From: Bacteroidia bacterium
GTDB taxonomy: Bacteria; Bacteroidota; Bacteroidia; Chitinophagales; Chitinophagaceae
Assembly: GCA_030429205.1 (NCBI GenBank)
Contig: JAUICZ010000002.1
Coordinates: 1 to 64,000, forward strand
Direction: 5' to 3'
DNA length: 64,000 nucleotides
A model generated the notes under the pieces. That model was not told the DNA's origin, searched no databases, and saw nothing but the letters and a program-made list of their open reading frames with translations. Shown one piece after another: positions 1-64,000 of this stretch. The position numbers were made by a program, and so were the translations under genes. How positions within the stretch are numbered: position 1 is the first letter of the stretch; the number at the start of each line of letters is the position of its first letter.

Positions 1-295
1 CTGATACTGATGAACCGTTAGGACGGTTATCCGGTGGAAGTGTTCCTGTCCACTTCTGCATCGTTTGGTTGAAAGTCTGGTTCGTACAGGTGTTATAAAA
101 ACACAAGTTTACCGTACCGGGCTCTGAGATACCCGTACAGTCACGATAAAACTTAAAGAAAAACTGATAAGTAGAATCGCTGATGTGTACATATATGATC
201 TCCGCTCCCGCTGCGTGAGATGCCTCCGCTTGCTTTGGCGTGAAAAATGTACCTAGAAGAGCGATAATGGCTATTACTAAATAATGTTTTTTCAT
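1..295 (-). CDS. Partial secreted protein, 5' end (gliding/T9SS-type surface protein)
   Basis: Reading leftward from an ATG at 295, the frame stays open for 98 codons to the window edge, so only the N-terminus is visible. It begins with a signal peptide (MKKHYLVIAIIALLGTFF, then a likely cut after AEA) followed by SHAAGAEIIY and FFFKFYRDCTG. This opening is familiar from large Bacteroidota surface proteins that continue into PKD or Ig-like repeats and end in a T9SS sorting domain; that later part is inferred, not seen. Several cysteines follow (DC, LC, NTC). It is divergent from the ABC operon to its right. Confidence 0.75.
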   Translation of the reverse strand, partial: MKKHYLVIAIIALLGTFFTPKQAEASHAAGAEIIYVHISDSTYQFFFKFYRDCTGISEPGTVNLCFYNTCTNQTFNQTMQKWTGTLPPDNRPNGSSVS

Positions 296-632
296 AATAT
301 AATGCGCGTTTTATATATTAAGGTATAAATATAACTAAATGCAGTGTTTTAACATAATATATAGACGCCAAAAACAATAGTGGAGTTGGTTGGTGTATTG
401 CTTAAAGTTGAAGTTTTATACACAATGGATTATATTTTAAGTATTTTTTTGATTTGACTTTTCTTTAAAGCGTTGTAAAATACATTCTATTTAAATAATA
501 ATTTAATATGTAAATAATGTATTTACAATAGTTCATGTCACTATTTTGTCATCAGAGATATAGATTTTTAATCTGAGTGCTCTTTGTAGGTGTTTTTTTT
601 TATATGTGAATAAAATAACTCGATTAAGGGGA
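296..632. other. A/T-rich intergenic region
   Basis: This is the gap between the divergent partial secreted-protein gene and the ABC operon. It is strongly A/T-rich with several homopolymeric A or T runs. I see no convincing reading frame, tRNA or stable hairpin. A short frame on the minus strand across 533-859 runs into the ABC ATPase gene and has no recognisable content. Confidence 0.5.
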
Positions 633-662
633 TTTGTTTTGTTGATGAGAAGCCTATTTTTG
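633..662 (+). promoter_or_regulatory. Bacteroidota-type promoter for the ABC operon
   Basis: TTTG at 633-636, an 18-base spacer, and TATTTTTG at 655-662 match the Bacteroidota sigma-A consensus (TTTG, about 19 bases, TAnnTTTG). Transcription would begin near 669, leaving about 26 bases before the ATG at 695. That makes the TTG at 680 an unlikely start. Confidence 0.55.
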
Positions 663-694
663 AAACTTTTCGTACAAAATTGAATACTAACTAT

Positions 695-1492
695 ATGAGC
701 ACAGTCATCAGCATAAAAGGTTTGTCTAAAACATATGGAGACAAAAAAGCTCTGAATAATGTTAACCTCGAAGTGCCTGCAGGGCAAATTATTGGTTATA
801 TAGGCCCAAACGGAGCAGGTAAATCTACAACTGTAAAAATACTGGCAGGTATAATACAAGAGTTTGAAGGGGAGGTAATTGTAGATGGCGTTAATGTGGT
901 AAATAATGTTTTGGAGGTAAAAAAGAAAATAGGCTACATACCCGAGCTTACAGAATTATACGATTTGCTTACACCTAGAGAGTATTTATCGTTTGTGGGA
1001 AAACTGTATCACCTTACTGATGAAGAAATAGAAGACAGAACTTCAAGAATGATTTCTTCATTCGGGCTGGCAGATAATTTAGATCAACGCATGGATGGCT
1101 TTTCGAAAGGGATGCGTCAAAAAGTGTTGATCATATCCGGGTTGATACATAATCCATCTATTGTAATTCTGGATGAACCTCTATCCGGACTGGATGCGAA
1201 TGCTGTCATTATGGTGAAAGAATTATTACAGTTTTTGAAATCTCAGGGTTGTACTATTTTTTATTGTTCGCACATGATGGATGTTGTTGAAAAGGTGTCA
1301 GACAGAATTGTGTTGATCGATAAAGGAACAATTATCGCAGATGGAACTATTGAAGAGTTAAGAGAGGATGAAAATGATACTCTGGAACAAATATTCTCTA
1401 AACGAACATTAGGAGATAACTACGGAACTCAGGCAGGAAGTTTTGCTGCAGCTTTTACTAACAGAGAAAATACAAACAACAACGATGAGTAA
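695..1492 (+). CDS. ABC transporter ATP-binding protein
   Basis: A 265-residue ATPase of an ABC exporter, powering the membrane partner encoded next. Visible motifs: Walker A GPNGAGKST at residues 37-45, signature variant FSKGMRQK around 136, Walker B IVILDEP followed by LSGLDA, and the switch histidine in YCSHMMD. This is the ABC-2/CcmA-like layout of a single-domain subunit. A TTG 15 bases upstream is in frame, but ATG 695 gives the normal N-terminus and fits the promoter at 633-662. Its last codons overlap the permease start by 8 bases, pointing to translational coupling. The substrate cannot be told from the sequence. Confidence 0.9.
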   Translation: MSTVISIKGLSKTYGDKKALNNVNLEVPAGQIIGYIGPNGAGKSTTVKILAGIIQEFEGEVIVDGVNVVNNVLEVKKKIGYIPELTELYDLLTPREYLSFVGKLYHLTDEEIEDRTSRMISSFGLADNLDQRMDGFSKGMRQKVLIISGLIHNPSIVILDEPLSGLDANAVIMVKELLQFLKSQGCTIFYCSHMMDVVEKVSDRIVLIDKGTIIADGTIEELREDENDTLEQIFSKRTLGDNYGTQAGSFAAAFTNRENTNNNDE

Positions 1493-3275
1493 GTTTTTGC
1501 TTTGGCTCATAATGTTACCATCTGCGTTGTGGAAATCATTAGGAGCAGATAACCAACAACTGCGTGCAATACTATATGCAAAGTTGTTGATGGATAATAG
1601 AAAACCTTTGGCCTTTGGTGGTAATAAAGGAGTACAACGAAAAAAGAAAAAGCCTGGTAAAAATACATCTGTCAGGATGATGCTTTTGTCATTAATAATG
1701 GGGTTTATTTATGTACTGCCGGTCATTATTACTGAACAGGATGTGGTGTTAGGGTTAACTCTTTTTTACACACTTTTTATGGTGTTTCTAACCTTTACGT
1801 TGATCACCGATTTTTCTAACATACTGATTGATACAAAAGATAAGTATATACTGTTTGCTCGTCCTGTAAGTGATAAGACAGTGATGCTATCCCGATTGCT
1901 GTATATAGCCATATACCTATTTCGTTTAGTGGTGCCGATGTCTATACCCGCATGGATCATTTTTGGTATACTGCGGGGTTGGCTGGCTGCTATTTGGTTT
2001 GTGTTGCCATTAGTGTTGGTGCTATTTATGGTATTGTTTTTTGTGTGTGGTATGTACTTGTTTATCATACGAATATCAAAGCCTGGCAAGTTTAAAGATG
2101 TTCTTAATTATTTTCAGATAGGATTTTCAATTGTGTTTTTTGCAACATGGATGTTGTCATCGAGAATGATGAATCCTGATATGATCAAAGGGCTGGATTT
2201 GACAGCGTTTGATTGGGCCAGGTGGTTGCCTCCGTACTGGATAGCGGCCAGTTATACGTGGATAGAGCCCGGTGTAAAAGCATTTCCTTATACAAAGCTA
2301 TTGAGCATTTTAGCTGTAGTAGTTCCTTTGTTTAGTTTGTATGCAACAGTAAAATGGCTGGCACCAACTTTTGTAAGAAAGCTTAGTGATGGTGATGCTG
2401 AACCTGCGTCGGATAATAATGAAAAAGTTGTTGAAGGGAAGAAGCAAAAAAACAATAAAATATTGTACTCGGTATTGAATGTTTTTAATAAAGACGAAGG
2501 GTCTAAAGCAGGCTTTATTATTACTTGGTTGCAAACAGCCAGAAGCCGTACATTTAAAATGAAGGTGTTTCCATCTTTTGCATTTGTACCTGTATACTTC
2601 TTCTATATATTAATGACGGGTAATAAGTCGCTAACAGATGTATGGGCAAACTTGTCTGATGGGTACTCTTACATTTCGTTATTGTACATGACGTTCTTTG
2701 TGATGTTGAATGCCCTGAACTATGTTACCATGTCAGAACAGTATAAGGCGGCATGGGTGTATTACTCTGCGCCTATAGAAAAGCCGGGTGCGATATTGGC
2801 AGGTGCTTTTAAAGCTATGTGGGTGAAATACTTTTTACCGTTTATGATAGCTATTGCCATTTTCGTTGTTTTCATTTGGGGGCCATATACAATACTGGAT
2901 GTAGTGTTAGCAACAGTTAATATTACACTGTTTACTGTAGCGATGATGACGATGAGTTACAGGTTATTACCATTCTCTAAGAAAGAGCAAATTAAAGAGT
3001 CTGGTGGTAAGTCTGTATTCAGAATGTTTGGAGTGTTCTTTATAATAGGTTTACTGGGAGGTATACATTACATCATTACAAAGATCTCAACGTTCGGGAC
3101 AGTGCTGGCTAAAATAGGACTAGAGGATTTTGTTCCGGCATCATGGTTTGCGGGCATATCATTCAGTACCAAATTGGTATTTCTTATCTTGTCGTCCATA
3201 TTTTTAAAATTAGTATTTACCAGCCTTAAGAATACAGACTGGAACAACTTAAAAAATGATGATTCGGATTATTAA
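1485..3275 (+). CDS. ABC transporter permease (large ABC-2-like membrane protein)
   Basis: A 596-residue polytopic membrane protein, the channel partner of the preceding ATPase. After a short basic cytoplasmic stretch (GGNKGVQRKKKKPGK) many hydrophobic helices follow in two blocks, separated by a charged loop around residues 315-335 (SDGDAEPASDNNEKVVEGKKQKNNK). The ATG at 1485 overlaps the ATPase stop by 8 bases; an in-frame upstream start at 1443 would overlap far more and has no membrane-protein character. No catalytic motif is present and the substrate is unknown. The aminopeptidase lipoprotein starts directly after the stop codon, so the three genes are probably one transcript. Confidence 0.85.
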   Translation: MSKFLLWLIMLPSALWKSLGADNQQLRAILYAKLLMDNRKPLAFGGNKGVQRKKKKPGKNTSVRMMLLSLIMGFIYVLPVIITEQDVVLGLTLFYTLFMVFLTFTLITDFSNILIDTKDKYILFARPVSDKTVMLSRLLYIAIYLFRLVVPMSIPAWIIFGILRGWLAAIWFVLPLVLVLFMVLFFVCGMYLFIIRISKPGKFKDVLNYFQIGFSIVFFATWMLSSRMMNPDMIKGLDLTAFDWARWLPPYWIAASYTWIEPGVKAFPYTKLLSILAVVVPLFSLYATVKWLAPTFVRKLSDGDAEPASDNNEKVVEGKKQKNNKILYSVLNVFNKDEGSKAGFIITWLQTARSRTFKMKVFPSFAFVPVYFFYILMTGNKSLTDVWANLSDGYSYISLLYMTFFVMLNALNYVTMSEQYKAAWVYYSAPIEKPGAILAGAFKAMWVKYFLPFMIAIAIFVVFIWGPYTILDVVLATVNITLFTVAMMTMSYRLLPFSKKEQIKESGGKSVFRMFGVFFIIGLLGGIHYIITKISTFGTVLAKIGLEDFVPASWFAGISFSTKLVFLILSSIFLKLVFTSLKNTDWNNLKNDDSDY

Positions 3276-3276
3276 A

Positions 3277-5154
3277 ATGAATAAAAATATCTCTATGTTA
3301 AACAAGCTATCACTATGCGCTATTGCATCAGTATTATTATGGTCTTGTAGTGAGCCGAAGGAAGAAGTAGGAGTGCATACTTTTGTAAAAGATGACCATA
3401 CACAAAGTAACGCTGATAGTATTGATATAACTCATTTGAATTTAGACGTAAAAGTAAACTTTGATGACAGGTACATACAAGGTTGTGCTACATGGGATAT
3501 TGATAATAAATATAACGTAAGCCATTTAAAGCTGGATGGTTATAAGCTTACTGTAGACAGCATTCTTGTAGATGGTAATAAAGTAGATTTTGCATGGGGG
3601 GCTACTGTTGAGCACTTGGGTGAGCAGTTGCAAATACCAATTGAAGAAAACAGTAAGCTTGTTGCTATCTACTATAAGTCAGACCCGTCTGCACAAGCTA
3701 TGCAGTGGATGACACCACAACAGACTTTAAGTAAGAAACATCCATTCTTATACACACAATCAGAGGCTATATATGCACGCTCGTGGATACCGGTGCCGGA
3801 TGGACCGGGTATACGCTTTACATACAATGCAAGGGTAGAGGTGCCTAAAGATCTGATCGCATTAATGAGTGCAACAAACCCTCAGCAAAAGAATGATAGC
3901 GGTATCTATCATTTCGAAATGGACGTGCCTATACCTGCTTATTTAATGGCATTAGGGGTGGGCGACCTTGAGTTTAAAGCTATTGACGATCGCACTGGTG
4001 TGTATGCAGACCCGATGTTCCTGGAGAAAGCACATAACGAGTTTGCAGAAGTTGGTGATATGGTGAAGATAGCTGAAGAAATGTATGGCCCTTATCGTTG
4101 GGGGCGTTACGATATTTTAGTGTTGCCTTCAGGCTTTCCGTTGGGTGGTATGGAAAACCCTAAGCTGACATTTGCAACACCTACCATTATTTCGGGCGAC
4201 CGTTCTTTGGTGAACCTGATAGCGCATGAGTTGGCACATAACTGGAGCGGTAACTTAGTGACTAACGCAACATGGAATGACTTTTGGCTGAATGAAGGTT
4301 TTACAGTGTACTTCGAACGCAGACTTACAGAGCAAATGACAGACAAGAGCTATGCGGATATGTTATGGGAGTTGGGTTATCAAGATCTGGAACATACTGT
4401 GCAGGAGATGCAGGAAGAGGATAACATGAAAGACAGCCATTTGAAGATAGAGCTTAAAGGTCGTGAGCCGGATGAGGGTTTAACAGACATCGCTTATGAA
4501 AAAGGCGCATTGTTCTTGAAGCTGATAGAAAATACTGTTGGTCGTGAAAAGATGGATGCCTTCCTTACGCAATACTTTAACGAGCATGCGTTTAAAACAA
4601 TAACTACAGAAGAGTTTATTGCGTACCTGAGAGAGAATCTTATAGAAGGAGATAAAGAACTTGAAGAGAAAATAAACATAGATGCCTGGGTATACGGACC
4701 GGGAATACCTGACAACGCGCCACGTGCCGATATGGAACGTTTTGAAAGAGTGAATGCAGAAAGAGAGAAGTTCTTAAACGGTACTGCGCCTAAAGATCTG
4801 ACAACTGCAGACTGGACAACTCATGAGTGGTTGCACTTTTTACGTAAGCTGCCTAAGCCTTTAGCGTATGATAAGATGAAGGCGTTAGATGATGCATACG
4901 ACTTTAGTATCAGTAACAACAGCGAAATTGCTGACTTGTGGTATATTATGGCTGTTGCGGCAGATTATAAGCCCGCGTATAGGGTGATGGAGAACTTCCT
5001 GGTAAATGTAGGCAGGCGTAAGTTTTTGACTCCTTTGTATAGTGAGATGATGGAGACTGGCAAGGAAGAAATGGCCAAGTTGATCTATGAAAGGGCGAGG
5101 CCTAATTATCATCCATTGGCACAGCGTACGCTAGATGAGTTAATACTCAAGTAA
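3277..5154 (+). CDS. M1 family aminopeptidase, lipoprotein (leukotriene A4 hydrolase-like)
   Basis: A 625-residue zinc aminopeptidase likely anchored in the envelope: the N-terminus is a lipoprotein signal ending LLWSC. The substrate-binding motif GGMENP lies near residue 290 and the zinc site is HELAH at 317-321 with Glu340 in WLNEGFTVYFERR, the M1 arrangement HExxH-X18-E. The C-terminal 200 residues are helical and resemble the leukotriene A4 hydrolase C-domain. ATG 3277 follows the permease stop after one base; an in-frame ATG at 3256 would overlap the permease, and ATG 3295 is an alternative. It probably trims peptides in the periplasm; any link to the ABC exporter is inference from position. 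Confidence 0.9.
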   Translation: MNKNISMLNKLSLCAIASVLLWSCSEPKEEVGVHTFVKDDHTQSNADSIDITHLNLDVKVNFDDRYIQGCATWDIDNKYNVSHLKLDGYKLTVDSILVDGNKVDFAWGATVEHLGEQLQIPIEENSKLVAIYYKSDPSAQAMQWMTPQQTLSKKHPFLYTQSEAIYARSWIPVPDGPGIRFTYNARVEVPKDLIALMSATNPQQKNDSGIYHFEMDVPIPAYLMALGVGDLEFKAIDDRTGVYADPMFLEKAHNEFAEVGDMVKIAEEMYGPYRWGRYDILVLPSGFPLGGMENPKLTFATPTIISGDRSLVNLIAHELAHNWSGNLVTNATWNDFWLNEGFTVYFERRLTEQMTDKSYADMLWELGYQDLEHTVQEMQEEDNMKDSHLKIELKGREPDEGLTDIAYEKGALFLKLIENTVGREKMDAFLTQYFNEHAFKTITTEEFIAYLRENLIEGDKELEEKINIDAWVYGPGIPDNAPRADMERFERVNAEREKFLNGTAPKDLTTADWTTHEWLHFLRKLPKPLAYDKMKALDDAYDFSISNNSEIADLWYIMAVAADYKPAYRVMENFLVNVGRRKFLTPLYSEMMETGKEEMAKLIYERARPNYHPLAQRTLDELILK

Positions 5155-5159
5155 GTATC

Positions 5160-5576
5160 TTATGTAGTTTCTGTGGGGCTTTGCTGGCTCATCTTTTCTA
5201 TAAGATCTGTTTTAAACTGCCTTTGCCGGATGGTGTATGCATTGATGGAGAAAATAATCATCAACACAATGGCTAAAAAGAAAAGCGATATAGCAACGAG
5301 CATGCCAATGTCTGTATGCATAGCTTTGGCAATGCCCAGACCTGATAATAAAACGGTAGCTACTAATACGCACAAGCTAATGTATAGGATTACAGAGGTG
5401 GCACTGAGAAGTTTTACTTGTTTCAGTTTTGCATGAATAATGTGTTTATGCTTTTTGTAGTCGTTTTGCTTTTTATATAGTTCGTCGGTAATACCTAATG
5501 TGAGCGATGTGGTAGAGTTGAGCAGCAACGCAATGCTCGGAATTATTGATATTGGTATATACCATTCGTTTATCAT
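5160..5576 (-). CDS. Small membrane protein, DUF2721-like
   Basis: A 138-residue protein with three predicted membrane helices: residues about 5-28 (ISIIPSIALLLNSTTSLTLG), 57-82 and 91-113. A charged loop rich in Lys and His (KKQNDYKKHKHIIHAK) sits between helices one and two. The layout resembles DUF2721 proteins, whose function is not known; the match is by general pattern only. Its stop lies 5 bases from the stop of the aminopeptidase gene on the other strand, and its start faces away from the secreted-protein gene at 5636. Confidence 0.65.
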   Translation of the reverse strand: MINEWYIPISIIPSIALLLNSTTSLTLGITDELYKKQNDYKKHKHIIHAKLKQVKLLSATSVILYISLCVLVATVLLSGLGIAKAMHTDIGMLVAISLFFLAIVLMIIFSINAYTIRQRQFKTDLIEKMSQQSPTETT

Positions 5577-5635
5577 ACGATACTATTTGGATGTACAATA
5601 TACAAAAGCAATTTTCGTTCTTCAATAAAGCTGTT

Positions 5636-6046
5636 ATGAAACACTCTGCGATATTCCTTGTCTTAGCGGTGCTATTCACGTCGTACGACAGAGCAGAGTG
5701 TAGCAGCATCAACCCTGTTTTTAAAGAGCATAATCCGCAAGAGCAAGAGTATAAAAAAGAGTTGGCAAGGATAATTGATAGTGCCGGATCAGATGCTTTT
5801 GATTATTGGATTGCGAGGTACCATAAAAGCGATGTTACAGAATATCTAATGGTACATATACAGAATAGCAATGTTTGTGCTATTGGTATGTTAGAGAACC
5901 AAGGTGTAGAAGAGTTGGAGCACATGTCTTTGGTTGGCGGTGATGGTTACCGTGGTGCACAACTCTCTGGCTTAGAGTATGAAGTAAAAAGGCATGGTGA
6001 TAGCGTTAACTTTGTTTGCACCGCTGTTGATAGTATAATAGACTAG
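5636..6046 (+). CDS. Small secreted protein, unknown function
   Basis: A 136-residue protein beginning with a signal peptide (MKHSAIFLVLAVLFTSYDRAECSS). The mature part is mixed charged and polar, with two cysteines (VCAIGM and VCTAV). I do not recognise a family. In-frame codons extend upstream to 5546, but they would overlap the divergent gene's start and put the signal peptide in the middle, so ATG 5636 is chosen. The stop codon TAG shares the tetranucleotide CTAG with the stop of the convergent gene ending at 6043. Confidence 0.6.
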   Translation: MKHSAIFLVLAVLFTSYDRAECSSINPVFKEHNPQEQEYKKELARIIDSAGSDAFDYWIARYHKSDVTEYLMVHIQNSNVCAIGMLENQGVEELEHMSLVGGDGYRGAQLSGLEYEVKRHGDSVNFVCTAVDSIID

Positions 6047-6654
6047 CCGTTAAACTCTTCCAACTCTTTAATGCTGTTTTGGATAACCTTTAAGTTCTTA
6101 AAGTAAGATTGCTGGTATATGGCTACTAAGGTAATGGTATAAGCTACTAAACCAATGCCTAATCTGGGTAAGTGCTTGCCCATATCTGCAAAGACGTTTA
6201 CGTCTAGCATGACTTTGTATGCTACTGTAAATGCAGTGCCTAAAAATAGAGGGCCTAGTAATACATAAGCCATCTGAAGTCTTTTAGTAATCAGCTTGAA
6301 TTTTTCCGTGCGCTCCATGACTATGTTTACCGGGCTGTTGCCTACATCTATGCTTTTTAGTAGTTGAATGTTTTTTATTGACAAGTAAGTCGTAATGACA
6401 AGTGCTAACATTAGAAATACATAGCAGGCAATAATGCTAATAGTACTTCCTAAGTAGGGGATTGCAAAGAGCATTAAAATGAAAATGATTACAGAGCCGA
6501 TAACATTTGAATACTCTAGTACCGATATGGTATTCAGTGGTTTTTTAGATTTCTCTTTAATTAAGTATTTAAATAGTCGCTCATTGGTCGATTTTTGATC
6601 TTCGAGCTTTTTATCTACTTGTTGCCATAATGCTTTCATGTCTTCCAGTTCCAT
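6043..6654 (-). CDS. Membrane protein partner of the ECF sigma factor
   Basis: A 203-residue protein with a soluble N-terminal helix (MELEDMKALWQQVDKKLEDQ) and four hydrophobic segments at about 50-70, 74-92, 129-148 and 166-184. It starts 17 bases after the ECF sigma factor gene stop, so the two are co-transcribed. In Bacteroidota a short membrane protein opening with MELxxLKxxW is commonly found behind such sigma factors and is taken as a regulator or anti-sigma-like partner. That role is inferred from position; no zinc-binding anti-sigma motif (HxxxCxxC) is present. Confidence 0.7.
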   Translation of the reverse strand: MELEDMKALWQQVDKKLEDQKSTNERLFKYLIKEKSKKPLNTISVLEYSNVIGSVIIFILMLFAIPYLGSTISIIACYVFLMLALVITTYLSIKNIQLLKSIDVGNSPVNIVMERTEKFKLITKRLQMAYVLLGPLFLGTAFTVAYKVMLDVNVFADMGKHLPRLGIGLVAYTITLVAIYQQSYFKNLKVIQNSIKELEEFNG

Positions 6655-6671
6655 TTGTTGATGACGTTTTT

Positions 6672-7178
6672 TTAGTTTGTAAATGTTTCGGCTTTTTTCT
6701 TCAATCGTTCTTTTATCCTGTTCACTTTGGTGCCTACGTTACTTGCGCTGATACCCATGATCTCTGCTATTTCTTTGTAGCTCTTATCTTCCAGGTAAAG
6801 CAGTATTAGCGCTTTGTCTAGTTTGGGCAGATCTCCTATCATTTGTTGCAATAGTTTATACTGCTCTTTTTGAGTATGGTCCAGTTGCTCGGCAGGGTGG
6901 TGTAGCAGTATTTCCGGAAAAACCAGATCGGGTCTGCTTCTTTTTTTACGCTGGTGGTTGATGGCTGTATTTAAAGCTACACGGTATAACCATGTGCTGG
7001 CTTTAGACTTGCCCTCAAACCTTTCATATGCATGCCACGCCTGTAATACTATTTCCTGAAAAAGATCTTTCTTATCCTCTGTATGTACAGCATATACATT
7101 TACTACTTTAAAAACCAGTAGCTCGTGTTGCTGTATCAGTTGCAGAAAATCTTTTTCTTCTTGTTTAGTGCGTTTCAT
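6672..7178 (-). CDS. RNA polymerase ECF-type sigma factor
   Basis: A 168-residue sigma-70 family factor of the ECF group. Region 2 covers residues about 22-90, with DLFQEIVLQAWHAYERFEG and STWLYRVALNTAINHQRKK (core binding and -10 recognition). Region 4 lies at about 113-160 (LPKLDKALILLYLEDKSYKEIAEIMGIS), a helix-turn-helix for -35 recognition. Regions 1 and 3 are missing, as expected for ECF factors. It heads a two-gene operon with the membrane protein at 6043-6654, which may control it. Its target genes cannot be read from this window. Confidence 0.9.
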   Translation of the reverse strand: MKRTKQEEKDFLQLIQQHELLVFKVVNVYAVHTEDKKDLFQEIVLQAWHAYERFEGKSKASTWLYRVALNTAINHQRKKRSRPDLVFPEILLHHPAEQLDHTQKEQYKLLQQMIGDLPKLDKALILLYLEDKSYKEIAEIMGISASNVGTKVNRIKERLKKKAETFTN

Positions 7179-7240
7179 AACGTTTTACAGAACCATTAGT
7201 AACGTTTGAAGCTGTTTTGTCACAGCTTATCTGAAAAAAG

Positions 7241-7807
7241 TTATAAAAACTTGCGAACTGTTTGTTGTAGTATAGGTATAACATCCTCTTCGAACCATGG
7301 GTTTTTACTAAGCCAGAAACGATTACGAGGGGAAGGGTGGGGCAAAGGCAGGTAGTAGGGTAGGTACTCTTTATAGGCTTTTACTGTAGCCGTCAGGTTC
7401 TCTTTTGTATTACTTAGATAATGTTGTTGAGCATACTGCCCGATAAGTATGGTTAACTCTACTTGCTTCATCTTGTTTAGTAATGTGTCATGCCAATGTG
7501 CCGCACATTCAGGGCGGGGTGGTAAGTCGCCGCTTTTGCCCTTACCGGGGTAGCAAAACCCCATAGGTATTAATGCCACAATGTTTGGGTTGTAAAATGT
7601 TTCGTTACTCATACCCAGCCATTTGCGTAGTTGCTTACCGCTGGGGTCGTCCCAGGGTATGCCTGTTTCGTGAACTTTTCGACCTGGTGCCTGACCTATG
7701 ATCAGTAGTTTAGATTTACTGCTTGCCTGTAGCACAGGTCTTGGGCTATGAGGCAGGTGTGTAGTGCAAGTGGTGCAGGACTTTATTTCGTTGATTAGTT
7801 TTTTCAC
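7241..7807 (-). CDS. Uracil-DNA glycosylase family protein with four-cysteine Fe-S pattern
   Basis: A 188-residue protein of the uracil-DNA glycosylase superfamily, which removes uracil from DNA to begin base-excision repair. Motif 1 is GQAPG at 38-42 and motif 2 is HPSPRN at 157-162. Cysteines at 11, 14, 85 and 101 have the C-X2-C-X70-C-X15-C spacing close to that of family 4 enzymes, which bind a 4Fe-4S cluster. The usual family 4 motif 1 GEAPG has Gln here for Glu, and the segment GIPWDDPSGKQL differs from the usual GxPFVGxAG, so this is a divergent branch. It is divergent from the small membrane protein at 7866. Confidence 0.8.
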   Translation of the reverse strand: MKKLINEIKSCTTCTTHLPHSPRPVLQASSKSKLLIIGQAPGRKVHETGIPWDDPSGKQLRKWLGMSNETFYNPNIVALIPMGFCYPGKGKSGDLPPRPECAAHWHDTLLNKMKQVELTILIGQYAQQHYLSNTKENLTATVKAYKEYLPYYLPLPHPSPRNRFWLSKNPWFEEDVIPILQQTVRKFL

Positions 7808-7865
7808 GTATAAGTAAAACTACAAATAAAGGCTTATTGTCTTTTTTGTACTTTCGCGCCTGTAT

Positions 7866-8069
7866 ATGGGTAAACCAAACAATATATTACGCATTATCAC
7901 AATAGTACTGGCAGTGCTCACTGTCGTGGGGTTGATAGCAGATTATTTTACCGATAAGGTGAACTTTCCTAACGTTTATACGTTATTCCCATTAAGTCTC
8001 CTTATTGTAACATTACTGGTTATGCTGGTCATATGGGTGTTTAAAATGATGACAAGGGTAGACAGGTAA
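7866..8069 (+). CDS. Small two-helix membrane protein
   Basis: A 67-residue protein with two hydrophobic helices (residues about 7-24 and 38-61) joined by YFTDKVNFPNVYTLFP, ending in a basic tail. No family is recognised. Just upstream, TACTTTCG at about 7848-7855 resembles the Bacteroidota -7 box with one mismatch. The mscS gene follows 79 bases downstream on the same strand, with no clear terminator between, so co-transcription is possible. Confidence 0.6.
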   Translation: MGKPNNILRIITIVLAVLTVVGLIADYFTDKVNFPNVYTLFPLSLLIVTLLVMLVIWVFKMMTRVDR

Positions 8070-8148
8070 TAAATACTTAATAGTAGTTTGTAGTGTATTG
8101 TATATCTTAATGCCCCCGTACTGCAAGGGAAAATTTATTAGTTAGTTT

Positions 8149-8967
8149 ATGGAATATTTAGAAGAAATAAAGGTAATGGTGCTAAAGTATGCACCCAGCG
8201 TTTTAGGAGCTATTGTAACGCTTATTGTCGGTTTTTGGCTGGCAGGCTTTTTTGCTAAAAAGGTGCGTAAGACTATGGAGAAAAGGGAGGTGGACGCTTC
8301 TCTGGTTCCGTTCTTTACATCTTTGGTAGGTATTGGTATTAAAGTGTTAGTGCTATTGAGTGCGGCTTCTATGTTTGGTATAGAGGTAACCTCTTTCGTA
8401 GCGATATTCAGTGCTTTGGCATTTGCTGTAGGTTTGGCTTTGCAAGGTAACTTAAGCCATATGGCTGCAGGTATTGTGATACTGTTCTTTAAGTATTATA
8501 AAGTAGGTGATTTTATTACCGTTGGCGGGCACTCCGGTACTGTAAAAGAGATACAGATATTTAATACATTACTTACTACGTTAGATAACCACTTGATCAT
8601 TGTGCCGAACGGTACTATCCTTTCCGGGTCAATAGAGAACTACTCTTCTTTTGATACCAGACAAGTAGTGTTGACATTTGGTATTGGTTACGATGATGAT
8701 ATAGATCAGGCAAAAGAGTTGTTGCACAAAATAGCAAAAGACAACAGCCGCATCATGGATGATAATGAAGTGACCATATTTGTAAGTGAGTTGGCAGACA
8801 GCTCTGTAAACTTCTCTTTCCGTGCATGGGTGAAGAGTGAAGACTACTGGCCTGCTGTGAGAGAGGTGACAGAAACGGTGAAGAAAGAGTTTGACAAAGC
8901 AGATATTGGCATACCATTCCCGCAGATGGATATCTATATGCGTAAAATGGACGAGAACAAAAGTTAG
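8149..8967 (+). CDS. Mechanosensitive ion channel, MscS family
   Basis: A 272-residue small-conductance mechanosensitive channel that opens on membrane tension to release solutes during osmotic downshock. Three membrane helices occupy residues about 14-35, 58-82 and 86-112; the third is the Gly/Ala-rich pore helix (AFAVGLALQGNLSHMAAGIVI). The soluble beta domain follows (YKVGDFITVGGHSGTVKEI, then LDNHLIIVPNGTILSGSIENYSS split by the usual turns), with a C-terminal alpha/beta domain. Length and order fit the simple E. coli MscS type. A strong bidirectional terminator follows. Confidence 0.93.
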   Translation: MEYLEEIKVMVLKYAPSVLGAIVTLIVGFWLAGFFAKKVRKTMEKREVDASLVPFFTSLVGIGIKVLVLLSAASMFGIEVTSFVAIFSALAFAVGLALQGNLSHMAAGIVILFFKYYKVGDFITVGGHSGTVKEIQIFNTLLTTLDNHLIIVPNGTILSGSIENYSSFDTRQVVLTFGIGYDDDIDQAKELLHKIAKDNSRIMDDNEVTIFVSELADSSVNFSFRAWVKSEDYWPAVREVTETVKKEFDKADIGIPFPQMDIYMRKMDENKS

Positions 8968-8989
8968 TAATAATAGAATAAGTACATAA

Positions 8990-9019
8990 AAAAAGCCCTT
9001 CCGTATGGAGGGGCTTTTT
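8990..9019. terminator. Bidirectional intrinsic terminator between mscS and recA
   Basis: A 13-base-pair stem (AAAAAGCCCTTCC with GGAGGGGCTTTTT, one G-T wobble) closes a four-base loop GTAT. It has a T run on both strands and so serves both convergent genes. Confidence 0.9.
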
Positions 9020-9038
9020 ATTTTTAGGATTATGCTTA

Positions 9039-10067
9039 CTAAGCCTCAGCTTCTTCTACTTCCTTCGCTTGTTCGTCTTGTGGTTGAAGAGCCGCACGTA
9101 TTTGTGTTTCTATATCGCTCATCAGATCCGGGTTGTCCAGCATGAATTGTTTTACCGCTTCACGACCCTGGCCTAATTTAGTATCGTTATAACTGTACCA
9201 AGATCCGCTTTTGTTCAGGATGTCTAAGTCTACACCCATATCTATGATCTCGCCCACCTTGCTGATGCCTTGTCCGTATATAATGTCGAACTCTACGATG
9301 CGGAATGGGGGAGCAACCTTGTTTTTAACCACCTTAACACGTGTACGGTTACCTGCTGCAACGTCACCATCTTTTATCTGGCTGATACGACGGATGTCTA
9401 AACGTACAGACGCGTAGAACTTCAATGCATTACCACCGGTAGTTGTTTCAGGGTTACCGAACATCACACCTATCTTCTCGCGCAATTGGTTGATGAAGAT
9501 ACAAGAGCAACCTGTACGGTTGATGGTTGCCGTTAGCTTACGTAGTGCCTGGCTCATTAGCCTTGCCTGTAAGCCCATTTTGCTATCACCCATTTCACCT
9601 TCCAGCTCTCCTTTTGGTACAAGTGCTGCTACAGAGTCAATTACTACTATGTCTAATGCTCCTGATGATATTAGTCTGTCTGCTATTTCCAGTGCCTGCT
9701 CACCATAATCCGGTTGAGAGATGATGAGGTTATCTACATCTACACCCAGTTTGCGTGCGTAAGAAGCGTCGAAAGCGTGCTCTGCATCTATAATAGCGCA
9801 AATGCCACCTTTCTTTTGTGCTTCTGCAATAGTGTGTATCGCAATAGTTGTTTTACCTGATGATTCAGGGCCGTATATTTCAATAACACGTCCGCGGGGG
9901 AAACCGCCAACACCCAATGCTACATCTAAGCCTAATGAACCTGTACTGATCGTGTCTACATTTACCTGTTTCTTGTCGCCCAGCATCATTACCGAGCCTT
10001 TACCAAAGTCTTTCTCAATCTTGTCGAGTGCGAGCTTTAATACTTTCTTTTTGTCGTCTGCAGCCAT
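9039..10067 (-). CDS. recA: Recombinase RecA
   Basis: A 342-residue RecA, the ATP-dependent strand-exchange protein of homologous recombination and the coprotease of the SOS response. Walker A GPESSGKT is at 66-73, Walker B is [12 protein letters not shown], and the L2 DNA-binding loop contains [28 protein letters not shown] split over the usual motif positions. The C-terminus is acidic ([13 protein letters not shown]), as in most RecA proteins. Length is normal. The 5' region carries two TTGTACAA palindromes (10122-10147), a candidate operator. Confidence 0.97.
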
Positions 10068-10121
10068 TTCTTTGTTGTTATGTGGTTAGAAATTTAATTC
10101 AGGGTCAAATATACAAATGTT

Positions 10122-10147
10122 TTGTACAAACATGCACATTTGTACAA
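10122..10147. promoter_or_regulatory. Double TTGTACAA palindrome upstream of recA
   Basis: Two perfect 8-base palindromes TTGTACAA at 10122-10129 and 10140-10147 are centred 18 bases apart. Together with the TGCA in the middle they make a 26-base near-perfect palindrome. It lies 55-80 bases before the recA start, where an SOS operator would be. That it binds LexA or another repressor is inference. Confidence 0.5.
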
Positions 10148-10330
10148 GTTTTTTATTCAATTTGTGTAAATGGCCTGTTTTTCTACAGTAAAATAACGGA
10201 AAAAAGGGGTGCGACAGCAGATATTTTACCCACACAATTGCTGTAAAGTGTATAATAATATACGGGCAGTGTTGAACATGGCGGATGGAAAGTTTTAGGC
10301 GATGAAGTATCTTCAACCTGCATACACAGG

Positions 10331-11644
10331 ATGATGAAAAAGAGACTGACCCGCGTAAGAAAAAAAGAGCTGGGACTGGCTGAACTCATCGCCATTGCAC
10401 TAGGTGGGATGGTTGGTGGCGGAATCTTCTCGATACTGGGAATATCGGTACAGCATGTGGGTAATGCCACCCCTGTAGCTATATTGGCAGGCGGGTTGCT
10501 GGCTTTATTGGCGGCATACTCTTACGTAAAGCTGGCAGGGCTGTATAAAGAGGAAGGTGCTACTTACTCTTTCTTTAAAAAGACTTTCCCCGACTCTAAA
10601 TTTGCTGCCTCGGTTATCGGTTGGCTGGTGGTGTTTGGTTACATCAGCACACTGGCGCTGTATTCGTTCACTTTTTCGTCTTACTTCTGTAGTATATTGC
10701 CTGTAGAGAGAAGCGACTGGCTGAACAAGATAATAGCAGGTTTAATCATACTGGTATTTGCGGTGGTGAATGTGCTGAGCGTAAAGGGCATGGGTAAGCT
10801 GGAAGACTGGATGGTGTATACCAAGATCATCTTACTATTGTTCATATCGGGCTTGCTGGCAGGCAAGGGCGATATAGAGAATTTTACACCGATGCTCACG
10901 GCAGATACTTCAATTACGGGTATCATCGTCATAGCATCTATCACCTTTGTAGCGTACGAGGGCTTTCAGTTGGTAATACATGCTTATAATGAAATGAGCA
11001 ATCCTGAAAAGAACATACCTCGTGCTATATACAGCGCAGTGGTGATAGCTACATTGTTGTACATAGTATTAGCTATAGGGGCATTAGCAACTATACCCAA
11101 AGAGGCTATTATAAAAGATAAGGAGTATGCCCTGGCAGCAGGTTCTCAACAGATATTGGGCAGGTTTGGTTTCTTTATTGTGATATTGGGTGCATTGCTG
11201 GCGACATCCAGTGCTATTAGTGGTACTATATTCGGAGCCTCTAGGTTGATTGCTGTAATCGCGAGCGATGGTTACTTTCCCAAGGTGTTCAGCCGCAGGA
11301 TAAAAACACATATACCTGCAAATGCAATAGCGTTGATGAGTGTACTGGCGTTTCTGCTGATACTCAGTGGCGGGCTGGAGATGATACTGGAGTTTGGTAG
11401 CATCACGTTTATCATCGTTTCGTTTTTGATGGCCTATGCCAACTACAAAAAAAGAAAAGAAACCAACTCTCATGTAGTCTTTACCGTGCTGGCGATGGTA
11501 GGTTTAGCAGGTGCAGGGGCTACTATATTATACTTTAAAATAACAGAATCGATTGAGCAGCTATTGCCGATACTGGTGATGTTTGTGATACTGGGAGTAG
11601 GTGCCTATGCTTATGCCCGCCGAATGATACAGCATAATAAATAG
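10331..11644 (+). CDS. APC family amino acid permease
   Basis: A 437-residue transporter of the amino acid-polyamine-organocation superfamily with about 12 membrane helices. The first helix carries the APC substrate-site signature ALGGMVGGGIFSILG, and helix 6 has SITFVAYEGFQLV. It begins with a basic cytoplasmic end (MMKKRLTRVRKKELG); the second Met is an alternative start. Substrate specificity is not resolvable, though the sequence is of the general YbaT/YjeH-like type. It stands alone: recA diverges upstream and a repeat region lies downstream. Confidence 0.85.
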   Translation: MMKKRLTRVRKKELGLAELIAIALGGMVGGGIFSILGISVQHVGNATPVAILAGGLLALLAAYSYVKLAGLYKEEGATYSFFKKTFPDSKFAASVIGWLVVFGYISTLALYSFTFSSYFCSILPVERSDWLNKIIAGLIILVFAVVNVLSVKGMGKLEDWMVYTKIILLLFISGLLAGKGDIENFTPMLTADTSITGIIVIASITFVAYEGFQLVIHAYNEMSNPEKNIPRAIYSAVVIATLLYIVLAIGALATIPKEAIIKDKEYALAAGSQQILGRFGFFIVILGALLATSSAISGTIFGASRLIAVIASDGYFPKVFSRRIKTHIPANAIALMSVLAFLLILSGGLEMILEFGSITFIIVSFLMAYANYKKRKETNSHVVFTVLAMVGLAGAGATILYFKITESIEQLLPILVMFVILGVGAYAYARRMIQHNK

Positions 11645-11707
11645 CAGGGAAGTGTGACGCTGGTGTTACATGTGCTCATATCCTTTATTGTTCTTTCTTT
11701 GCTTGTG

Positions 11708-11847
11708 CCCCTCTTTCTTTTATCACCAAAAGAAAGAGGCAAAGAAAAAGTGCCGAAATCTAATTCACTCCAACGATTTCGGACCTGTCACAGATTAAGT
11801 GGTTTGCTACTGTACTGCCATACTTAGGTACTGTATCGTTTGTAACG
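11708..11847. repeat. Two-hairpin dispersed repeat, copy 1
   Basis: Begins with the hairpin CCTCTTTCTTTT/AAAAGAAAGAGG (loop ATCACC), a linker CAAAGAAAAAGTG, then a second hairpin CCGAAATC/GATTTCGG. About 50 further bases match copy 2 at 18186-18320, including CTGTCACAGATTAAG and TGTACTGCCATACTTAGG, and end in TGTATCGTTTGTAAC. A related copy with a different second stem is at 55244. Short frames through it are not genes. Confidence 0.85.
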
Positions 11848-11926
11848 GGAGTGTTACAAGTTGGGTGATTTTCACTTATAACGAGAAGTAGATAAGTTCT
11901 ATTTTTAGAGGTAATCTATTTAAGTT

Positions 11927-13204
11927 ATGAGTATTAACACTATTGCAGATTTACTTGAAGAGTTTGTTGCTGTGGAATCAGAAATGCTGAACAGTCATGA
12001 TATTAAGCATCCGGTTACAGTTGGGGCGATGTTTGAAGGTTTGACTGAAGATATTTTACAAAAATCTATTTTTTCGGAATTAGATTTAAAGGTAGTAAAG
12101 AACAGTTTTATTAAAGGTTGTGAATCAGAGTTCGACGTTATGTTAGTTGAAGGGGAAGCGGAACAAATACCTTATACAGAGAGATATCGATATCCTATTG
12201 ATCAAGTACTTGTAGTAATACAAGTAAAAAAGAACTTATTTTCCAAAGACATAAGTGATGGATATAATAACTTGAAGAATATTTATAAAGATACTGATAC
12301 TCCTGAGGAAGAGGACTATCATAAAAGATTATTTCGTGATGCGTTTAGAGGTATATGTCGTAAGGATATTTACAATGATAGTTATAACGAATTAAATGAG
12401 AATGAAAAGCAGATATATTATACACTCAATTATGAAGCACTATTGCCAATAAGAATCATTTGGGGATATAACGGGTTTAAAAGCGAGCATACATTTAGAG
12501 AAGCTTTTTATAAGTATTTATCTGAAAATATATCAACCTCAACTGATAATATTATTAGAGGCTATGGTGTGTTAAGTTTCCCTAATCAAATAATATGTGG
12601 TAAATACAGCTTTGTGAAAATAAATGGTATGCCATTTGGTTACCCTATTGAGGATGATTGGTGGTACTTTTATGCTTCTACACCTGTTTTATCTATTTAC
12701 TACTTTCTTGAATTGTTGTGGACAAGGTTATCATATAAGTATAAAAGGTTGCCAACTGAAATTTTTGGTGATGATTTGGAAGTAAATGAAATGTTTAACT
12801 TTTTATCCGGGAAAGCTAAGAAAGTCAATGATGCACATGGTTGGGAATACAAATACCACAAAACAACAAAAAAAGAACTTGGTAAAGGAGTAGGTGTAAA
12901 GGAGTGGATGCCAGTAGAGATTGATGTTAAGCAATACTCCATTATTAATGAGATTGGTCAAAACGGTGCGGTTGAAATTGACTCGGAATTAGAAAAGTAT
13001 GTAATTGAAGGTGATTTATACAATTCTATTGATGATTTTATTTTTAAGCTTACTGAAACAGGACTTGTATACATAGAAAACAATAAGTTGAAGCTTTTAA
13101 CAGATAATTGTCAATGCGCTTTCTTGCCAAACGGTAAAATAGTAGCGGCCGACAATAAGAGTGGTAGATTAACCAATTGGATTAATCAACAAATGAATAA
13201 CTAA
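11927..13204 (+). CDS. DUF6602-like protein, probable PD-(D/E)xK nuclease fold
   Basis: A 425-residue protein visibly richer in A and T than its neighbours. The N-terminal 105 residues have the shape of a restriction-endonuclease-like core: an acidic helix GAMFEGLTEDIL (Glu37, Glu41), SEFDVMLVEG (Asp70) and VLVVIQVKKNL (Gln99-Val-Lys101). DUF6602 proteins have the same order and occur in defence and mobile regions. The C-terminal 300 residues show no known domain. It has no partner gene: repeats lie on both sides (11708-11847 and 13230-13420). Likely acquired horizontally; the nuclease role is inference from the E-D-QxK pattern. Confidence 0.6.
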   Translation: MSINTIADLLEEFVAVESEMLNSHDIKHPVTVGAMFEGLTEDILQKSIFSELDLKVVKNSFIKGCESEFDVMLVEGEAEQIPYTERYRYPIDQVLVVIQVKKNLFSKDISDGYNNLKNIYKDTDTPEEEDYHKRLFRDAFRGICRKDIYNDSYNELNENEKQIYYTLNYEALLPIRIIWGYNGFKSEHTFREAFYKYLSENISTSTDNIIRGYGVLSFPNQIICGKYSFVKINGMPFGYPIEDDWWYFYASTPVLSIYYFLELLWTRLSYKYKRLPTEIFGDDLEVNEMFNFLSGKAKKVNDAHGWEYKYHKTTKKELGKGVGVKEWMPVEIDVKQYSIINEIGQNGAVEIDSELEKYVIEGDLYNSIDDFIFKLTETGLVYIENNKLKLLTDNCQCAFLPNGKIVAADNKSGRLTNWINQQMNN

Positions 13205-13282
13205 GTTCAATAATATAAACAAGCTGTACTTGTAACACTACTGTTACAACCGTTACAGTGTGTATTCCCCTTATGCTTATTG

Positions 13283-13384
13283 GTCATTGCGAAGACTGTA
13301 AGGATGAAGCAACCTCGTAACTACACATGTTATGGCGAGATTGCCACAGTCATAACGCTGTAAGCGTTACTCCCTCGCAATGAC
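13283..13384. repeat. GTCATTGCGA palindromic repeat, copy 1
   Basis: About 102 bases with inverted ends (GTCATTGCGA ... TCGCAATGAC) and inner arms GAAGCAACCTCG/CGAGATTGCCAC and GCGTTATGACTG-related segments. Copies 2 and 3 lie at 16694-16795 and 17928-18030; partial copies are at 18110 and 54717. It is flanked by TGTAAC/GTTACA motifs. Confidence 0.85.
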
Positions 13385-13503
13385 GGGTAGTGTACAGGTG
13401 CTGTATCGTTTGTAACAGTAGTGTTACATTGCGTTATTTAAATACTACAGCTGTAATGAGTACTTTGTGCTTTATAACATACAGTATCACCTAAGCCGGG
13501 TAA

Positions 13504-14193
13504 ATGATTGGAATTTTAGTAGCAATTGCTGTTTCGTGGTTGCTTTTATATGTAATAGAAAAAGAAAGCATTCTTGCACTGGGCTTTCTGCCTGCTCTTA
13601 AAAGGGTAAAGCAGTTTTTAGTTGGCTTTATCATTACGGCTACGCTCTGTGTGCTTGTTCAGTATTTTGAGGCTTACCTCTGTTCCTATGGCTGGGCGAT
13701 GAATAAAGGCATTACCGCAGGTGTTGTTTTAAAATCTTTCTGGTGGGATGTGAAGTCTGTATTGACAGAGGAGCTTGTTTTTCGTGGTGCGTTACTCTAT
13801 ATCTTTATTAAGAAGATAGGTTCGGGTAAAGCGGTGTTGTTTTCTGCCATTGCGTTTGGTGTATATCATTGGTTCTCTTACGGTGTGTTAGGCGATGTTA
13901 TGGGGATGGCCTTTGTGTTCATCGGCACTGGGTTGATGGGTTATGCATGGGCTTGGGCGTTCTCAAAAACCAAATCGATGATGCTTCCATTTGGTCTGCA
14001 TCTGGGGTGGAACTTTGTGTACAACACTATATTCTCAAAAGGGCCGTTGGGCGAGCTGGTATTGGTGGCAAAAGGCGGGCATGGTTTAACAGATTGGGTA
14101 TCGCTGCTCAACTTTTTAACGGGCTTGCTGATAGTGCCCATACTGGTGTTGCTCTACGTGAAATTCTTTGTACAAACAGAACCTGAAAACTAG
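13504..14193 (+). CDS. CPBP family intramembrane metalloprotease (CAAX protease-like)
   Basis: A 229-residue membrane protein with about seven helices and the three CPBP/Abi motifs: Glu89-Glu90-x3-Arg94 (TEELVFRGAL), FGVYHW (His122) and HLGWN (His166, Asn170). These residues form the metal site of intramembrane proteases such as Rce1. In bacteria the family is linked to bacteriocin self-immunity or protein processing, but the substrate here is unknown. The serine hydrolase gene starts one base after its stop, so the two form an operon. Confidence 0.85.
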   Translation: MIGILVAIAVSWLLLYVIEKESILALGFLPALKRVKQFLVGFIITATLCVLVQYFEAYLCSYGWAMNKGITAGVVLKSFWWDVKSVLTEELVFRGALLYIFIKKIGSGKAVLFSAIAFGVYHWFSYGVLGDVMGMAFVFIGTGLMGYAWAWAFSKTKSMMLPFGLHLGWNFVYNTIFSKGPLGELVLVAKGGHGLTDWVSLLNFLTGLLIVPILVLLYVKFFVQTEPEN

Positions 14194-14194
14194 T

Positions 14195-15235
14195 ATGAAC
14201 AAGAAGACAACAAAGCGTATACTGGGAGTAGTATTAATTGTCGCAACGGTAACCTCCTTGTTCTTTGTGCCATGGATGGTGGTAAAGGCATGGATACTGC
14301 CACTGCCTAATACTGTTCAAGAGCAGGTAGACGAAGCTGTTGGTCACGGGTTTGACGGAATGGTTGTTTATGTAGATCAGGCAGGTAAGCCTCCACAATA
14401 TTACTCAGCAGGCTGGCACAACAGAGAAGCTAAAACACCTGCCAACCCACATGCTATATTTAAAATCGCTAGCATCAGTAAACTGTATGTTGCAGTAGCC
14501 GTAACTAAGCTGGTAAACGATGGGCGACTGTCTTTAGACAAAACAATTGTTGATTATCTGCCACAGCTGAAACAGAGTATTGAAAATGCAGATAAGATCA
14601 CTTTGAGGATGTTGTTACAGCATAGAAGTGGTATACCAAACTTTACGGATGCTCCTGACTTTTGGGCTGCCCCAACAGTAACCTACGAAGAGAGTCTGGC
14701 ATTGATATTAGGTATGCCTGCCAGCTTTGCGCCTGATGCTGACTATGAATATTGTAATACCAACTATTTGTTGCTCAACAAGATCATGGATGTTACACTG
14801 GGGTATGACAACTTTCAGTTTATTAAAGAAAAGGTGTTGACTCCGTTGGGGTTGAGTAATACCTATGGCTCCTTAAGTAGTGTAGATATGGATAAAATGA
14901 TGAGCGGCTACCATGTAGGACATCCGTACGATTTAAAGAACGATGAATTTGCATACTCTATTTTCGCCACGGCAGAAGATGTAGGTGTGTTTTTAAGAGC
15001 ACTGAATGATGGCTCTGTATTTGAGCCTAACGAACAAGAGATCTATACATCAGTTTATAAATACGAACATGCAGGTTGGGTACCAGGCTATCAGAGTTTT
15101 GCCAACTATTACAAAGACATAGATGCTGTTGTTGTAGCGTTTTATAGTACCACCGACCCTAAGCTGTACAATTGGAACTTATCTGAGGTCATCAATAACA
15201 GAATAGTTAAGATACTGAGAAAGCAAGCATCTTAA
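14195..15235 (+). CDS. Serine hydrolase, beta-lactamase/penicillin-binding protein-like (class C fold)
   Basis: A 346-residue protein with one N-terminal membrane anchor (residues about 9-35) and an extracytoplasmic serine hydrolase domain. The catalytic SxxK is Ser93-Ile-Ser-Lys96 in KIASISKLY, the second motif is Y-C-N in DYEYCNTNY, and the third is the H-x-G-type HAGWVPG. Proteins of this group act as D-aminopeptidases, carboxypeptidases or esterases; the substrate is not evident. ATG 14195 is preferred over a TTG at 14168 that overlaps the CPBP gene. The one-base spacing suggests translational coupling with it. Confidence 0.85.
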   Translation: MNKKTTKRILGVVLIVATVTSLFFVPWMVVKAWILPLPNTVQEQVDEAVGHGFDGMVVYVDQAGKPPQYYSAGWHNREAKTPANPHAIFKIASISKLYVAVAVTKLVNDGRLSLDKTIVDYLPQLKQSIENADKITLRMLLQHRSGIPNFTDAPDFWAAPTVTYEESLALILGMPASFAPDADYEYCNTNYLLLNKIMDVTLGYDNFQFIKEKVLTPLGLSNTYGSLSSVDMDKMMSGYHVGHPYDLKNDEFAYSIFATAEDVGVFLRALNDGSVFEPNEQEIYTSVYKYEHAGWVPGYQSFANYYKDIDAVVVAFYSTTDPKLYNWNLSEVINNRIVKILRKQAS

Positions 15236-15260
15236 AATAGACCATGAAACTCGTAAGGCG

Positions 15261-16394
15261 TTACTGTATCACCAGCTTCATAGTAAATTGCCCGGCAGAT
15301 AATAAGTACATGCCTTTGCCCAGTTGTTGCGTGTTAATAACCTCGTGGTGGTTACCCGCCTGATAGTTTATTGTTTTGCTCCATACTGTTCTGCCCAATA
15401 CATCTGTAATTACTATTTCTGTACTACCACCATGCGCTGCATAAAAGCTAAGTGTGGTTTGCCCTTTGCCGGGGTTGGGGTAAAGTGTTGGTGCTGTAAG
15501 GTTGTTGGTAGTATTAGTAATGTTCACACCCTTTAGCTCGTGTTTAGAAAAGAACTTCCATATTTCAAGAGAAGCGCTGATGTCCATATTGCCTGCATTG
15601 CCCGGCCATTGGTGTGCACCACCGTTTACTTTTAGCAACTCTACAGTGCTGCCATGCCAACCATTCTTATATTCATATAACTCTACGGTACTGCCATCGT
15701 TAGGGTCACTGTCAGGTATGTTGGAAACAACAGCAGCAGTGTCGCAGTGGTTGTAGTTGATCCAATAGTCCAATACTTCTTGCACGGGTTTTGAGCCTGC
15801 TATTTGGTTGCCGTTGAAACCTATTACTACATCACTCGTGCCGTGTATCTGTAAAACAGGTGTGGCGTGTGTAGGGCTACAGTTGTTCAATATCTTATCA
15901 GTCATAGTGCCCGATACAGATGCTATAGCAGCGATCTTATCGCTCAACCGGCATGCTAACTCATAACTAAAAAAGCCTCCGTTAGAAAAGCCGGTGCTAT
16001 ATATTCTTTTCGCATTGATGTTGTATGCGGCAGATATGGTGTCTATCATAGCAGCGGTAAAGCCTACATCATCAGCAGTGCTGGTATTGGTCCACCCGCC
16101 AACATTCCAGTGGTTGCTACCGCTTAGGGGTGTGCCCAGGGGATATACTGCTATAAACCCCGCAGTGTCTGCAATGCTTTCGAAAGCAGCCCTGTTTTTC
16201 ATAGAGTTAGAAGAGCCTGTAAACCCATGAAAACAGAATACTAAAGGCGCGGGAGTACTGCTGCTGTAATTAGCAGGTATGTACAAAACATAGCTACGCT
16301 GCACGCCATTGTGCATCATTGTTTTATTGATGGTTTGTTGTGCGGTACTGCAAAAGGGTAACGCCAGTAGAATGGTAATGATTATCTGTTTCAT
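15261..16394 (-). CDS. Secreted esterase (LpqC/PHB-depolymerase/feruloyl esterase-like) with T9SS sorting domain
   Basis: A 377-residue secreted alpha/beta hydrolase. After a signal peptide (MKQIIITILLALPFCSTAQQ) comes the fold with oxyanion segment FCFHGFTG, the nucleophile elbow GFSNGG (Ser137) and a likely catalytic His in GGAHQWPG. The last 75 residues, from LYPNPGKGQTTLSFY to MKLVIQ, form a T9SS type A sorting domain, so the enzyme should be exported across the outer membrane. The family cleaves polyester or feruloyl-ester bonds; the substrate here is unknown. It is convergent with the serine hydrolase gene, with a 25-base gap. Confidence 0.88.
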   Translation of the reverse strand: MKQIIITILLALPFCSTAQQTINKTMMHNGVQRSYVLYIPANYSSSTPAPLVFCFHGFTGSSNSMKNRAAFESIADTAGFIAVYPLGTPLSGSNHWNVGGWTNTSTADDVGFTAAMIDTISAAYNINAKRIYSTGFSNGGFFSYELACRLSDKIAAIASVSGTMTDKILNNCSPTHATPVLQIHGTSDVVIGFNGNQIAGSKPVQEVLDYWINYNHCDTAAVVSNIPDSDPNDGSTVELYEYKNGWHGSTVELLKVNGGAHQWPGNAGNMDISASLEIWKFFSKHELKGVNITNTTNNLTAPTLYPNPGKGQTTLSFYAAHGGSTEIVITDVLGRTVWSKTINYQAGNHHEVINTQQLGKGMYLLSAGQFTMKLVIQ

Positions 16395-16426
16395 GCAGCT
16401 GTAAGTTACTCAATAATTGGTGGATG

Positions 16427-16660
16427 TTGGGTTGTAACATTTGTATCGGTTGGTGTTACAAGTGATACATCATGTTTACTCCTTATTCCTACTAATTGTC
16501 ACCCTGAACTTGATTATTTCGTTCATAATGTCTTTTACTTGTCTCTATGAGTGCTTCGCAATTCAGGGTCTCGCGTAGCACTTATTTCTCGAGATGCTGA
16601 ATCGAGTTCAGCATGACAGGTGAGGGTATATGTGTGTACTGTATCGTTTGTAACGGTAGT
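16427..16660. repeat. Mixed repeat modules: GTAAC/GTTAC motif and CACCCTGAACTTGA inverted repeat
   Basis: Part of a gene-free stretch (16395-16836). TGTAACATTTGTATCGG at 16429 and TGTATCGTTTGTAAC at 16637 belong to a short dispersed module. Between them, 16498-16618 is an element with ends GTCACCCTGAACTTGA and TCGAGTTCAGCATGAC, related to the repeats at 39.5 and 40.8 kb. A 66-codon frame through it has no protein character. Confidence 0.7.
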
Positions 16661-16693
16661 GTTACAAAATGTATATACCTCACTCATTCTCTC

Positions 16694-16795
16694 GTCATTG
16701 CGAAGACTGTAAGGATGAAGCAATCTCGTAACCACACGTGTTATGGCGAAATTGCCACAGTCATAACGCTATAAGCGTTACTCCTTCGCAATGAC
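16694..16795. repeat. GTCATTGCGA palindromic repeat, copy 2
   Basis: 102 bases, nearly identical to the copy at 13283-13384, with differences mainly as single substitutions. It is followed by CTGTATCGTTTGTAACAGC, the same short module found beside copy 1. This arrangement fills the gap before the gene ending at 16837. Confidence 0.85.
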
Positions 16796-16836
16796 AGCTG
16801 GGGGTATATACCCCTGTATCGTTTGTAACAGCGGTG

Positions 16837-17274
16837 TTACATTTCCCAAGGTGCAGGTGCTCTGACTATATAAACATGTTTTTCCAGTTCTTTAAGAATA
16901 AGTCTTTTGTCGAACCACATGATGCCTTGTAGTTTTACTCTTGCTCTTCTTCCATCTTTTTTTAGTATATCAAGAGAGTGGTAAGTGTGTCTATTGCTAA
17001 ATTTATAACTCTCGGAAGACGGCCATATTTTATCCATATCAGATAAGAGTAGTGTTTCTGATTCTTTAGAGAAAAAGCTTTTTACGATTAGCTTATCAGA
17101 AGTGATAGTAACTTTTTTAATGATGAAGATCTCAAAGGCATAAAATATGATTGCTGCAAGTGATAATACCAGCAACATAACCGGGTGTATAAGTATTCCT
17201 GAACTAAGCCATATTAATATTATTACTGACAAATATGTCAGAGACCAGTAGCCATATGTTTTGCCTTCATTCAC
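16837..17274 (-). CDS. Membrane protein with PH-like cytoplasmic domain
   Basis: A 145-residue protein with two adjacent membrane helices (residues about 8-25 and 28-50) followed by a beta-rich domain starting KKVTITSDKLIVKSFFSKE. This order resembles small bacterial proteins with a PH-like (bPH) domain, whose role is usually unknown. No catalytic residues stand out. The C-terminus ends RAPAPWEM. Its start lies 35 bases after the stop of the DUF2141 gene on the same strand, so it may be co-transcribed. Confidence 0.65.
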   Translation of the reverse strand: MNEGKTYGYWSLTYLSVIILIWLSSGILIHPVMLLVLSLAAIIFYAFEIFIIKKVTITSDKLIVKSFFSKESETLLLSDMDKIWPSSESYKFSNRHTYHSLDILKKDGRRARVKLQGIMWFDKRLILKELEKHVYIVRAPAPWEM

Positions 17275-17309
17275 ATTGCTAATCTACTATTTTGCTAGGT
17301 TCTGTGACG

Positions 17310-17753
17310 TTATATATAGCGCATTTTTACGGTTACGTTCTTAGTGCTGTCTTTCTTTAGTGTAAACTTAAAGCTGTCGTAACTGGGCTTGCTCAGGCTG
17401 CTGTGGTAGTAGTCAGAGAATCCAAAACCTTCTTTTGGCATACGAATGAAGTTGTAATCCATCTCGTTGTTCTTATTCTCATCGTCCAGTAACGATATGC
17501 CGTATTCGCCCGCAGGTAGCGATATACGCAAGCTGAGTGTACCGTCCTTCACCTTTTGTTTAGAGAAGTTCAACCTCTTGTAAGCATCTTTTTCTTCAAA
17601 CTGATCCGCCCCGGTAAATATATGTACACGTATATTGCCCTTGTTGTTTTTAAGGCCTTTTATGGTAACCAATACATCTTCTGCAAGTAGTGTGGTTGGG
17701 GTTGCCAGTAGCAATACAAATAGTGCAGCAATAGCCAATAGGTGTGTTCTCAT
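17310..17753 (-). CDS. DUF2141 domain secreted protein
   Basis: A 147-residue secreted protein. A signal peptide (MRTHLLAIAALFVLLLATPT) precedes a beta-sandwich domain with the DUF2141 landmarks: VTIKGLKNNKGNIRVHIF, LPAGEYGISLLDDENKNNEMDYNF split at the Asp/Asn turn, MPKEGFGFSDY, and a final KNVTVKMRYI strand. The family is widespread in Bacteroidota and its function is unknown. It is the first gene of a likely pair with the membrane protein at 16837. Confidence 0.85.
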   Translation of the reverse strand: MRTHLLAIAALFVLLLATPTTLLAEDVLVTIKGLKNNKGNIRVHIFTGADQFEEKDAYKRLNFSKQKVKDGTLSLRISLPAGEYGISLLDDENKNNEMDYNFIRMPKEGFGFSDYYHSSLSKPSYDSFKFTLKKDSTKNVTVKMRYI

Positions 17754-17867
17754 TATATAGTCTTTTATAATTGTCTGTTGTAAAGGTATTGTATGTATAG
17801 CTACTATGATATTGAAGAATTGTTAAATCGGGTAGTACCTCTAATGATCGTTGTGCTTATGTATTGT

Positions 17868-18144
17868 AGGGGTTGTATCGGCGGTGTTACAAGCGATACA
17901 CTATGCATATCCCTTACTTATTCTCTCGTCATTGCGAGGAACGAAGCAATCTCGTTATTATAAAAGTGATCGTAACATAGCAAGATTGCCGCGTCGCTAT
18001 CTGACAAAGCAGATACCTCCTCGCAATGACGGGTTTTATATATGGTGTCAACTGTAACACCCCTGTTACATCCGTTACACTATGTATTCCCCTTACTCTT
18101 TTCTCATTGGTCATTGCGAAGACTGTAAGGATGAAGCAATCTCG
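17868..18144. repeat. GTCATTGCGA repeat copies 3 and 4 with GTAAC/GTTAC modules
   Basis: A gene-free stretch. A divergent full copy of the palindromic element is at 17928-18030 (ends GTCATTGCGA and TCGCAATGAC, centre replaced by unrelated sequence). A half copy is at 18110-18144. Between and before them are GTGTTACAAGCGATACA (17884) and TGTAACACCCCTGTTACA (18052), the same short module seen around copies 1 and 2. Frames reported through this region are repeat-derived. Confidence 0.75.
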
Positions 18145-18185
18145 TTTTAATAAGGTTGTTTAAGTCATGGTATCATACTATATAT

Positions 18186-18320
18186 CCCTCTTTCTTTTAT
18201 CACCAAAAGAAAGGAGGCAAAGAAAAAGTGCCGAAATCTAATTCACTCCAACGATTTCGGACTTGTCACAGATTAAGCTATGTACTGCCATACTTAGGTG
18301 CTGTAACGTACCTGTTACAG
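18186..18320. repeat. Two-hairpin dispersed repeat, copy 2
   Basis: Closely matches 11708-11847: the CTTTCTTTT/AAAAGAAAG hairpin (with one inserted G), linker CAAAGAAAAAGTG, then CCGAAATC/GATTTCGG, CTTGTCACAGATTAAG and TGTACTGCCATACTTAGG. It ends in CTGTAACGTACCTGTTACAG. The repeat forms the apparent 5' extension of the next gene's frame, which is why that gene is started at 18360. Confidence 0.85.
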
Positions 18321-18359
18321 TTTGTTACAGATAGTTTATTTTCGCGCAAACACCTTTTC

Positions 18360-18677
18360 ATGATCTTGATAACATCGGGCAGGGGGTATGTGGTACTTTT
18401 TATATGGTTAGTATGTACTGCCTTTTTCGCGCTTGTATTTCAGCTGAATGGCTTCGATGCTTTTGTGCCCGGGGTGATGGTGTCGTCAACATTATCCAGC
18501 TTGCTGGGCTGGTACTGGAAGAAGAAGGCAAAAGAGAAAGCGGCATCGGGCAAGTTGGTAAAGAAAAGAAGAGACAGTTTCTTTTTTGTTCCCTTAGAGT
18601 ATACCTGGGTTATCGGGCTGGCAATAGTGGTGTTTTCATTCATAGTAACAGCTATGGACGGCACCCTGTACTTCTAG
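18360..18677 (+). CDS. Small membrane protein
   Basis: A 105-residue protein with three hydrophobic segments (residues about 9-28, 33-50 and 80-100) and a basic loop KKKAKEKAASGKLVKKRRD before the last helix. No family is recognised. The frame is open upstream to 18156, but those codons lie inside a dispersed repeat, so ATG 18360 is preferred. A terminator follows directly. Confidence 0.55.
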   Translation: MILITSGRGYVVLFIWLVCTAFFALVFQLNGFDAFVPGVMVSSTLSSLLGWYWKKKAKEKAASGKLVKKRRDSFFFVPLEYTWVIGLAIVVFSFIVTAMDGTLYF

Positions 18678-18685
18678 CAGAAAAA

Positions 18686-18720
18686 GTAAAAAGCCCACTC
18701 TGTGCAGAGCAGGCTTTTAC
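18686..18720. terminator. Intrinsic terminator between convergent genes
   Basis: GTAAAAAGCC pairs with GGCTTTTAC (one bulged A) and CTCTG pairs with CAGAG at the tip. It separates the small membrane protein gene from the metalloprotease gene ending at 18745 and carries T or A runs suited to both strands. Confidence 0.8.
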
Positions 18721-18744
18721 TTGGCGTTTACCTGAAAAGTATGT

Positions 18745-21420
18745 TTATCTAACTACAAGCTTCAATTGATACAGTTTGCCTGTACCTGTGTTTAAAGACA
18801 CAAAGTACATACCACTGCTTAGCCCGTTTGTGCTTAGTTGCACTTTATTGTTACCGGTATAGTAGTTAGTGATCATTTCTTGTTGCTTTTTACCCAGCAT
18901 GTCGGTAATTGCTATTTCTGCAACTCCGTTACCTGCAGCATCAAAGTCTAGTGTTACATTGCCACCGGCAGGGTTGGGGTAAAGTTTAATGTTATTTGCC
19001 TCGTTGGCCGTAAGGTCTGCCACAGATAGTTTGTAACAGCTATCAGGCGCAAAGCTTAATAGTACAGAAGTACCAATGCTACAGCTCTCGTCGAAGCTTA
19101 AAGCAGGTACATTCGCAAAGCTGATGCTTCTGTTTGCAGTAACCGTCATGGTAGAGCCGGTACAGCTGCCGGATGATGAGCAGTTGTAGTCGAAAACAAA
19201 TATGGTCATTTCCTGTAGCGGATCGTCTACATCATTCAACGGAATGCTATAAGTACCATTACCTGCATGGTCTACTTTTTTGTAGATCTCTTCACCTTCT
19301 GCATCTACTACGCGTATGGTTAAGCCATTTGTCCTTCCTGTATAGCCGGATACTGTTACAGACAATGTTTTAGTTGTCGGCGTATCGTTTGCAGAGCAAG
19401 GCTGGTGTTGCGGAGACTGGTCTGGCAATAAGTGTGCAGCACCCAGTGTCTCGCCGGATTGTGTAATGTTCTGGCTGTTGGTAATACCTGTTGCAATGGT
19501 ATTGGCAGCGCGTGCTTTTCTGGTTATAAATGGTGTATAGTAATACTCTGTTTTTACACAAGGGTTTGGCGCTGTAATGGTTAATGTTGCCGCTGTTGTA
19601 TTGTTGATGGCATTAGCATTAGTGCTCGCCATAATATCACCAGCCTGTGCAGCAGCATGCGCTGTTTGTGCGGCAGCATATGTAGTTATCGGTGCGGCAC
19701 TTCTTATCCAGCCAACGGTTTGGCAGGCATGTACATCTGTTGGTAGTGCAGCATTGAGTGTAAAGTTGAATGTTGTGTCTTTACAACATAATGGTAGCGG
19801 GTATTGTACCGTTTGTCCGTTACCCGGGTTAGCATGCTTTCTTACATCAATATCTACTTTGGTGCTACATTTGTTAGAGTCTGTGATCGTTACTTCGTAA
19901 TTACCACCAATGCTCAAGCCAGACAAGTCTTTGCTCCCGGCATTGTTGCTCCATGTATAAACGTATGGGGTAGTGCCAAAGTTGTTTGCATTGTAGCTAA
20001 GGGTTACAACACCATCGTTATTACAAATGGTATTTGCTGTTAGCGATGCACTGATCACATCCTTCAAACAACCTTTGTTATTAGCTATGTTGCCACGTAT
20101 AAAGTCGCCTGTTTGCGGGCGGAAACCATTTGCCAGGTCGATACCTTTACCACCTACCAGGTGGCAATAGCTCATTACAGAACCTTTCCAGCTGGTGTTA
20201 TTCTTATTATATGTATAAGTACAAGATGAGCAACCACCTCCATTTTCAAGATTGTAGCAGTTGTCAATAGCTCCGCAAGCACCACCGCTACCGGTGTTCC
20301 ATCCGCACCAGTGGGTATGTCTCGATCCGAATGCGTGTCCTGCTTCGTGTGTAACCACCATTACATCCCAAGAGTAGGTAGGCACTACATTGTAGTTACC
20401 GTTTATATCTGCATATCCAAAGCTTGAGTTAGAGCACAGAACATTTAAGTAAGAGATACCACCTTTACCACCGGGGTCGCGTGCGATAAGCATAGCGTAG
20501 TCTGCGCCGTAAGAGCTGGATTGTCTTTGCCAATAGTCACGGAAATTTGTCAACGCAGCACTGGAAGTACTATTTGCATATTTATCACTACTGGTCCAAA
20601 TGAACATTGCGCTGAGCTCAATAGCAATCTGCTCGTTGTTATACATTGTTTGCATTTGGTTGAACAAGCCCAGGCAGTAGTTCTGTGTATTAGATAAGTT
20701 GCCTTTGTTCTGATACATCTGGTAATCTACCTCCCAGTACAGCTGTACTTTTCTACATTCAATCACAGCTGTTCCTTTTGCTCCGCTTCTGTCATCTATG
20801 GCAGGTCCGTCGTCTTTAGTGCCACAAGGCATATCCGGCAGTACAGTAAAGTTTCTGTCGTTGTATAGAATATAGTTGCCGGACTTATCTTCCAGTTTAC
20901 CTACTACAAAGTTGCCATCTTCATTGGCAAACAGCATCATTACTTCTCCGTTTGCAAACACACTTAATGCCGCTAAAGATTTAAACATCCCTTTTACCGC
21001 GCCCTGGTAATGTACACCACGGTCGAAGGCTGCTTTATGCCTGCCTGCTTCATCAATATATCCAAAGTTCGGACTCAATGAAGTAGGGTGTGCCTGCATC
21101 ATTTCTATTTCATAGCCTTTACCATCGGCAGTTACAAACTTCATAGAAATAGCCCTTGGGTGCTCCAGATACAGTTTGTTAATAGCGTTGTACTGTGGTT
21201 GTAATATTTTACCACTGGTCAGGTAATCGTAGCTACTGTTTTGCAAGCCTGTAAAAAGCTGTATCGGTTGAAACTCAACTCCGTTGTTATGAGCTTTGGC
21301 TATCTGCTTCGTCAACTTGTTAGAGTATTGCCCGTCTCCGGCAAATACACTTGATCCACACAGCAAGATCATGGCTATAGCAAATAGGCTAAAGCCAGAT
21401 ACTTTTCTAATTGATATCAT
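18745..21420 (-). CDS. Secreted M12B-type zinc metalloprotease with T9SS sorting domain (A)
   Basis: An 891-residue exported protease. After the signal peptide and a propeptide-like region of about 200 residues comes a reprolysin-like catalytic domain with HEAGHAFGSRHTH (zinc HExxHxxGxxH, first His near residue 358) and the Met-turn MSYCHL. Paired cysteines surround it (WCGW, CGAIDNC, CSSC). Further on are a beta-rich SprB-repeat-like segment (DVISASLTANTIC to CSTKVDIDV), a long region ending in PDSCYKLSV, and the T9SS type A domain LYPNPAGGNVTLDF to LKLVVR. It is a tandem paralogue of the next gene, sharing order and many blocks, probably by duplication. Confidence 0.92.
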   Translation of the reverse strand: MISIRKVSGFSLFAIAMILLCGSSVFAGDGQYSNKLTKQIAKAHNNGVEFQPIQLFTGLQNSSYDYLTSGKILQPQYNAINKLYLEHPRAISMKFVTADGKGYEIEMMQAHPTSLSPNFGYIDEAGRHKAAFDRGVHYQGAVKGMFKSLAALSVFANGEVMMLFANEDGNFVVGKLEDKSGNYILYNDRNFTVLPDMPCGTKDDGPAIDDRSGAKGTAVIECRKVQLYWEVDYQMYQNKGNLSNTQNYCLGLFNQMQTMYNNEQIAIELSAMFIWTSSDKYANSTSSAALTNFRDYWQRQSSSYGADYAMLIARDPGGKGGISYLNVLCSNSSFGYADINGNYNVVPTYSWDVMVVTHEAGHAFGSRHTHWCGWNTGSGGACGAIDNCYNLENGGGCSSCTYTYNKNNTSWKGSVMSYCHLVGGKGIDLANGFRPQTGDFIRGNIANNKGCLKDVISASLTANTICNNDGVVTLSYNANNFGTTPYVYTWSNNAGSKDLSGLSIGGNYEVTITDSNKCSTKVDIDVRKHANPGNGQTVQYPLPLCCKDTTFNFTLNAALPTDVHACQTVGWIRSAAPITTYAAAQTAHAAAQAGDIMASTNANAINNTTAATLTITAPNPCVKTEYYYTPFITRKARAANTIATGITNSQNITQSGETLGAAHLLPDQSPQHQPCSANDTPTTKTLSVTVSGYTGRTNGLTIRVVDAEGEEIYKKVDHAGNGTYSIPLNDVDDPLQEMTIFVFDYNCSSSGSCTGSTMTVTANRSISFANVPALSFDESCSIGTSVLLSFAPDSCYKLSVADLTANEANNIKLYPNPAGGNVTLDFDAAGNGVAEIAITDMLGKKQQEMITNYYTGNNKVQLSTNGLSSGMYFVSLNTGTGKLYQLKLVVR

Positions 21421-21511
21421 AAATTAAAATTTAAGCATGTAAGAACACTAAAAATAATAGAAAACACCCGTAAATTAACCTGCACAGTCAAAATATGACA
21501 AAAGAAAAAGA

Positions 21512-21535
21512 GCCTGCCCTAACTAAAGGACAGGC
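21512..21535 (-). terminator. Probable terminator after protease B
   Basis: GCCTGCCCT and AGGACAGGC pair with one mismatch. On the minus strand the hairpin is followed by a T-rich run (CTCTTTTTCTTTTG), consistent with termination behind the gene ending at 21558. Confidence 0.6.
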
Positions 21536-21557
21536 CTGTTTAGTGGATATAAAATCC

Positions 21558-24191
21558 CTACTGTATAACAAGCTTTAATTGCTTAATAATGGTATTATTT
21601 ACATTAAGTGATACAAAGTAAATGCCTGGTTGATAGTCTTTTGTGTTTATTGGTATCTTGTTCTTGCCATTATGGTATTTAGCTTTAATATTAGCAAATA
21701 CTTTTCTTCCTGATACATCTGCAATGCTAATGTCAGCAGTCCCGTTTCCCGAAGCCGTAAACTCTAGTGTAGTATAGCCTGTTGCAGGGTTGGGGTATAA
21801 GCTTATGTTATCGTTGTTGTCGGTTATATTGTACACAGTTAGTTTATCACAGCTGTCTGGTCCAAAACTCAATAATACAGATTTTCCAACAATACAACTA
21901 CTATCGATTGTTAATGCTTTAATTGGTTGATAGGTTACTGTTCTTACAGCCGTCATAGATAATGAACTGTTGGTGCAGGTGTTACCCCCGCTACAATTAA
22001 AGTCAAATGCCTTTACGGTCATTTCCTGATGGTGATCTTTAACGTCGGTAATAGGAATTTGGTAAGTGCCATTACCTGCCAGGGTGATGTTTTGGTAAAG
22101 CTCTTTATTGTCAGCAGCAATAATTCTGATTGTCAGGTGGTTGCTCCTGCCGGTATAGTTGCTAATGCTAACCGTAACAGTGTCTGTCACCATTGCCTTT
22201 TGCTCACAAGTAGAAGGAGGATTTGCTGTTGCAGGTATCGTCATAGAAGTACCTAAGCTAAAGGTGCCGTTTTTTATAGTAACAGGATTTGTTGCGTTTG
22301 TGTTGTAGCTTTTCTTTTGCGTTGCTTTTAATGATACAAATGGTGTGTAGTAATACGCCGTAACCATATTGCAGGGTGAAGGAGATGGTATAGTAAGCTC
22401 AGCAGCTGTTGTGTTGTTTATAGAAGTGTCGTTATCACTAAGTAAAATATCTGATGGGGCAGCACTATTGTATGCCGTTAAAGCATCGTTGTAAGACGTT
22501 AATGGTGCTGTAGTGCGTAACCAGCTTACTGTTTGGCAGTTTTTAAGGTATGTAGGTACAGAAGCTTTAATAGTAACATCAAAAGAGGTGTCTTTACAGC
22601 AGTAGGGCATAGTTCCTGTTAAAGAGATGCCATCTCCAGGTTTGGGGTGGTTATCTACAGTTGCAGTAGCAGATAAGCTACAGCTGTTGGAGTCAAGTAT
22701 CGTAACTGTGTATTGCCCGGCTACAGACAGGGTGTTGATATCTTTAGTTTTTTGTCCCGATGACCAGGAGTAAACATAAGGAGCCACACCAAAGTTGTTG
22801 GTAGGGTAGTTGATTTTTACACTACCGTCATTATCGCAAATGTCTTCTGTGATCAGGTCTGCACTTACCGCACCGTCAAAACAAGTGTGCTTATTAAACT
22901 CTGTACGTAAAAAATCTCCAACCACACTTCCGAAACCTTCAGAAAAGTTGATCTTGCCACCACAATAGCTCATGATAGTACCTTTGAAATTGGTTGCATT
23001 TGCATCGTGCAGGTAAAAACAAGTGCTGCAACCAGCTCCACCTTCTTGAGTAACACAGTTATCAACCGAACCACAAGTGCCCCCCGGGCCTGTTTTCCAA
23101 CTACAGGATTGTGTGTGTTGAGAGCCTACGGTATGCCCCGTTTCGTGAGCTACTACATACACATCTACATCAAATGTAGGGTAGGTTGTAGATTGCTGCC
23201 CAAGTATATTAGAGCATGCATATCCGTTAGGGAAACATATAGCACCAATATTAGCGAACCCTTGCCAGCCGTTAAAATCAGCAATTAAATGTGGTTGCTC
23301 TCCGTAATATGTGTGTTGTTGCGATTGCCAATAACGACCAAATTGCCATGAAGCATCCCATGCGTTCGTGGTAGTAAAGGGGTCATCAACAGCCCATATC
23401 TTTAAACTGCTCAATTCTACTGCCATTCCTTCGTTGTAGTAGATGGATTGCATGAAATTAAATAATCCAGTCAGGTAGTTTTGTACAGCAGATACCGACC
23501 CTTTTGACTGATAAAAGGTGTAATCAACCTCCCAATGTACCCTGAGCTTTTTACATAGTATCGCTCCTGTTGTTTTACCGGCTGCTCTGCTGTTTCTATC
23601 AATTGTTCCGGTATCAGGTGTTGCACACGTAAAAGGTGCTTCCATCAACCTGTTGTTTGAGTTGTAGAGTATGTATTTACCGCTGTTGTCACCCAGCTTA
23701 CCCATATTAAAGTTTCCATCGTCGCAAGAGAAAAGCATCATAATATCACCATTGCTGAAAACGCTCATCGCTGCAATAGAGTTTTTAATGCCTTTTATCG
23801 CTCCCTGATAGTGAACACCCGCCTTTACGTTAGAATTGTGTTTGCCTGTTTCGTCCACATAATCTATTTGCGCGTCGGCAGAAGTAGGGTGAGACTCAAG
23901 TAGTTCTATTGTGTATGGTTGGCCATCCGCAGATACCAGTGTAATACTTACTGCAACGGGCTTTTGGGTATATAGCTTAATTACAGCCAGTTGGTTAGGC
24001 TGATATATACGGTACTTATCTGCAAAGTTGTTTGATTGAACACCTAAATCACTAAACAGAGATAGTGTTGCAAACTCTGTATGTCCTTTTTTTGAAGATT
24101 GTATTTTATCGGAGAGTAGGGAACCGTAGTTCTGAGCATGTGCATATAGCATTGTAAATAATGCTACACCAAGCAATAATATTTGGCGCAT
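21558..24191 (-). CDS. Secreted M12B-type zinc metalloprotease with T9SS sorting domain (B)
   Basis: An 877-residue paralogue of protease A. The signal peptide is MRQILLLGVALFTMLYAHAQ; an in-frame start at 24278 would bury it, so ATG 24191 is chosen. The catalytic site is HETGHTVGSQHTQ (first His near residue 349), with Met-turn MSYCGG. The cysteine-rich motifs, the SprB-like segment, the CQTVSWLR block and the closing LYPNPATGYTTLEF sorting domain all match A. Codons for the two genes differ widely, so the duplication is not recent. The proteins likely act outside the cell as broad proteases. Confidence 0.92.
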   Translation of the reverse strand: MRQILLLGVALFTMLYAHAQNYGSLLSDKIQSSKKGHTEFATLSLFSDLGVQSNNFADKYRIYQPNQLAVIKLYTQKPVAVSITLVSADGQPYTIELLESHPTSADAQIDYVDETGKHNSNVKAGVHYQGAIKGIKNSIAAMSVFSNGDIMMLFSCDDGNFNMGKLGDNSGKYILYNSNNRLMEAPFTCATPDTGTIDRNSRAAGKTTGAILCKKLRVHWEVDYTFYQSKGSVSAVQNYLTGLFNFMQSIYYNEGMAVELSSLKIWAVDDPFTTTNAWDASWQFGRYWQSQQHTYYGEQPHLIADFNGWQGFANIGAICFPNGYACSNILGQQSTTYPTFDVDVYVVAHETGHTVGSQHTQSCSWKTGPGGTCGSVDNCVTQEGGAGCSTCFYLHDANATNFKGTIMSYCGGKINFSEGFGSVVGDFLRTEFNKHTCFDGAVSADLITEDICDNDGSVKINYPTNNFGVAPYVYSWSSGQKTKDINTLSVAGQYTVTILDSNSCSLSATATVDNHPKPGDGISLTGTMPYCCKDTSFDVTIKASVPTYLKNCQTVSWLRTTAPLTSYNDALTAYNSAAPSDILLSDNDTSINNTTAAELTIPSPSPCNMVTAYYYTPFVSLKATQKKSYNTNATNPVTIKNGTFSLGTSMTIPATANPPSTCEQKAMVTDTVTVSISNYTGRSNHLTIRIIAADNKELYQNITLAGNGTYQIPITDVKDHHQEMTVKAFDFNCSGGNTCTNSSLSMTAVRTVTYQPIKALTIDSSCIVGKSVLLSFGPDSCDKLTVYNITDNNDNISLYPNPATGYTTLEFTASGNGTADISIADVSGRKVFANIKAKYHNGKNKIPINTKDYQPGIYFVSLNVNNTIIKQLKLVIQ

Positions 24192-24256
24192 ATTATATGA
24201 TTTTCGTATCGTATACGAAATATATAAAATATAACTAGTAATACAGTATACGCCAT

Positions 24257-24286
24257 AAAAAAAGGGCTGCAAAAGCAACCCTTTTT
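24257..24286. terminator. Terminator after rpsG
   Basis: AAAAAGGGCTGC and GCAACCCTTTTT pair with one mismatch around a four-base AAAA loop, with T runs on both strands. It isolates rpsL-rpsG from the protease genes. Confidence 0.8.
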
Positions 24287-24305
24287 AATGATATCTTAAA
24301 AACTG

Positions 24306-24773
24306 TTAGATACGGAAGTGAGAGAACGCTTTGTTCGCGTCTGCCATACGGTGTGTATCTTCTTTTCTTTTAAATGCACCACCTTCACCTTTACTTGCTG
24401 CTACAATTTCGTTAGCAAGTTTATCAGCGATAGTACGTCCGTTACGCTCACGAGCAAAACGGATCAACCATTTCATGCTCAAAGAGATCTTACGGTCAGG
24501 ACGAACCTCTGCAGGAATCTGGAAAGTTGCACCACCGATACGACGGCTACGCACCTCAACAGCAGGAGTTACGTTTTGTAGTGCTTTTTTCCACACTTCG
24601 TAACCTTCTTCGCCTGTCATTTTAGATACTTTATCTAAAGAATCGTAGAATGCTTTTAATACTACGCTTTTGTTACCACCCCACATTAAACAGTTCACAA
24701 AACGTGTAACCATAATGTCGTTAAACTTTGGGTCTGGTGCTAAAGGAATCTTTTTAGCTTGTGCCTTCCTCAT
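24306..24773 (-). CDS. rpsG: 30S ribosomal protein S7
   Basis: A 155-residue S7, which organises the 3' major domain of 16S rRNA and contacts the E-site tRNA. Recognisable blocks are [31 protein letters not shown] split at the usual loop, [20 protein letters not shown] and [13 protein letters not shown]. Length is normal. It follows rpsL by 30 bases, the usual str-operon order, but fusA, which normally comes next, is absent: a terminator and the metalloprotease genes follow. Confidence 0.97.
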
Positions 24774-24803
24774 GTTATATAGTTATGATTGGCTTTTAAT
24801 TAA

Positions 24804-25178
24804 TTATTTCTTTTCTCTTTTAGTACCGTACTTAGAGCGGCTTTGTTTACGGTCTTTTACACCCGCAGTATCCAGCGCACCACGTACGATGTGATAACGT
24901 ACACCCGGAAGATCCTTAACACGACCACCACGTATTAACACAATAGAGTGCTCTTGTAGGTTGTGTCCTTCACCCGGAATATATGCGATCACTTCGATCT
25001 TATTTGTCAAACGAACCTTAGCTACTTTACGAAGTGCTGAGTTCGGTTTCTTTGGAGTCGTTGTGTAAACACGTGTACAAACGCCACGACGTTGAGGACA
25101 TGCATCCAACGCACGAGACTTAGATTTTGTAACTATCTGCTTACGTCCTTTTCTTACTAATTGTTGTATTGTAGGCAT
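24804..25178 (-). CDS. rpsL: 30S ribosomal protein S12
   Basis: A 124-residue S12, the decoding-centre protein. [12 protein letters not shown] opens it, and the conserved segments [17 protein letters not shown] and [27 protein letters not shown] (in two parts of the normal spacing) are intact. The Lys of [10 protein letters not shown], the site of streptomycin-resistance changes, is unaltered. A strong Bacteroidota promoter lies upstream at 25213-25244. Confidence 0.97.
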
Positions 25179-25212
25179 TCGCTATACCGTTAATAGAAAT
25201 TTTAATGGAGTG

Positions 25213-25244
25213 CAAAGGTAATATAAGTTTAAGATACAGGCAAA
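25213..25244 (-). promoter_or_regulatory. Promoter of rpsL-rpsG
   Basis: On the minus strand TTTG (25244-25241), a 20-base spacer and TACCTTTG (25220-25213) match the Bacteroidota sigma-A promoter. The transcript would start near 25206, about 28 bases before the rpsL ATG. Confidence 0.75.
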
Positions 25245-25371
25245 ATAATTAGCAGAATAAATGATAATATTATTAAGATTTTGCAAAACCGGCTGTTGTA
25301 TTAGGTTTATTTTTTAAGTGTTGACGGTTTTTTATAGTTATAACTGCTTGATTGTGTTAACTTTAGTTTTT

Positions 25372-25890
25372 ATGGTTGGTTTAAAGCCTATATCGCAAAA
25401 AGATGCTGCATGGTTGTACAATGTCGTTACTGATAATGCAGAACGGTTAATGAACTATTTTCCGGTGACTGTTAAGCAGGTTTCTTCTCTTGATGCGGCA
25501 AGGTCTGCAATAGTACAATACGAATACCAATGGCAGCAAAACGAGTTTAGGGTTTATGTAATTAAACAACAGCTTACATCTGTAGGTCTGTTATTCATTA
25601 AACATATAGATACCGGGCACTCTAAGTGTGAGTTGGCTTATTTTATAGATAAAGAGTACGAAGGGCAGGGTATAGTGACAGAAGCTATCAGAAAGTCGCT
25701 ACAAGTGGCTTTTGATGAATTGAAGCTCAATAAAGTGTTCTGCAAGGTAGATATAGCCAATTTGGGTAGTTGCAGGGTAGCCGAAAAAGCAGGCCTATTA
25801 CAAGAAGGTATTATGCGCCAAGACTTTAAACTACCCGACGGTAGTTTTGTAGATGTGGTATATTATGGTATAGTGAAAGAAGAAGTATGA
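25372..25890 (+). CDS. GNAT family N-acetyltransferase (RimJ/RimL type)
   Basis: A 172-residue acetyltransferase that moves an acetyl group from acetyl-CoA to an amino group. The core is ELAYFIDKEYEGQGIVTEA (acetyl-CoA loop, Q/RxxGxG/A-like EGQGIVTEA), followed by FDELKLNKVFCKVDIANLGSCRVAEKAG in the usual positions, and FVDVVYYGI at the end. This is typical of the ribosomal-protein/aminoglycoside RimJ-like subgroup. The frame is open upstream to 25318, but the protein-like sequence begins at ATG 25372. Its stop overlaps the next gene's ATG by 4 bases (ATGA). Confidence 0.85.
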   Translation: MVGLKPISQKDAAWLYNVVTDNAERLMNYFPVTVKQVSSLDAARSAIVQYEYQWQQNEFRVYVIKQQLTSVGLLFIKHIDTGHSKCELAYFIDKEYEGQGIVTEAIRKSLQVAFDELKLNKVFCKVDIANLGSCRVAEKAGLLQEGIMRQDFKLPDGSFVDVVYYGIVKEEV

Positions 25891-26381
25891 CACAAATAGG
25901 ACTAATCTCAGATACGCATAGCTATTTAGACGAAAACGTTTTTAAACACTTTAAGGATTGTGACGAGATTTGGCATGCGGGAGACTTTGGTAATCCTGAT
26001 CTTGTGAAGCAATTACAAGACTTTAAACCGCTACGTGGTGTATATGGTAATATAGATGGCCATGAAATACGAGCAGAGTTTCCTGAAAAACTACGTTGGA
26101 AGTGCGAAGGGGTAGAGGTAATGATGATACATATTGGTGGGTATCCCAATAAATATGCTCCGTCAATAAAGGAAGAGATGAAAGTGAATCCGCCTAAATT
26201 ACTTATATCCGGGCACTCTCATATACTCAAGGTCATTTACGATGATAAACTGAAATGTTTACACATCAACCCCGGAGCTGCAGGCAAACAAGGCTGGCAT
26301 AAGGTACGAACCATAGTGAGGTTCAAAATAGACCAAACCCGTATTTACGACTGTGAGGTGATTGAGCTGGGCAAGTGCTAG
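25887..26381 (+). CDS. Metallophosphoesterase, YfcE/MJ0936 family
   Basis: A 164-residue calcineurin-like phosphoesterase. Metal ligands are visible in order: ISDTHSY (Asp, His), HAGDFG (Asp), GNIDG (Asn), and GHSHI near the C-terminus. Family members cleave phosphodiesters in vitro; the natural substrate is usually unknown. It overlaps the acetyltransferase gene (ATGA) and is co-transcribed. Its stop codon shares CTAG with the stop of the convergent lipoprotein gene. Confidence 0.88.
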   Translation: MTQIGLISDTHSYLDENVFKHFKDCDEIWHAGDFGNPDLVKQLQDFKPLRGVYGNIDGHEIRAEFPEKLRWKCEGVEVMMIHIGGYPNKYAPSIKEEMKVNPPKLLISGHSHILKVIYDDKLKCLHINPGAAGKQGWHKVRTIVRFKIDQTRIYDCEVIELGKC

Positions 26382-26593
26382 TCTAGATTACACCTGAAAT
26401 CGGTACCTACATAGCTACCTGTAACCGGCGCAGCCTTGCATTCTTCTTTTGCATCACTTTTCTTGCCTTCAATGTTAAAAGAAACAGTTCTGTTTAGCGA
26501 TGCACTGTAGCAAACGCATTTATGGTCTTTTTTGCAAGATGCAAATGAAAGTGCTGTAACGAAAAGTGCGAGAGTTGCAATGTATAGTTTCAT
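26378..26593 (-). CDS. Small cysteine-rich lipoprotein (A)
   Basis: A 71-residue lipoprotein: signal MKLYIATLALFVTALSFASC with the lipid-bearing Cys at 20. The mature part has a C-x4-C-x-C start (CKKDHKCVC), a KKSDAKEEC block and a last Cys five residues from the end. The same pattern is present in the lipoprotein at 32171-32383. Function is unknown. Confidence 0.7.
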   Translation of the reverse strand: MKLYIATLALFVTALSFASCKKDHKCVCYSASLNRTVSFNIEGKKSDAKEECKAAPVTGSYVGTDFRCNLD

Positions 26594-26667
26594 ACTTGTA
26601 TTTTTTTGAGGTGAATATTTAAGTATGTTCTATTAAAGATATTTATTTTCGAGCAAAATTTTAAGAA

Positions 26668-27102
26668 ATGGGTATTGCAGATAAATTAAGAGCATTGAAA
26701 GAAGGTAAAGCAAAAATGAACGAGGAAGCAGGTAAGGCATTTTTAGAAGAGAATGCTAAAAGAGAGGAAGTAACAGTGCTGGACAGCGGCTTACAATATG
26801 AGGTGTTGAAAGAAGGTGAGGGCGAAAAGCCTACCGAGTTTAATAAGGTAACCTGCCATTATCATGGTACGCTTATAAACGGAACGGTATTCGATAGTTC
26901 TGTACAACGAGGGCAGCCTGCATCATTCCCGCTAAATGCCGTTATTAAAGGTTGGACGGAAGGAGTACAACTGATGAGTGTAGGTAGTAAGTATAAGTTT
27001 TACATTCCGCACGACCTGGCATATGGCGATCGTCATGTAAGTGCCGAGATTGGACCAAAGAGCACTTTGGTGTTTGAGGTAGAGTTATTGGGGATTAATT
27101 AA
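26668..27102 (+). CDS. FKBP-type peptidyl-prolyl cis-trans isomerase
   Basis: A 144-residue cytoplasmic isomerase (no signal peptide). A short charged helical N-terminus (residues 1-35) leads into one FKBP domain with the active-site aromatic and acidic residues in the normal order: YEVLKEGEG, VTCHYHGTLINGTVFDSS, VIKGWTEGVQLM and FYIPHDLAYGDR. It resembles the FkpA/FklB class. The transcription start may be set by TATTTTCG near 26639-26646. Confidence 0.9.
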   Translation: MGIADKLRALKEGKAKMNEEAGKAFLEENAKREEVTVLDSGLQYEVLKEGEGEKPTEFNKVTCHYHGTLINGTVFDSSVQRGQPASFPLNAVIKGWTEGVQLMSVGSKYKFYIPHDLAYGDRHVSAEIGPKSTLVFEVELLGIN

Positions 27103-27184
27103 GTGAATTAACTTCCATTTTATATCGATACTTTTTTGGTAATAAATAATCTTCTGTAACTTAACTGGCTTAAGTTACTATACC

Positions 27185-29614
27185 TTGAGACTTCTATTCA
27201 CAATAATATTATCCGTTATAGCCATGTCTGTATGGGCTCAAGCAGATACAACATACAAATCGCGCTTGTCTGATACACTCAAGTTGGGAGAGGTTACTAT
27301 CAGTATAAAGTCTGCTGTCAGCATAAAGGGCGATACAGTAAGCTACAGGGCAGACTCCTTCTATAAAGATCCGCTATCTTCTACAGAAGATGTGCTGAAG
27401 AAAATACCCGGTGTAGAGGTTGATGAAGATGGTAAGATACTGGTGAATGGGAAGCAGGTAAAGTATATTCTGATCAATGGAAAAGAGTTTGAAGTAGAGG
27501 ATATCACAACGATCACACAAAACCTTCCTGCAAATGTAATTGAGAAAATACAGCTAGCAGATTATCACAGTAAAGAGGAGATATTCACCGGCCTGAAAAA
27601 GAATAGTGAAGAGAAGGTTGTGAACCTGAAGCTGAAAAAAGAATACAGCAGCGGTGTTGTTGGCAGAGTAGCAGCAGGTTACGGTACAAAAGACCGATAC
27701 CAGACAGGGGTATTCGCTAACTATATGGGCAATAACGGTAGCCGTACAACGGTGCTTGGTGCTTTAAGTAATACTGGTGTAACCAGAGTAAGTAATACGG
27801 ATGATGATAACTCTGCCTGGCGGTATCCCGGTATACGTACCGGACAAAAAGGAAGTGTGAATTTTACTTTGGGTGGCAGTGAAAAATGGGATGTGAAAGG
27901 TACATACAGCTATTCTGGTGGTGGTACATTTCTTCAGCAGAACAAAGCACGTACTACATATTTGCAAAATGATAGTTTACTACTGCAAGATGAAAACCAG
28001 GAAAAAAATACAGATAACAATCGCCATTATTTAAAAATACGTAGCGAGGCAAATTTAAATGAGAAAACCCGTCTTGATTCAAGGTTTCAGTTAAGCTACA
28101 ATGCAAATAATAATATCGATGAAACAGAAGACCTTACTTATTCGGGAAGTTCTGAAGCTATTGATTTTAGAAGATATTCTACAAATAATAACAAGTCGCA
28201 AAATGGTAGGTATGTTCTCGTGAATAATTTAATGAGAAGACTGGGTAAATCTGGTCGGACTGTTATATTCAACTCCAATTTGAGCTACACAAATGCAGCG
28301 ACAACTGCTACTAGAACCAATGATAATACCTATTACGACCCGTATTCCGTAAGTAGTGTTACCAATAAGTCTGATAATAATAATGATGGCTATAACTCTC
28401 AGTTGGGTATTAAGTATAACGAACCTATTGGAGAACGACTGACCCTTTCTGTTGATTACAGTAATGTATATGACAAATCTACAGCTGATAATAGAGTAGC
28501 TGTGCTTAATGTAGATTTATACGAAATAGATACAAACCAGACAAGGATATTTGTGAACACAAGTATCGAACATACAGGAGGTTTGAACCTAAGATACCAA
28601 CACGAGAAAATAACCTCCGGGCTAGGTATTACAGCTCTGGCTTATGACAGGAAAAATAAAGAGCAATTAAAGGGAGATGCTACTCAAGTACAAAAAGGGA
28701 TAAACTATGCCCCAAGTGCATACCTAAGGTTTAATTTATCTAAAACAAGAACGATACAACTGAACTACAATGGTAGAGTGCAAACGCCGCATTTCAGGCA
28801 ACTGCAGCCAATACCTGATTATACAGACAGCTTAAATATTTTCATAGGTAACCCCGGGTTAAAGCCACAAATACGTAACAATATCAGGTTGAGATATTCA
28901 TCCAACAACACAAAAGGGAGTAACTTTTGGGCTAATCTTTATGTAAACTGGGAAGGCAACAAAATAGTTAACAAAACAGAACTTACTAATAGTAAGCGAG
29001 TAACGACCCCTGTAAATGCTAATGGTAATTATTCTCTTTCCGGTAGCTTTAGTTTAACGCAACCTATTGTGAAGAATAGATTTAAGATCGCATTGTCTTC
29101 TTACAATACTATGGAAAACCGGGTGGTGATATTGAATAGTGTTTTCAGTAACCTTAAAACATACAATTTTAGTCCGCGTGTTAGACTTGTGTTTACAACA
29201 GAAAAATCAATAGAAAGCAATCTGTCCTTTTCTTATAACTGGAATGAAGTAGCCGCTGTTGGTGGTGGTAAGAATACTTTAAGAAAGTACAATATATCGC
29301 ATGAGTCGTTTATTAAACTACCCTTGAATTTTAGATGGTCTTACAACCTTCGTTATACGTACAATAACGGTATTAATAGTAGCTTCGAACAGTCTTTTAT
29401 ACTATTTAGTACATCGTTAGACAAGTCGTTTGAAAAACTAAGAGGCTTAAACTTCAGGTTCCAAATATTTGATGCGTTTAATGATTACCCCGTTGTTAAC
29501 CGTAGGATAGGCGATAGCTATTTTGAAGATGTATCTGTGAACAGACTGGGCAGGTATATGATGTTCTCTGTTATATACAAATTTACCAGCTTCCCCGCAG
29601 GTGATACAAAGTAA
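27185..29614 (+). CDS. TonB-dependent-receptor-like outer membrane beta-barrel protein
   Basis: An 809-residue outer membrane protein. A TTG start gives a good signal peptide (TTG-encoded Met, then RLLFTIILSVIAMSVWAQ). A plug-like domain follows (residues about 50-150; KIPGVEVDEDGKILVNG, QLADYHSKEEIFTGL), then a C-terminal beta-barrel of roughly 600 residues rich in alternating aromatic strands, ending YMMFSVIYKFTSFPAGDTK. The usual N-terminal carboxypeptidase-regulatory-like domain is missing, so it is shorter than typical relatives. It may bind a small ligand or act as a structural barrel; no SusD partner is nearby. Confidence 0.85.
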   Translation: MRLLFTIILSVIAMSVWAQADTTYKSRLSDTLKLGEVTISIKSAVSIKGDTVSYRADSFYKDPLSSTEDVLKKIPGVEVDEDGKILVNGKQVKYILINGKEFEVEDITTITQNLPANVIEKIQLADYHSKEEIFTGLKKNSEEKVVNLKLKKEYSSGVVGRVAAGYGTKDRYQTGVFANYMGNNGSRTTVLGALSNTGVTRVSNTDDDNSAWRYPGIRTGQKGSVNFTLGGSEKWDVKGTYSYSGGGTFLQQNKARTTYLQNDSLLLQDENQEKNTDNNRHYLKIRSEANLNEKTRLDSRFQLSYNANNNIDETEDLTYSGSSEAIDFRRYSTNNNKSQNGRYVLVNNLMRRLGKSGRTVIFNSNLSYTNAATTATRTNDNTYYDPYSVSSVTNKSDNNNDGYNSQLGIKYNEPIGERLTLSVDYSNVYDKSTADNRVAVLNVDLYEIDTNQTRIFVNTSIEHTGGLNLRYQHEKITSGLGITALAYDRKNKEQLKGDATQVQKGINYAPSAYLRFNLSKTRTIQLNYNGRVQTPHFRQLQPIPDYTDSLNIFIGNPGLKPQIRNNIRLRYSSNNTKGSNFWANLYVNWEGNKIVNKTELTNSKRVTTPVNANGNYSLSGSFSLTQPIVKNRFKIALSSYNTMENRVVILNSVFSNLKTYNFSPRVRLVFTTEKSIESNLSFSYNWNEVAAVGGGKNTLRKYNISHESFIKLPLNFRWSYNLRYTYNNGINSSFEQSFILFSTSLDKSFEKLRGLNFRFQIFDAFNDYPVVNRRIGDSYFEDVSVNRLGRYMMFSVIYKFTSFPAGDTK

Positions 29615-29615
29615 A

Positions 29616-29640
29616 ATCCCCCTTGCGTAACAAGAGGGAT
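29616..29640. terminator. Hairpin between convergent genes
   Basis: ATCCCCCTTG and CAAGAGGGAT pair with one mismatch around CGTAA, just after the barrel-protein stop. The T run is poor, so termination is likely but not certain. Confidence 0.5.
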
Positions 29641-29662
29641 CTAAAATATTGGTTTGTAAATA

Positions 29663-32050
29663 TTATTCAGCCATCATTTCTTCAATAGCATCTGCTATTT
29701 GCTCTGCATTTGGCTTAGAGAAGTAGTCTCCATCTGTACCATAAGCAGGGCGGTGAGCCTTTGCTGTAAGTGTGCGCGGAGCAACATCTAACCAACGATA
29801 TCCCCCTTGTTCTTCCATCACGTGCTGGAACATGTAAGCGGTAGCGCCACCCGGTACATCCTCATCTATGAAGATGATGCGGTTTGTTTTTTCCAGAGAA
29901 GAAAGTATGATATGGTTGACATCAAATGGTAGTAGTGTTCTTACATCTACCACTTCGCAACTGATACCTTGCGGCGCTAAATACTTCTGTATAGCCTCTT
30001 CAATAACACGTAGGGTAGAGCCATAAGAAACAATAGTTACATCTTCACCTTCGCGAATGATCTCCGGTACACCCATTGGTATCGTCATCTCCTGAAGGTT
30101 GGATGGTACTTGCTCTTTCAAACGGTATCCATTCAAACATTCTACAACAATACCCGGCTCATCGCTTTGTAATAGTGTGTTGTACATACCTGCAGCCTGT
30201 ACCATGTTACGAGGTACACATACATACATGCCACGTAAGCTGTTTAGTATCATGCCCATTGGAGAACCACTGTGCCAAACGCCTTCCAGCCTGTGTCCGC
30301 GTGTACGTACTATGATCGGACATCTTTGCCCGCCTTTTGTACGATATAACATGGTAGACACATCATCGCTTAAAGGCTGTAGCCCGTATAGTAGATAGTC
30401 TAAGTACTGTATCTCTGTAATTGGGCGTAACCCTCTTTGCGCCATACCAATACCCTGACCGATAATTGTTGCTTCGCGAATACCTGTGTCGAATATCCTG
30501 TTAATGCCATACTTGTCTTGCAAACCGGCAAAGCCCTGGTTTACATCACCAATTTTACCCAAGTCTTCACCAAAAGCAACTACTGCGGGGTTATTAGCAA
30601 ACGTATGATCGAAGAAACGGTTTAGTATTTCATAACCGTTTAGTTTCTCATCAGTAAGTGCAGGCTTTACTTCATCAACTTTCATAGCACTATACTTACT
30701 TTCAGAGTATAGGTGCGATGAGTATTGATCTTCAGCAGCAGCCATTAGTCCCTCATAGAAGTTTCTAACAGAGCGGGCATTTGAGCTATTTTCATTAGCC
30801 AGCCTAACAACTTTTTGGGCTGTTTGCAGTACATCTTTTCTGATCGGCTCTTTAATAGCGTTCAGTTGCTTGATGTGTTCTGATATTTTAGCCGCATTGT
30901 CACCACCTTCGTACACCAGCTGGTTAGAAAGTGTAGTGAGTTGTTGTATGTCTGACTGGATAGGTGCTAAGAACTTCTCCCATGCAGCTTGTTTTGCTTT
31001 GCGGGCTTCTCCTTTAGCATCTTGTTCTATCTCTGTTATCTCTTCTTCTGTCGCAATTTCATTTTCAGTAATGAATTCACGCATCTTCTTAATACAGTCG
31101 TGCTCTTTTTCCCACTCCAGTATTTCCGGTGTTTTATAACGCTCGTGAGAACCTGAAGTAGAGTGCCCTTGAGGCTGTGTTACCTCTTGTACGTGGAAGA
31201 TCGCCGGTGTATGAGTTTCTCTTACTTTCTTAATCCCTTTTTGGAAGGTGTCCATAAGCCCGGCATAATCCCATCCTTTTACTTTGTAGATGTTCATACC
31301 GCCTTTGCTATCTTCCCATTGCATACCTGCCAGCGCATCAGAAATGGAGTTCTTGGTCGTTTGGTATTTACGAGGTACAGATATTCCGTATCCATCGTCC
31401 CAAACAAATATGGCTAAAGGCACTTGTAATACGCCTGCCGCGTTTACCGTTTCCCAAAAATGACCCTCAGATGTAGATGCATCACCAATGGTACAGAATA
31501 CAACTTCATCACCCTTGTTGGTGAATTTCTCAAAACCTTCCTGTACTTCTTCTATATTACGGTAGCATTTTGATGCAAATGCTAAACCCAAGGCGCGAAC
31601 CATTTGCCCGGCAGTGGGGGATATGTCACTAGAAGATTGAGGCGCTTTTGTAAGATCTTTCCATTCGCCATTATCATCTACCCAGCGGGTACCGTAGTGG
31701 CCATTCATCATACGCCCTGCAGAAGCAGGTTCTTCATTCACATCAGGTGTAGCATATAGTTGAGCAAAGAACTTCTCAATATCACTCATACCTGTCGCAA
31801 ACATCAACGTTTGGTCGCGATAGTAGCCTGAACGAATATCACCCGGCTTCATACATTTAGCAGCGGCTATTTGTGCCAGTTCTTTACCGTCACCAAATAT
31901 GCCGAACTTTGCTTTACCCGTAAGTACTTCTCTACGGCCTATAAGACTGGCTTCGCGGCTGGCGATAGCCAATTTATAATCGTTCAATATTTCGTTCTTA
32001 AACTCGTCGAACGAAAGTCTGTTATCTTTTTTTGTTGCTTCCTGCAGCAT
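29663..32050 (-). CDS. 2-oxoacid dehydrogenase E1 component, fused alpha and beta subunits
   Basis: A 795-residue thiamine-diphosphate enzyme of the branched-chain 2-oxoacid (2-oxoisovalerate) dehydrogenase class, which decarboxylates the 2-oxoacid and passes the acyl group to lipoyl-E2. The alpha-like half has the cofactor motif GDASTSEGHFWETVNAAG and the phosphorylation-loop-like GHSTSGSHERY. A helical linker of about 80 residues joins the beta-like half, with VAFGEDLGKIGDVNQGF, GIGMAQRGLRPITEIQYLDY in two parts and FDVNHI near the end. The fusion is usual in Bacteroidota. No E2 or E3 gene lies nearby. A strong promoter is at 32073-32105. Confidence 0.9.
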   Translation of the reverse strand: MLQEATKKDNRLSFDEFKNEILNDYKLAIASREASLIGRREVLTGKAKFGIFGDGKELAQIAAAKCMKPGDIRSGYYRDQTLMFATGMSDIEKFFAQLYATPDVNEEPASAGRMMNGHYGTRWVDDNGEWKDLTKAPQSSSDISPTAGQMVRALGLAFASKCYRNIEEVQEGFEKFTNKGDEVVFCTIGDASTSEGHFWETVNAAGVLQVPLAIFVWDDGYGISVPRKYQTTKNSISDALAGMQWEDSKGGMNIYKVKGWDYAGLMDTFQKGIKKVRETHTPAIFHVQEVTQPQGHSTSGSHERYKTPEILEWEKEHDCIKKMREFITENEIATEEEITEIEQDAKGEARKAKQAAWEKFLAPIQSDIQQLTTLSNQLVYEGGDNAAKISEHIKQLNAIKEPIRKDVLQTAQKVVRLANENSSNARSVRNFYEGLMAAAEDQYSSHLYSESKYSAMKVDEVKPALTDEKLNGYEILNRFFDHTFANNPAVVAFGEDLGKIGDVNQGFAGLQDKYGINRIFDTGIREATIIGQGIGMAQRGLRPITEIQYLDYLLYGLQPLSDDVSTMLYRTKGGQRCPIIVRTRGHRLEGVWHSGSPMGMILNSLRGMYVCVPRNMVQAAGMYNTLLQSDEPGIVVECLNGYRLKEQVPSNLQEMTIPMGVPEIIREGEDVTIVSYGSTLRVIEEAIQKYLAPQGISCEVVDVRTLLPFDVNHIILSSLEKTNRIIFIDEDVPGGATAYMFQHVMEEQGGYRWLDVAPRTLTAKAHRPAYGTDGDYFSKPNAEQIADAIEEMMAE

Positions 32051-32072
32051 AATCTATCCTTCTAAAGTTGTG

Positions 32073-32105
32073 CAAAGGTAACTCGTAAGAGGTATAAATT
32101 ACAAA
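32073..32105 (-). promoter_or_regulatory. Promoter of the E1 gene
   Basis: On the minus strand TTTG (32105-32102), 21 bases, then TACCTTTG (32080-32073), the Bacteroidota sigma-A pattern. Transcription would start about 15 bases before the E1 ATG. Confidence 0.7.
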
Positions 32106-32170
32106 ACCTTAGCAAAATCAGCAATAAGATAATACTACAAGCGTCTATAAATATCGCTCATATATTTACC

Positions 32171-32383
32171 CTATAAGGCACAGGCGCCTCCGTTGAGCAC
32201 AGCCCCCTGGTGTATTTTACGGCAGGTTTCCTGAGCATCGCTGCGTTTATACGCTTTGATAGTGGTAGTGGTGGTGCCTGCATTAGAGTTTGGATAAACA
32301 CATGTACAGGTAAACTTTCTCTCGCAAGAAGACATAGTAGTGGCTATTATGGCTACTGCCATAACTAATATTATCTTTTTCAT
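32171..32383 (-). CDS. Small cysteine-rich lipoprotein (B)
   Basis: A 70-residue lipoprotein with signal MKKIILVMAVAIIATTMSSC. The mature part, CERKFTCTC then KRSDAQETC and a late Cys, has the same cysteine and charge order as the lipoprotein at 26378-26593 with different residues between. ATG 32383 is chosen over an in-frame ATG at 32416 because it gives a proper signal peptide. Function is unknown. Confidence 0.7.
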   Translation of the reverse strand: MKKIILVMAVAIIATTMSSCERKFTCTCVYPNSNAGTTTTTIKAYKRSDAQETCRKIHQGAVLNGGACAL

Positions 32384-32496
32384 GACTATAATATTTGTAT
32401 GAGGTAGATAAGGCAAATTGCGTGCCAGTAGCGTTCAAATTGCTATTTATACTTACCTACTGTTTGTAAGACAACTATGGTGAGTTTTGCCCCTAT

Positions 32497-33087
32497 CTAC
32501 TTGCTAATAAGTTCAAAGCTGTTCTTGTCTATTATAGCTGTGTGCTTTTTCTCTTCTAAAACATTGCCCCAAATATGATGTTTGATTTTATAAAGCCTAT
32601 TCATATGAATGTGTTCACCCGATAAAGAGGTGCCTAACTCTATTATATCAAAATCTTGCTTGCGTTCCTTTTTATCTTTTTGATAACGCTCGTTTATTTT
32701 AGTCCAGTAGGGTTGAGCAACACTATCAACCAAATAGTAGCTTAACTCTTCATACTTTGGTAGTTTATCTAGCACCTCATTTTTAGGTATCTTATAATAG
32801 TAGCAGCTACCTACTTCTCCTTTTTTCGGTATTAAGCCGTAGCCATAATAAAAGTACCTATCTGTTTCAAACAATAAACGACATTTCCCCTTAAGTAAAT
32901 CTTTGTTTTTAAGTCCGTAATGGAAAAAGAAGTGATCAATACTAGAAACAGCGATAGTGTCTATTGCTGCATTATCTTTTAGCTCTTCAATTGTAAAACA
33001 CTCTTTGCGCTCGATGGAATATTGTGCAAAGCCAACTTTGGTTATAGCGATCAAGGTGATAATAGTTATTATAGTTCTAAACTGCAT
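32497..33087 (-). CDS. Secreted protein, unknown function
   Basis: A 196-residue protein with signal peptide MQFRTIITIITLIAITKVGFAQ. The mature part is rich in Tyr, Lys and Glu with no repeat or known motif; four cysteines are spaced irregularly. It sits 49 bases after the EamA transporter stop on the same strand, so it may share its transcript. Confidence 0.6.
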   Translation of the reverse strand: MQFRTIITIITLIAITKVGFAQYSIERKECFTIEELKDNAAIDTIAVSSIDHFFFHYGLKNKDLLKGKCRLLFETDRYFYYGYGLIPKKGEVGSCYYYKIPKNEVLDKLPKYEELSYYLVDSVAQPYWTKINERYQKDKKERKQDFDIIELGTSLSGEHIHMNRLYKIKHHIWGNVLEEKKHTAIIDKNSFELISK

Positions 33088-33136
33088 GGGGCTTTATTGT
33101 AACTAGTATAACGGGGTTATACTCTTTTTATTACCC

Positions 33137-34048
33137 CTAATCTATCCCGCTTTTTTCTTTGATGTAAGAGGTGGGTTGTTTGTTGGGGCGCATCACGCGG
33201 AGCATTTGTAATACCACGGCTATCAGTATCAGTGCCATGCCTGCATAAAACCATTTGTGCAGCAGCTCATACTCCTGATAAATAGCAAAGGCCAACAATA
33301 TGCCATATACCGGCTCCAGGTTCACGCTTAAGGATGCTGTGAAAGAGGATATATGCTTCAACGCATTTAGTGCCAGAGATTGAGCCCATACCGTACAGCA
33401 AAGGCTAAGTATCACCAGCCATAGCCAGTCCCAAGTGGTGGGTAGTAATTGCAGCGTTTCTCCTGAAAAGAATAGGTAAACGGGTATGATGATGCACAAG
33501 AGCAACCAGCCGGTGCCCATCTCGTAAAACACCATAGTACGTGCAGGGTACTTTGAGGCTATTTTCTTATTCAGCACAGTAAACCATGCTGAAAGTATAG
33601 CGGCGGTAACCCCGGATAATACACCCCATGCGTATATCTGTTGAAACTGGTAGATGAGGTACACACCCACAATGCCCAATACGCCTATTAGCAGTTCCGG
33701 TATATTGTGTTTGGTATTGTTCACAAAAGGGTCGAACAGGGAGGTGAAAATACCTGCTGTAGACATACACACCAGCGCAATAGATACATTGGCCAGCTTT
33801 ATTGCTCCAAAGAAGGCTACCCAGTGCAGTGCCATGAGTCCGCCGATGTAGGCGAGGCGCAGCTTATCTTTTTTAGGTATGGGTATCCATTGTTTGCGGT
33901 AGGTGATAATGACCATTACAAAAAGGGCGGTCAGCAACATACGGTACCATACTTGCATTGGTGCAGCCAAGGATATCTCTTTGCCAAGAACCCCTGTAAA
34001 GCCCCACAGTACTACTGCCAGATGTATTTGTATGAGTGCCTTTTTCAT
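33137..34048 (-). CDS. EamA family (DMT superfamily) transporter
   Basis: A 303-residue membrane protein with ten predicted helices in two repeated halves of five, the EamA arrangement. Landmarks are the opening AVVLWGFTGVLGKE, a middle ILSAWFTVLNKKIA and the second-half SFTASLSVNLEPVYGILLAF, where the Glu-Pro is conserved. Members export amino acids or other metabolites; the substrate here is unknown. It is divergent from the arginine decarboxylase gene. Confidence 0.88.
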   Translation of the reverse strand: MKKALIQIHLAVVLWGFTGVLGKEISLAAPMQVWYRMLLTALFVMVIITYRKQWIPIPKKDKLRLAYIGGLMALHWVAFFGAIKLANVSIALVCMSTAGIFTSLFDPFVNNTKHNIPELLIGVLGIVGVYLIYQFQQIYAWGVLSGVTAAILSAWFTVLNKKIASKYPARTMVFYEMGTGWLLLCIIIPVYLFFSGETLQLLPTTWDWLWLVILSLCCTVWAQSLALNALKHISSFTASLSVNLEPVYGILLAFAIYQEYELLHKWFYAGMALILIAVVLQMLRVMRPNKQPTSYIKEKSGID

Positions 34049-34072
34049 GAACGTTTTGCAAACATAAGCGCA

Positions 34073-34102
34073 TTTATTTACAGTTGCTATTATGTACCTT
34101 TG
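34073..34102 (+). promoter_or_regulatory. Promoter of the arginine decarboxylase gene
   Basis: TACCTTTG at 34095-34102 is a perfect -7 box; TTTA at 34073-34076, 18 bases upstream, stands in for TTTG. Transcription would begin near 34109, about 28 bases before the ATG. Confidence 0.5.
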
Positions 34103-34136
34103 GTAGCACTAAAAATACAGTACCGCAGTATATAAA

Positions 34137-35549
34137 ATGATGACGAATAGCTACGAAGATCTGGTAAAGCAAACCTTTGAATTTCCGCAAGAAGGCTTTG
34201 AGGTAAAGGGTGGTTATCTAACCTTTAATGATGTTGATATTAAGGCGTTGATTGATAAGTATGGTACACCTTTTAAGCTTACATATTTACCCAAAATAGG
34301 TAGCCAGATCAATAAGGCGAAGCAACTGTTTGCAGATGCTTTTAAACGTCATAAATACGATGGAAACTATTATCATTGCTACTGCACCAAGAGTTCTCAT
34401 TTCTCGTTTATAGTAGAGGAGACGTTAAAGCACAACGTTCATCTTGAAACATCATTCGCTTACGATATTGACATTATCAGGTCGCTGTACAAGCGTAAAA
34501 AGGTGACTAAGGGTATCCATGTTATTTGTAACGGATACAAGAACAAAACATACATCCGCAACATATCTCGACTGATTAAAGATGGTTTTAAAAATGTAGT
34601 ACCGATATTGGATAATACCAACGAGTTGGAAATGTACAGCTCTGTAGCTAATACCAATGCGCCATTAAAAATAGGCATGCGTGTGGCTACCGAAGAAGAA
34701 CCCAATTTCGATTTTTATACATCGCGGTTAGGCATACAGAAAAAGCAGGTGCTGGAGTTTTATCTGGACAAGATAAAGGGAGATGACAGGTTTGAGCTGA
34801 AGATGTTGCACTTCTTTATGAACAAAGGCATAAAAGATGCCATACATTATTGGAGCGAGTTGAATAAAGTTGTGAACCTCTATTGTCAGTTAAAGAAGAT
34901 ATGCCCGGAGCTGGAGGCTCTGAATATTGGCGGTGGTTTCCCGATTAAACACTCACTGGGGTTTAATTATGACTATAAGTACATGGTCAACGAAATAGTA
35001 AAGAACATCAAAAGTACTTGCAAGAGGCATAAGGTAGCAGTACCGGATATATACACAGAGTTTGGCTCTTTCACAGTTGGGGAGAGTGGGGCAGTGATAT
35101 ACGGTGTGCTTGGAGAAAAAATGCAGAACGACAGCGAATCGTGGTATATGATAGACAGCTCGTTCATTACCACATTGCCGGATGTATGGGGGATTAGCGA
35201 GAAATTCTTAATGCTGCCCGTCAATAAATGGAGCAACGATTATCAAGAAGTACATTTAGGAGGACTTACCTGCGATAGTCAGGATTTTTACACCTCTGAA
35301 GAGCATGTTAATGCAGTGTTTTTACCCAAACAAGATAAAGACAAAGGGGCAGAACCGTTGTACATCGGCTTTTTTCATACAGGGGCTTACCAAGACCAAC
35401 TGGCAGGTTATGGTGGAATCAAGCATTGCCTGGTGCCATCTCCCAAACATGTTGTAGTAGAAAAAGATGCTAACGGTAAACTGAAAGACTGGCTCTATGC
35501 TAAAGAACAAACACCGCAAAGTATGTTGAAGATACTGGGGTATAAATAA
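34137..35549 (+). CDS. speA: Arginine decarboxylase (biosynthetic, SpeA-like)
   Basis: A 470-residue PLP enzyme of the alanine-racemase-fold decarboxylases, converting arginine to agmatine for polyamine synthesis. The PLP lysine is probably Lys85 in YHCYCTKSSHFS; the phosphate-binding glycines are in LNIGGGFP near residue 265; DSQDFY near the C-terminus holds the active-site Cys-Asp region (GLTCDSQDFY). This shorter form (470 against about 630 for E. coli SpeA) is the usual Bacteroidota version. It is the last recognisable step-gene of polyamine synthesis in the window. The next gene starts 6 bases after its stop. Confidence 0.85.
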   Translation: MMTNSYEDLVKQTFEFPQEGFEVKGGYLTFNDVDIKALIDKYGTPFKLTYLPKIGSQINKAKQLFADAFKRHKYDGNYYHCYCTKSSHFSFIVEETLKHNVHLETSFAYDIDIIRSLYKRKKVTKGIHVICNGYKNKTYIRNISRLIKDGFKNVVPILDNTNELEMYSSVANTNAPLKIGMRVATEEEPNFDFYTSRLGIQKKQVLEFYLDKIKGDDRFELKMLHFFMNKGIKDAIHYWSELNKVVNLYCQLKKICPELEALNIGGGFPIKHSLGFNYDYKYMVNEIVKNIKSTCKRHKVAVPDIYTEFGSFTVGESGAVIYGVLGEKMQNDSESWYMIDSSFITTLPDVWGISEKFLMLPVNKWSNDYQEVHLGGLTCDSQDFYTSEEHVNAVFLPKQDKDKGAEPLYIGFFHTGAYQDQLAGYGGIKHCLVPSPKHVVVEKDANGKLKDWLYAKEQTPQSMLKILGYK

Positions 35550-35555
35550 GTGTAA

Positions 35556-36383
35556 ATGACAGTTTCTCAACTATTTAAGAGGTCAGACCTGTATGCAATT
35601 TTATTCATTCTAATTCCTCTAGCTTCAGTTAGTTTAATATGTTGGCTTTATAGTAAAAGGTTGATAGTATTTGGTCTTCCTTTAGTCTTCTTTATTGTGT
35701 CCATCATAGCAGTTATGACTGTGCTGTGGTACAAAGGCACCAGGCTTTTTAAAGACTTTTTAGCAGACACCCCATATTCGGGTATTGTATATTCGATATA
35801 CAGCCATGTTAACTTAAAGGCGGTACCTGGTTATTTAAAAACGAATGAGATTATAGAGAACCTTAATAGCCCGGGATATAGTACCGAAAAGTTTTTAGCA
35901 GATAATAAGTTGACACCCGAAGTACATAAAAAATATTCTACTAAGCTCAACCTTGTATATGGGTTGCTCTTGCTTGTGTCTATTTGGGTGCCGGCTTTAG
36001 TGGCTGAGTATTATCAGCTTGATTATTGGCTTTACTACGGTAGCGCAGGCTTTATTATAAGCATGATGTTGATGAGGGTACACGAAAAGAATTATAATAA
36101 AAGAAAGTCCGCAGTGAATGAACCTGAATTAAAAATAGCGAAGGAAGGGGTACTATATAAGGATGAATTGATAGGGTGGGATGAGGTTGATAGTTGGTCT
36201 GCACCTGCAGCTTTTGAGTCCAAACACCCCGGCAGGGTATTTATTTACTACACTATTTCTTCTCATAGATCAGATGGTAATGCATCTGCAGAAAGTATTG
36301 AGTTGAATATGGGCAAAATGCAGGTTTCAAAGTATGATGTGCTGGCATTGCTGGCGCATTATAAACATAAGTATAGCAAATAA
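35556..36383 (+). CDS. Membrane protein with two helix pairs, unknown function
   Basis: A 275-residue protein. Hydrophobic helices lie at about 14-32, 38-58, 132-150 and 153-172; between them is a soluble stretch with SPGYSTEKFLADNKLTPEV. The C-terminal 90 residues look PH-like (ELKIAKEGVLYKDELIGWDE). It starts 6 bases after the arginine decarboxylase stop, so it is probably co-transcribed, although no functional link is apparent. Confidence 0.65.
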   Translation: MTVSQLFKRSDLYAILFILIPLASVSLICWLYSKRLIVFGLPLVFFIVSIIAVMTVLWYKGTRLFKDFLADTPYSGIVYSIYSHVNLKAVPGYLKTNEIIENLNSPGYSTEKFLADNKLTPEVHKKYSTKLNLVYGLLLLVSIWVPALVAEYYQLDYWLYYGSAGFIISMMLMRVHEKNYNKRKSAVNEPELKIAKEGVLYKDELIGWDEVDSWSAPAAFESKHPGRVFIYYTISSHRSDGNASAESIELNMGKMQVSKYDVLALLAHYKHKYSK

Positions 36384-36410
36384 GGTGCGGTCGCGCGCGC
36401 ACCCGCTACC
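36384..36410. repeat. CG-alternating palindrome, copy 1
   Basis: GGTGCGGTCGCGCGCGCACC then CGCTACC. First of six related GC-rich elements in 36.4-41.0 kb, conspicuous in a sequence of much lower GC. Confidence 0.8.
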
Positions 36411-36420
36411 ATATTCATGT

Positions 36421-36963
36421 CTAACATGGCTCCGGGGCATCAGCATATTTCCTGTGTTTGCCTTGTAGTTTACCAAAGAACAACGCTATAGGGAAGATGA
36501 CCTTCTTTACAAAAACGGGGATGTCGTACATATCGTATTCTCCCTTGTAACGATCCATCAGGTAGGCGGCATCAAATGCGCCGGGGCGCCCTCCGTTCTC
36601 GTTCATCGACTTGTAGATCTCTCCCAGAAAATACACGATATTATCAGGTGGCGATATCCATCCCTCACATTTCAACAACTCATCACCTGCATTCCAGAAT
36701 TTGTGGGGCGTACCTTTGTAGAATGTAACTGTTTCACCCACCTCAGCATATTTAGGTTCTTCGCCCATGGTTTGGTAGCCTATACGACCTTGTGTAACAG
36801 TCAGGCTCTCGTCTTGTTTATAATGTACATGCATTGGCGGACCCGCTTTTGGTTGTACTTCATTTTTAACGATCAGTACATCCTGCCCTTTTTCGTTTTT
36901 ACTTAAGCGTTCAAAAATCAATACTTCTCCATGTATGTTCGAGATGGTTATTGGCAGTTCCAT
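36421..36963 (-). CDS. Cupin domain protein
   Basis: A 180-residue protein with a single cupin barrel (residues about 10-110): GPPMHVHYKQDESLTVTQG carries the two His and Glu metal ligands of motif 1, and TPHKFWNAG is motif 2. The remaining 70 residues are helical with a hydrophobic segment (VKKVIFPIALFFGKL). It could be a dioxygenase-like or sensing protein; the ligand is unknown. It is divergent from a TetR regulator, and two operator-like palindromes in the 47-base gap suggest joint control. Confidence 0.8.
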   Translation of the reverse strand: MELPITISNIHGEVLIFERLSKNEKGQDVLIVKNEVQPKAGPPMHVHYKQDESLTVTQGRIGYQTMGEEPKYAEVGETVTFYKGTPHKFWNAGDELLKCEGWISPPDNIVYFLGEIYKSMNENGGRPGAFDAAYLMDRYKGEYDMYDIPVFVKKVIFPIALFFGKLQGKHRKYADAPEPC

Positions 36964-36977
36964 GAATTATTTATATT

Positions 36978-37017
36978 TTGACAACGTCAAATATAAATAA
37001 ACGCTTGACAATGTCAA
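36978..37017. promoter_or_regulatory. Paired TetR-type operators
   Basis: Two 13-base palindromes TTGACAACGTCAA (36978-36990) and TTGACAATGTCAA (37005-37017) share the form TTGAC-N3-GTCAA and are centred 27 bases apart. The second covers the start codon of the TetR gene and the first lies 15 bases before the cupin start. The likely ligand is the TetR protein itself. Confidence 0.75.
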
Positions 37018-37640
37018 AAGAAAAAGAAAGTACTAAGGAAAAAATAATTGCCCGTGCTTTAGAATTATACAACGAGCATGGGGTAGAGTATGTAGGTGTA
37101 AGAGAGTTGGCAAAAGATTTAGAGCTAAAGGGTGGTAATATCACTTATTACTTCCCAACCAAGTTCGACTTGATCAGTGAGCTGGGTAGAAGGTTATCTG
37201 ACGGTAATGCGCAGATCATAGACTCTTATCAGGAGAAAACCATGTATAACTATCTGATGATGCACAAAGACCTGTATCACAACCAATACAAATACAGAAG
37301 TTTAGTAATAAGTTTACCATTGCTCTTAAAGCAAAATGAAGGTTTTAGGCATCAGTACAATGAAAATCAGTCTGTTAGGAAAGAGAGTATGTATAATGAG
37401 CTTAAATCACTATTCCTTGCCGGGTATATACAAGGCACAAAGATTGAAATACTGGATACCGTTTTGCACTCCGTAATAATGATAGGCAGATTATGGGTAG
37501 TAGAAGCAAATTTGGATAATGAAGTTATTGTAGAACAAGATGTTATATCTAGTTATCTAAAGCGACTGTGTAATATACTCGGGCTGGTAGCTTCTAAAAA
37601 AGGCCAGGAAGAGATAGACCTGTTTTTAGAACAGTTATGA
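37011..37640 (+). CDS. TetR/AcrR family transcriptional regulator
   Basis: A 209-residue regulator. The N-terminal helix-turn-helix is TKEKIIARALELYNEHGVEY followed by VGVRELAKDLELKGGNITYYF in the usual TetR positions; the rest is an all-helical ligand-binding and dimer domain without recognisable family marks. ATG 37011 is chosen since the upstream codons to 36978 lie inside operator sequence. It probably represses itself and the cupin gene through the two TTGAC-N3-GTCAA sites. Confidence 0.88.
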   Translation: MSKEKESTKEKIIARALELYNEHGVEYVGVRELAKDLELKGGNITYYFPTKFDLISELGRRLSDGNAQIIDSYQEKTMYNYLMMHKDLYHNQYKYRSLVISLPLLLKQNEGFRHQYNENQSVRKESMYNELKSLFLAGYIQGTKIEILDTVLHSVIMIGRLWVVEANLDNEVIVEQDVISSYLKRLCNILGLVASKKGQEEIDLFLEQL

Positions 37641-37649
37641 AATAATAAA

Positions 37650-37669
37650 GGCGGGCTAGAAAGCCCGCC
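37650..37669. terminator. Hairpin after the TetR gene
   Basis: GGCGGGCT pairs perfectly with AGCCCGCC around AGAA. It lies between the TetR gene and the convergent Hsp20 gene; no long T run follows on either strand. Confidence 0.65.
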
Positions 37670-37700
37670 TAACACTCAACCTATCTAATTCACCCTATGC

Positions 37701-38141
37701 TTATGAAATTTCAATTTTCTTTGTCAGCTTCTTTGCTTCCTCTTTTTTAGGTAGTACCAGGCTTAATACGCCATCTGTATAAGATGCAGATATCTCTGCT
37801 GCGTTAATAGTTTCGCTTAGGTTAAAGCTGCGTTTAAATGAGCGGAACTCATATTCGCTACGTATCATCTTGTCTGTTGTTTCTTTGTGCTCTTCTTTCT
37901 GCTCAAAAGATATCGTCAATAGATCGTGATCTACATTGATGTTAAAGTCTTCTTTCTTTAAGCCGGGCGCAACAACATCTATTTGATAGCCGTTATCCAT
38001 TTCTTTAATATTCACTGGTACATTGCTGCTTGTCAACTGGTTATCGTTGAAAAACTCTCCCCAGTTTTCGTTGATCATGCTGTCTAATAATCCGCTAAAT
38101 GTAGCCGGTACTCTCTTGTGGTTTCCTTTTAACTTGTACAT
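37701..38141 (-). CDS. Small heat shock protein, Hsp20/alpha-crystallin family
   Basis: A 146-residue holdase chaperone. The alpha-crystallin domain covers residues about 42-140 (VNIKEMDNGYQIDVVAPGLKKEDFNI begins it in the normal order), with the closing ADGVLSLVLPKKE-like motif read here as YTDGVLSLVLPKKEE and a short C-terminal KKIEIS tail holding the I-x-I dimer contact. It prevents aggregation of heat-damaged proteins. No HrcA operator (CIRCE) is seen upstream. Confidence 0.92.
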   Translation of the reverse strand: MYKLKGNHKRVPATFSGLLDSMINENWGEFFNDNQLTSSNVPVNIKEMDNGYQIDVVAPGLKKEDFNINVDHDLLTISFEQKEEHKETTDKMIRSEYEFRSFKRSFNLSETINAAEISASYTDGVLSLVLPKKEEAKKLTKKIEIS

Positions 38142-38399
38142 ATTGATTGTTTTTTAAGTTTTTAAAGTTTCTGTTACACCTGATACTATACAAACAGGAT
38201 ACCAATGTATAGATCATGACATTATGGCGTTTTTAGGTGACATAAATGCCGATTACCCCTGTTCGGTTGTCAGAAATGAGAATGAGTTGAATAGTTAGCC
38301 TGTAGTTATGGCTAAGCAGGTATTAGGCAGCAGATAGACTTTGTATATATAACGAAAAAAATAATTTTCTTATCACAAACCTTTTTCAGATATTTGTCT
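38142..38399. other. Intergenic region upstream of a possible small RNA
   Basis: The gap between the Hsp20 and reductase genes. No reading frame of worth is visible. TTTG at 38340 followed by A/T-rich sequence may be part of a promoter for the structured element at 38400-38463, but no full consensus is present. Confidence 0.4.
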
Positions 38400-38463
38400 T
38401 ACTTACGATGGGTTAGTAAGTACAGTCCTATCCCGACTTACGTCAGTGAGTCGGGATTTTTTT
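38400..38463 (+). ncRNA. Possible small RNA 3' end: two hairpins with an orphan terminator
   Basis: A first hairpin TACTTAC/GTAAGTA (38400-38422) is followed by a strong one, ATCCCGACT/AGTCGGGAT (38430-38457), and a seven-base T run. No gene upstream on the plus strand needs this terminator: the TetR gene ends 760 bases away and has its own hairpin. The flanking genes are both on the minus strand. A small RNA or unnoticed leader is the simplest explanation; the 5' end is not defined. Confidence 0.45.
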
Positions 38464-38502
38464 GTCTAATGATGTCTGTGCTTAAGTACTTGAACCTTTA
38501 CT

Positions 38503-39375
38503 TTAAGTGAGTGACTCTTTCAAAAAACTATCTACGTTCCCAAATAAAAACTCGGGGTATTCTCTGTTAAACTTCATGGTAACAAAACCACCAATTAATG
38601 GTCGTGGTGCAGGTTGGTTTAACTCTTCTGTACTCATCGGTATCAAGTCGTATTCAATATGTGGGAAGTATTGAAGTACTCTTAATGAAAGTTGTACACG
38701 GTTGCAATAATCTGTACCGCCAATATGATAAATACCCTGTTTGCTATCTCTTAGTAACAAGAACATAGCGCGTGCAATATCCCATGCATTGGTAGGGCAT
38801 GCATATTGATCGTAAGGAAGTTTTAGTGTAAGCTTTTTACCTTCTACACATTGCTGCACAATTCTGGCAACAAAGTTTTTACCACGCTCTTCGTTTCCGT
38901 AAATATTAGTTACTCTTAAAACAAGTGTTTCATTCAGCTCATTGATGGCATGTGTTTCTGCCTCCAACTTATGTTTGCCATAAACACTTATCGGGTTTAC
39001 TTTATCTGTTTCCTGATAAGGGCCGTCTGTGCCATCAAACACATAGTCGGTAGAGATGTATACAAACTTTGCGTTACATGCTTTAGCCACCTTTACCAGG
39101 TTGATGGTGCTTTGTACTGTTTTCTCGTAGCTTTCATCTTGCTCGGTCTCGCATTTGTCTACATGCGTTAGTGCGCCGCAGTGTACGATCACATCGGGGT
39201 TGTAAGCAACAATGTCGAAGTTGTCTTTATGCTCGGGCTCCAGCGTGTTGTAAAACACAGTGCCATCTACCGGGTAAGAGAAATAAGACCCTACACAATC
39301 CCAACCTTGTTCTGTAAAATGCTTTAAACAGTTGCTACCCACTAGCCCGGATGCACCGGCAATAAAAACTTTCAT
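38503..39375 (-). CDS. NAD-dependent sugar-nucleotide reductase (RmlD-like, extended SDR)
   Basis: A 290-residue extended short-chain dehydrogenase. The Rossmann motif is GASGLVGSN (residues 7-15), the catalytic Thr/Tyr/Lys triad lies in YISTDYVFDG and YGKHKLEAE. It is close to dTDP-4-dehydrorhamnose reductase, but no other rml gene is adjacent, so the substrate could be another sugar nucleotide or a ketone. It stands alone, with repeats upstream of its start. Confidence 0.85.
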   Translation of the reverse strand: MKVFIAGASGLVGSNCLKHFTEQGWDCVGSYFSYPVDGTVFYNTLEPEHKDNFDIVAYNPDVIVHCGALTHVDKCETEQDESYEKTVQSTINLVKVAKACNAKFVYISTDYVFDGTDGPYQETDKVNPISVYGKHKLEAETHAINELNETLVLRVTNIYGNEERGKNFVARIVQQCVEGKKLTLKLPYDQYACPTNAWDIARAMFLLLRDSKQGIYHIGGTDYCNRVQLSLRVLQYFPHIEYDLIPMSTEELNQPAPRPLIGGFVTMKFNREYPEFLFGNVDSFLKESLT

Positions 39376-39425
39376 ACCTGATGTTGCTTTGTGCGCTAAG
39401 CTATAAAAAAAATGTAACTGTAAGT

Positions 39426-39596
39426 AGGCGCGGGCGCGCGCGCGCCCGCTACCTTTTTGGTAATGTAACCCCGCTCAATCACATGGTCATGCTGAAATGG
39501 TTTCAGCATCTAGCGTATTAAGTGCTTTGCAATTCAGCATCCAGGGTAATGTGTACTCATATCGCTAGACCCTGAATCAAGTTCAGGGTGACATTT
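39426..39596. repeat. Composite dispersed repeat, copy 1
   Basis: Starts with a CG-alternating palindrome (39426-39453), then TAATGTAACCCCGC, TGGTCATGCTGAA, and ends with CTGAATCAAGTTCAGGGTGA. Copy 2 (40772-40910) has the same order but lacks about 31 bases that here lie between two TTCAGCAT repeats. It fills most of the gap 39376-39695. Confidence 0.85.
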
Positions 39597-39607
39597 TATA
39601 AAAGTAC

Positions 39608-39635
39608 AGGCGCGGGAGCGTGCGCGACCGCTACC
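39608..39635. repeat. CG-alternating palindrome, copy 3
   Basis: AGGCGCGGGAGCGTGCGCGA then CCGCTACC, shared with the element at the start of the composite repeat but standing alone here, directly before the terminator at 39653. Confidence 0.8.
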
Positions 39636-39652
39636 TTTTTGGGTATAAAAAA

Positions 39653-39672
39653 AGCCCCGCTACTGCGAGGCT
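39653..39672 (-). terminator. Terminator of the lipoprotein gene at 39696
   Basis: AGCCCCGC pairs with GCGAGGCT (one mismatch), loop TACT. On the minus strand a run of seven T follows. Confidence 0.75.
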
Positions 39673-39695
39673 GATATTTTATATATAAGGTGTTT

Positions 39696-40628
39696 TTAAA
39701 ACTGTATCAAGTCGCCTGTAAGTTTATATGTTTGAACTACCGACGAACCTGCGTCTACAAATATACTGACGTATGTTAGTTCAAAAGTTTTGTTATCCAG
39801 ATTGAGTTTACCACTGCCCGAAACTGTAAAGTATATAGTACCACTACCGCCTTTACCTTTCACTACTTGTTCGGGTATATTCAACTCTCGGGTGTTACAG
39901 TTGTAGTTTACCAGCATATGGTACTGAGAGGCTTTATCGCTGTAGTACCAAAAGCCGTTTTTAAGTTGCCCCAGTAATACATCTTTTAAATATAAATTCT
40001 CTTCAGAGGCATTTCTATACACTCTTACATTCAAGTTGATAGGTGTATCTACTTTTGCAGACCCGGTACTAACATGAGTAAGCTTAGAGAAGTATCCGTT
40101 GCTACAAGCTTTCATGAAGTATCCGTTACATTCTGATTTTGTTACGGGGTTAACAAGTATACTTCTTTCGTATACTGTTTTTTTACCTTTTCTGTTAGTA
40201 GCTATAATAGATATACCAATATTGTCTTTGTTAGCAAAGTATGATTTTGCTACAAGCATAGTATTAAAGTCTGAATAGCCACTTGCTTTAGAAAAGCTAA
40301 GTTCTATATTTTGCGGAATGGTGGTGTTTTTATATCCCTCTACAGATAAAAATATTTCATCGCCATCACAGCTATCGCACTTAACATTCAGGTTTAATAC
40401 TTTAAATCCGTAGGCATTTAAGCCAATGTGATCTATACCTGTAATTACTATGCTGTCGCCGGCTACTTTGGGCGTGTCTGTTTTAGAGGTGTCTACAGGT
40501 TGTGTTACTACCGGTGTGTCGTTATTGTTATTATCGCCGGTTTCCGGTACAACACTCTTTTTTTCTTTTATACATGCTGCAATGGTTACCAGTGATGCCA
40601 TTGCAACGAGTAGGGTTCTCTTTTTCAT
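39696..40628 (-). CDS. Lipoprotein, unknown function
   Basis: A 310-residue lipoprotein. The signal ends LVTIAAC, then an unstructured Thr/Asp/Asn/Pro-rich linker (residues about 25-57) leads to a beta-rich domain with several cysteines (KCDSCDG, SECNGYFMKAC, NCNTR). No family is recognised. The order of signal, low-complexity tether and globular domain is common for surface-exposed lipoproteins in this phylum. It is alone between repeat-rich gaps. Confidence 0.65.
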   Translation of the reverse strand: MKKRTLLVAMASLVTIAACIKEKKSVVPETGDNNNNDTPVVTQPVDTSKTDTPKVAGDSIVITGIDHIGLNAYGFKVLNLNVKCDSCDGDEIFLSVEGYKNTTIPQNIELSFSKASGYSDFNTMLVAKSYFANKDNIGISIIATNRKGKKTVYERSILVNPVTKSECNGYFMKACSNGYFSKLTHVSTGSAKVDTPINLNVRVYRNASEENLYLKDVLLGQLKNGFWYYSDKASQYHMLVNYNCNTRELNIPEQVVKGKGGSGTIYFTVSGSGKLNLDNKTFELTYVSIFVDAGSSVVQTYKLTGDLIQF

Positions 40629-40771
40629 AATACAAATGTGTAGGTTATATAATAATATGTATACAAAATAATAAATATTTCATATTTGGTTTATGTTATA
40701 GACTTAAAAGTTTATTAAGCTGCTTATATATTAACCGTTGGTTATTGTTTGTGCTATGCAGATACAAAAAT

Positions 40772-40910
40772 AGGCGCGGTCGCGCGCGCGACCGCTACCT
40801 TTTGTATAATGTAACCCCGCACAATCACATGGTCATGCTGAACTGGATTCAGCATCCAGGGTAATGTGTACTCATATTGCTAGACCCTGAATCAAGTTCA
40901 GGGTGACATC
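40772..40910. repeat. Composite dispersed repeat, copy 2
   Basis: A CG-alternating palindrome at 40772-40799 (AGGCGCGGTCGCGCGCGCGA, then CCGCTACC), TAATGTAACCCCGC, TGGTCATGCTGAA and the CCTGAATCAAGTTCAGGGTG hairpin. Matches 39426-39596 apart from the 31-base difference. Confidence 0.85.
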
Positions 40911-40935
40911 AACAGCAAATATCAAACACAAAAAC

Positions 40936-41017
40936 AGGAGCGGTCGCGCGCGCACCCGCGCCCACTCGTACAGTATTTAAAACGAAAAAAGGAGCGGTCG
41001 CACACGCTCCCGCTCCC
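40936..41017. repeat. CG-alternating palindromes, copies 5 and 6
   Basis: Two elements: 40936-40963 (AGGAGCGGTCGCGCGCGCAC, then CCGCGCCC) and 40990-41017 (AGGAGCGGTCGCACACGCTC, then CCGCTCCC). They are separated by 26 bases and end 22 bases before the M48 gene's stop. Together with the composite repeat they fill the gap 40629-41038. Confidence 0.8.
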
Positions 41018-41038
41018 TTTTATATAAGTATAGTCAGC

Positions 41039-41851
41039 TTATAAACTGTTCTTGAAGTTGGTATAGGTATCTACCTCTTCGGTTTGTGTGGTAGAGGTAG
41101 TACAGCCTTTGCTTTGTGCATACGCTTGTATGTTTACTACACGATTGTCAGGGTCGGGGTGTGTACTTAAAAACTCTGGCGGAGAACCTGCACCTGATGC
41201 TACCAGCTTCTCGAAGAAGTTTGCCGCACCGTCCGATTTGTATTTGATGTTACACAAATAATCTACACTTGCATCGTCGGCCTCTTTCTCGTTGGCACGG
41301 CTGAAGGACAAGGCAACCAGCTGTGTCGCTACTTCTGATATCAACCCCTGATTGTTACCTAATACAATATCCAGCAGTGTTTGTATGCCGTATATCTTAG
41401 TCAGCTGTTCGGTAGAGTGGCGCTTGTCTGCATGCGCAATCTCGTGCCCCATTACACCTGCCAGCGAAGACTTATTGTCCAGATATTTAATTAGCCCTGT
41501 GTATACATATATGTATCCGCCCGGTGTGCAGAAGGCGTTTTGTATATCATCTCTTTTTACAATATATACTTCCCATGCAAACTCATCTTTATACCTGACA
41601 GACCCGCTGTTGAGAATATCGTTACGAATTTCGTACAGGTAATTATATGCCGCCTGATTTGTATTGGGGTCTAATATCGGAAACTCGCCCGGGTTGCCCG
41701 ATATATCTTGTTTTACCTGTAGCCCTAAGCTTTTGTCATCTTCTACAGAAAAGATATTGAAACCACCGCCACCACTATTGTCGTCTTTTTTCTTACAACC
41801 GAAGAACAGCATGGGCGTACATACAAGTGAGATAATGAGTATTTTTTTCAT
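41039..41851 (-). CDS. M48 family zinc metalloprotease, lipoprotein
   Basis: A 270-residue periplasmic lipoprotein (lipobox LFFGC, Cys19, followed by KKKDDNSGGGG tether). The protease domain has HEIAH at 136-140, the more distant Glu in NEKEADDAS, and the late STHPDPDNRV motif, all typical of M48 proteases of the BepA/LoiP type that act in outer-membrane protein quality control. ATG 41851 is chosen over 41860, which is only three codons longer. It is divergent from the APC permease. Confidence 0.88.
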   Translation of the reverse strand: MKKILIISLVCTPMLFFGCKKKDDNSGGGGFNIFSVEDDKSLGLQVKQDISGNPGEFPILDPNTNQAAYNYLYEIRNDILNSGSVRYKDEFAWEVYIVKRDDIQNAFCTPGGYIYVYTGLIKYLDNKSSLAGVMGHEIAHADKRHSTEQLTKIYGIQTLLDIVLGNNQGLISEVATQLVALSFSRANEKEADDASVDYLCNIKYKSDGAANFFEKLVASGAGSPPEFLSTHPDPDNRVVNIQAYAQSKGCTTSTTQTEEVDTYTNFKNSL

Positions 41852-41990
41852 AAGTAGCAATATTATGGTGTGAAGATAATCATTATAAATCTGTACGATG
41901 TAGTATTAGTTTGAAGTGTTTGTTGTTATCTGTCCCGCTGTGATTTTTATTTCACCTGATTCTCATTATTTTAAAGTTTACTTTTAATTC

Positions 41991-43682
41991 ATGGCAAACA
42001 ACCCACTTTTCAGAAGAAAGACTTTAGCGCAAATTCAAAAAGATGTAGCATCAGGAGAGGGTGATGCTCATGCTATAGGTATGAAGCGCGTGTTGGGTGT
42101 GCGCGATTTGACCTTTATGGGGGTTGCGGCCATAGTAGGGGCAGGTATATTTTCAACCATAGGTAAGGCCAGCTTCGAAGGCGGGCCGGGTATTGTGCTA
42201 TTGTTTTTGTTTGTGTCGGTAGCTTGTGGCTTTGCGGCGATGTGCTATGCAGAGTTTGCCAGTATGGTGCCTGCATCGGGGAGTGCCTATACTTATGCCT
42301 ATGTTGCTTTTGGTGAGTTGCTGGCATGGATCATCGGGTGGGATTTGCTGATGGAGTATGCTATTGGTAATATAGCCGTTGCCATATCGTGGAGCGATTA
42401 TTTTACTACGCTGATGGATGGCTTCGGGATGCACGTACCCGAATGGCTGACCATGGATTACTGGACAGCGCAGGATATGGGCAGCAAGGCAGCTCGTGCC
42501 GCATGGCTCAATGCTCCTGAAGTAGGCGGACTCAAGATCATTTGTGATATACCTGCATTCTTTATCACATTCATTATTACATGGATCATATACGTTGGCA
42601 TAAAAGAAAGTAAGCGCAGTACTAATATTATGGTATTGCTGAAGCTGGGTGTAATAGCACTGGTAATAATAGCGGGTATGTTTTATGTGCAACCTGCCAA
42701 CTGGAGCCCCTTTGCGCCTAATGGTTTACGTGGTATCATGGGTGGTACGGCCGCGGTGTTCTTCTCTTACATCGGGTTCGATGCTATTTCTACAACTGCA
42801 GAGGAGTGTAAAGACCCGCAAAGAGATCTGCCCAAAGCCATGTTTAATGCCCTCATCATTTGTACGGTGTTGTACGTGGCTATTGCATTGATATTGACGG
42901 GTATGGTATCGTACATGGATTTGAATGTGGGTGATCCGTTAGCGTATGTATTTGCTGCCAATGGTATGGATTGGCTGGCAGGTATTATTGCCATCAGTGC
43001 CATTATTGCAACGGCCAGTGTGTTGTTGGTGTTTCAACTGGGGCAGCCGCGTATCTGGATGAGCATGAGCCGTGATGGTTTGTTACCAAAGAAATTCTCT
43101 GCTATACATCCTAAATACAAAACACCTTCTTTCTCTACCATACTCACGGGTTTGGTAGTGGGTATCCCTGCTTTGTTCCTGAACCTTGATGTGGTGGTAG
43201 ACTTGTGTAGTGTAGGTACTCTGTTTGCATTTGTACTGGTATGTGGTGGTATCATCAGGCTGCAACAACAGCGCAGAAAACTGGCAAAAGAGGGTAGAAG
43301 CAATGAGATACCCGAGAGCAAGTTCAAAACACCATACATCAACGGTAAGTATATAGTGCCGATATTATTCGTTGTTACAGTTGTACTTTTTCAGATGTAC
43401 GCAGATGGGGGTATCGGTAGTTTGTTTTCGCCGACAGAGGGCGGATGGAATGGCATACGTGCTCAAATACCATTTATAGCTTTCGGAGTGATCTTCCTTG
43501 TAATGGCTATACTTTCATTTATCAATAGCTACTCATTGATACCTGTGCTGGGTTTCTTGTGTTGCAGCTATCTGTTGTGCGAGAGTGGTACATCTAACTG
43601 GGAGCGTTTTCTTATATGGCTAGTGATAGGTTTGGTTGTGTATTTCCTTTATGGTAAAAAGAAGAGCAAACTGAATAAATAA
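41991..43682 (+). CDS. APC family amino acid permease (cationic amino acid transporter-like)
   Basis: A 563-residue transporter with about 12-14 helices. A cytoplasmic N-terminus (NPLFRRKTLAQIQKD) precedes helix 1 with the substrate-site motif AIVGAGIFSTIGK; FFSYIGFDAISTTAEE in helix 6 and GQPRIWMSMSRDGLLPK match the CAT/YfnA subgroup. A long loop (residues about 150-185, DMGSKAARAAWLNAP) is an unusual insert between early helices. Substrates of relatives are arginine, lysine or neutral amino acids. Confidence 0.88.
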   Translation: MANNPLFRRKTLAQIQKDVASGEGDAHAIGMKRVLGVRDLTFMGVAAIVGAGIFSTIGKASFEGGPGIVLLFLFVSVACGFAAMCYAEFASMVPASGSAYTYAYVAFGELLAWIIGWDLLMEYAIGNIAVAISWSDYFTTLMDGFGMHVPEWLTMDYWTAQDMGSKAARAAWLNAPEVGGLKIICDIPAFFITFIITWIIYVGIKESKRSTNIMVLLKLGVIALVIIAGMFYVQPANWSPFAPNGLRGIMGGTAAVFFSYIGFDAISTTAEECKDPQRDLPKAMFNALIICTVLYVAIALILTGMVSYMDLNVGDPLAYVFAANGMDWLAGIIAISAIIATASVLLVFQLGQPRIWMSMSRDGLLPKKFSAIHPKYKTPSFSTILTGLVVGIPALFLNLDVVVDLCSVGTLFAFVLVCGGIIRLQQQRRKLAKEGRSNEIPESKFKTPYINGKYIVPILFVVTVVLFQMYADGGIGSLFSPTEGGWNGIRAQIPFIAFGVIFLVMAILSFINSYSLIPVLGFLCCSYLLCESGTSNWERFLIWLVIGLVVYFLYGKKKSKLNK

Positions 43683-43687
43683 AAAAA

Positions 43688-43706
43688 GGGCAGGAATAAC
43701 CTGCCC
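43688..43706 (-). terminator. Terminator of the acidic protein gene
   Basis: GGGCAGG pairs perfectly with CCTGCCC around AATAA. On the minus strand a run of seven T follows, so it ends the gene at 43716-44018 and may also stop the permease transcript. Confidence 0.85.
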
Positions 43707-43715
43707 GTAATATTG

Positions 43716-44018
43716 TTAGTCGTCTCTGCGGCTATAATAATTATTCTCTTCGTCTTCTTCGCCGATGTCTTCGTTGTCATCGTCCAGTTCACTACCCGGT
43801 ACATCCAGGTCTTCACCTGTGCGGCCTAAGTCATCTGCACCATCATCATCTAAATGATCCAGACCTTTGCCGGCCATGTCTTCATCTTCTCCGCCATCCA
43901 TGTCTTTATCTTTGTCTCCCAGCATTTCCTCATCTTCTTTTGTAATGTCAGCGTCAGAAGTCATTACTATTTTTTCATCAACAAGAAGTTCTTCTATGTT
44001 TACAATTGTGTCTGTCAT
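43716..44018 (-). CDS. Small highly acidic protein, unknown function
   Basis: A 100-residue protein in which nearly half of the residues are Asp or Glu after position 25 (DKDKDMDGGEDEDM and GEEDEENNYYS). The ending DLDVPGSELDDDNEDIGEED is a motif I recognise from uncharacterised Chitinophagaceae proteins. No signal peptide or hydrophobic stretch is present. It is probably intrinsically disordered; possible roles in metal or protein binding are speculation. Confidence 0.7.
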   Translation of the reverse strand: MTDTIVNIEELLVDEKIVMTSDADITKEDEEMLGDKDKDMDGGEDEDMAGKGLDHLDDDGADDLGRTGEDLDVPGSELDDDNEDIGEEDEENNYYSRRDD

Positions 44019-44067
44019 GATCTTTAAATTTGGTCACTTAAAGATACAAACCATTGCAGATATTTGG

Positions 44068-44739
44068 TTATAGTGGAGGCAATATTCCGTTATCATATTT
44101 CTTCCAATCAATATCTTTTCCCAGTGTTCCTTTAAACCTTTCGGAAGGTGTCAATTGGTCTGTGATCGAAACAAAGCCCTGTTTCAGCGCAGGTGCGGGA
44201 TTTATAGAGGGGCGGAAGTGGTTGTACCTTCTTACCGTATCCATAACAAAAGGCATATGGTAGATTGGTGTACCGAATCTGTTGCGGGTATAACTGCGCA
44301 ATAAACCAGACTGCAAAGGGTCTGATGCCAATGCAACTACTTTAAACCCTAGTTCTTTAGCCAGCAGGTAAGAGTAGTATACATTCTCTGTACTGTGGCG
44401 TGCTTGTGTGTCGTAGTAAATATGCTCTTTAGGTACACCCAGCTCCTGTGCATACAATCCCATGATCTTTGATTCGTAGTATGGAGAATAAACAGCATCC
44501 CCAGAGAAAATGATGTTTTTGGTCACCCCGTTCTTGTATAAACTCCACGCCCAGATGACACGAGCTTTCATCACCGTATCCCAGCTGCCATTTTCAAAGG
44601 GTATACCGGGCACTATAATAGCATCGAAAGTGACATTCTCGTCCTTAATATAATTGTAGGCGTTTTTAGGCCCTCTCTTCATAGAGATACACCCTGTAAA
44701 TATCAAACCGGCTAATAGAACGTACAGATACTTATTCAT
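44068..44739 (-). CDS. YdcF/SanA/ElyC family protein (DUF218)
   Basis: A 223-residue envelope protein with a lipoprotein-like start (MNKYLYVLLAGLIFTGC). The DUF218 domain shows AIIVPGIPFENG, NIIFSGDAVYSPYYESKIMG (in the usual order), and VVALASDPLQSGLLRSY. Members take part in envelope integrity and polysaccharide traffic, with exact roles unclear. In-frame codons upstream to 44787 would mask the signal. It follows mutS by 25-73 bases on the other side, reading the same direction as mutS. Confidence 0.75.
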   Translation of the reverse strand: MNKYLYVLLAGLIFTGCISMKRGPKNAYNYIKDENVTFDAIIVPGIPFENGSWDTVMKARVIWAWSLYKNGVTKNIIFSGDAVYSPYYESKIMGLYAQELGVPKEHIYYDTQARHSTENVYYSYLLAKELGFKVVALASDPLQSGLLRSYTRNRFGTPIYHMPFVMDTVRRYNHFRPSINPAPALKQGFVSITDQLTPSERFKGTLGKDIDWKKYDNGILPPL

Positions 44740-44811
44740 GAACACATCATTTAACATATCAAACAATCGGTTGTATGAAAAGTTCATTTATTTGTTGGAA
44801 ACAGCCAAAAA

Positions 44812-47430
44812 TTATTGATAATCCTTAACGATGTTCTTCAGCTCGTTCAGTTTCATGAGCGCCTCTACCGGTGTAAGCGTATTAATATCGGTTTCGCTGA
44901 GTACTTTCTGTATATCCCTCAGGTCGTCAGTCAGCCCGTTAAATATGTTGAGCTGGTAGTTTTGAGCAGGTTCTATTTTCTTTACTTTTTCTGCAGTAGC
45001 CTCATCGCTGCTGTGTTTTTCTTCCAGTAAAGCCAGTATCTCATCGGCACGTTCCAATAGCGTTTTAGGCATGCCTGCCATGCGTGCTACCTGTATACCA
45101 AAGCTATGTCGGCTGCCACCCGGTGCCAGTTTTCTTAAGAAGATGACCTTATTGCCTGTCTCTTTATGAGTAATGTGGAAGTTCTTTACCCTGTCCAGTT
45201 GGTGTTCCAGTTCGTTCAGTTCGTGGTAGTGTGTAGCAAAAAGCGTTTTAGGTTGTGTAGCACTGTTGTGTAAGTGCTCAACAATAGACCATGCTATGGA
45301 TATGCCATCGTAAGTACTGGTACCGCGTCCGATTTCATCCAGCAGAACAAGGCTGCGATCGCTGATGTTATTGATGATGCTGGCAGTTTCATTCATCTCT
45401 ACCATAAAGGTACTCTCACCACCACTCAGGTTGTCAGATGCACCTACACGGGTAAATATCTTATCAGTCAAGCCAACCGTTGCACTATCTGCCGGTACAA
45501 AGCTACCCATATGTGCCATCAGCGTCACAATAGCTGTTTGACGGAGCAGGGCAGACTTACCACTCATGTTCGGACCTGTTAGTATGATGATCTGCTGCTC
45601 GTTACTGTTCAGCAAAATATCGTTGGCTATGTATGCTTCTCCCGGCGGTAGTTGCTGTTCTATAACAGGGTGGCGCGCCTGTTTGATGTCCAGCACGGTA
45701 TCTTCCACCACCTCCGGTTTGTGGTATTTGTATTGTTTCGCGTTATAGGCAAAGCACAACAAACAGTCTATCTGTGCTGTGATATGCGCATTGGTTTGTA
45801 TGTTCGATATGTACGGCTCTATCTCTGTCAATAGCTTTTGATACAGCTCATTTTCTATGGCCAGTATCTTTTCTTCTGCTCCCAGTATCTTCTCTTCGTA
45901 CTCTTTCAGCTCTTGGGTGATGTAGCGCTCTGCATTGGTGAGTGTCTGTTTGCGCACCCACTCTTGCGGTACTTTATCTTTATGTGCATTGGTTACTTCT
46001 AAGTAATAACCGAATACATTATTGAAGGCTATTTTTAGAGAAGGGATACCTGTTTTCTCACTCTCGCGTTGCTGTATTTTTAGTAAATAAGATTTACCGT
46101 TGCGAGAGATCTCTCTCAGTTCGTCCAGCTCCTCGTGTACACCATCTTTAATTACACCGCCTTTTGCAGTTTGTGCAGGAGCATCCTCTACAATCACTGC
46201 TTTGATGCGTTCCTGTAACTCTGTTAGCGGCTGTATTTGTTCTGCAATTTGTTGCAGTGGTTTAAAGTGCTCTTTATTGCAGCGTTGTTCTATCTGCTCG
46301 ATGAAGCCTAGGCTCTTTGCCAATTGCATCACCTCTCGCGGGTTGGCTTTCTTTAGCGGTATTTTACCTACCAGCCTTTCTACATCGCCCACTTGTTTCA
46401 GCAGGGTGGATATATCGTAGTTCAGTGCCTGGTCTTTGATGAAGTTGCTCACCAGATCCAGCCTGTTATTGATACGATGAATATCAAACAGCGGGAATAT
46501 CAGCCAGCGTTTGAGCAAACGTGCACCCATAGGGGTACAGGTGTTGTCTATGGCTTCTAACAGGCTACACCCATCTTCGCTGGTGCTGTGTATCAGTTCC
46601 AGATTGCGAATGGTAAATCGGTCCATCCACAAAAAGTCTTCTGCTACTACACGCTGTATACTGTTGATGTGTTGCAGATTGGCATGTTCAGTTTCTCCCA
46701 GATAATGCAAAGCAGCACCTGCAGCAATAGAAGCCGCTTTCAGGTTTTCTATACCATAACCTTTCAGCGAGTTGGTGTTAAAGTGTTTGGTCAGCAAGTC
46801 GTATGTATACTGCTGCTGAAATACCCACTCATCTAACAAGAAAGTATAAACCCTTGTATCGAAATGTTCTTTAAAACGTCGTTGGTTAGATTTGGAAAGT
46901 ACTACTTCAGAGGGTTGAAAGCTCTGCAGCAACTTGTCCATATATTCTGCATTACCTTCTGCGGTATAAAACTCACCCGTGCTGATGTCTATAAAGGCTA
47001 TACCACATTCTTTATCCGTCAGGTGTAAGGATGCTAAGAAGTTGTTGGTCTTATTCTCGAGTAGCTTATCGCTGGTTGCTACACCGGGAGTAACCAATTC
47101 TGTTACACCACGTTTTACAATGCCTTTTACTGTTTTAGGATCTTCCAACTGGTCGCAGATGGCTACACGGTAACCTGCTTTTACCAGCTTATGCAGGTAA
47201 GTATCCATAGCATGGTGGGGGAAACCGGCCAGCTCTACAGCAGAGGCAGAACCATTAGAGCGTTTGGTGAGTGTGATACCCAATACGCGTGATGCAATCA
47301 AGGCATCTTCCCCGAAAGTCTCATAGAAATCGCCTACACGAAACAATAGTACCGCATCAGGATATTTAGCTTTAATATCCCCATGCTGCTTCATGAGTGG
47401 TGTTACCGTTTTCTTCTTAGTCTTTGCCAT
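44812..47430 (-). CDS. mutS: DNA mismatch repair protein MutS
   Basis: An 872-residue MutS, which recognises mispaired bases and small loops and recruits MutL. The mismatch-reading Phe-x-Glu is in RVGDFYETFGED near the N-terminus; the ATPase has Walker A GPNMSGKSALL, Walker B SLVLLDEIGRGTSTYDG and the HYHELNEL motif. The helical clamp and a C-terminal dimer region are in place, so the protein is complete. No mutL is nearby. It is followed on the same strand by the YdcF-family gene. Confidence 0.97.
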   Translation of the reverse strand: MAKTKKKTVTPLMKQHGDIKAKYPDAVLLFRVGDFYETFGEDALIASRVLGITLTKRSNGSASAVELAGFPHHAMDTYLHKLVKAGYRVAICDQLEDPKTVKGIVKRGVTELVTPGVATSDKLLENKTNNFLASLHLTDKECGIAFIDISTGEFYTAEGNAEYMDKLLQSFQPSEVVLSKSNQRRFKEHFDTRVYTFLLDEWVFQQQYTYDLLTKHFNTNSLKGYGIENLKAASIAAGAALHYLGETEHANLQHINSIQRVVAEDFLWMDRFTIRNLELIHSTSEDGCSLLEAIDNTCTPMGARLLKRWLIFPLFDIHRINNRLDLVSNFIKDQALNYDISTLLKQVGDVERLVGKIPLKKANPREVMQLAKSLGFIEQIEQRCNKEHFKPLQQIAEQIQPLTELQERIKAVIVEDAPAQTAKGGVIKDGVHEELDELREISRNGKSYLLKIQQRESEKTGIPSLKIAFNNVFGYYLEVTNAHKDKVPQEWVRKQTLTNAERYITQELKEYEEKILGAEEKILAIENELYQKLLTEIEPYISNIQTNAHITAQIDCLLCFAYNAKQYKYHKPEVVEDTVLDIKQARHPVIEQQLPPGEAYIANDILLNSNEQQIIILTGPNMSGKSALLRQTAIVTLMAHMGSFVPADSATVGLTDKIFTRVGASDNLSGGESTFMVEMNETASIINNISDRSLVLLDEIGRGTSTYDGISIAWSIVEHLHNSATQPKTLFATHYHELNELEHQLDRVKNFHITHKETGNKVIFLRKLAPGGSRHSFGIQVARMAGMPKTLLERADEILALLEEKHSSDEATAEKVKKIEPAQNYQLNIFNGLTDDLRDIQKVLSETDINTLTPVEALMKLNELKNIVKDYQ

Positions 47431-47452
47431 GCAGGTTCACAAACCTAATAAA

Positions 47453-49093
47453 TTAAGGCTTAGATTTAATGAGAAAGTCCTCCGAGAAAGTCACATTAAA
47501 TCCACCTTTCTTCCAGTCTATATCATCCCACTGGCTATCTACCTGTACTACAACGTTTCTTTTGCCTCCTTTTATGCGAATAGGTAGAGAGAAACCATCT
47601 ACCACATTGTTGAAGCGATAATACAGGCGTTTCTTTTTAACGTACCATTCCAGCTCCGGGATGTCTGCCTTGCGCAGGTATTGCTCAAAGAAAGGTTTTA
47701 GCGGTAGCTCGGTTTGTTTGATGATGAAGTTTTCGAGATCAATAGTATTCACAAACTTGTGGTAGTATTTAATATTGATGTCTCTCAGCAGCTTTTTAAA
47801 AGCAGCATCGTTGTCCATCATCACACGTATCATGTGTATAACAGCAGATCCTTTGTCATACTTGTCACCCGGGCCGGCATCATTCACACCATAATCTCCT
47901 ATAACAGGTCTGTGGTTGGTAATGTTCTTCCATTGTCCGCGTGTATATTCAAATGCTTTTTCTCTGCCTTCCTGACATTCTACAAACAAAGCTTCTGTGT
48001 ATGTGGTCAGCCCTTCATGTATCCAGTTGTCTGCAATGTCGTAGGCTGTAACACTATTACCAAACCATTCGTGCCCGCTTTCGTGTACAATAATAAAATC
48101 GAAGAGTTTACCTATACCTGTACCACTGCGGTCGTCTCCTCTATAGCCCATTTTATACTGGTTACCATATGCAATAGCGCTTTGGTGTTCCATGCCTAAG
48201 AAGGGAGCTTCCACCAGTTTGTACCCATCCTCATAAAAAGGGTAGGGACCCATCCAGTCTTCAAAGCAATGCAGCATTTTCTTTGTGACCTTGAAATGCT
48301 CTTGAGCTTGCTCCAGATGATAACGGAGTACGTAATAACTTAAATCCAGCCTGCCTCTTTTGCCGCTTAGTGTATCCGGCCAACCAATATAGTCGCCTAT
48401 ATAAAAAGAAACATTATAAGTATTGATAGGGTTTTGTACCTGCCATACCCATAGTGATGCAGAGCTGTCGCTCATGTCTTGCTTATCTCTAAAAACACCG
48501 TTGCTGATAGCTGTTAACCCATAAGGAACATATAAACTAACCGTGATGCCTTTATCGGGCTCATCTCCCTGAAAGTCTTTACACGGCCACCAGCTGCTGG
48601 CACCTAATCCCTGACAGGCTACAGATATCCAGGGCTTGCCTGTGCTGTCTTTTGTCCAGATGAAACCACCATCCCATGGCGGCATTTTTGCTGCACGCGG
48701 TTTACCGTGGTAGTATAAGGTAAGCCTGTGCTCTTTATTTACATCCAGTACACGAAAATCGTGTAACAGCCAATATACATTACCATCACGAGCTATTTTT
48801 ATTTCTTCACCATCGTTCAGTTTGGCACTGTCCAGTACCATTGGCTCCTGCAAATCTATCTGCATGCTGTCGCCTGCATTATCAAACTTGCTGAAGGTGA
48901 TGATGTTTAGCCCTTGTATGCTTTTACCTGCTGTGTCGAAAGAAACGTACAGGTAGTATTGTTTTGCATCCCACCAAGATCGGCCGTTGCCGTTGCTACC
49001 TCTTAAACTGTCTTGATGGCTATAAGCAAAAATGGTGCTTACAGATAGTAAACACCAGATTGTTAAAGATATTTTGCTAATGATCTTTGTCAT
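47453..49093 (-). CDS. M1 family metallopeptidase, secreted
   Basis: A 546-residue peptidase with a signal peptide (MTKIISKISLTIWCLLSVSTIFA). The substrate motif GMEHQ is at 300-304, and the zinc site HESGH at 337-341 is paired with Glu360 in NWIHEGLTTYTEAL. The usual GAMEN is replaced by GMEHQ, as in a group of Bacteroidota periplasmic M1 enzymes. The C-terminal helical domain is short, so it is smaller than aminopeptidase N. It starts 17 bases after the FKBP gene at 49111 ends on the same strand, so it may be part of that operon. Confidence 0.88.
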   Translation of the reverse strand: MTKIISKISLTIWCLLSVSTIFAYSHQDSLRGSNGNGRSWWDAKQYYLYVSFDTAGKSIQGLNIITFSKFDNAGDSMQIDLQEPMVLDSAKLNDGEEIKIARDGNVYWLLHDFRVLDVNKEHRLTLYYHGKPRAAKMPPWDGGFIWTKDSTGKPWISVACQGLGASSWWPCKDFQGDEPDKGITVSLYVPYGLTAISNGVFRDKQDMSDSSASLWVWQVQNPINTYNVSFYIGDYIGWPDTLSGKRGRLDLSYYVLRYHLEQAQEHFKVTKKMLHCFEDWMGPYPFYEDGYKLVEAPFLGMEHQSAIAYGNQYKMGYRGDDRSGTGIGKLFDFIIVHESGHEWFGNSVTAYDIADNWIHEGLTTYTEALFVECQEGREKAFEYTRGQWKNITNHRPVIGDYGVNDAGPGDKYDKGSAVIHMIRVMMDNDAAFKKLLRDINIKYYHKFVNTIDLENFIIKQTELPLKPFFEQYLRKADIPELEWYVKKKRLYYRFNNVVDGFSLPIRIKGGKRNVVVQVDSQWDDIDWKKGGFNVTFSEDFLIKSKP

Positions 49094-49110
49094 TAATTAT
49101 GCTTTAAGTA

Positions 49111-50070
49111 TTACTCTTTTGTAGGATCTCCTTCTACAGACTCTAACCCAACATCGCTTGATTTCATTTGCTGTATTTCCAGATTCTCAACATTTACCAA
49201 CTCTACATCAAATATCAAAACCGCGTTTGCAGGTATTTTACCATTAGCTCTGGCACCATATGCTAAGCCCGAAGGTATGAATAGTTTTCCTTTAGCGCCT
49301 TTGTTTAGTAGCCCGATGCCTTCGTCCCAACCACGGATAACACTACCACGACCCAATGCAAAGCTAAATGGTTCTACATGGTTAAACTGAGGGTCTACAT
49401 TAGAGTCGAACACAGTACCATCCATAAGCATACCTGTATAGTTTACATATACTTTTTGCCCTTGTCTTGCATTGTCGCCGCTACCTTTTCTTTCAATGAT
49501 ATAGTAAAGACCCGTTGCTGTTTTCTCTGCTTTAATGCCTTTCTCTGCCAGGTAATCTTTTATCAGTTGATCGTCGATGTCCTTTTGTTTTTCTGCGGCA
49601 ACTTTTTCTTCCTCGGCTTTTATTGCAGCAGGTGTTACAGTAACCATAATAACCTCGTACACCATTTTCTGGTTCTCGTTCAGCCTCATCCATGGGGCAG
49701 AGGGTACACCCGCTTTTACCATAGAGTCGATAGAGATACGAGCAATAGCTTCATCACCTTCGTGCATTCTGGCCAGTACATTTACAAGGTCTCCTTTGAA
49801 GGATGAGCGAGCCAAACGCATCGGAGCAGGCTTGTCGCTTTCCATTGCCTGACGAGTATCGAATATCAGACTGTCGTCTACTTTTAGTTTTATGAACAGC
49901 TCAATATAGTCGCCAGTTTTTGGTGTTATCTCACCGTCTCCTTCTTTAGTGATCTTATACTCCAGTCCGCCCTCTAGTTGGGTGAAACCATTCACTACTT
50001 TTGGCTCGTCTTGCGCCTGAGTAGTTATTGCTAAGGTTGATAGTGCCAGTAAGGCAATAAAATTCTTCAT
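49111..50070 (-). CDS. FKBP-type prolyl isomerase, exported, two-domain (third of three)
   Basis: A 319-residue exported protein (signal MKNFIALLALSTLAITTQAQ). The C-terminal FKBP domain (residues about 190-300) has VNYTGMLMDGTVFDSN, VIRGWDEGIGLLNKGAKGKLF in the normal sequence and IPSGLAYGA. The first half looks like a worn FKBP fold (YKITKEGDGEITPKTGDYIE, LIFDTRQ, RMHEGDEAIARI) that lacks the active-site aromatic set. A helical linker rich in Lys and Glu joins them. It lies 12 bases after the second FKBP gene and likely folds envelope proteins. Confidence 0.88.
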   Translation of the reverse strand: MKNFIALLALSTLAITTQAQDEPKVVNGFTQLEGGLEYKITKEGDGEITPKTGDYIELFIKLKVDDSLIFDTRQAMESDKPAPMRLARSSFKGDLVNVLARMHEGDEAIARISIDSMVKAGVPSAPWMRLNENQKMVYEVIMVTVTPAAIKAEEEKVAAEKQKDIDDQLIKDYLAEKGIKAEKTATGLYYIIERKGSGDNARQGQKVYVNYTGMLMDGTVFDSNVDPQFNHVEPFSFALGRGSVIRGWDEGIGLLNKGAKGKLFIPSGLAYGARANGKIPANAVLIFDVELVNVENLEIQQMKSSDVGLESVEGDPTKE

Positions 50071-50082
50071 GTTTTCTGTTCT

Positions 50083-50982
50083 TTATTTTATCTCTACTAG
50101 TTCAACATCAAATATTAAGATGGCGTTAGCCGGTATCTTCTCTGTCGGAGGGTGTGCACCGTATGCCATATAAGATGGTATATATAGTGTAGCTTTTTCT
50201 CCAATGTTAAGGTATCCGATACCTTCGTCCCATCCGCGTATTACTCTGCCGCGTCCCAGCGGGAACTCAAACGGAGATACATGCCCGAACTGAGGGTCTG
50301 TATTAGAGTCGAACACTGTACCATTCATAAGCTTACCTGTGTAGTTCACAACTACGGTTTTACCCGGCAGGGGCTTAGCACCATCTGTAGTGGTATGTTT
50401 TACATAGTACATACCTGTAGATGTTTTTTTAGCACCTGTAACGCCATGTTCTTTAAAGTACTTCTGTATTGCTTCGTCTTCAGCCTCGGGGTTGCCCTCT
50501 TTAGCTGCTTTCTCTGCATTTTCTTTATCCAGCTCTGCCTGTGTTTTTATGTCTACCATTTTAATGACGTAAGTGATGTACTCACCATCCTTCATCCATG
50601 GTTGCATATTTTGTTTGTTGGCACGCAAGGTATCAATAGGTACCAGAAACTCTGCACTATCGCCAGGGTGGAGTATAGTGAAGGTTTCTCTCAAGTCTCC
50701 GTTAAAAGCCTTTTCTGCTACAGGAAACGTAACCGGCTCTCCGCTTCGTTGTTCTTTCGAGTCGAATATCAGGCTATCGTTATTTGTATATGTAGCAATA
50801 TGAAACCTTACATAATCTCCCTCTTGTGCTAGCTGTTTACTTTTACCTTTTTTCAGCACTTTGTATTTAAGGCCGCTTTCCAGTACCGTATACGGCTGGT
50901 CTTTTGCAGCCTCTTTACCTGTTTTACAAGCAGTAATGCTCATAATGCCAAAGGCTAGTATCGCTGTGAGTAGTTTTCTCAT
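50083..50982 (-). CDS. FKBP-type prolyl isomerase, lipoprotein, two-domain (second of three)
   Basis: A 299-residue lipoprotein (signal ending MSITAC, Cys19). Like its neighbours it has a degenerate FKBP-like N-half (YKVLKKGKSKQLAQEGDYVRF, LIFDSKEQRSGEPVTF, ILHPGDSAEFLVP), a charged helical linker (NPEAEDEAIQKYFKEHG) and a complete C-terminal FKBP domain (VNYTGKLMNGTVFDSN, VIRGWDEGIGYLNIGEK, IPSYMAYG). It is 12 bases upstream of the third gene and 19 after the first. The set resembles GldI-like isomerases of gliding Bacteroidota, though GldI itself is shorter. Confidence 0.88.
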   Translation of the reverse strand: MRKLLTAILAFGIMSITACKTGKEAAKDQPYTVLESGLKYKVLKKGKSKQLAQEGDYVRFHIATYTNNDSLIFDSKEQRSGEPVTFPVAEKAFNGDLRETFTILHPGDSAEFLVPIDTLRANKQNMQPWMKDGEYITYVIKMVDIKTQAELDKENAEKAAKEGNPEAEDEAIQKYFKEHGVTGAKKTSTGMYYVKHTTTDGAKPLPGKTVVVNYTGKLMNGTVFDSNTDPQFGHVSPFEFPLGRGRVIRGWDEGIGYLNIGEKATLYIPSYMAYGAHPPTEKIPANAILIFDVELVEIK

Positions 50983-51001
50983 TGTATCCCTTACTTTTAT
51001 A

Positions 51002-51889
51002 TTATTGTACCTCTGTAGCAGGCAATGCTTCTACTTTCAATACTTCAATATCAAATATCAAACACGCATCTGCAGGTATTCTTCCTTGTCCGCGCTTGCC
51101 GTAACCAAGTGTAGAAGGTACAAATAATCTTGCTTTTCCACCGTTCTTCAGCAGCTGTACACCCTGGTTCCAGCCCGGTATAACCTGACCCTTAGGACCT
51201 GTAACAAATGTGAAAGGATCTGTATGACCAAATTCAGGATCTGTATTAGAATCGAATTTAGTACCGTCTAACAAACTACCTGTATAATTTACAGTTACGA
51301 TCTTTTCTTTACCAATAACATCTCCGTTACCTTCTTTCTCTATGATATAGTAAAGACCTGTTGCTGTTTTTTGTGGTTGCAAGTTGTTCTCTGCAAAGTA
51401 TTTGTTCAGTGCCTCGTCGTCTATTTTGATTTGTTTTTCGTTCTCCATTTTAGGGTCTACAAAAGACACCAATCTGATCTCTGCGATCATCGTATCGCCC
51501 GGCTTAACATATGCAGGTAATGTACCTTGTGCTATTTTTAAAACAGAATCGGTTGGTACGTAAAACACAGCGCTATCACCTTCTGTAAGTAAAGGAATAC
51601 CGTTTACCCAATCGTTCTCGTACTGGCCTTTTGTTAAAGGAGCTTGTATAGGGTTATTGTTGTTCATTGTATAGGTACTGATGAGTACGCTATCGCCCAC
51701 ACGTAACTGGTAGTGTATGGTAATAAGATCTCCGGTAACGGGGTGTTGATCTCCTTCTTTATCATCGGCTATTTTGTATACAATGCCTTCTTTAGTTCTT
51801 TTGAAACCGTCAGTATTCTTATCACCGCAACTAACAATTCCTAAGCTTAATAATCCTGTAACTAGAAATAAAATCTGTTTTTTTATCAT
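51002..51889 (-). CDS. FKBP-type prolyl isomerase, lipoprotein, two-domain (first of three)
   Basis: A 295-residue lipoprotein (signal MIKKQILFLVTGLLSLGIVSC). The N-half is again FKBP-like but altered (YKIADDKEGDQHPVTGDLI, LLTEGDSAVFYVP). The C-terminal domain is complete with VNYTGSLLDGTKFDSN, VIPGWNQGVQLLKNGGKARLF and VPSTLGYGKRG. It follows the nrnA stop by 9 bases, so nrnA and the three FKBP genes form one transcript. Sequence differences between the three copies are large, so the triplication is old. Confidence 0.88.
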   Translation of the reverse strand: MIKKQILFLVTGLLSLGIVSCGDKNTDGFKRTKEGIVYKIADDKEGDQHPVTGDLITIHYQLRVGDSVLISTYTMNNNNPIQAPLTKGQYENDWVNGIPLLTEGDSAVFYVPTDSVLKIAQGTLPAYVKPGDTMIAEIRLVSFVDPKMENEKQIKIDDEALNKYFAENNLQPQKTATGLYYIIEKEGNGDVIGKEKIVTVNYTGSLLDGTKFDSNTDPEFGHTDPFTFVTGPKGQVIPGWNQGVQLLKNGGKARLFVPSTLGYGKRGQGRIPADACLIFDIEVLKVEALPATEVQ

Positions 51890-51898
51890 GTTTAATTT

Positions 51899-52897
51899 TT
51901 ATCGGGGGTGAATATCGGATAAAATTTCCTTAAATCGTGTTACTGTATCCGTAAAACTTTCTGTAGATCGTCCACCACTTGCATTGAAGTGTCCGCCTCC
52001 GTTGAAATACTTATTAGCAAAAGTTCTTACATCAAAATCACCCTTACTGCGGAAAGACATTTTTACTTCGTCTCCACGCTCAGTGATCATAGTAGCAAAG
52101 CGTATGCCTGCAATACTTAAAGGATAGTTAACTAATCCTTCGGTATCGCCGCTACTGATGTCGAACAGTTTCAAATCTTTTTTACTGAGGGTGATGAGCC
52201 CCGCTTTGTACTCGGGGAAAATTTCCATTTTCTCCAGCAATACATAACCCACCAGTTGCATTCTTCTTATAGACCAGCTATCGTACACATACTCGTGTAT
52301 TTTACTGTGCTTGAGGCCCTTCTTCATCAGGTCGGCCACCATAGCATGTGTATCGCCCGTAGTAACCGGGAAACGGAAAGAACCTGTATCCGTCAACGCC
52401 CCTGTATAGATACATTCTGCAATGTCTATGTTTATCAGCTCGTTATCGCCTGCAAGGTTAATAAAGTCGTACACCATTTCTGCTGTGCTGCTTTTCTCCG
52501 GTATGCTCACACCATAGTCCCATACATCGGCAGGGTCCAGGTGGTGGTCTATTAATACTTTGGGTTGCGTTGCCTCTTGCAATGCTTGCTCTAAGTGTTT
52601 GGTACGGCCAAAGTGGTTAAAGTCCAGCCCAAATATCAGGTCGGCATCTTTAATAGCATCCAACACGGGTTGTTTAGCAAACTCATAGTTCAACAAATTG
52701 TTGACACCCGGCATCCACATCAAAAAATCAGGAATGTCTCCCGGAGAAGCGGCATATACATCGTGCCCCTTTAGCGAGAGGTAGTGCGCCAAACCCAGCA
52801 TACTGCCAATGGCGTCACCATCGGGTTTGTGATGGGTGGTAATAAATATTTTCTTAGGCTCGCTTAATAAAGGGAAAACCTGCTGAATAGGCTGCAT
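51899..52897 (-). CDS. nrnA: DHH family phosphoesterase, NrnA-like oligoribonuclease/pAp phosphatase
   Basis: A 332-residue DHH/DHHA1 enzyme that likely degrades short oligoribonucleotides and 3'-phosphoadenosine 5'-phosphate. Metal-binding motifs are ITTHHKPDGDAIGS (residues about 19-32), the Asp in IFGLDFNHFGR, VLIDHHLDP (the DHH motif) and GALTDTGSFR; the DHHA1 substrate motif is GGGHFNASGG. Length fits the Bacillus NrnA class. It heads an operon with the three FKBP genes and is divergent from ndk; a -7 box TACTTTTG lies at 52933-52926. Confidence 0.9.
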   Translation of the reverse strand: MQPIQQVFPLLSEPKKIFITTHHKPDGDAIGSMLGLAHYLSLKGHDVYAASPGDIPDFLMWMPGVNNLLNYEFAKQPVLDAIKDADLIFGLDFNHFGRTKHLEQALQEATQPKVLIDHHLDPADVWDYGVSIPEKSSTAEMVYDFINLAGDNELINIDIAECIYTGALTDTGSFRFPVTTGDTHAMVADLMKKGLKHSKIHEYVYDSWSIRRMQLVGYVLLEKMEIFPEYKAGLITLSKKDLKLFDISSGDTEGLVNYPLSIAGIRFATMITERGDEVKMSFRSKGDFDVRTFANKYFNGGGHFNASGGRSTESFTDTVTRFKEILSDIHPR

Positions 52898-52925
52898 ATA
52901 TCAGTAATAAAATCTTAACGAAGGG

Positions 52926-52994
52926 CAAAAGTACATATATAGAGGCATCTATCACAGTTTATGGTTTTAAAATGATAAATAAACCCTACATTTG
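52926..52994. promoter_or_regulatory. Divergent promoter boxes for nrnA and ndk
   Basis: On the minus strand TACTTTTG (52933-52926) and on the plus strand TACATTTG (52987-52994) both match the Bacteroidota -7 box TAnnTTTG. Clear TTTG -33 boxes at the right distance are not visible, so this call is partial. Confidence 0.5.
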
Positions 52995-53034
52995 CCGCGT
53001 CTTTTTACAAATCAATTAAAAATTACGAATAGCG

Positions 53035-53451
53035 ATGTCTAACCGTACGTTTACAATGATCAAGCCTGATGCAGTAAAAGCAGGCAACATTGGTAACATC
53101 CTGCAAATGATCAACGAGGCAGGTTTTAGAATAGTAGCCATGAAATATACACGCATGAACCAAGATCAGGCGGGTATGTTTTACGAGGTGCACAAAGAGC
53201 GTCCGTTTTATGGTGAGTTAACTGAGTTTATGAGCAGCGGACCAATTGTAGCGGCTATACTTGAAAAAGATAATGCTGTAGCAGATTTCCGTAAACTTAT
53301 TGGTGCTACCAACCCTGCTGAGGCAGAAGAAGGTACTATCCGTAAGCAATACGCAACATCTGTTGGTGAGAACGCGGTACACGGTTCTGACAGCGACGAG
53401 AATGCAACTATAGAGGGAGACTTTTTCTTCAGTAAGCTGGAGCGTTTCTAA
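53035..53451 (+). CDS. ndk: Nucleoside diphosphate kinase
   Basis: A 138-residue enzyme that transfers the terminal phosphate between nucleoside di- and triphosphates through a phosphohistidine. The signature NAVHGSDS places the catalytic histidine at residue 116; [16 protein letters not shown] and [15 protein letters not shown] are standard. Length is normal. It is divergent from the nrnA-FKBP operon and is followed by its own terminator. Confidence 0.97.
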
Positions 53452-53479
53452 GCAAAACATAAAAAGTCTTAAAAAACAT

Positions 53480-53508
53480 AGCCTTGCCATTGTGCAGGGC
53501 TTTTTTTA
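53480..53508 (+). terminator. Terminator of ndk
   Basis: AGCCTTGC pairs with GCAGGGCT (one G-T wobble) around CATTGT, followed by seven T. The in-frame extension of the next gene back to 53492 falls inside it and is rejected. Confidence 0.85.
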
Positions 53509-53551
53509 TGCCCGTGTTGCTGTATTTTTATTTCTAAACAGAAAAAACGAT

Positions 53552-53938
53552 ATGTCAACACCAATGAACAATGCCATCAGCTGGTTCGAGATACCGGCTG
53601 CCGACCTGAGCAGAGCAAAAACATTTTACGAGACCATCTTTGGCGTAGAGCTGCAATCTATGGAGTTTCCCAACGGATTGAAGATGGAAGTATTTCCGCA
53701 TGAACAAAATGGAGTGGGCGGAGCTCTGGCTCACCATCCTGAATTTTACGAAACAGGTACTAAAGGTCCTTTAGTTTACCTGAATGGCGGTGCCGACCTG
53801 AGCCATGTACTGGACAAAGTAGATGCCAGTGGAGGACAAGTTGTAATGCCTAAAACGCAGATAGCACCTGAAATAGGTTATATGGGTGTGTTTATGGATT
53901 GCGAAGGCAACCGTATAGCGCTACACTCTCAAGGGTAA
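53552..53938 (+). CDS. VOC family protein (glyoxalase/bleomycin-resistance-like)
   Basis: A 128-residue vicinal-oxygen-chelate protein. The paired beta-alpha-beta-beta-beta units start with NNAISWFEIPAADLSRAKTF and continue to GYMGVFMDCEGNRIALHSQ, the second metal-side Glu region. Members include glyoxalases, dioxygenases and resistance proteins; this short single-domain form cannot be assigned. ATG 53552 gives the natural start, since the upstream codons overlap the ndk terminator. Its stop is one base from the stop of gldA. Confidence 0.85.
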   Translation: MSTPMNNAISWFEIPAADLSRAKTFYETIFGVELQSMEFPNGLKMEVFPHEQNGVGGALAHHPEFYETGTKGPLVYLNGGADLSHVLDKVDASGGQVVMPKTQIAPEIGYMGVFMDCEGNRIALHSQG

Positions 53939-53939
53939 A

Positions 53940-54662
53940 TTACTCTGCTGCTACAGGCTGCGTACCTGCCAGTTTGCGGAACACCTCCTCGAGGCTGTTG
54001 CCCTGGCTGCGCAGGTTTTGCAGGCTGTCGTCTGCTACTATATTACCGCTGCTGATGATGATAACACGGTTACACATGGCCTCTACCTCTTGCATGATGT
54101 GGGTAGAAAGCAGTACCGTTTTCTCTTTACCAATGCGGGTGATCAGCTCGCGTATCTCTACGATCTGTATCGGGTCTAGCCCTGATGTGGGTTCATCCAG
54201 TATCAGTACTTCGGGGTCGTGCAGCATAGCTTGTGCTAAACCTACACGCTGTTTATACCCCTTGCTGAGCATGCCTATCTTTTTATGTGCCTCTTTACCC
54301 AAGCCCGTTAGCGATATCATTTCTTCAATACGCTCGTTGGGGTTTTTAATGCCGTGTACACCTGCACTCATCTTCAGGTACTCGCGTACATACATATCAA
54401 AATACAGGGGGTTAGCCTCCGGCAGGTAGCCTATCTTACGGCGCACGTCCATAGGGTCTTTCAAAGCATCGTGCCCGCATACGGATATAGTACCATCGGT
54501 AGGGGGCAGGTAGGTGGTGATCATCTTCATAGTAGTAGACTTACCCGCACCGTTTGGCCCCAGGAAACCTACCACTTCACCCTTCTTCAAATCGAAAGAG
54601 ATATGGTTAACGGCTGTTTGCTTGCCGAATTGCTTTGTAAGATTGCTAACCGTAATAGACAT
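53940..54662 (-). CDS. gldA: Gliding motility-associated ABC transporter ATP-binding protein
   Basis: A 240-residue ABC ATPase. Walker A GPNGAGKST (residues 35-43), signature LSKGYKQRVGLAQAM, Walker B VLILDEPTSGLDP and the switch His in LSTHIMQEVEA are all present. The segments IGYLPEANPLYFDMYVREYL and KKIGMLSKGYKQRVGLA are close to Flavobacterium GldA, as I recall it; GldA works with GldF and GldG in gliding, and those genes are not in this window. A more general ABC-2 exporter subunit is the alternative. Confidence 0.8.
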   Translation of the reverse strand: MSITVSNLTKQFGKQTAVNHISFDLKKGEVVGFLGPNGAGKSTTMKMITTYLPPTDGTISVCGHDALKDPMDVRRKIGYLPEANPLYFDMYVREYLKMSAGVHGIKNPNERIEEMISLTGLGKEAHKKIGMLSKGYKQRVGLAQAMLHDPEVLILDEPTSGLDPIQIVEIRELITRIGKEKTVLLSTHIMQEVEAMCNRVIIISSGNIVADDSLQNLRSQGNSLEEVFRKLAGTQPVAAE

Positions 54663-54716
54663 AGGTTGCGAATTTAGTATTTTTTCGATTAGGTGTCACC
54701 GCGAACCCCGAGACGC

Positions 54717-54740
54717 GTCATTGCGAGAGACGTGGCAATC
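54717..54740. repeat. Partial GTCATTGCGA repeat
   Basis: GTCATTGCGAGAGACGTGGC and AATC: one end of the palindromic element found complete at 13.3, 16.7 and 17.9 kb. The other arm is missing. Confidence 0.7.
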
Positions 54741-54789
54741 TTTTCTCTGTCCTTTCTTTGCTTTTTACCTTTTTTACTGATACTACATG

Positions 54790-55152
54790 TTACTCTGTAG
54801 TATACCTGACGGTAAGCATGTTCTTTTGCGTTTGGAACCCCTTGCCTTTAAACCTTGGTGTCAGTTTTCCGTTCTCGTCTTTAATCAGCCATGTAAGCAG
54901 GTAGTAATCGTCCTCAGGCGTTATGTGTAGTTCTCCGTGTTGTATGTATACATCTTCTGCTCCCTGATCGTACTCAGACCATGCGCAAACGTACTCTCCT
55001 TTAATATCGTTGTGTGTGTCTTTGTGTTTCTTTTTGGCGATCTCGTTAAACGCTTCGCCGGCTCTTTTGCCTGTATTGTTTGCATAGTACCCGGTAAGGC
55101 AACCATCTTTTTCAATAGTGTATGTACCTACACCTTCCAGTCTTCTTGTCAT
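54790..55152 (-). CDS. Conserved-looking small protein, unknown function
   Basis: A 120-residue soluble protein without a signal peptide. It reads as a compact beta-rich domain, with EGVGTYTIEKDGCLTGYYAN at the start, GEYVCAWSEYDQGAEDVYIQ in the middle and GKGFQTQKNMLTVRYTTE at the end. Lys-rich KKKHKDTHND lies in a loop. The type of alternation suggests a lipocalin-like or GyrI-like sensor, but I do not recognise the family. Codon use is like the surrounding chromosome. Confidence 0.55.
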   Translation of the reverse strand: MTRRLEGVGTYTIEKDGCLTGYYANNTGKRAGEAFNEIAKKKHKDTHNDIKGEYVCAWSEYDQGAEDVYIQHGELHITPEDDYYLLTWLIKDENGKLTPRFKGKGFQTQKNMLTVRYTTE

Positions 55153-55243
55153 TTTATTCGGTTTTGCATAAAGTTATATTTTTTGTTCTGTTCTTTTTAT
55201 GGTTGTTATGCGCACTTTTTTACTGTCCTTTGTTTGTCTTGTT

Positions 55244-55320
55244 CCCCCTCTTTCTTTTTACTCCAAAAGAAAGAGGCAAAGAAAACCGCCGACAATTAAA
55301 GCTTCAGAATTGTCGGTTGT
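55244..55320. repeat. Two-hairpin dispersed repeat, variant copy
   Basis: The first hairpin CCTCTTTCTTTT/AAAAGAAAGAGG is as in the copies at 11.7 and 18.2 kb, but the second stem is CCGACAATT/AATTGTCGG instead of CCGAAATC/GATTTCGG. The bases after it differ. It is part of the gene-free gap 55153-55452, together with the inverted repeat at 55394. Confidence 0.8.
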
Positions 55321-55393
55321 GTCCTCGATGGTCTTCCGTACTTCGGCACTGCCGGGCTGGGGGCAGATCAAGGTTCGATTCCTGGCAGGGCTT

Positions 55394-55450
55394 GAATGTT
55401 CCTCCGTTCCATTATACATGTATATTAATAACTGGAACGGTGGAACATTC
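55394..55450. repeat. GTTCCA inverted repeat, right-hand cassette boundary
   Basis: GAATGTTCCTCCGTTCCA (55394-55411) is the inverted complement of TGGAACGGTGGAACATTC (55433-55450) apart from one base; the loop is 21 bases. Each arm holds two GTTCCA-type hexamers spaced by two bases. The same TGGAACGGTGGAACA is at 56924-56938. Confidence 0.8.
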
Positions 55451-55452
55451 GA

Positions 55453-55746
55453 CTAAGTGTTTTTAGTGAGTGATAATACCATTTGTTCAACATAAGGGAA
55501 GATGCGTTTATATTCTTCTTTCTTATTTTCAGGTACATCATTCTCATCCATTGCCATAATGTATAGTATACTTATAGGTATTTCTAATGCATTACATATT
55601 TTCTCTAATGTGGTAGAGTTAGGTGCTTTTACACCATTTTCAATTTGAGAAAGTGCAGTTTGTGATATACCAGCTTTTGATGTTAACTCTTGCTGGTTCA
55701 TTCCTGCTTCTTTACGTAGTCTTTTTATTGCTGTACCTAAGTTCAT
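55453..55746 (-). CDS. XRE family helix-turn-helix regulator
   Basis: A 97-residue DNA-binding protein. The helix-turn-helix (residues about 5-60) is AIKRLRKEAGMNQQELTSKA, GISQTALSQIENGVKAPN and STTLEKICNALEIPIS in order, the Cro/CI type. The last 35 residues are acidic then helical. Its ATG shares one base with the stop of the 65-residue gene (TAATG). It is the final gene of the accessory cassette and may bind the GTTCCA repeats; that is inference. Confidence 0.85.
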   Translation of the reverse strand: MNLGTAIKRLRKEAGMNQQELTSKAGISQTALSQIENGVKAPNSTTLEKICNALEIPISILYIMAMDENDVPENKKEEYKRIFPYVEQMVLSLTKNT

Positions 55747-55943
55747 TAATTTGTATCCTTAATAATATCTAATAGCTTTAGGAAGTATGGTCCTAATTTG
55801 CCAATAGCCGTTAGTATATCTTTTCTTGTTTGTGCGGTTTTAAGTTCGTCGCGTACAATAGTTAGTTTCTGTTTGTTTTCTTCTGAAGTACTATCTGCGA
55901 TAACGTCATCCAGTATTCCTATAAGGTTTCTTTTTAAAAACAT
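55746..55943 (-). CDS. Small protein of the accessory cassette, unknown function
   Basis: A 65-residue soluble, helical protein (DDVIADSTSEENKQKLTIVR, then TRKDILTAIGKLGPYFLKLL). Its start overlaps the 305-residue gene upstream by 38 bases and its stop overlaps the XRE gene start by one base, so translation is probably coupled. No family is recognised. Size and position next to an XRE regulator recall toxin-antitoxin modules, but nothing in the sequence proves it. Confidence 0.6.
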   Translation of the reverse strand: MFLKRNLIGILDDVIADSTSEENKQKLTIVRDELKTAQTRKDILTAIGKLGPYFLKLLDIIKDTN

Positions 55944-56823
55944 AGTTTTGATAAATTAGATTCTTGAAATAATAATTACTGTTTGTTGTGTAAACAGTAG
56001 AATTATCTCCTGATTCATCATCCATGTTTTTAAAATATGTGCTAACAGTTCGTCGGTGTTGTTGCCTAATGTCTGGTATATATAAATTGTAATTTGAGAG
56101 AGAAAGCTTTCTTAATTGCCGTCTATATGCTCTGAGTTCTGCTTTTAGTTCCTTAATTGTTATTTCATCTGCACATATAGATAGATGTAAAGCCAATTCT
56201 ATGTCATCATATACTATACTGCATGTATAATCTTTATGTTGTAAGGCATAGTTGTTTTGGTTGAACTTTTGAAAGGAATTAAGATCTGGTACATCAACAA
56301 GGTTAATGTTTTTCTCAGTACTCTTTTCTTGTAGAGTTAAGCTAACTGAATCTTGTTTTAAATTATGTGTATCGCTATTATCACTATCAAGTGAATTAAT
56401 TCTAGGATCAAAAGAATCTCCGTTAAATTGGTAGCTATCTCCACAACTACCAATTCTACTACAGCTAGCTAAAAAGGCATTATGATCATGATCATCATCC
56501 CATAAGTCAAAATTGCTGAATGTTTTTAGCTTTTCATTCTTGGATTTTACTTTAGCATCAATTTTTTTTTCAGTATCTCCAACTAATGATGCTAATGTAT
56601 TTTGGTCACGGATTTTTTGCCTAGAATTTGATAACAGGTTCTTTTTTTTTGAAACTAGTGTTTCGCACAATAGTTTTGGAGGTATATAACGACGTGTTTG
56701 ATATGTATTACAATATATGTCTGCTACATGTAATTTATCATCAGGATACATTTCTTTTATAGTATTTATAAAATCCTTTTGAGAAATTTTTTTCAATGTC
56801 TGCTCTCTGTACAAATCCTCCAT
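55906..56823 (-). CDS. Accessory-cassette protein, unknown function
   Basis: A 305-residue protein, very A/T-rich and rich in Asn, Asp, Ser and Lys. A charged N-terminal half has KKISQKDFINTIKEMYPDDK and a poly-polar middle (GDSYQFNGDSFDPR, NSLDSDNSDTHN). The C-terminal part has ADEITIKELKAELRAYRRQL, a probable coiled coil. No motif is recognised. In-frame codons reach 56904, but those include the GTTCCA repeat, so ATG 56823 is preferred. Base use points to recent acquisition; it may interact with the ATPase encoded upstream. Confidence 0.55.
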   Translation of the reverse strand: MEDLYREQTLKKISQKDFINTIKEMYPDDKLHVADIYCNTYQTRRYIPPKLLCETLVSKKKNLLSNSRQKIRDQNTLASLVGDTEKKIDAKVKSKNEKLKTFSNFDLWDDDHDHNAFLASCSRIGSCGDSYQFNGDSFDPRINSLDSDNSDTHNLKQDSVSLTLQEKSTEKNINLVDVPDLNSFQKFNQNNYALQHKDYTCSIVYDDIELALHLSICADEITIKELKAELRAYRRQLRKLSLSNYNLYIPDIRQQHRRTVSTYFKNMDDESGDNSTVYTTNSNYYFKNLIYQNYVFKKKPYRNTG

Positions 56824-56889
56824 ATTGCTAAAGTTAATAAAAAATAGCATAAGAAGAAAATAATTTATTTTTTGCGTGCCTTTTACCCT

Positions 56890-56937
56890 GTTCCAATGTT
56901 CCACCTATAGGTAATACTATAAGTGGAACGGTGGAAC
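56890..56937. repeat. GTTCCA inverted repeat, left-hand cassette boundary and likely operator
   Basis: The 21-base arms 56890-56910 and 56917-56937 are inverted complements with three mismatches around a six-base loop. Each holds two GTTCCA hexamers and a TATAG end. It lies between the ATPase gene and the unknown gene on the minus strand, where a promoter for the latter is expected. Confidence 0.75.
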
Positions 56938-56943
56938 AAATGG

Positions 56944-58017
56944 TCAAGATGCTTTCAGGTATCTGTTTACAGTACCTAAACCAATACCCAGTTCTTCAGC
57001 TATCTCTCTTTGGCTCATCCCATCCGCCTTTAACTCCTTAGCTCGTACCATCAACTCCGCCTTATCCTTTTCTTCGCTGCTTTTCAGGTGGTCGTATTCG
57101 TTGCTGTGGCCGTTGTGTACAAAGCCCAGAAAGTTATGCGGTTTATCTATGCGGCAGGTAACCACATTTCTTTGGTCGTACACAATCTCTGCACTGCGGG
57201 CTTTTATCTGCTTCAGGTAGCGTATGCCTTTGTCTTGTGTGCTCTCGCCGATGCAAAAACTACTGTCGCAAAAGTTGATGAGCATTTTACTGCCTTGCAG
57301 GTCGTTGCGCGTCATGGGTTTGCTCATGTCTCTTTTAGGGGTATGCGCCAATACCAGTATGCTGATGTCGTATTGCTTTTTCAACTGCATCAACCGTTTC
57401 ATCAGCGGTAGTGCATCCTTAGCCTGTTCTGTCTGGTTCTTCAGGTAGGTGATGTTGTCTATCACCAGTATGCGGGTTTCGGTTTCTTTTACCACTTCTT
57501 CTATAGATGCCTGCAGATAGTCTTCGAAGCTTTTGTATTTATCAGGTTTTTCTTCGTCCAGATTTATTTCTGCGCGGTAAAAGTTCTCATAAAAAGCATA
57601 GTGGTCTTTAAACTCGTTACTGTAGCGACGTTCAAATTGTTTCTCGCCCAGCTCAAAGTCAAAGTACACCACCGGTTGTGCTTTTGCCTGTAGCCGAAAG
57701 CCCGGTATCGGTTCTCCACGGCTGATGCTGTCTGCTATTTGCACCCCCAGTATGCTCTTACCCGTGTTGGTGTCGGCAAAGAGTATACACACCTCGTCCT
57801 GGTACCAAAACTCGTCGAAGAGCATGTTGGGTACCTCCAGTTTCGATGCGTCATTCAGCCATTCGTTTCCGTTTTTGATGGTAAAGATGCCCATCTTGCC
57901 ATTTTGCGGCGGATGCCACAGGCGTATGTGTTCTTCGCGCATTTTCTGTGCCAGTATACGGGCTTTGGGGTTGCGGTTGTAGAGCTCCTCCAGTTGTCGT
58001 TTTTCTTCTTCTGTCAT
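56944..58017 (-). CDS. AAA family ATPase (RepA-like/AAA_25) with C-terminal helix-turn-helix
   Basis: A 357-residue RecA-fold ATPase. Walker A is FADTNTGKSILG (residues about 78-89), with Walker B ILVIDNITYL and the AHTPKRD motif, in the order seen in RepA-type hexameric helicases of plasmids and integrated elements. The end GMSQREIAEELGIGLGTVNR is a resolvase-like helix-turn-helix. ATG 58017 is preferred over an in-frame start at 58089. It is less A/T-rich than the three genes that follow it. It may act in replication or maintenance of a mobile element, perhaps through the GTTCCA repeats behind it. Confidence 0.8.
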   Translation of the reverse strand: MTEEEKRQLEELYNRNPKARILAQKMREEHIRLWHPPQNGKMGIFTIKNGNEWLNDASKLEVPNMLFDEFWYQDEVCILFADTNTGKSILGVQIADSISRGEPIPGFRLQAKAQPVVYFDFELGEKQFERRYSNEFKDHYAFYENFYRAEINLDEEKPDKYKSFEDYLQASIEEVVKETETRILVIDNITYLKNQTEQAKDALPLMKRLMQLKKQYDISILVLAHTPKRDMSKPMTRNDLQGSKMLINFCDSSFCIGESTQDKGIRYLKQIKARSAEIVYDQRNVVTCRIDKPHNFLGFVHNGHSNEYDHLKSSEEKDKAELMVRAKELKADGMSQREIAEELGIGLGTVNRYLKAS

Positions 58018-58216
58018 AATGATGATGTGTTTTACTTGAAATGATAAAATGAAATACACACCCTCGGGGTTATACATTGCGGGCAACAACGTGATACGCT
58101 ATTGTAGAATGCCGGCGTACAGCATGATGAAGCTATTGTTTAGATGCCTGCTTAAAGGCATGAAGAATAATAACAGCAATATTACAATAAAATATTTAAA
58201 AACAAAACTTTCTTTT

Positions 58217-59137
58217 TTACCATCCGCTCAACCAGTCGGCTTGCTCTTGCATTTTTGTACCGGCGGGCAGGGTATAAAAGTCATCGGGTAGTTGTACCAA
58301 ACTTTCGGGCTGGTTGTTGGCTGTTCTGCGCCAGTGGTAGGCGCGGTTCTTTGGCGGGTTATTGTTGATGACCAGCACAGGTGTACCGTTTCTTTCAACC
58401 GTGTTTTTACCCCATATGGTACCGTTTGCCCAGTAGTAGTTCCATACCGCATCGGCCATGGCAACACGCACACAACCATGAGAAACTGCTTTGCCTATCG
58501 GCAGGCTGTATTGGTGTACATGCAGCCCCCAGTTTATATGAAAGTTGAACATAAAAGGCAGCTCCCAACGCTCGCCCGGTGGCGATGCATTAGAGATACG
58601 GAAGGTAGACTTCCAGTTGAAATTATATCTGCCGGCAGGTGTTTTGGTATTGGTGTTGCCGGTAGATACCAGCCCCCAGCGTACCAGTATACCATACTCG
58701 TATGCGGCAAAGGTTTGTGTGTATTTATCAATAATGAACAGCTTGGGTAAAGTATCCGCAAGGGCATAGTTAAAAGGGTAGGGACTATACGCTCTGTAAT
58801 CTTCGGGAAAGCTATCGGGTATCAGTAAGGTGTCTCCTGTATCTAAATGGTCGCAGGTAGTACGGTTTGCCAGTTCTACTATGTAGCGTCGGTAGTTATA
58901 GTACACACCGGGCAGGCTGTCTATATGGTCCAGAAATTCTGTGTATCGTCCTTTGCCATTACTGTCTATATTATCGTCGTAGCGGTACAGGTGCCATTGC
59001 ACGGGTTGCAGGCTATCTGTAACAGGCTGGCAGTTGATGATGCTGGCTACATTAGCCTGATCTACATAGCCCTGTGCTTGTGCCTCTGTTTGCACAAAAA
59101 CAATAAGCAGAACAATAAAATACCGTAGCTGAAACAT
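58217..59137 (-). CDS. L,D-transpeptidase family protein (YkuD domain)
   Basis: A 306-residue exported enzyme (signal MFQLRYFIVLLIVFVQTEAQ). The YkuD catalytic motif is HQYSLPIGKAVSHGCVR, with the nucleophile Cys222, preceded by NFHINWGLHVH. The N-terminal half contains a LysM-like or binding segment (HLDTGDTLLIPDSFPEDY) and a KYTQTFAAYEYG strand. The enzyme would cross-link peptidoglycan by 3-3 links or attach proteins. ATG 59137 is used, since the in-frame upstream codons add only a hydrophilic leader. It diverges from the lipoprotein gene at 59240. Confidence 0.88.
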   Translation of the reverse strand: MFQLRYFIVLLIVFVQTEAQAQGYVDQANVASIINCQPVTDSLQPVQWHLYRYDDNIDSNGKGRYTEFLDHIDSLPGVYYNYRRYIVELANRTTCDHLDTGDTLLIPDSFPEDYRAYSPYPFNYALADTLPKLFIIDKYTQTFAAYEYGILVRWGLVSTGNTNTKTPAGRYNFNWKSTFRISNASPPGERWELPFMFNFHINWGLHVHQYSLPIGKAVSHGCVRVAMADAVWNYYWANGTIWGKNTVERNGTPVLVINNNPPKNRAYHWRRTANNQPESLVQLPDDFYTLPAGTKMQEQADWLSGW

Positions 59138-59239
59138 GACCGCCGCAAAGGTAGTTTGTTTTCTTACGTTTTTAATACAAAGCATGGTTGCATTGGCACT
59201 GTATTTGTATGCAGAATATTTTAATAAAACCTTACTGCT

Positions 59240-59812
59240 ATGTTTAAGAAAGTATTGTCAATTGCTGTTTTACTAACGGTTAATATCACTACCATAACAT
59301 CTTGCCTGCCCGGTGCCTGCTCTATAGATGTTGAGCCGCCTACATACTGTGTATATATCAACCATACAGAGTTGAGCACTTACGATGAGCTTAATGACAA
59401 AGAGCTTGCTTCAGGAGATTCTATACGATATAACGAGTTGAGTATACGCCTGTATACAAGTAATGAAGAGCGTAGCTGTTACAGGCCTCAGCAACAACTG
59501 TTTGGTACCACAGCACTGGCATGCTCAAAAATCCCCAATTATATTGTAGAAGATTCTGTACGCAATCTGGAAATATTTGCAGATAAAGATTTTGATGACA
59601 ACCACAAAGCCGGTGATGCATTGAACGATCTGTTTAGTTACGATGACATCAACTACCTGAACAATGTAAACTTGAATGGGCTGTTTAATATGAATCTGGA
59701 GCAGGCACCTAAAGATGTCAGTGCTTTTGTGTTTTATGTTCGGTTGACACTGGCCAGCGGTACACAAGTAGATGCAGCAACAACCCCGATAGTACTTACA
59801 AAACTGCGATAG
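59240..59812 (+). CDS. Lipoprotein, unknown function
   Basis: A 190-residue lipoprotein with signal ending TITSC (Cys22) and a second Cys close behind (LPGACSI). The mature domain reads as a beta sandwich with four cysteines (YCVYINH, RSCYRP, ALACSKI) and an Asn-rich segment LNNVNLNGLFNMNLEQ. I do not recognise a family. It is followed by a 270-base gap with only two tiny overlapping frames that I reject. Confidence 0.6.
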   Translation: MFKKVLSIAVLLTVNITTITSCLPGACSIDVEPPTYCVYINHTELSTYDELNDKELASGDSIRYNELSIRLYTSNEERSCYRPQQQLFGTTALACSKIPNYIVEDSVRNLEIFADKDFDDNHKAGDALNDLFSYDDINYLNNVNLNGLFNMNLEQAPKDVSAFVFYVRLTLASGTQVDAATTPIVLTKLR

Positions 59813-60085
59813 GCACTTACATCTGTGTAGTACACCTTCAGCGATTATTATCTGTACGCTATGTGCAACGTTGCTTGTAGTGGTATATTAAGCCATTGCT
59901 ACCAAATACCCTTTGGCATCTACATTGTGTTGGTGTAAAATACTAAATACATATACTTATGAGCACTATACGCAAATCTGCTATTGTTTATCTGCTATTC
60001 TTTTTACTATACGTTATAAAATGAGTAACGATCAGGTACATGAGTCTGTTACCGCGCCGGTGCAATTGGTACTGTAACTTAAAGG

Positions 60086-60307
60086 TTATTCGAAACTTAC
60101 CTTACATCCAAATTTCCCATTGGGCAAACAGGTGTTGCACACATCGTACCCTTTTTCTTTAAGTAAAATTTTAGCAGCATCGCTTATTTGCTCAAACTTG
60201 GCAGACAGGCTACCTTTTTGTGCGGCTTCCTGTAAAGCTTTCAGTATCTCGCTGTATTCTGTATTGGCAGCAGATAGAGCTTGTTCTCTTAGTTCTTTGG
60301 CTTTCAT
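60086..60307 (-). CDS. Small soluble protein, unknown function
   Basis: A 73-residue protein: helical for residues 1-52 (KELREQALSAANTEYSEI, ISDAAKILLKEKG), then a short C-terminal part with three cysteines (VCNTCLPNGKFGC). No signal peptide is present. The CxxC plus later Cys could bind a metal, but the fourth ligand is missing. It resembles no named family. Confidence 0.55.
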   Translation of the reverse strand: MKAKELREQALSAANTEYSEILKALQEAAQKGSLSAKFEQISDAAKILLKEKGYDVCNTCLPNGKFGCKVSFE

Positions 60308-60471
60308 AATGGTTGGTATTATCCCTTATTCCTGAAACATAATATTACTACATGTGCACATAAAACTGGTAATGTGCAGGCTGAAAATTGCAATAAAAAA
60401 AATGGGTGATTTCCACCTGTTTTAGGATATATATTAACTGTATGTTTAATGTTCACCAAATATCATGATGC

Positions 60472-62811
60472 ATGAAATACAACAAGAGAAGGTTTGCAAT
60501 GGCTATGATGCTGCTACTGCTGCCGTTTGCAACATTTGCAATTCCCACAATGAAGAAGACAGGAACATCACAAACATTTTTCGGGGCTGTTATCTGCTCC
60601 GGCAACTCTTCTGATAACCCTAAGGTTACAGTAGAGGCATCGTTTAGCCCTGCGCTTACTATGTCTACCATTGCTACTATTGCTATTCAGAAAATAGACA
60701 TATCCGGTGGTAGCGTAACGGTGTTGAATGAAACAGATCTGGATGCAGATCTTGCCACATTAAGTTCCAGAAGTAGTGGCACATGGCACGTAAATATTGG
60801 CAACAGCAGTGTCAGTACAACGTTTGCCGATCACAACAACAGTCAGGTTACAAAATCTGTAAGCTTTACAAGACAAGATGCTCAGTACAGGTTTGTCATC
60901 AGGCACGGTACAACAGGTGGTAGTACGATTACCCAGTTCACTACCAATTTTCAACTAACAGAAGGTACAATACCATGGGTGCGCGTTACCAATATAAACG
61001 AGACAGTTGCCTGGACTATTGATGTAAAAGAACACAATGTTTTAAAGGGCTGTACCGGTAACGATCCAAGGTTGCGTGTAGACCCATTTACTTGTGGTAA
61101 CGATAATTTTCGTGTGAAGATAGGAGAGTATGATACCGATGCCGGCACATATGTTGGTACTCCGGTAGAAAAGGTGTTGTCATCATCAGAAATAACCGAC
61201 TTGCTATCTGGTACAGGTATACCAATTAATGGTTTTACAGATGGTAGCAACACGATTACATTGCAAACTGATAAGCATTACCATATCTCTGTAATATATC
61301 AGGGGCAGGGTACTTGGAAACCTGCTTACTCTGTGATGCATTATAAAGATGGTAATTTTGATCTGGCAATGAAAGATACTCCTTTCGATAGCGATGGGTA
61401 CGAGCCGTATAACAAATGGGACAACGACGTTTTTGCCAGCCCGGATCTTTGGAACAAAAAGTCTAACACGATGAACCCGACAAGCAAAACGCACGAGAAC
61501 CCAACCTTCGCATCGCTGCCCGGTAACCACAACCGTTTAATGGTAGAGATAAGGAATGTAGGGTGTAGTACCTCAACAGCAAACATACCTTTAAGATTGT
61601 TCTGGACAAGAGCACGTACAGATGAGTTGTGGAGCGATCATTGGATATATGATTTAGTAAATAATGCCGCCCCAGACCCTAATACGCCAAGCATTATGCG
61701 TCCGTTAGGTTCTGAAATTACAATTAGCGGAGCTACTCAAACCAACCCGTATAATACCAATAGTGATCCTTATTTAATACCTGCCATACCCGCAGGAAGC
61801 ACACACAAAATTAGTTTTGCTAATGGTGTACAATGGTTTCCGCCAGATCCTACTCATTACGACGCAAATAGTGGTTCTATTAGTAATGCCGGGCATCCGG
61901 TAATATGTTTATTGGCTAGGATCAACGAGCCTAACTCTTCCAGCGATCCTATCAGGTATGAGCCAACAGGAACAACAGACAAAATATTACCCTATGTAAA
62001 AGAAAATAATAATGTTGTCACCAGAAATACTATTGTTGTTTCAGAACCGGGTTTCTTCATTGCTGATCCCGGTGGAGGATGGAACTATGGTTTTGCAACA
62101 GTCATGGTTAATAACGACGGTGCTACTCCACGAACAGTAGATCTTTGCTTAGACCAACTTATAGACGCAGCTGGTGCAAGTACATTTATGGATCATGGTA
62201 ATATAGAAATAGGTACTACTACCAATTTGTATAATGCGTGGTTAACAGGAGGGTCGCAGGCTACTAACATGAGTATTGTTAGCCCTACACTGTTTTTAAT
62301 GACCAACGGCAGCCATGGTTGCTTAGAGAATATTACTGTTGCCCCGGGTAGTACAGAGCAGATTGGTGTTAGGTTTAACTATAATGGTACCAACCTTCCT
62401 CCTAGTCCGTTAGAGTATGTTTATCAGCTGAGTCAAACTACAGGTGCCGAGCCGTCTGTTGAGTATGGTAGTAATTCTGTATTTATTGCAGAAGTACCCA
62501 CGGTTACCCCTGCTCCCGGGCCGCAACCGGCATTTAGAACAACTGATATAGAGGATGCCTTAGCGGATGAAACATTAGGTATCTATCCAAACCCTTCGAG
62601 AGACTTTATAGACATTCTGTTGGGTGGTACATCTGTGAACGGTTCGCTGAATATTTATGATATGAATGGTAAACTAGTGCAGACCAAAGAGGCTGTAAAA
62701 GGTGCTGAAAAAGTTCGCATAAATATTTCGACACTGGCATCCGGTAACTATACTGTTGAGTTTACAGGATCAAACGGTACAATACACAGAGGCAGGTTCG
62801 TTAAAAAATAA
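60472..62811 (+). CDS. Secreted T9SS cargo protein, unknown function
   Basis: A 779-residue exported protein: signal MKYNKRRFAMAMMLLLLPFA, then long beta-rich regions with many Asn, Thr and Gly (repeats not obvious), and a T9SS type A sorting domain from LGIYPNPSRDFIDILL to GRFVKK. Cysteines occur in isolated pairs (CTGNDPR and CGNDNF; CSTSTA). No catalytic motif is seen; adhesion or surface structure is a guess. A good terminator follows. The next kilobase holds no protein gene. Confidence 0.8.
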   Translation: MKYNKRRFAMAMMLLLLPFATFAIPTMKKTGTSQTFFGAVICSGNSSDNPKVTVEASFSPALTMSTIATIAIQKIDISGGSVTVLNETDLDADLATLSSRSSGTWHVNIGNSSVSTTFADHNNSQVTKSVSFTRQDAQYRFVIRHGTTGGSTITQFTTNFQLTEGTIPWVRVTNINETVAWTIDVKEHNVLKGCTGNDPRLRVDPFTCGNDNFRVKIGEYDTDAGTYVGTPVEKVLSSSEITDLLSGTGIPINGFTDGSNTITLQTDKHYHISVIYQGQGTWKPAYSVMHYKDGNFDLAMKDTPFDSDGYEPYNKWDNDVFASPDLWNKKSNTMNPTSKTHENPTFASLPGNHNRLMVEIRNVGCSTSTANIPLRLFWTRARTDELWSDHWIYDLVNNAAPDPNTPSIMRPLGSEITISGATQTNPYNTNSDPYLIPAIPAGSTHKISFANGVQWFPPDPTHYDANSGSISNAGHPVICLLARINEPNSSSDPIRYEPTGTTDKILPYVKENNNVVTRNTIVVSEPGFFIADPGGGWNYGFATVMVNNDGATPRTVDLCLDQLIDAAGASTFMDHGNIEIGTTTNLYNAWLTGGSQATNMSIVSPTLFLMTNGSHGCLENITVAPGSTEQIGVRFNYNGTNLPPSPLEYVYQLSQTTGAEPSVEYGSNSVFIAEVPTVTPAPGPQPAFRTTDIEDALADETLGIYPNPSRDFIDILLGGTSVNGSLNIYDMNGKLVQTKEAVKGAEKVRINISTLASGNYTVEFTGSNGTIHRGRFVKK

Positions 62812-62836
62812 CAGACTATACCTTACACACATACAC

Positions 62837-62865
62837 AAACCCCTTTGTTTATTGCAGAGGGGTTT
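62837..62865 (+). terminator. Terminator of the T9SS cargo gene
   Basis: AAACCCCT pairs perfectly with AGGGGTTT (loop of 13 bases), followed by a T-rich run. Confidence 0.85.
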
Positions 62866-62891
62866 CTTTTTTGTTATGCGTTTTGCAGTAT

Positions 62892-62909
62892 TGTAGAATA
62901 AATACTACA
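62892..62909. promoter_or_regulatory. Palindrome TGTAG-N8-CTACA, copy 1
   Basis: TGTAGAATAAATACTACA. The same form is at 63129-63146 and, with one mismatch, at 63347-63364. It sits ahead of the first small-RNA-like unit and is a candidate operator. Confidence 0.5.
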
Positions 62910-62975
62910 TGCATTTCTTTAAAACATGACAATCGTCATAAAAAGAGGTGGGTACACTTACTATTTTTGAAGTCC

Positions 62976-63103
62976 GATGAACACGTGCTCGAGACATGAA
63001 TCAGGAAGATCACCTGGTACGATTTCTCGAACAAAACAAACAACCACATGTAAGGATAGAGCATGTAATTGAAAAGTCTCCCTCCAAATAAGGGAGGCTT
63101 TTT
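62976..63103 (+). ncRNA. Putative small RNA A
   Basis: A terminator-ended unit. TATTTTTG at 62962-62969 is a -7 box match, giving a start near 62976. GAGAC (62991-62995) can pair with GTCTC (63076-63080). The core TCTCGAACAAAACAAACAA is at 63025-63043. The terminator stem is 63076-63098 (CTCCCT/AGGGAG plus two pairs) with a T run. Unit B repeats the plan. A 31-codon frame at 62996 is not kept in B, so RNA is favoured over a peptide. Confidence 0.55.
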
Positions 63104-63128
63104 CTTATGTAGTTTTAGTCAGATGTCT

Positions 63129-63146
63129 TGTAGAATTAATACTACA
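63129..63146. promoter_or_regulatory. Palindrome TGTAG-N8-CTACA, copy 2
   Basis: TGTAGAATTAATACTACA, 73 bases before the conserved GAGAC of unit B. Differs from copy 1 only in the centre. Confidence 0.5.
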
Positions 63147-63207
63147 GGATTTTCGATTAAAATCTTATTTAAAAGCAGCTGGATCTTTGAAAACTTTTAT
63201 ATAATTG

Positions 63208-63331
63208 TATCAACATTTGAGACATAAGTCCGGAAGATCGTGGGTACTATTCTCGAACAAAACAAACAAGTACATGTAGGAAAGAACATCGTACTGAAAG
63301 AGTCTCCCTTCTACAAAAGGGAGGCTTTTTT
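63208..63331 (+). ncRNA. Putative small RNA B (paralogue of A)
   Basis: GAGAC at 63219-63223, the identical 19-base core at 63251-63269, GTCTC at 63302-63306 and a terminator stem CTCCCTT/AAGGGAG (63304-63323) with six T. The distance from core to GTCTC equals that of A; between GAGAC and core it is two bases shorter. The 5' end is not clear, as no full promoter is visible. Confidence 0.55.
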
Positions 63332-63346
63332 GTTTTATAACTCATT

Positions 63347-63364
63347 GGTAGTAATAATTCTACA
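63347..63364. promoter_or_regulatory. Palindrome TGTAG-N8-CTACA, copy 3 (inverted)
   Basis: GGTAGTAATAATTCTACA; its complement TGTAGAATTATTACTACC matches copies 1 and 2 with one changed outer base. A half-site TTCTACA is at 63531. Confidence 0.45.
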
Positions 63365-63499
63365 CGGTTGCTAGCTAAATATAGCTACGTTTACTCGGCA
63401 GAGTAAATTTAACCTAAGTGGCATTATTTGTTCTGTTGTGGTTAAATAAGCATGTGCCGAGAGGGCATATGGGAAGCCCCCAATCCTGGGGGCTTTTTT
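63365..63499 (+). ncRNA. Terminator-ended unit C, no protein frame
   Basis: Contains small hairpins (TGCC-GAGA-GGCA-type near 63455) and a strong terminator AAGCCCCCA/TGGGGGCTT (63474-63495) with a T run. It does not share the core of A and B, but stands behind the same palindrome type. A transcript here is inferred from the terminator alone. Confidence 0.4.
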
Positions 63500-63812
63500 A
63501 TTACTCATTTAGTGATCAATATTGAAGTAATTCTACAAGCGGTAGACGGTAATATGTATATACTTGTTATGGGTTACCCCAATAGCGAAAGGTGCTTTCA
63601 GGGTGAGTATTTCATACAGGGTACTGATGTCTAATTGCTACTTGCACATTATGCTAGGAAAGTTCAGCTATTTTTTACCTCCCTCAGACGAGGGAGGCCT
63701 TATTTTCTGTAACAAAGGCCTGAATAGTATTACAAACATTCCCGGTAGTTAATACAGTGGCAGTTAATCCCATATATTTTTTTACATTAGTATAGTATAC
63801 CCGATGTGAAAA
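63500..63812 (+). other. Unit D: gene-free stretch with a terminator-like hairpin
   Basis: CCTCCCTC and GAGGGAGG (63679-63698) pair perfectly around AGAC, but the T run behind is weak. A TGTAG half-site is at 63531. Sequence between 63540 and 63660 is unlike A, B and C. It lies 115 bases before the last gene and could be its leader or a fourth small RNA. Confidence 0.4.
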
Positions 63813-64000
63813 ATGTTATTACGTAAGGCTAAATATATATTAAGCTGCCTGTTGATGTGCAGTGTATGGTTTGCATATCCTGCAAAGGCTCAGTCGGGTG
63901 ATAAGCCGATATACATTGTAGATGATCATTCAGTTGAAACGAGTGATCAGCAAGCACATAAACCCGTGTACATTGGCAAAGACTCTTTGACGGTCTACAT
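63813..64000 (+). CDS. Partial secreted protein, 5' end
   Basis: An open frame from ATG 63813 to the window edge (62 codons). It begins with a signal peptide: MLLRKAKYILSCLLMCSVWF then AYPAKAQ as the likely cut site, and the mature part DKPIYIVDDHSVETSDQQ, KPVYIGKDSLTVY shows a short imperfect repeat of PIYI/PVYI. The family cannot be judged from this fragment. Confidence 0.65.
   Translation, partial: MLLRKAKYILSCLLMCSVWFAYPAKAQSGDKPIYIVDDHSVETSDQQAHKPVYIGKDSLTVY

Follow-up and report, generated by a model that had tools for sequence, protein, structure and literature searches.

What might a Chitinophagaceae genome of 3.64 Mb be doing with a kilobase of DNA in which no gene can be seen? The window, by which we mean the whole stretch of DNA analysed here, covers 64,000 nt (bases 1-64000 of contig C8), and no gene was seen within its positions 62812-63812. 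On one side lies the gene of a secreted protein (60472-62811), whose product carries a Por_Secre_tail, the type IX sorting tail, in a domain scan; on the other, a cyclase gene starting at 63813 gives a Guanylate_cyc match, with a 7TM domain below its cut-off. The T9SS is described as confined to Bacteroidota (excerpt of PMC5005315). The original prediction placed two tandem paralogous small RNAs, A and B, in this interval, and that pair is borne out, but the picture was incomplete: two further units, C and D, and four palindromes had been missed. The interval holds an array of four tandem units, A to D, with a palindrome upstream of every one. This four-unit array with its common palindrome is the strongest clue to function, and the best reading of it is a lineage-specific cluster of sibling sRNAs. 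Reasoning from sequence, we give an even chance to the fuller proposal that A to D encode small regulatory RNAs and that a LuxR-type response regulator, itself autoregulated, probably activates their transcription.

Units A and B are the clearest members of the array. Sequence, fold and a -7 box together delimit A as a predicted sRNA of ~130 nt (62974..63103, plus strand) and B as one of ~120 nt (63212..63331, plus strand); the duplicated stretches first recognised, 62991-63103 and 63219-63331, stand in coordinates, order and sequence. Their paralogy is confirmed by a DNA search of their own genome, in which they align at 80% identity over 112 bases (E 3.1e-18). The identical core is there too, and at 20 nt (63024-63043 in A, 63250-63269 in B) it is one base longer than the 19 originally counted; the exact 19-mer occurs only twice in the genome. 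The distance from GAGAC to the core differs by two bases, as had been noted (34 in A, 32 in B). Palindrome, -7 box, GAGAC, core and terminator are all repeated from A to B at a spacing of 226-238 bases, and because the upstream region is duplicated along with the rest, the pair appears to have arisen when an entire transcription unit was duplicated in tandem. Could the units instead be genes for small proteins? Unit A contains a 31-codon ATG frame (62996-63088) and unit B a GTG frame that shares LEQNKQ with it, both of them open across the core. Against this, the ATG of A reads ATA in B, upstream of the core the two frames are out of register by the two-base difference in length, identity within the core extends to third codon positions, and a Pfam search at E 10 matches neither frame, all of which upholds the earlier claim that protein coding is not what is conserved and makes the small-protein explanation very improbable.

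The predicted folds set A and B apart from random sequence of their own composition and redraw their presumed architecture. Each folds better than all 200 of its shuffles (z -5.0 for A, -4.3 for B), and each ends, as anticipated, in a strong intrinsic terminator found by fold and terminator scan alike (hairpins at 63072..63102 and 63296..63331, plus strand as for all features of the two units). The pairing of GAGAC with GTCTC that had been proposed does not occur in the predictions, where its ensemble probability is 0.0 in both units and a fold constrained to contain it is less stable by 10.6 kcal/mol for A and by 15.0 for B. The partner of GAGA is the TCTC within the core, and together they close a 5' hairpin with pair probabilities of 0.96-1.0 in both units: hairpin 1 (TCGAGA ... 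TCTCGA, 62989..63030) in A, and its counterpart (TTTGAGA ... TCTCGAA, 63216..63257) in B. The core is thus not wholly unpaired, since its TCTCGA belongs to hairpin 1, but most of the 14-base linker that follows is indeed predicted to be exposed. This linker, AACAAAACAAACAA, consists of A and C only and is identical in the two units (63030..63043 and 63256..63269). In A, nine of its 14 bases are unpaired at a probability of at least 0.89, the first lying in hairpin 1 and four being about half paired; in B, 11 of 14 are unpaired at that level, with both ends paired and the second and last bases mostly paired. Hairpin 2 follows (in A, ACATGT / GCATGT with loop AAGGATAGA, 63046..63066; in B, GTACATGT / ACATcGTAC with loop AGGAAAGA, 63270..63294), and each unit has one such loop holding GGA. 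Both hairpin 2 and the terminator are preserved between A and B in shifted registers. Four bases past the linker stands an ATG followed by an immediate stop, ATGTAA in A and ATGTAG in B (63044-63053 and 63270-63279). The idea of a duplicated regulatory RNA with an exposed A/C-rich stretch is therefore supported by prediction, shorn of the GAGAC/GTCTC pairing and of an entirely single-stranded core. By the same prediction A and B each possess their own promoter, an intrinsic terminator and no conserved ORF, and they are probably duplicated, regulatory, non-coding RNAs. Their family was not recognised originally, and searching the whole window against a copy of Rfam 15 (4227 families) likewise gives no match at or above the gathering cut-off; the 23 matches reported for the kilobase all lie below cut-off.

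The array continues beyond B. Unit C is a predicted terminated RNA on the plus strand (63380..63498) with an uncertain 5' end, recognised by its fold, which is unusually stable (z -5.1 over 121 nt, -3.4 over 70 nt); its terminator hairpin (63472-63497, plus strand) appears in folds only and is absent from the terminator-scan list. Unit D, also a predicted terminated RNA (63571..63703, plus strand), is marked by terminator scan, fold and -7 box; its terminator (63678-63697, plus strand) comes from the scan, and its fold is ordinary (z only -1.3). A simple scan of 62700-64000 scores seven positions as terminator-like, where shuffles average 0.5. Three are the ends of A, B and D; the others are a second, overlapping site in B, a minus-strand site in A, the palindrome of B itself and the terminus of the upstream gene.

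A palindrome resembling GTAGAATWAATTCTAC precedes each unit, with one mismatch at A, one at B, two at C and three at D. That of A (TTGTAGAATAAATACTACAT, 62891..62910) was found by motif scan and, with the orthologue footprint described below, is a putative response-regulator site. Motif scans located the others: that of B (TTGTAGAATTAATACTACAG, 63128..63147), which is also scored as a weak terminator-like site; that of C (63346..63365), with two mismatches in a 16-bp core, GTAGTAATAATTCTAC; and the degenerate site of D (ATATTGAAGTAATTCTACAA, 63519..63538), with three mismatches in 16. Six sites with at most three mismatches occur in the window, four of them in the array. When the kilobase was shuffled 1000 times with its dinucleotides preserved, the count seen here was never reached at one, two, three or four mismatches, and at five it was reached in 1% of shuffles. 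Of the four palindromes that of D is the weakest: 4.2% of shuffles contain one or more sites of that quality, and taken alone it could be chance. Across the organism's own genome the 16-bp degenerate motif shows no enrichment (six occurrences, seven for the reversed control), which leaves the local cluster and the footprint as the evidence that carries weight. The 20-mer has 59 forward matches and its reversed control eight in 20 chosen genomes, which are mostly regulator-bearing rather than a random sample. The consensus itself derives in part from sites that then entered the scoring, which somewhat inflates the contrast with controls. Three spellings of the palindrome do not occur in the literature searched. 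Several matches were set aside as sites within ORFs, and one (G195:C127) as resembling, by eye, the terminator hairpin of an EF-Ts-like gene. The best match in the organism's own genome (one mismatch in 20) falls between convergent genes (L011 1499-1790, G000:C8:243199), in a region that also holds, by eye, three repeat copies of the TGTAACAG..GTTACAAACG type and in which no sense terminator was seen.

Between palindrome and RNA, three of the four units carry a recognisable promoter element. In Flavobacterium psychrophilum a -7 box of the form TAnnTTTG occupies positions -12 to -5 (excerpt of PMC9723704). Unit A has such a box, TATTTTTG, on the plus strand at 62962..62969, 69 bp from the palindrome centre, with a predicted start at ~62974; unit B has one with a single mismatch, TATAATTG, at 63200..63207 (plus strand), 70 bp from its palindrome centre, with a predicted start at ~63212. 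The box of D, TATACTTG, also with one mismatch (63559-63566, plus strand), is only 38 bp from its palindrome centre, and the 31-bp difference in spacing would amount to roughly three helical turns. No TAnnTTTG box was found before unit C. Of ten palindromes at regulator genes, just three are accompanied by the box (one at 127, one at 38, and one at both 53 and 69), and no common palindrome-to-box spacing emerges.

Which protein might read these palindromes? The genome encodes a response regulator (G000:C4:731573-732187) with receiver and LuxR-type DNA-binding domains (PF00072, PF00196) and an adjoining histidine kinase gene. A genome of the same genus, G195, has such a regulator beside a kinase gene too, and the palindrome recurs upstream of the regulator gene in both. 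In a set of 14 orthologues, one per genome (13 at no less than 48% identity from the family search, together with that of G195, which matches in two pieces at 54% and 45% identity), 11 have the palindrome at five mismatches or fewer within 160 bp upstream, against one of 70 control ORFs called mechanically in the organism's own genome (Fisher 2e-10); at three mismatches or fewer the figures are eight of 14 and none of 70. Two genomes, G126 and G166, have second regulator copies without the site (nine and six mismatches), and when these are added the count becomes 11 of 16 against 1 of 70 (Fisher 2e-9). The family search itself matched 49 of 195 genomes at 1e-25, at any identity, and more distant regulators with loci in that search have the palindrome in one case out of 17. 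In the three single-copy misses (G126, G019 and G025) the regulator sits behind a large ORF whose own promoter region has the site, with one or two mismatches. A PorP/SprF gene was confirmed beside this arrangement in G126, and in G091 the large protein combines IgGFc-binding and PKD domains with a T9SS type B tail and is divergent from a second T9SS type B protein. Five loci from five other genomes (L119, L120, L121, L122 and L123) have a large ORF before the regulator, a second large ORF divergent from it and the palindrome between them; T9SS domains were confirmed in L119 and PorP/SprF in L121.

The same site thus stands, by its footprint, both before the RNA units and before the regulator's own gene, as a shared operator would, and we regard this regulator as the likely, though not proven, cognate of the palindrome. 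It is not a certain one, because similar palindromes lie near other response-regulator-like genes of relatives, a pattern seen by eye that would suit an alternative in which the sRNAs are real but some other LuxR-type regulator or transcription factor, perhaps a repressor, occupies the palindromes. Such an alternative is unlikely given how tight the footprint is for one orthologue group and how rare at distant regulators. Palindromes of the form GTAG-N8-CTAC were noted by eye near response-regulator-like or receiver-only genes at L132 1519, L134 1490, L209 709 and 1497, and L210 1534, suggesting that sites of this kind may be a common operator style of this regulator class in the family.

Relatives of the RNAs themselves proved hard to find. 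A covariance model (R1) searched across 394 family genomes yielded no accepted relative of A or B outside their own genome: A and B score 113 and 108 bits and the next best match 33 bits (E 0.001 for one genome), with matches at E up to 1 in 73 genomes, their own included. The 19 other matches with loci given were inspected and none accepted, 18 showing no terminator in the scan, 17 overlapping an ORF of at least 60 codons (one of them by a single base) and none having a palindrome; the one with a terminator, at L150, had no clear core. The model was built from two sequences and run with stricter filters, and distant relatives could escape it. A DNA search of 195 family genomes gave two short matches outside the organism's own genome (27 and 19 bp), taken as chance, and a search of four genomes of the genus with the whole kilobase as query returned only short matches, one of them the B palindrome in G195. 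That genome (65% complete) has the regulator, and the covariance model finds nothing in it; in its congeners G050 and G136 neither the regulator (at 1e-25) nor the sRNAs are matched, with no palindrome in the former and one, at three mismatches, in the latter. The exact core occurs in seven stretches of an 84,980-species collection, which may omit records near this genome, with one match in each, all taken as chance; no GAGAC-core-terminator unit was seen in the 60 bases upstream and 101 downstream of them. Viral contigs gave no core match. With the cyclase gene as a synteny anchor, matched in 12 of 29 genomes including its own, four loci were read (one an own paralogue) without an array being found, and the palindrome loci read in relatives stand before or inside protein genes, with no sRNA array seen. 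Searches of the literature returned no match for Chitinophagaceae sRNAs, and no title there on regulators with sRNAs in Bacteroidetes concerns this system.

So narrow a distribution would fit a reading of A and B as decaying or non-functional tandem duplicates whose likeness is simply left over from a recent duplication. The pattern of change argues otherwise. With 63 of 93 alignment columns identical, an identical run of 20 nt is reached in only 0.38% of column shuffles (p 0.0038), so the core has been preserved more than evenly scattered changes would predict, and hairpin 2 and the terminator have survived their change of register. Decay is accordingly an improbable account of the pair.

If the array is, as we prefer, a set of regulated sRNA genes, the regulator, once phosphorylated, would bind the four palindromes and turn on the RNAs together with its own gene; at A and B the palindrome would lie ~74 bp, and at D 42 bp, before a start of the Bacteroidota type. 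More tentatively, A and B might be trans-acting RNAs that use the A/C-only linker separating hairpins 1 and 2, most likely for base pairing with U/G-rich stretches of mRNA, because a sequence of A and C alone does not fold on itself and has no G-U pairs open to it. Such RNAs act most commonly by base pairing. The targets may be mRNAs of surface or exported proteins, since the palindrome precedes secreted-adhesin genes in some relatives. Searches for individual targets named none. The genome has 43 complements of the linker with at most one mismatch, counting A and B, where the control has 37, and among the 30 loci given (A, B, one unreadable and 27 others) the 27 readable ones contain no convincing sense complement within 90 nt before an ATG frame. 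A duplex screen of 84 start regions from the window and three loci, a small part of the genome and too small a sample for naming targets, gave a best value of -10.2 kcal/mol (mean -3.8, sd 2.2), with -4.8 for the regulator's own leader, -2.8 for the cyclase and -5.9 for the upstream gene.

The RNA-binding proteins that might serve such RNAs were also sought. Hfq has no match in this genome and none over cut-off in 19 genomes (one weak match below threshold), while five of 14 control genomes matched; CsrA likewise has no match here and none over cut-off in 29 relatives, five of which have weak sub-threshold matches (best E 0.004), and it matched in three of 14 control genomes. The latter result bears directly on the notion that A and B are sponges of the CsrB/RsmY type, titrating CsrA through the loop GGA of hairpin 2. 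A layout like that of GacA-Rsm speaks for it, yet we consider it scarcely credible, as it is largely refuted by the missing CsrA.

A different kind of titration would make A and B decoys, in which the linker imitates the A/C-rich 5' leaders of certain mRNAs and draws off their binding partner, an RNA-binding protein or the 30S subunit. The linker 14-mer does occur, exactly or with one mismatch, directly before genes of this genome, for instance before three neighbouring genes (G000:C4:1822970-1824849) with, by eye, signal-peptide-like starts, and in both A and B an ATG with an immediate stop comes 4 nt behind it. Yet that ATG sits in the stem of hairpin 2 in both folds, and position -3 is C or T, where A is favoured before starts in F. 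johnsoniae (excerpt of PMC6847099); decoys are thus an improbable explanation. The three genes in question (L197 6970-9440, G000:C4:1822970-1825440) have long A/C-rich stretches containing AACAAAACAA before their starts, and the middle protein has no Pfam match. The setting is one in which the phylum's mRNAs lack Shine-Dalgarno sequences and neither Hfq nor CsrA was found. As a long shot, then, the RNAs could be response-regulator-driven leader mimics, an A/C-rich leader with a start-stop (ATG-TAA/TAG) that would compete for a leader-binding factor or for ribosomes and in this way regulate mRNAs with such leaders.

Read as sibling sRNAs under a two-component system, the array has several known counterparts. 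The likeness to GacA-RsmX/Y/Z and UvrY-CsrB/C of gammaproteobacteria lies in a LuxR-type response regulator and an upstream palindrome before several sRNA genes; here, however, no CsrA was found, the RNA sequence is different, the genes form a tandem array and the regulator, whose best NCBIfam model is UvrY/SirA/GacA, scores 75 bits, far below the cut-off of 280. The palindrome here differs from the Gac box, and Rsm RNAs have GGA in loops, as A and B do. The Cia-dependent sRNAs and Qrr resemble the array as sibling sRNAs under one signalling system, and belong to other phyla, with other regulator types and sequences than A-D. In GacA-Rsm, a palindromic upstream activating site stands before several sRNA genes (excerpt of PMC2375449). 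FopS / GibS of Bacteroides thetaiotaomicron share with the present units paralogous sRNAs, a conserved single-stranded stretch and an intrinsic terminator (excerpt of PMC11697453), and to judge from T9SS content their host and that of A and B are probably of the same phylum. FopS is described as having 14 members, a seed in a single-stranded 5' stretch and canonical promoters, and the FopS RNAs of Bacteroides as bound by the RRM protein RbpB; the Cia-dependent sRNAs of Streptococcus and Qrr of Vibrio are named there as well (excerpt of PMC11697453). FimS/FimR of Porphyromonas gingivalis is a two-component system for surface structures (excerpt of PMC1974823). The best NCBIfam model of the adjoining kinase is FimS, at 107 bits far below its cut-off of 600. 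For FimS/FimR we know of no sRNA array.

Sibling sRNAs controlled by two-component systems are already known; the present family is without an Rfam 15 match at cut-off, and its mode of action is possibly unusual. If the link between regulator and array holds, this would be a concrete candidate for a two-component system outside the proteobacteria that, like GacA, exerts much of its effect by way of several sibling sRNAs, in a genome where the searches found neither Hfq nor CsrA. The palindrome offers a handle on the whole scheme, for the operator can be read in related genera, and in some of them it precedes genes of secreted T9SS proteins.
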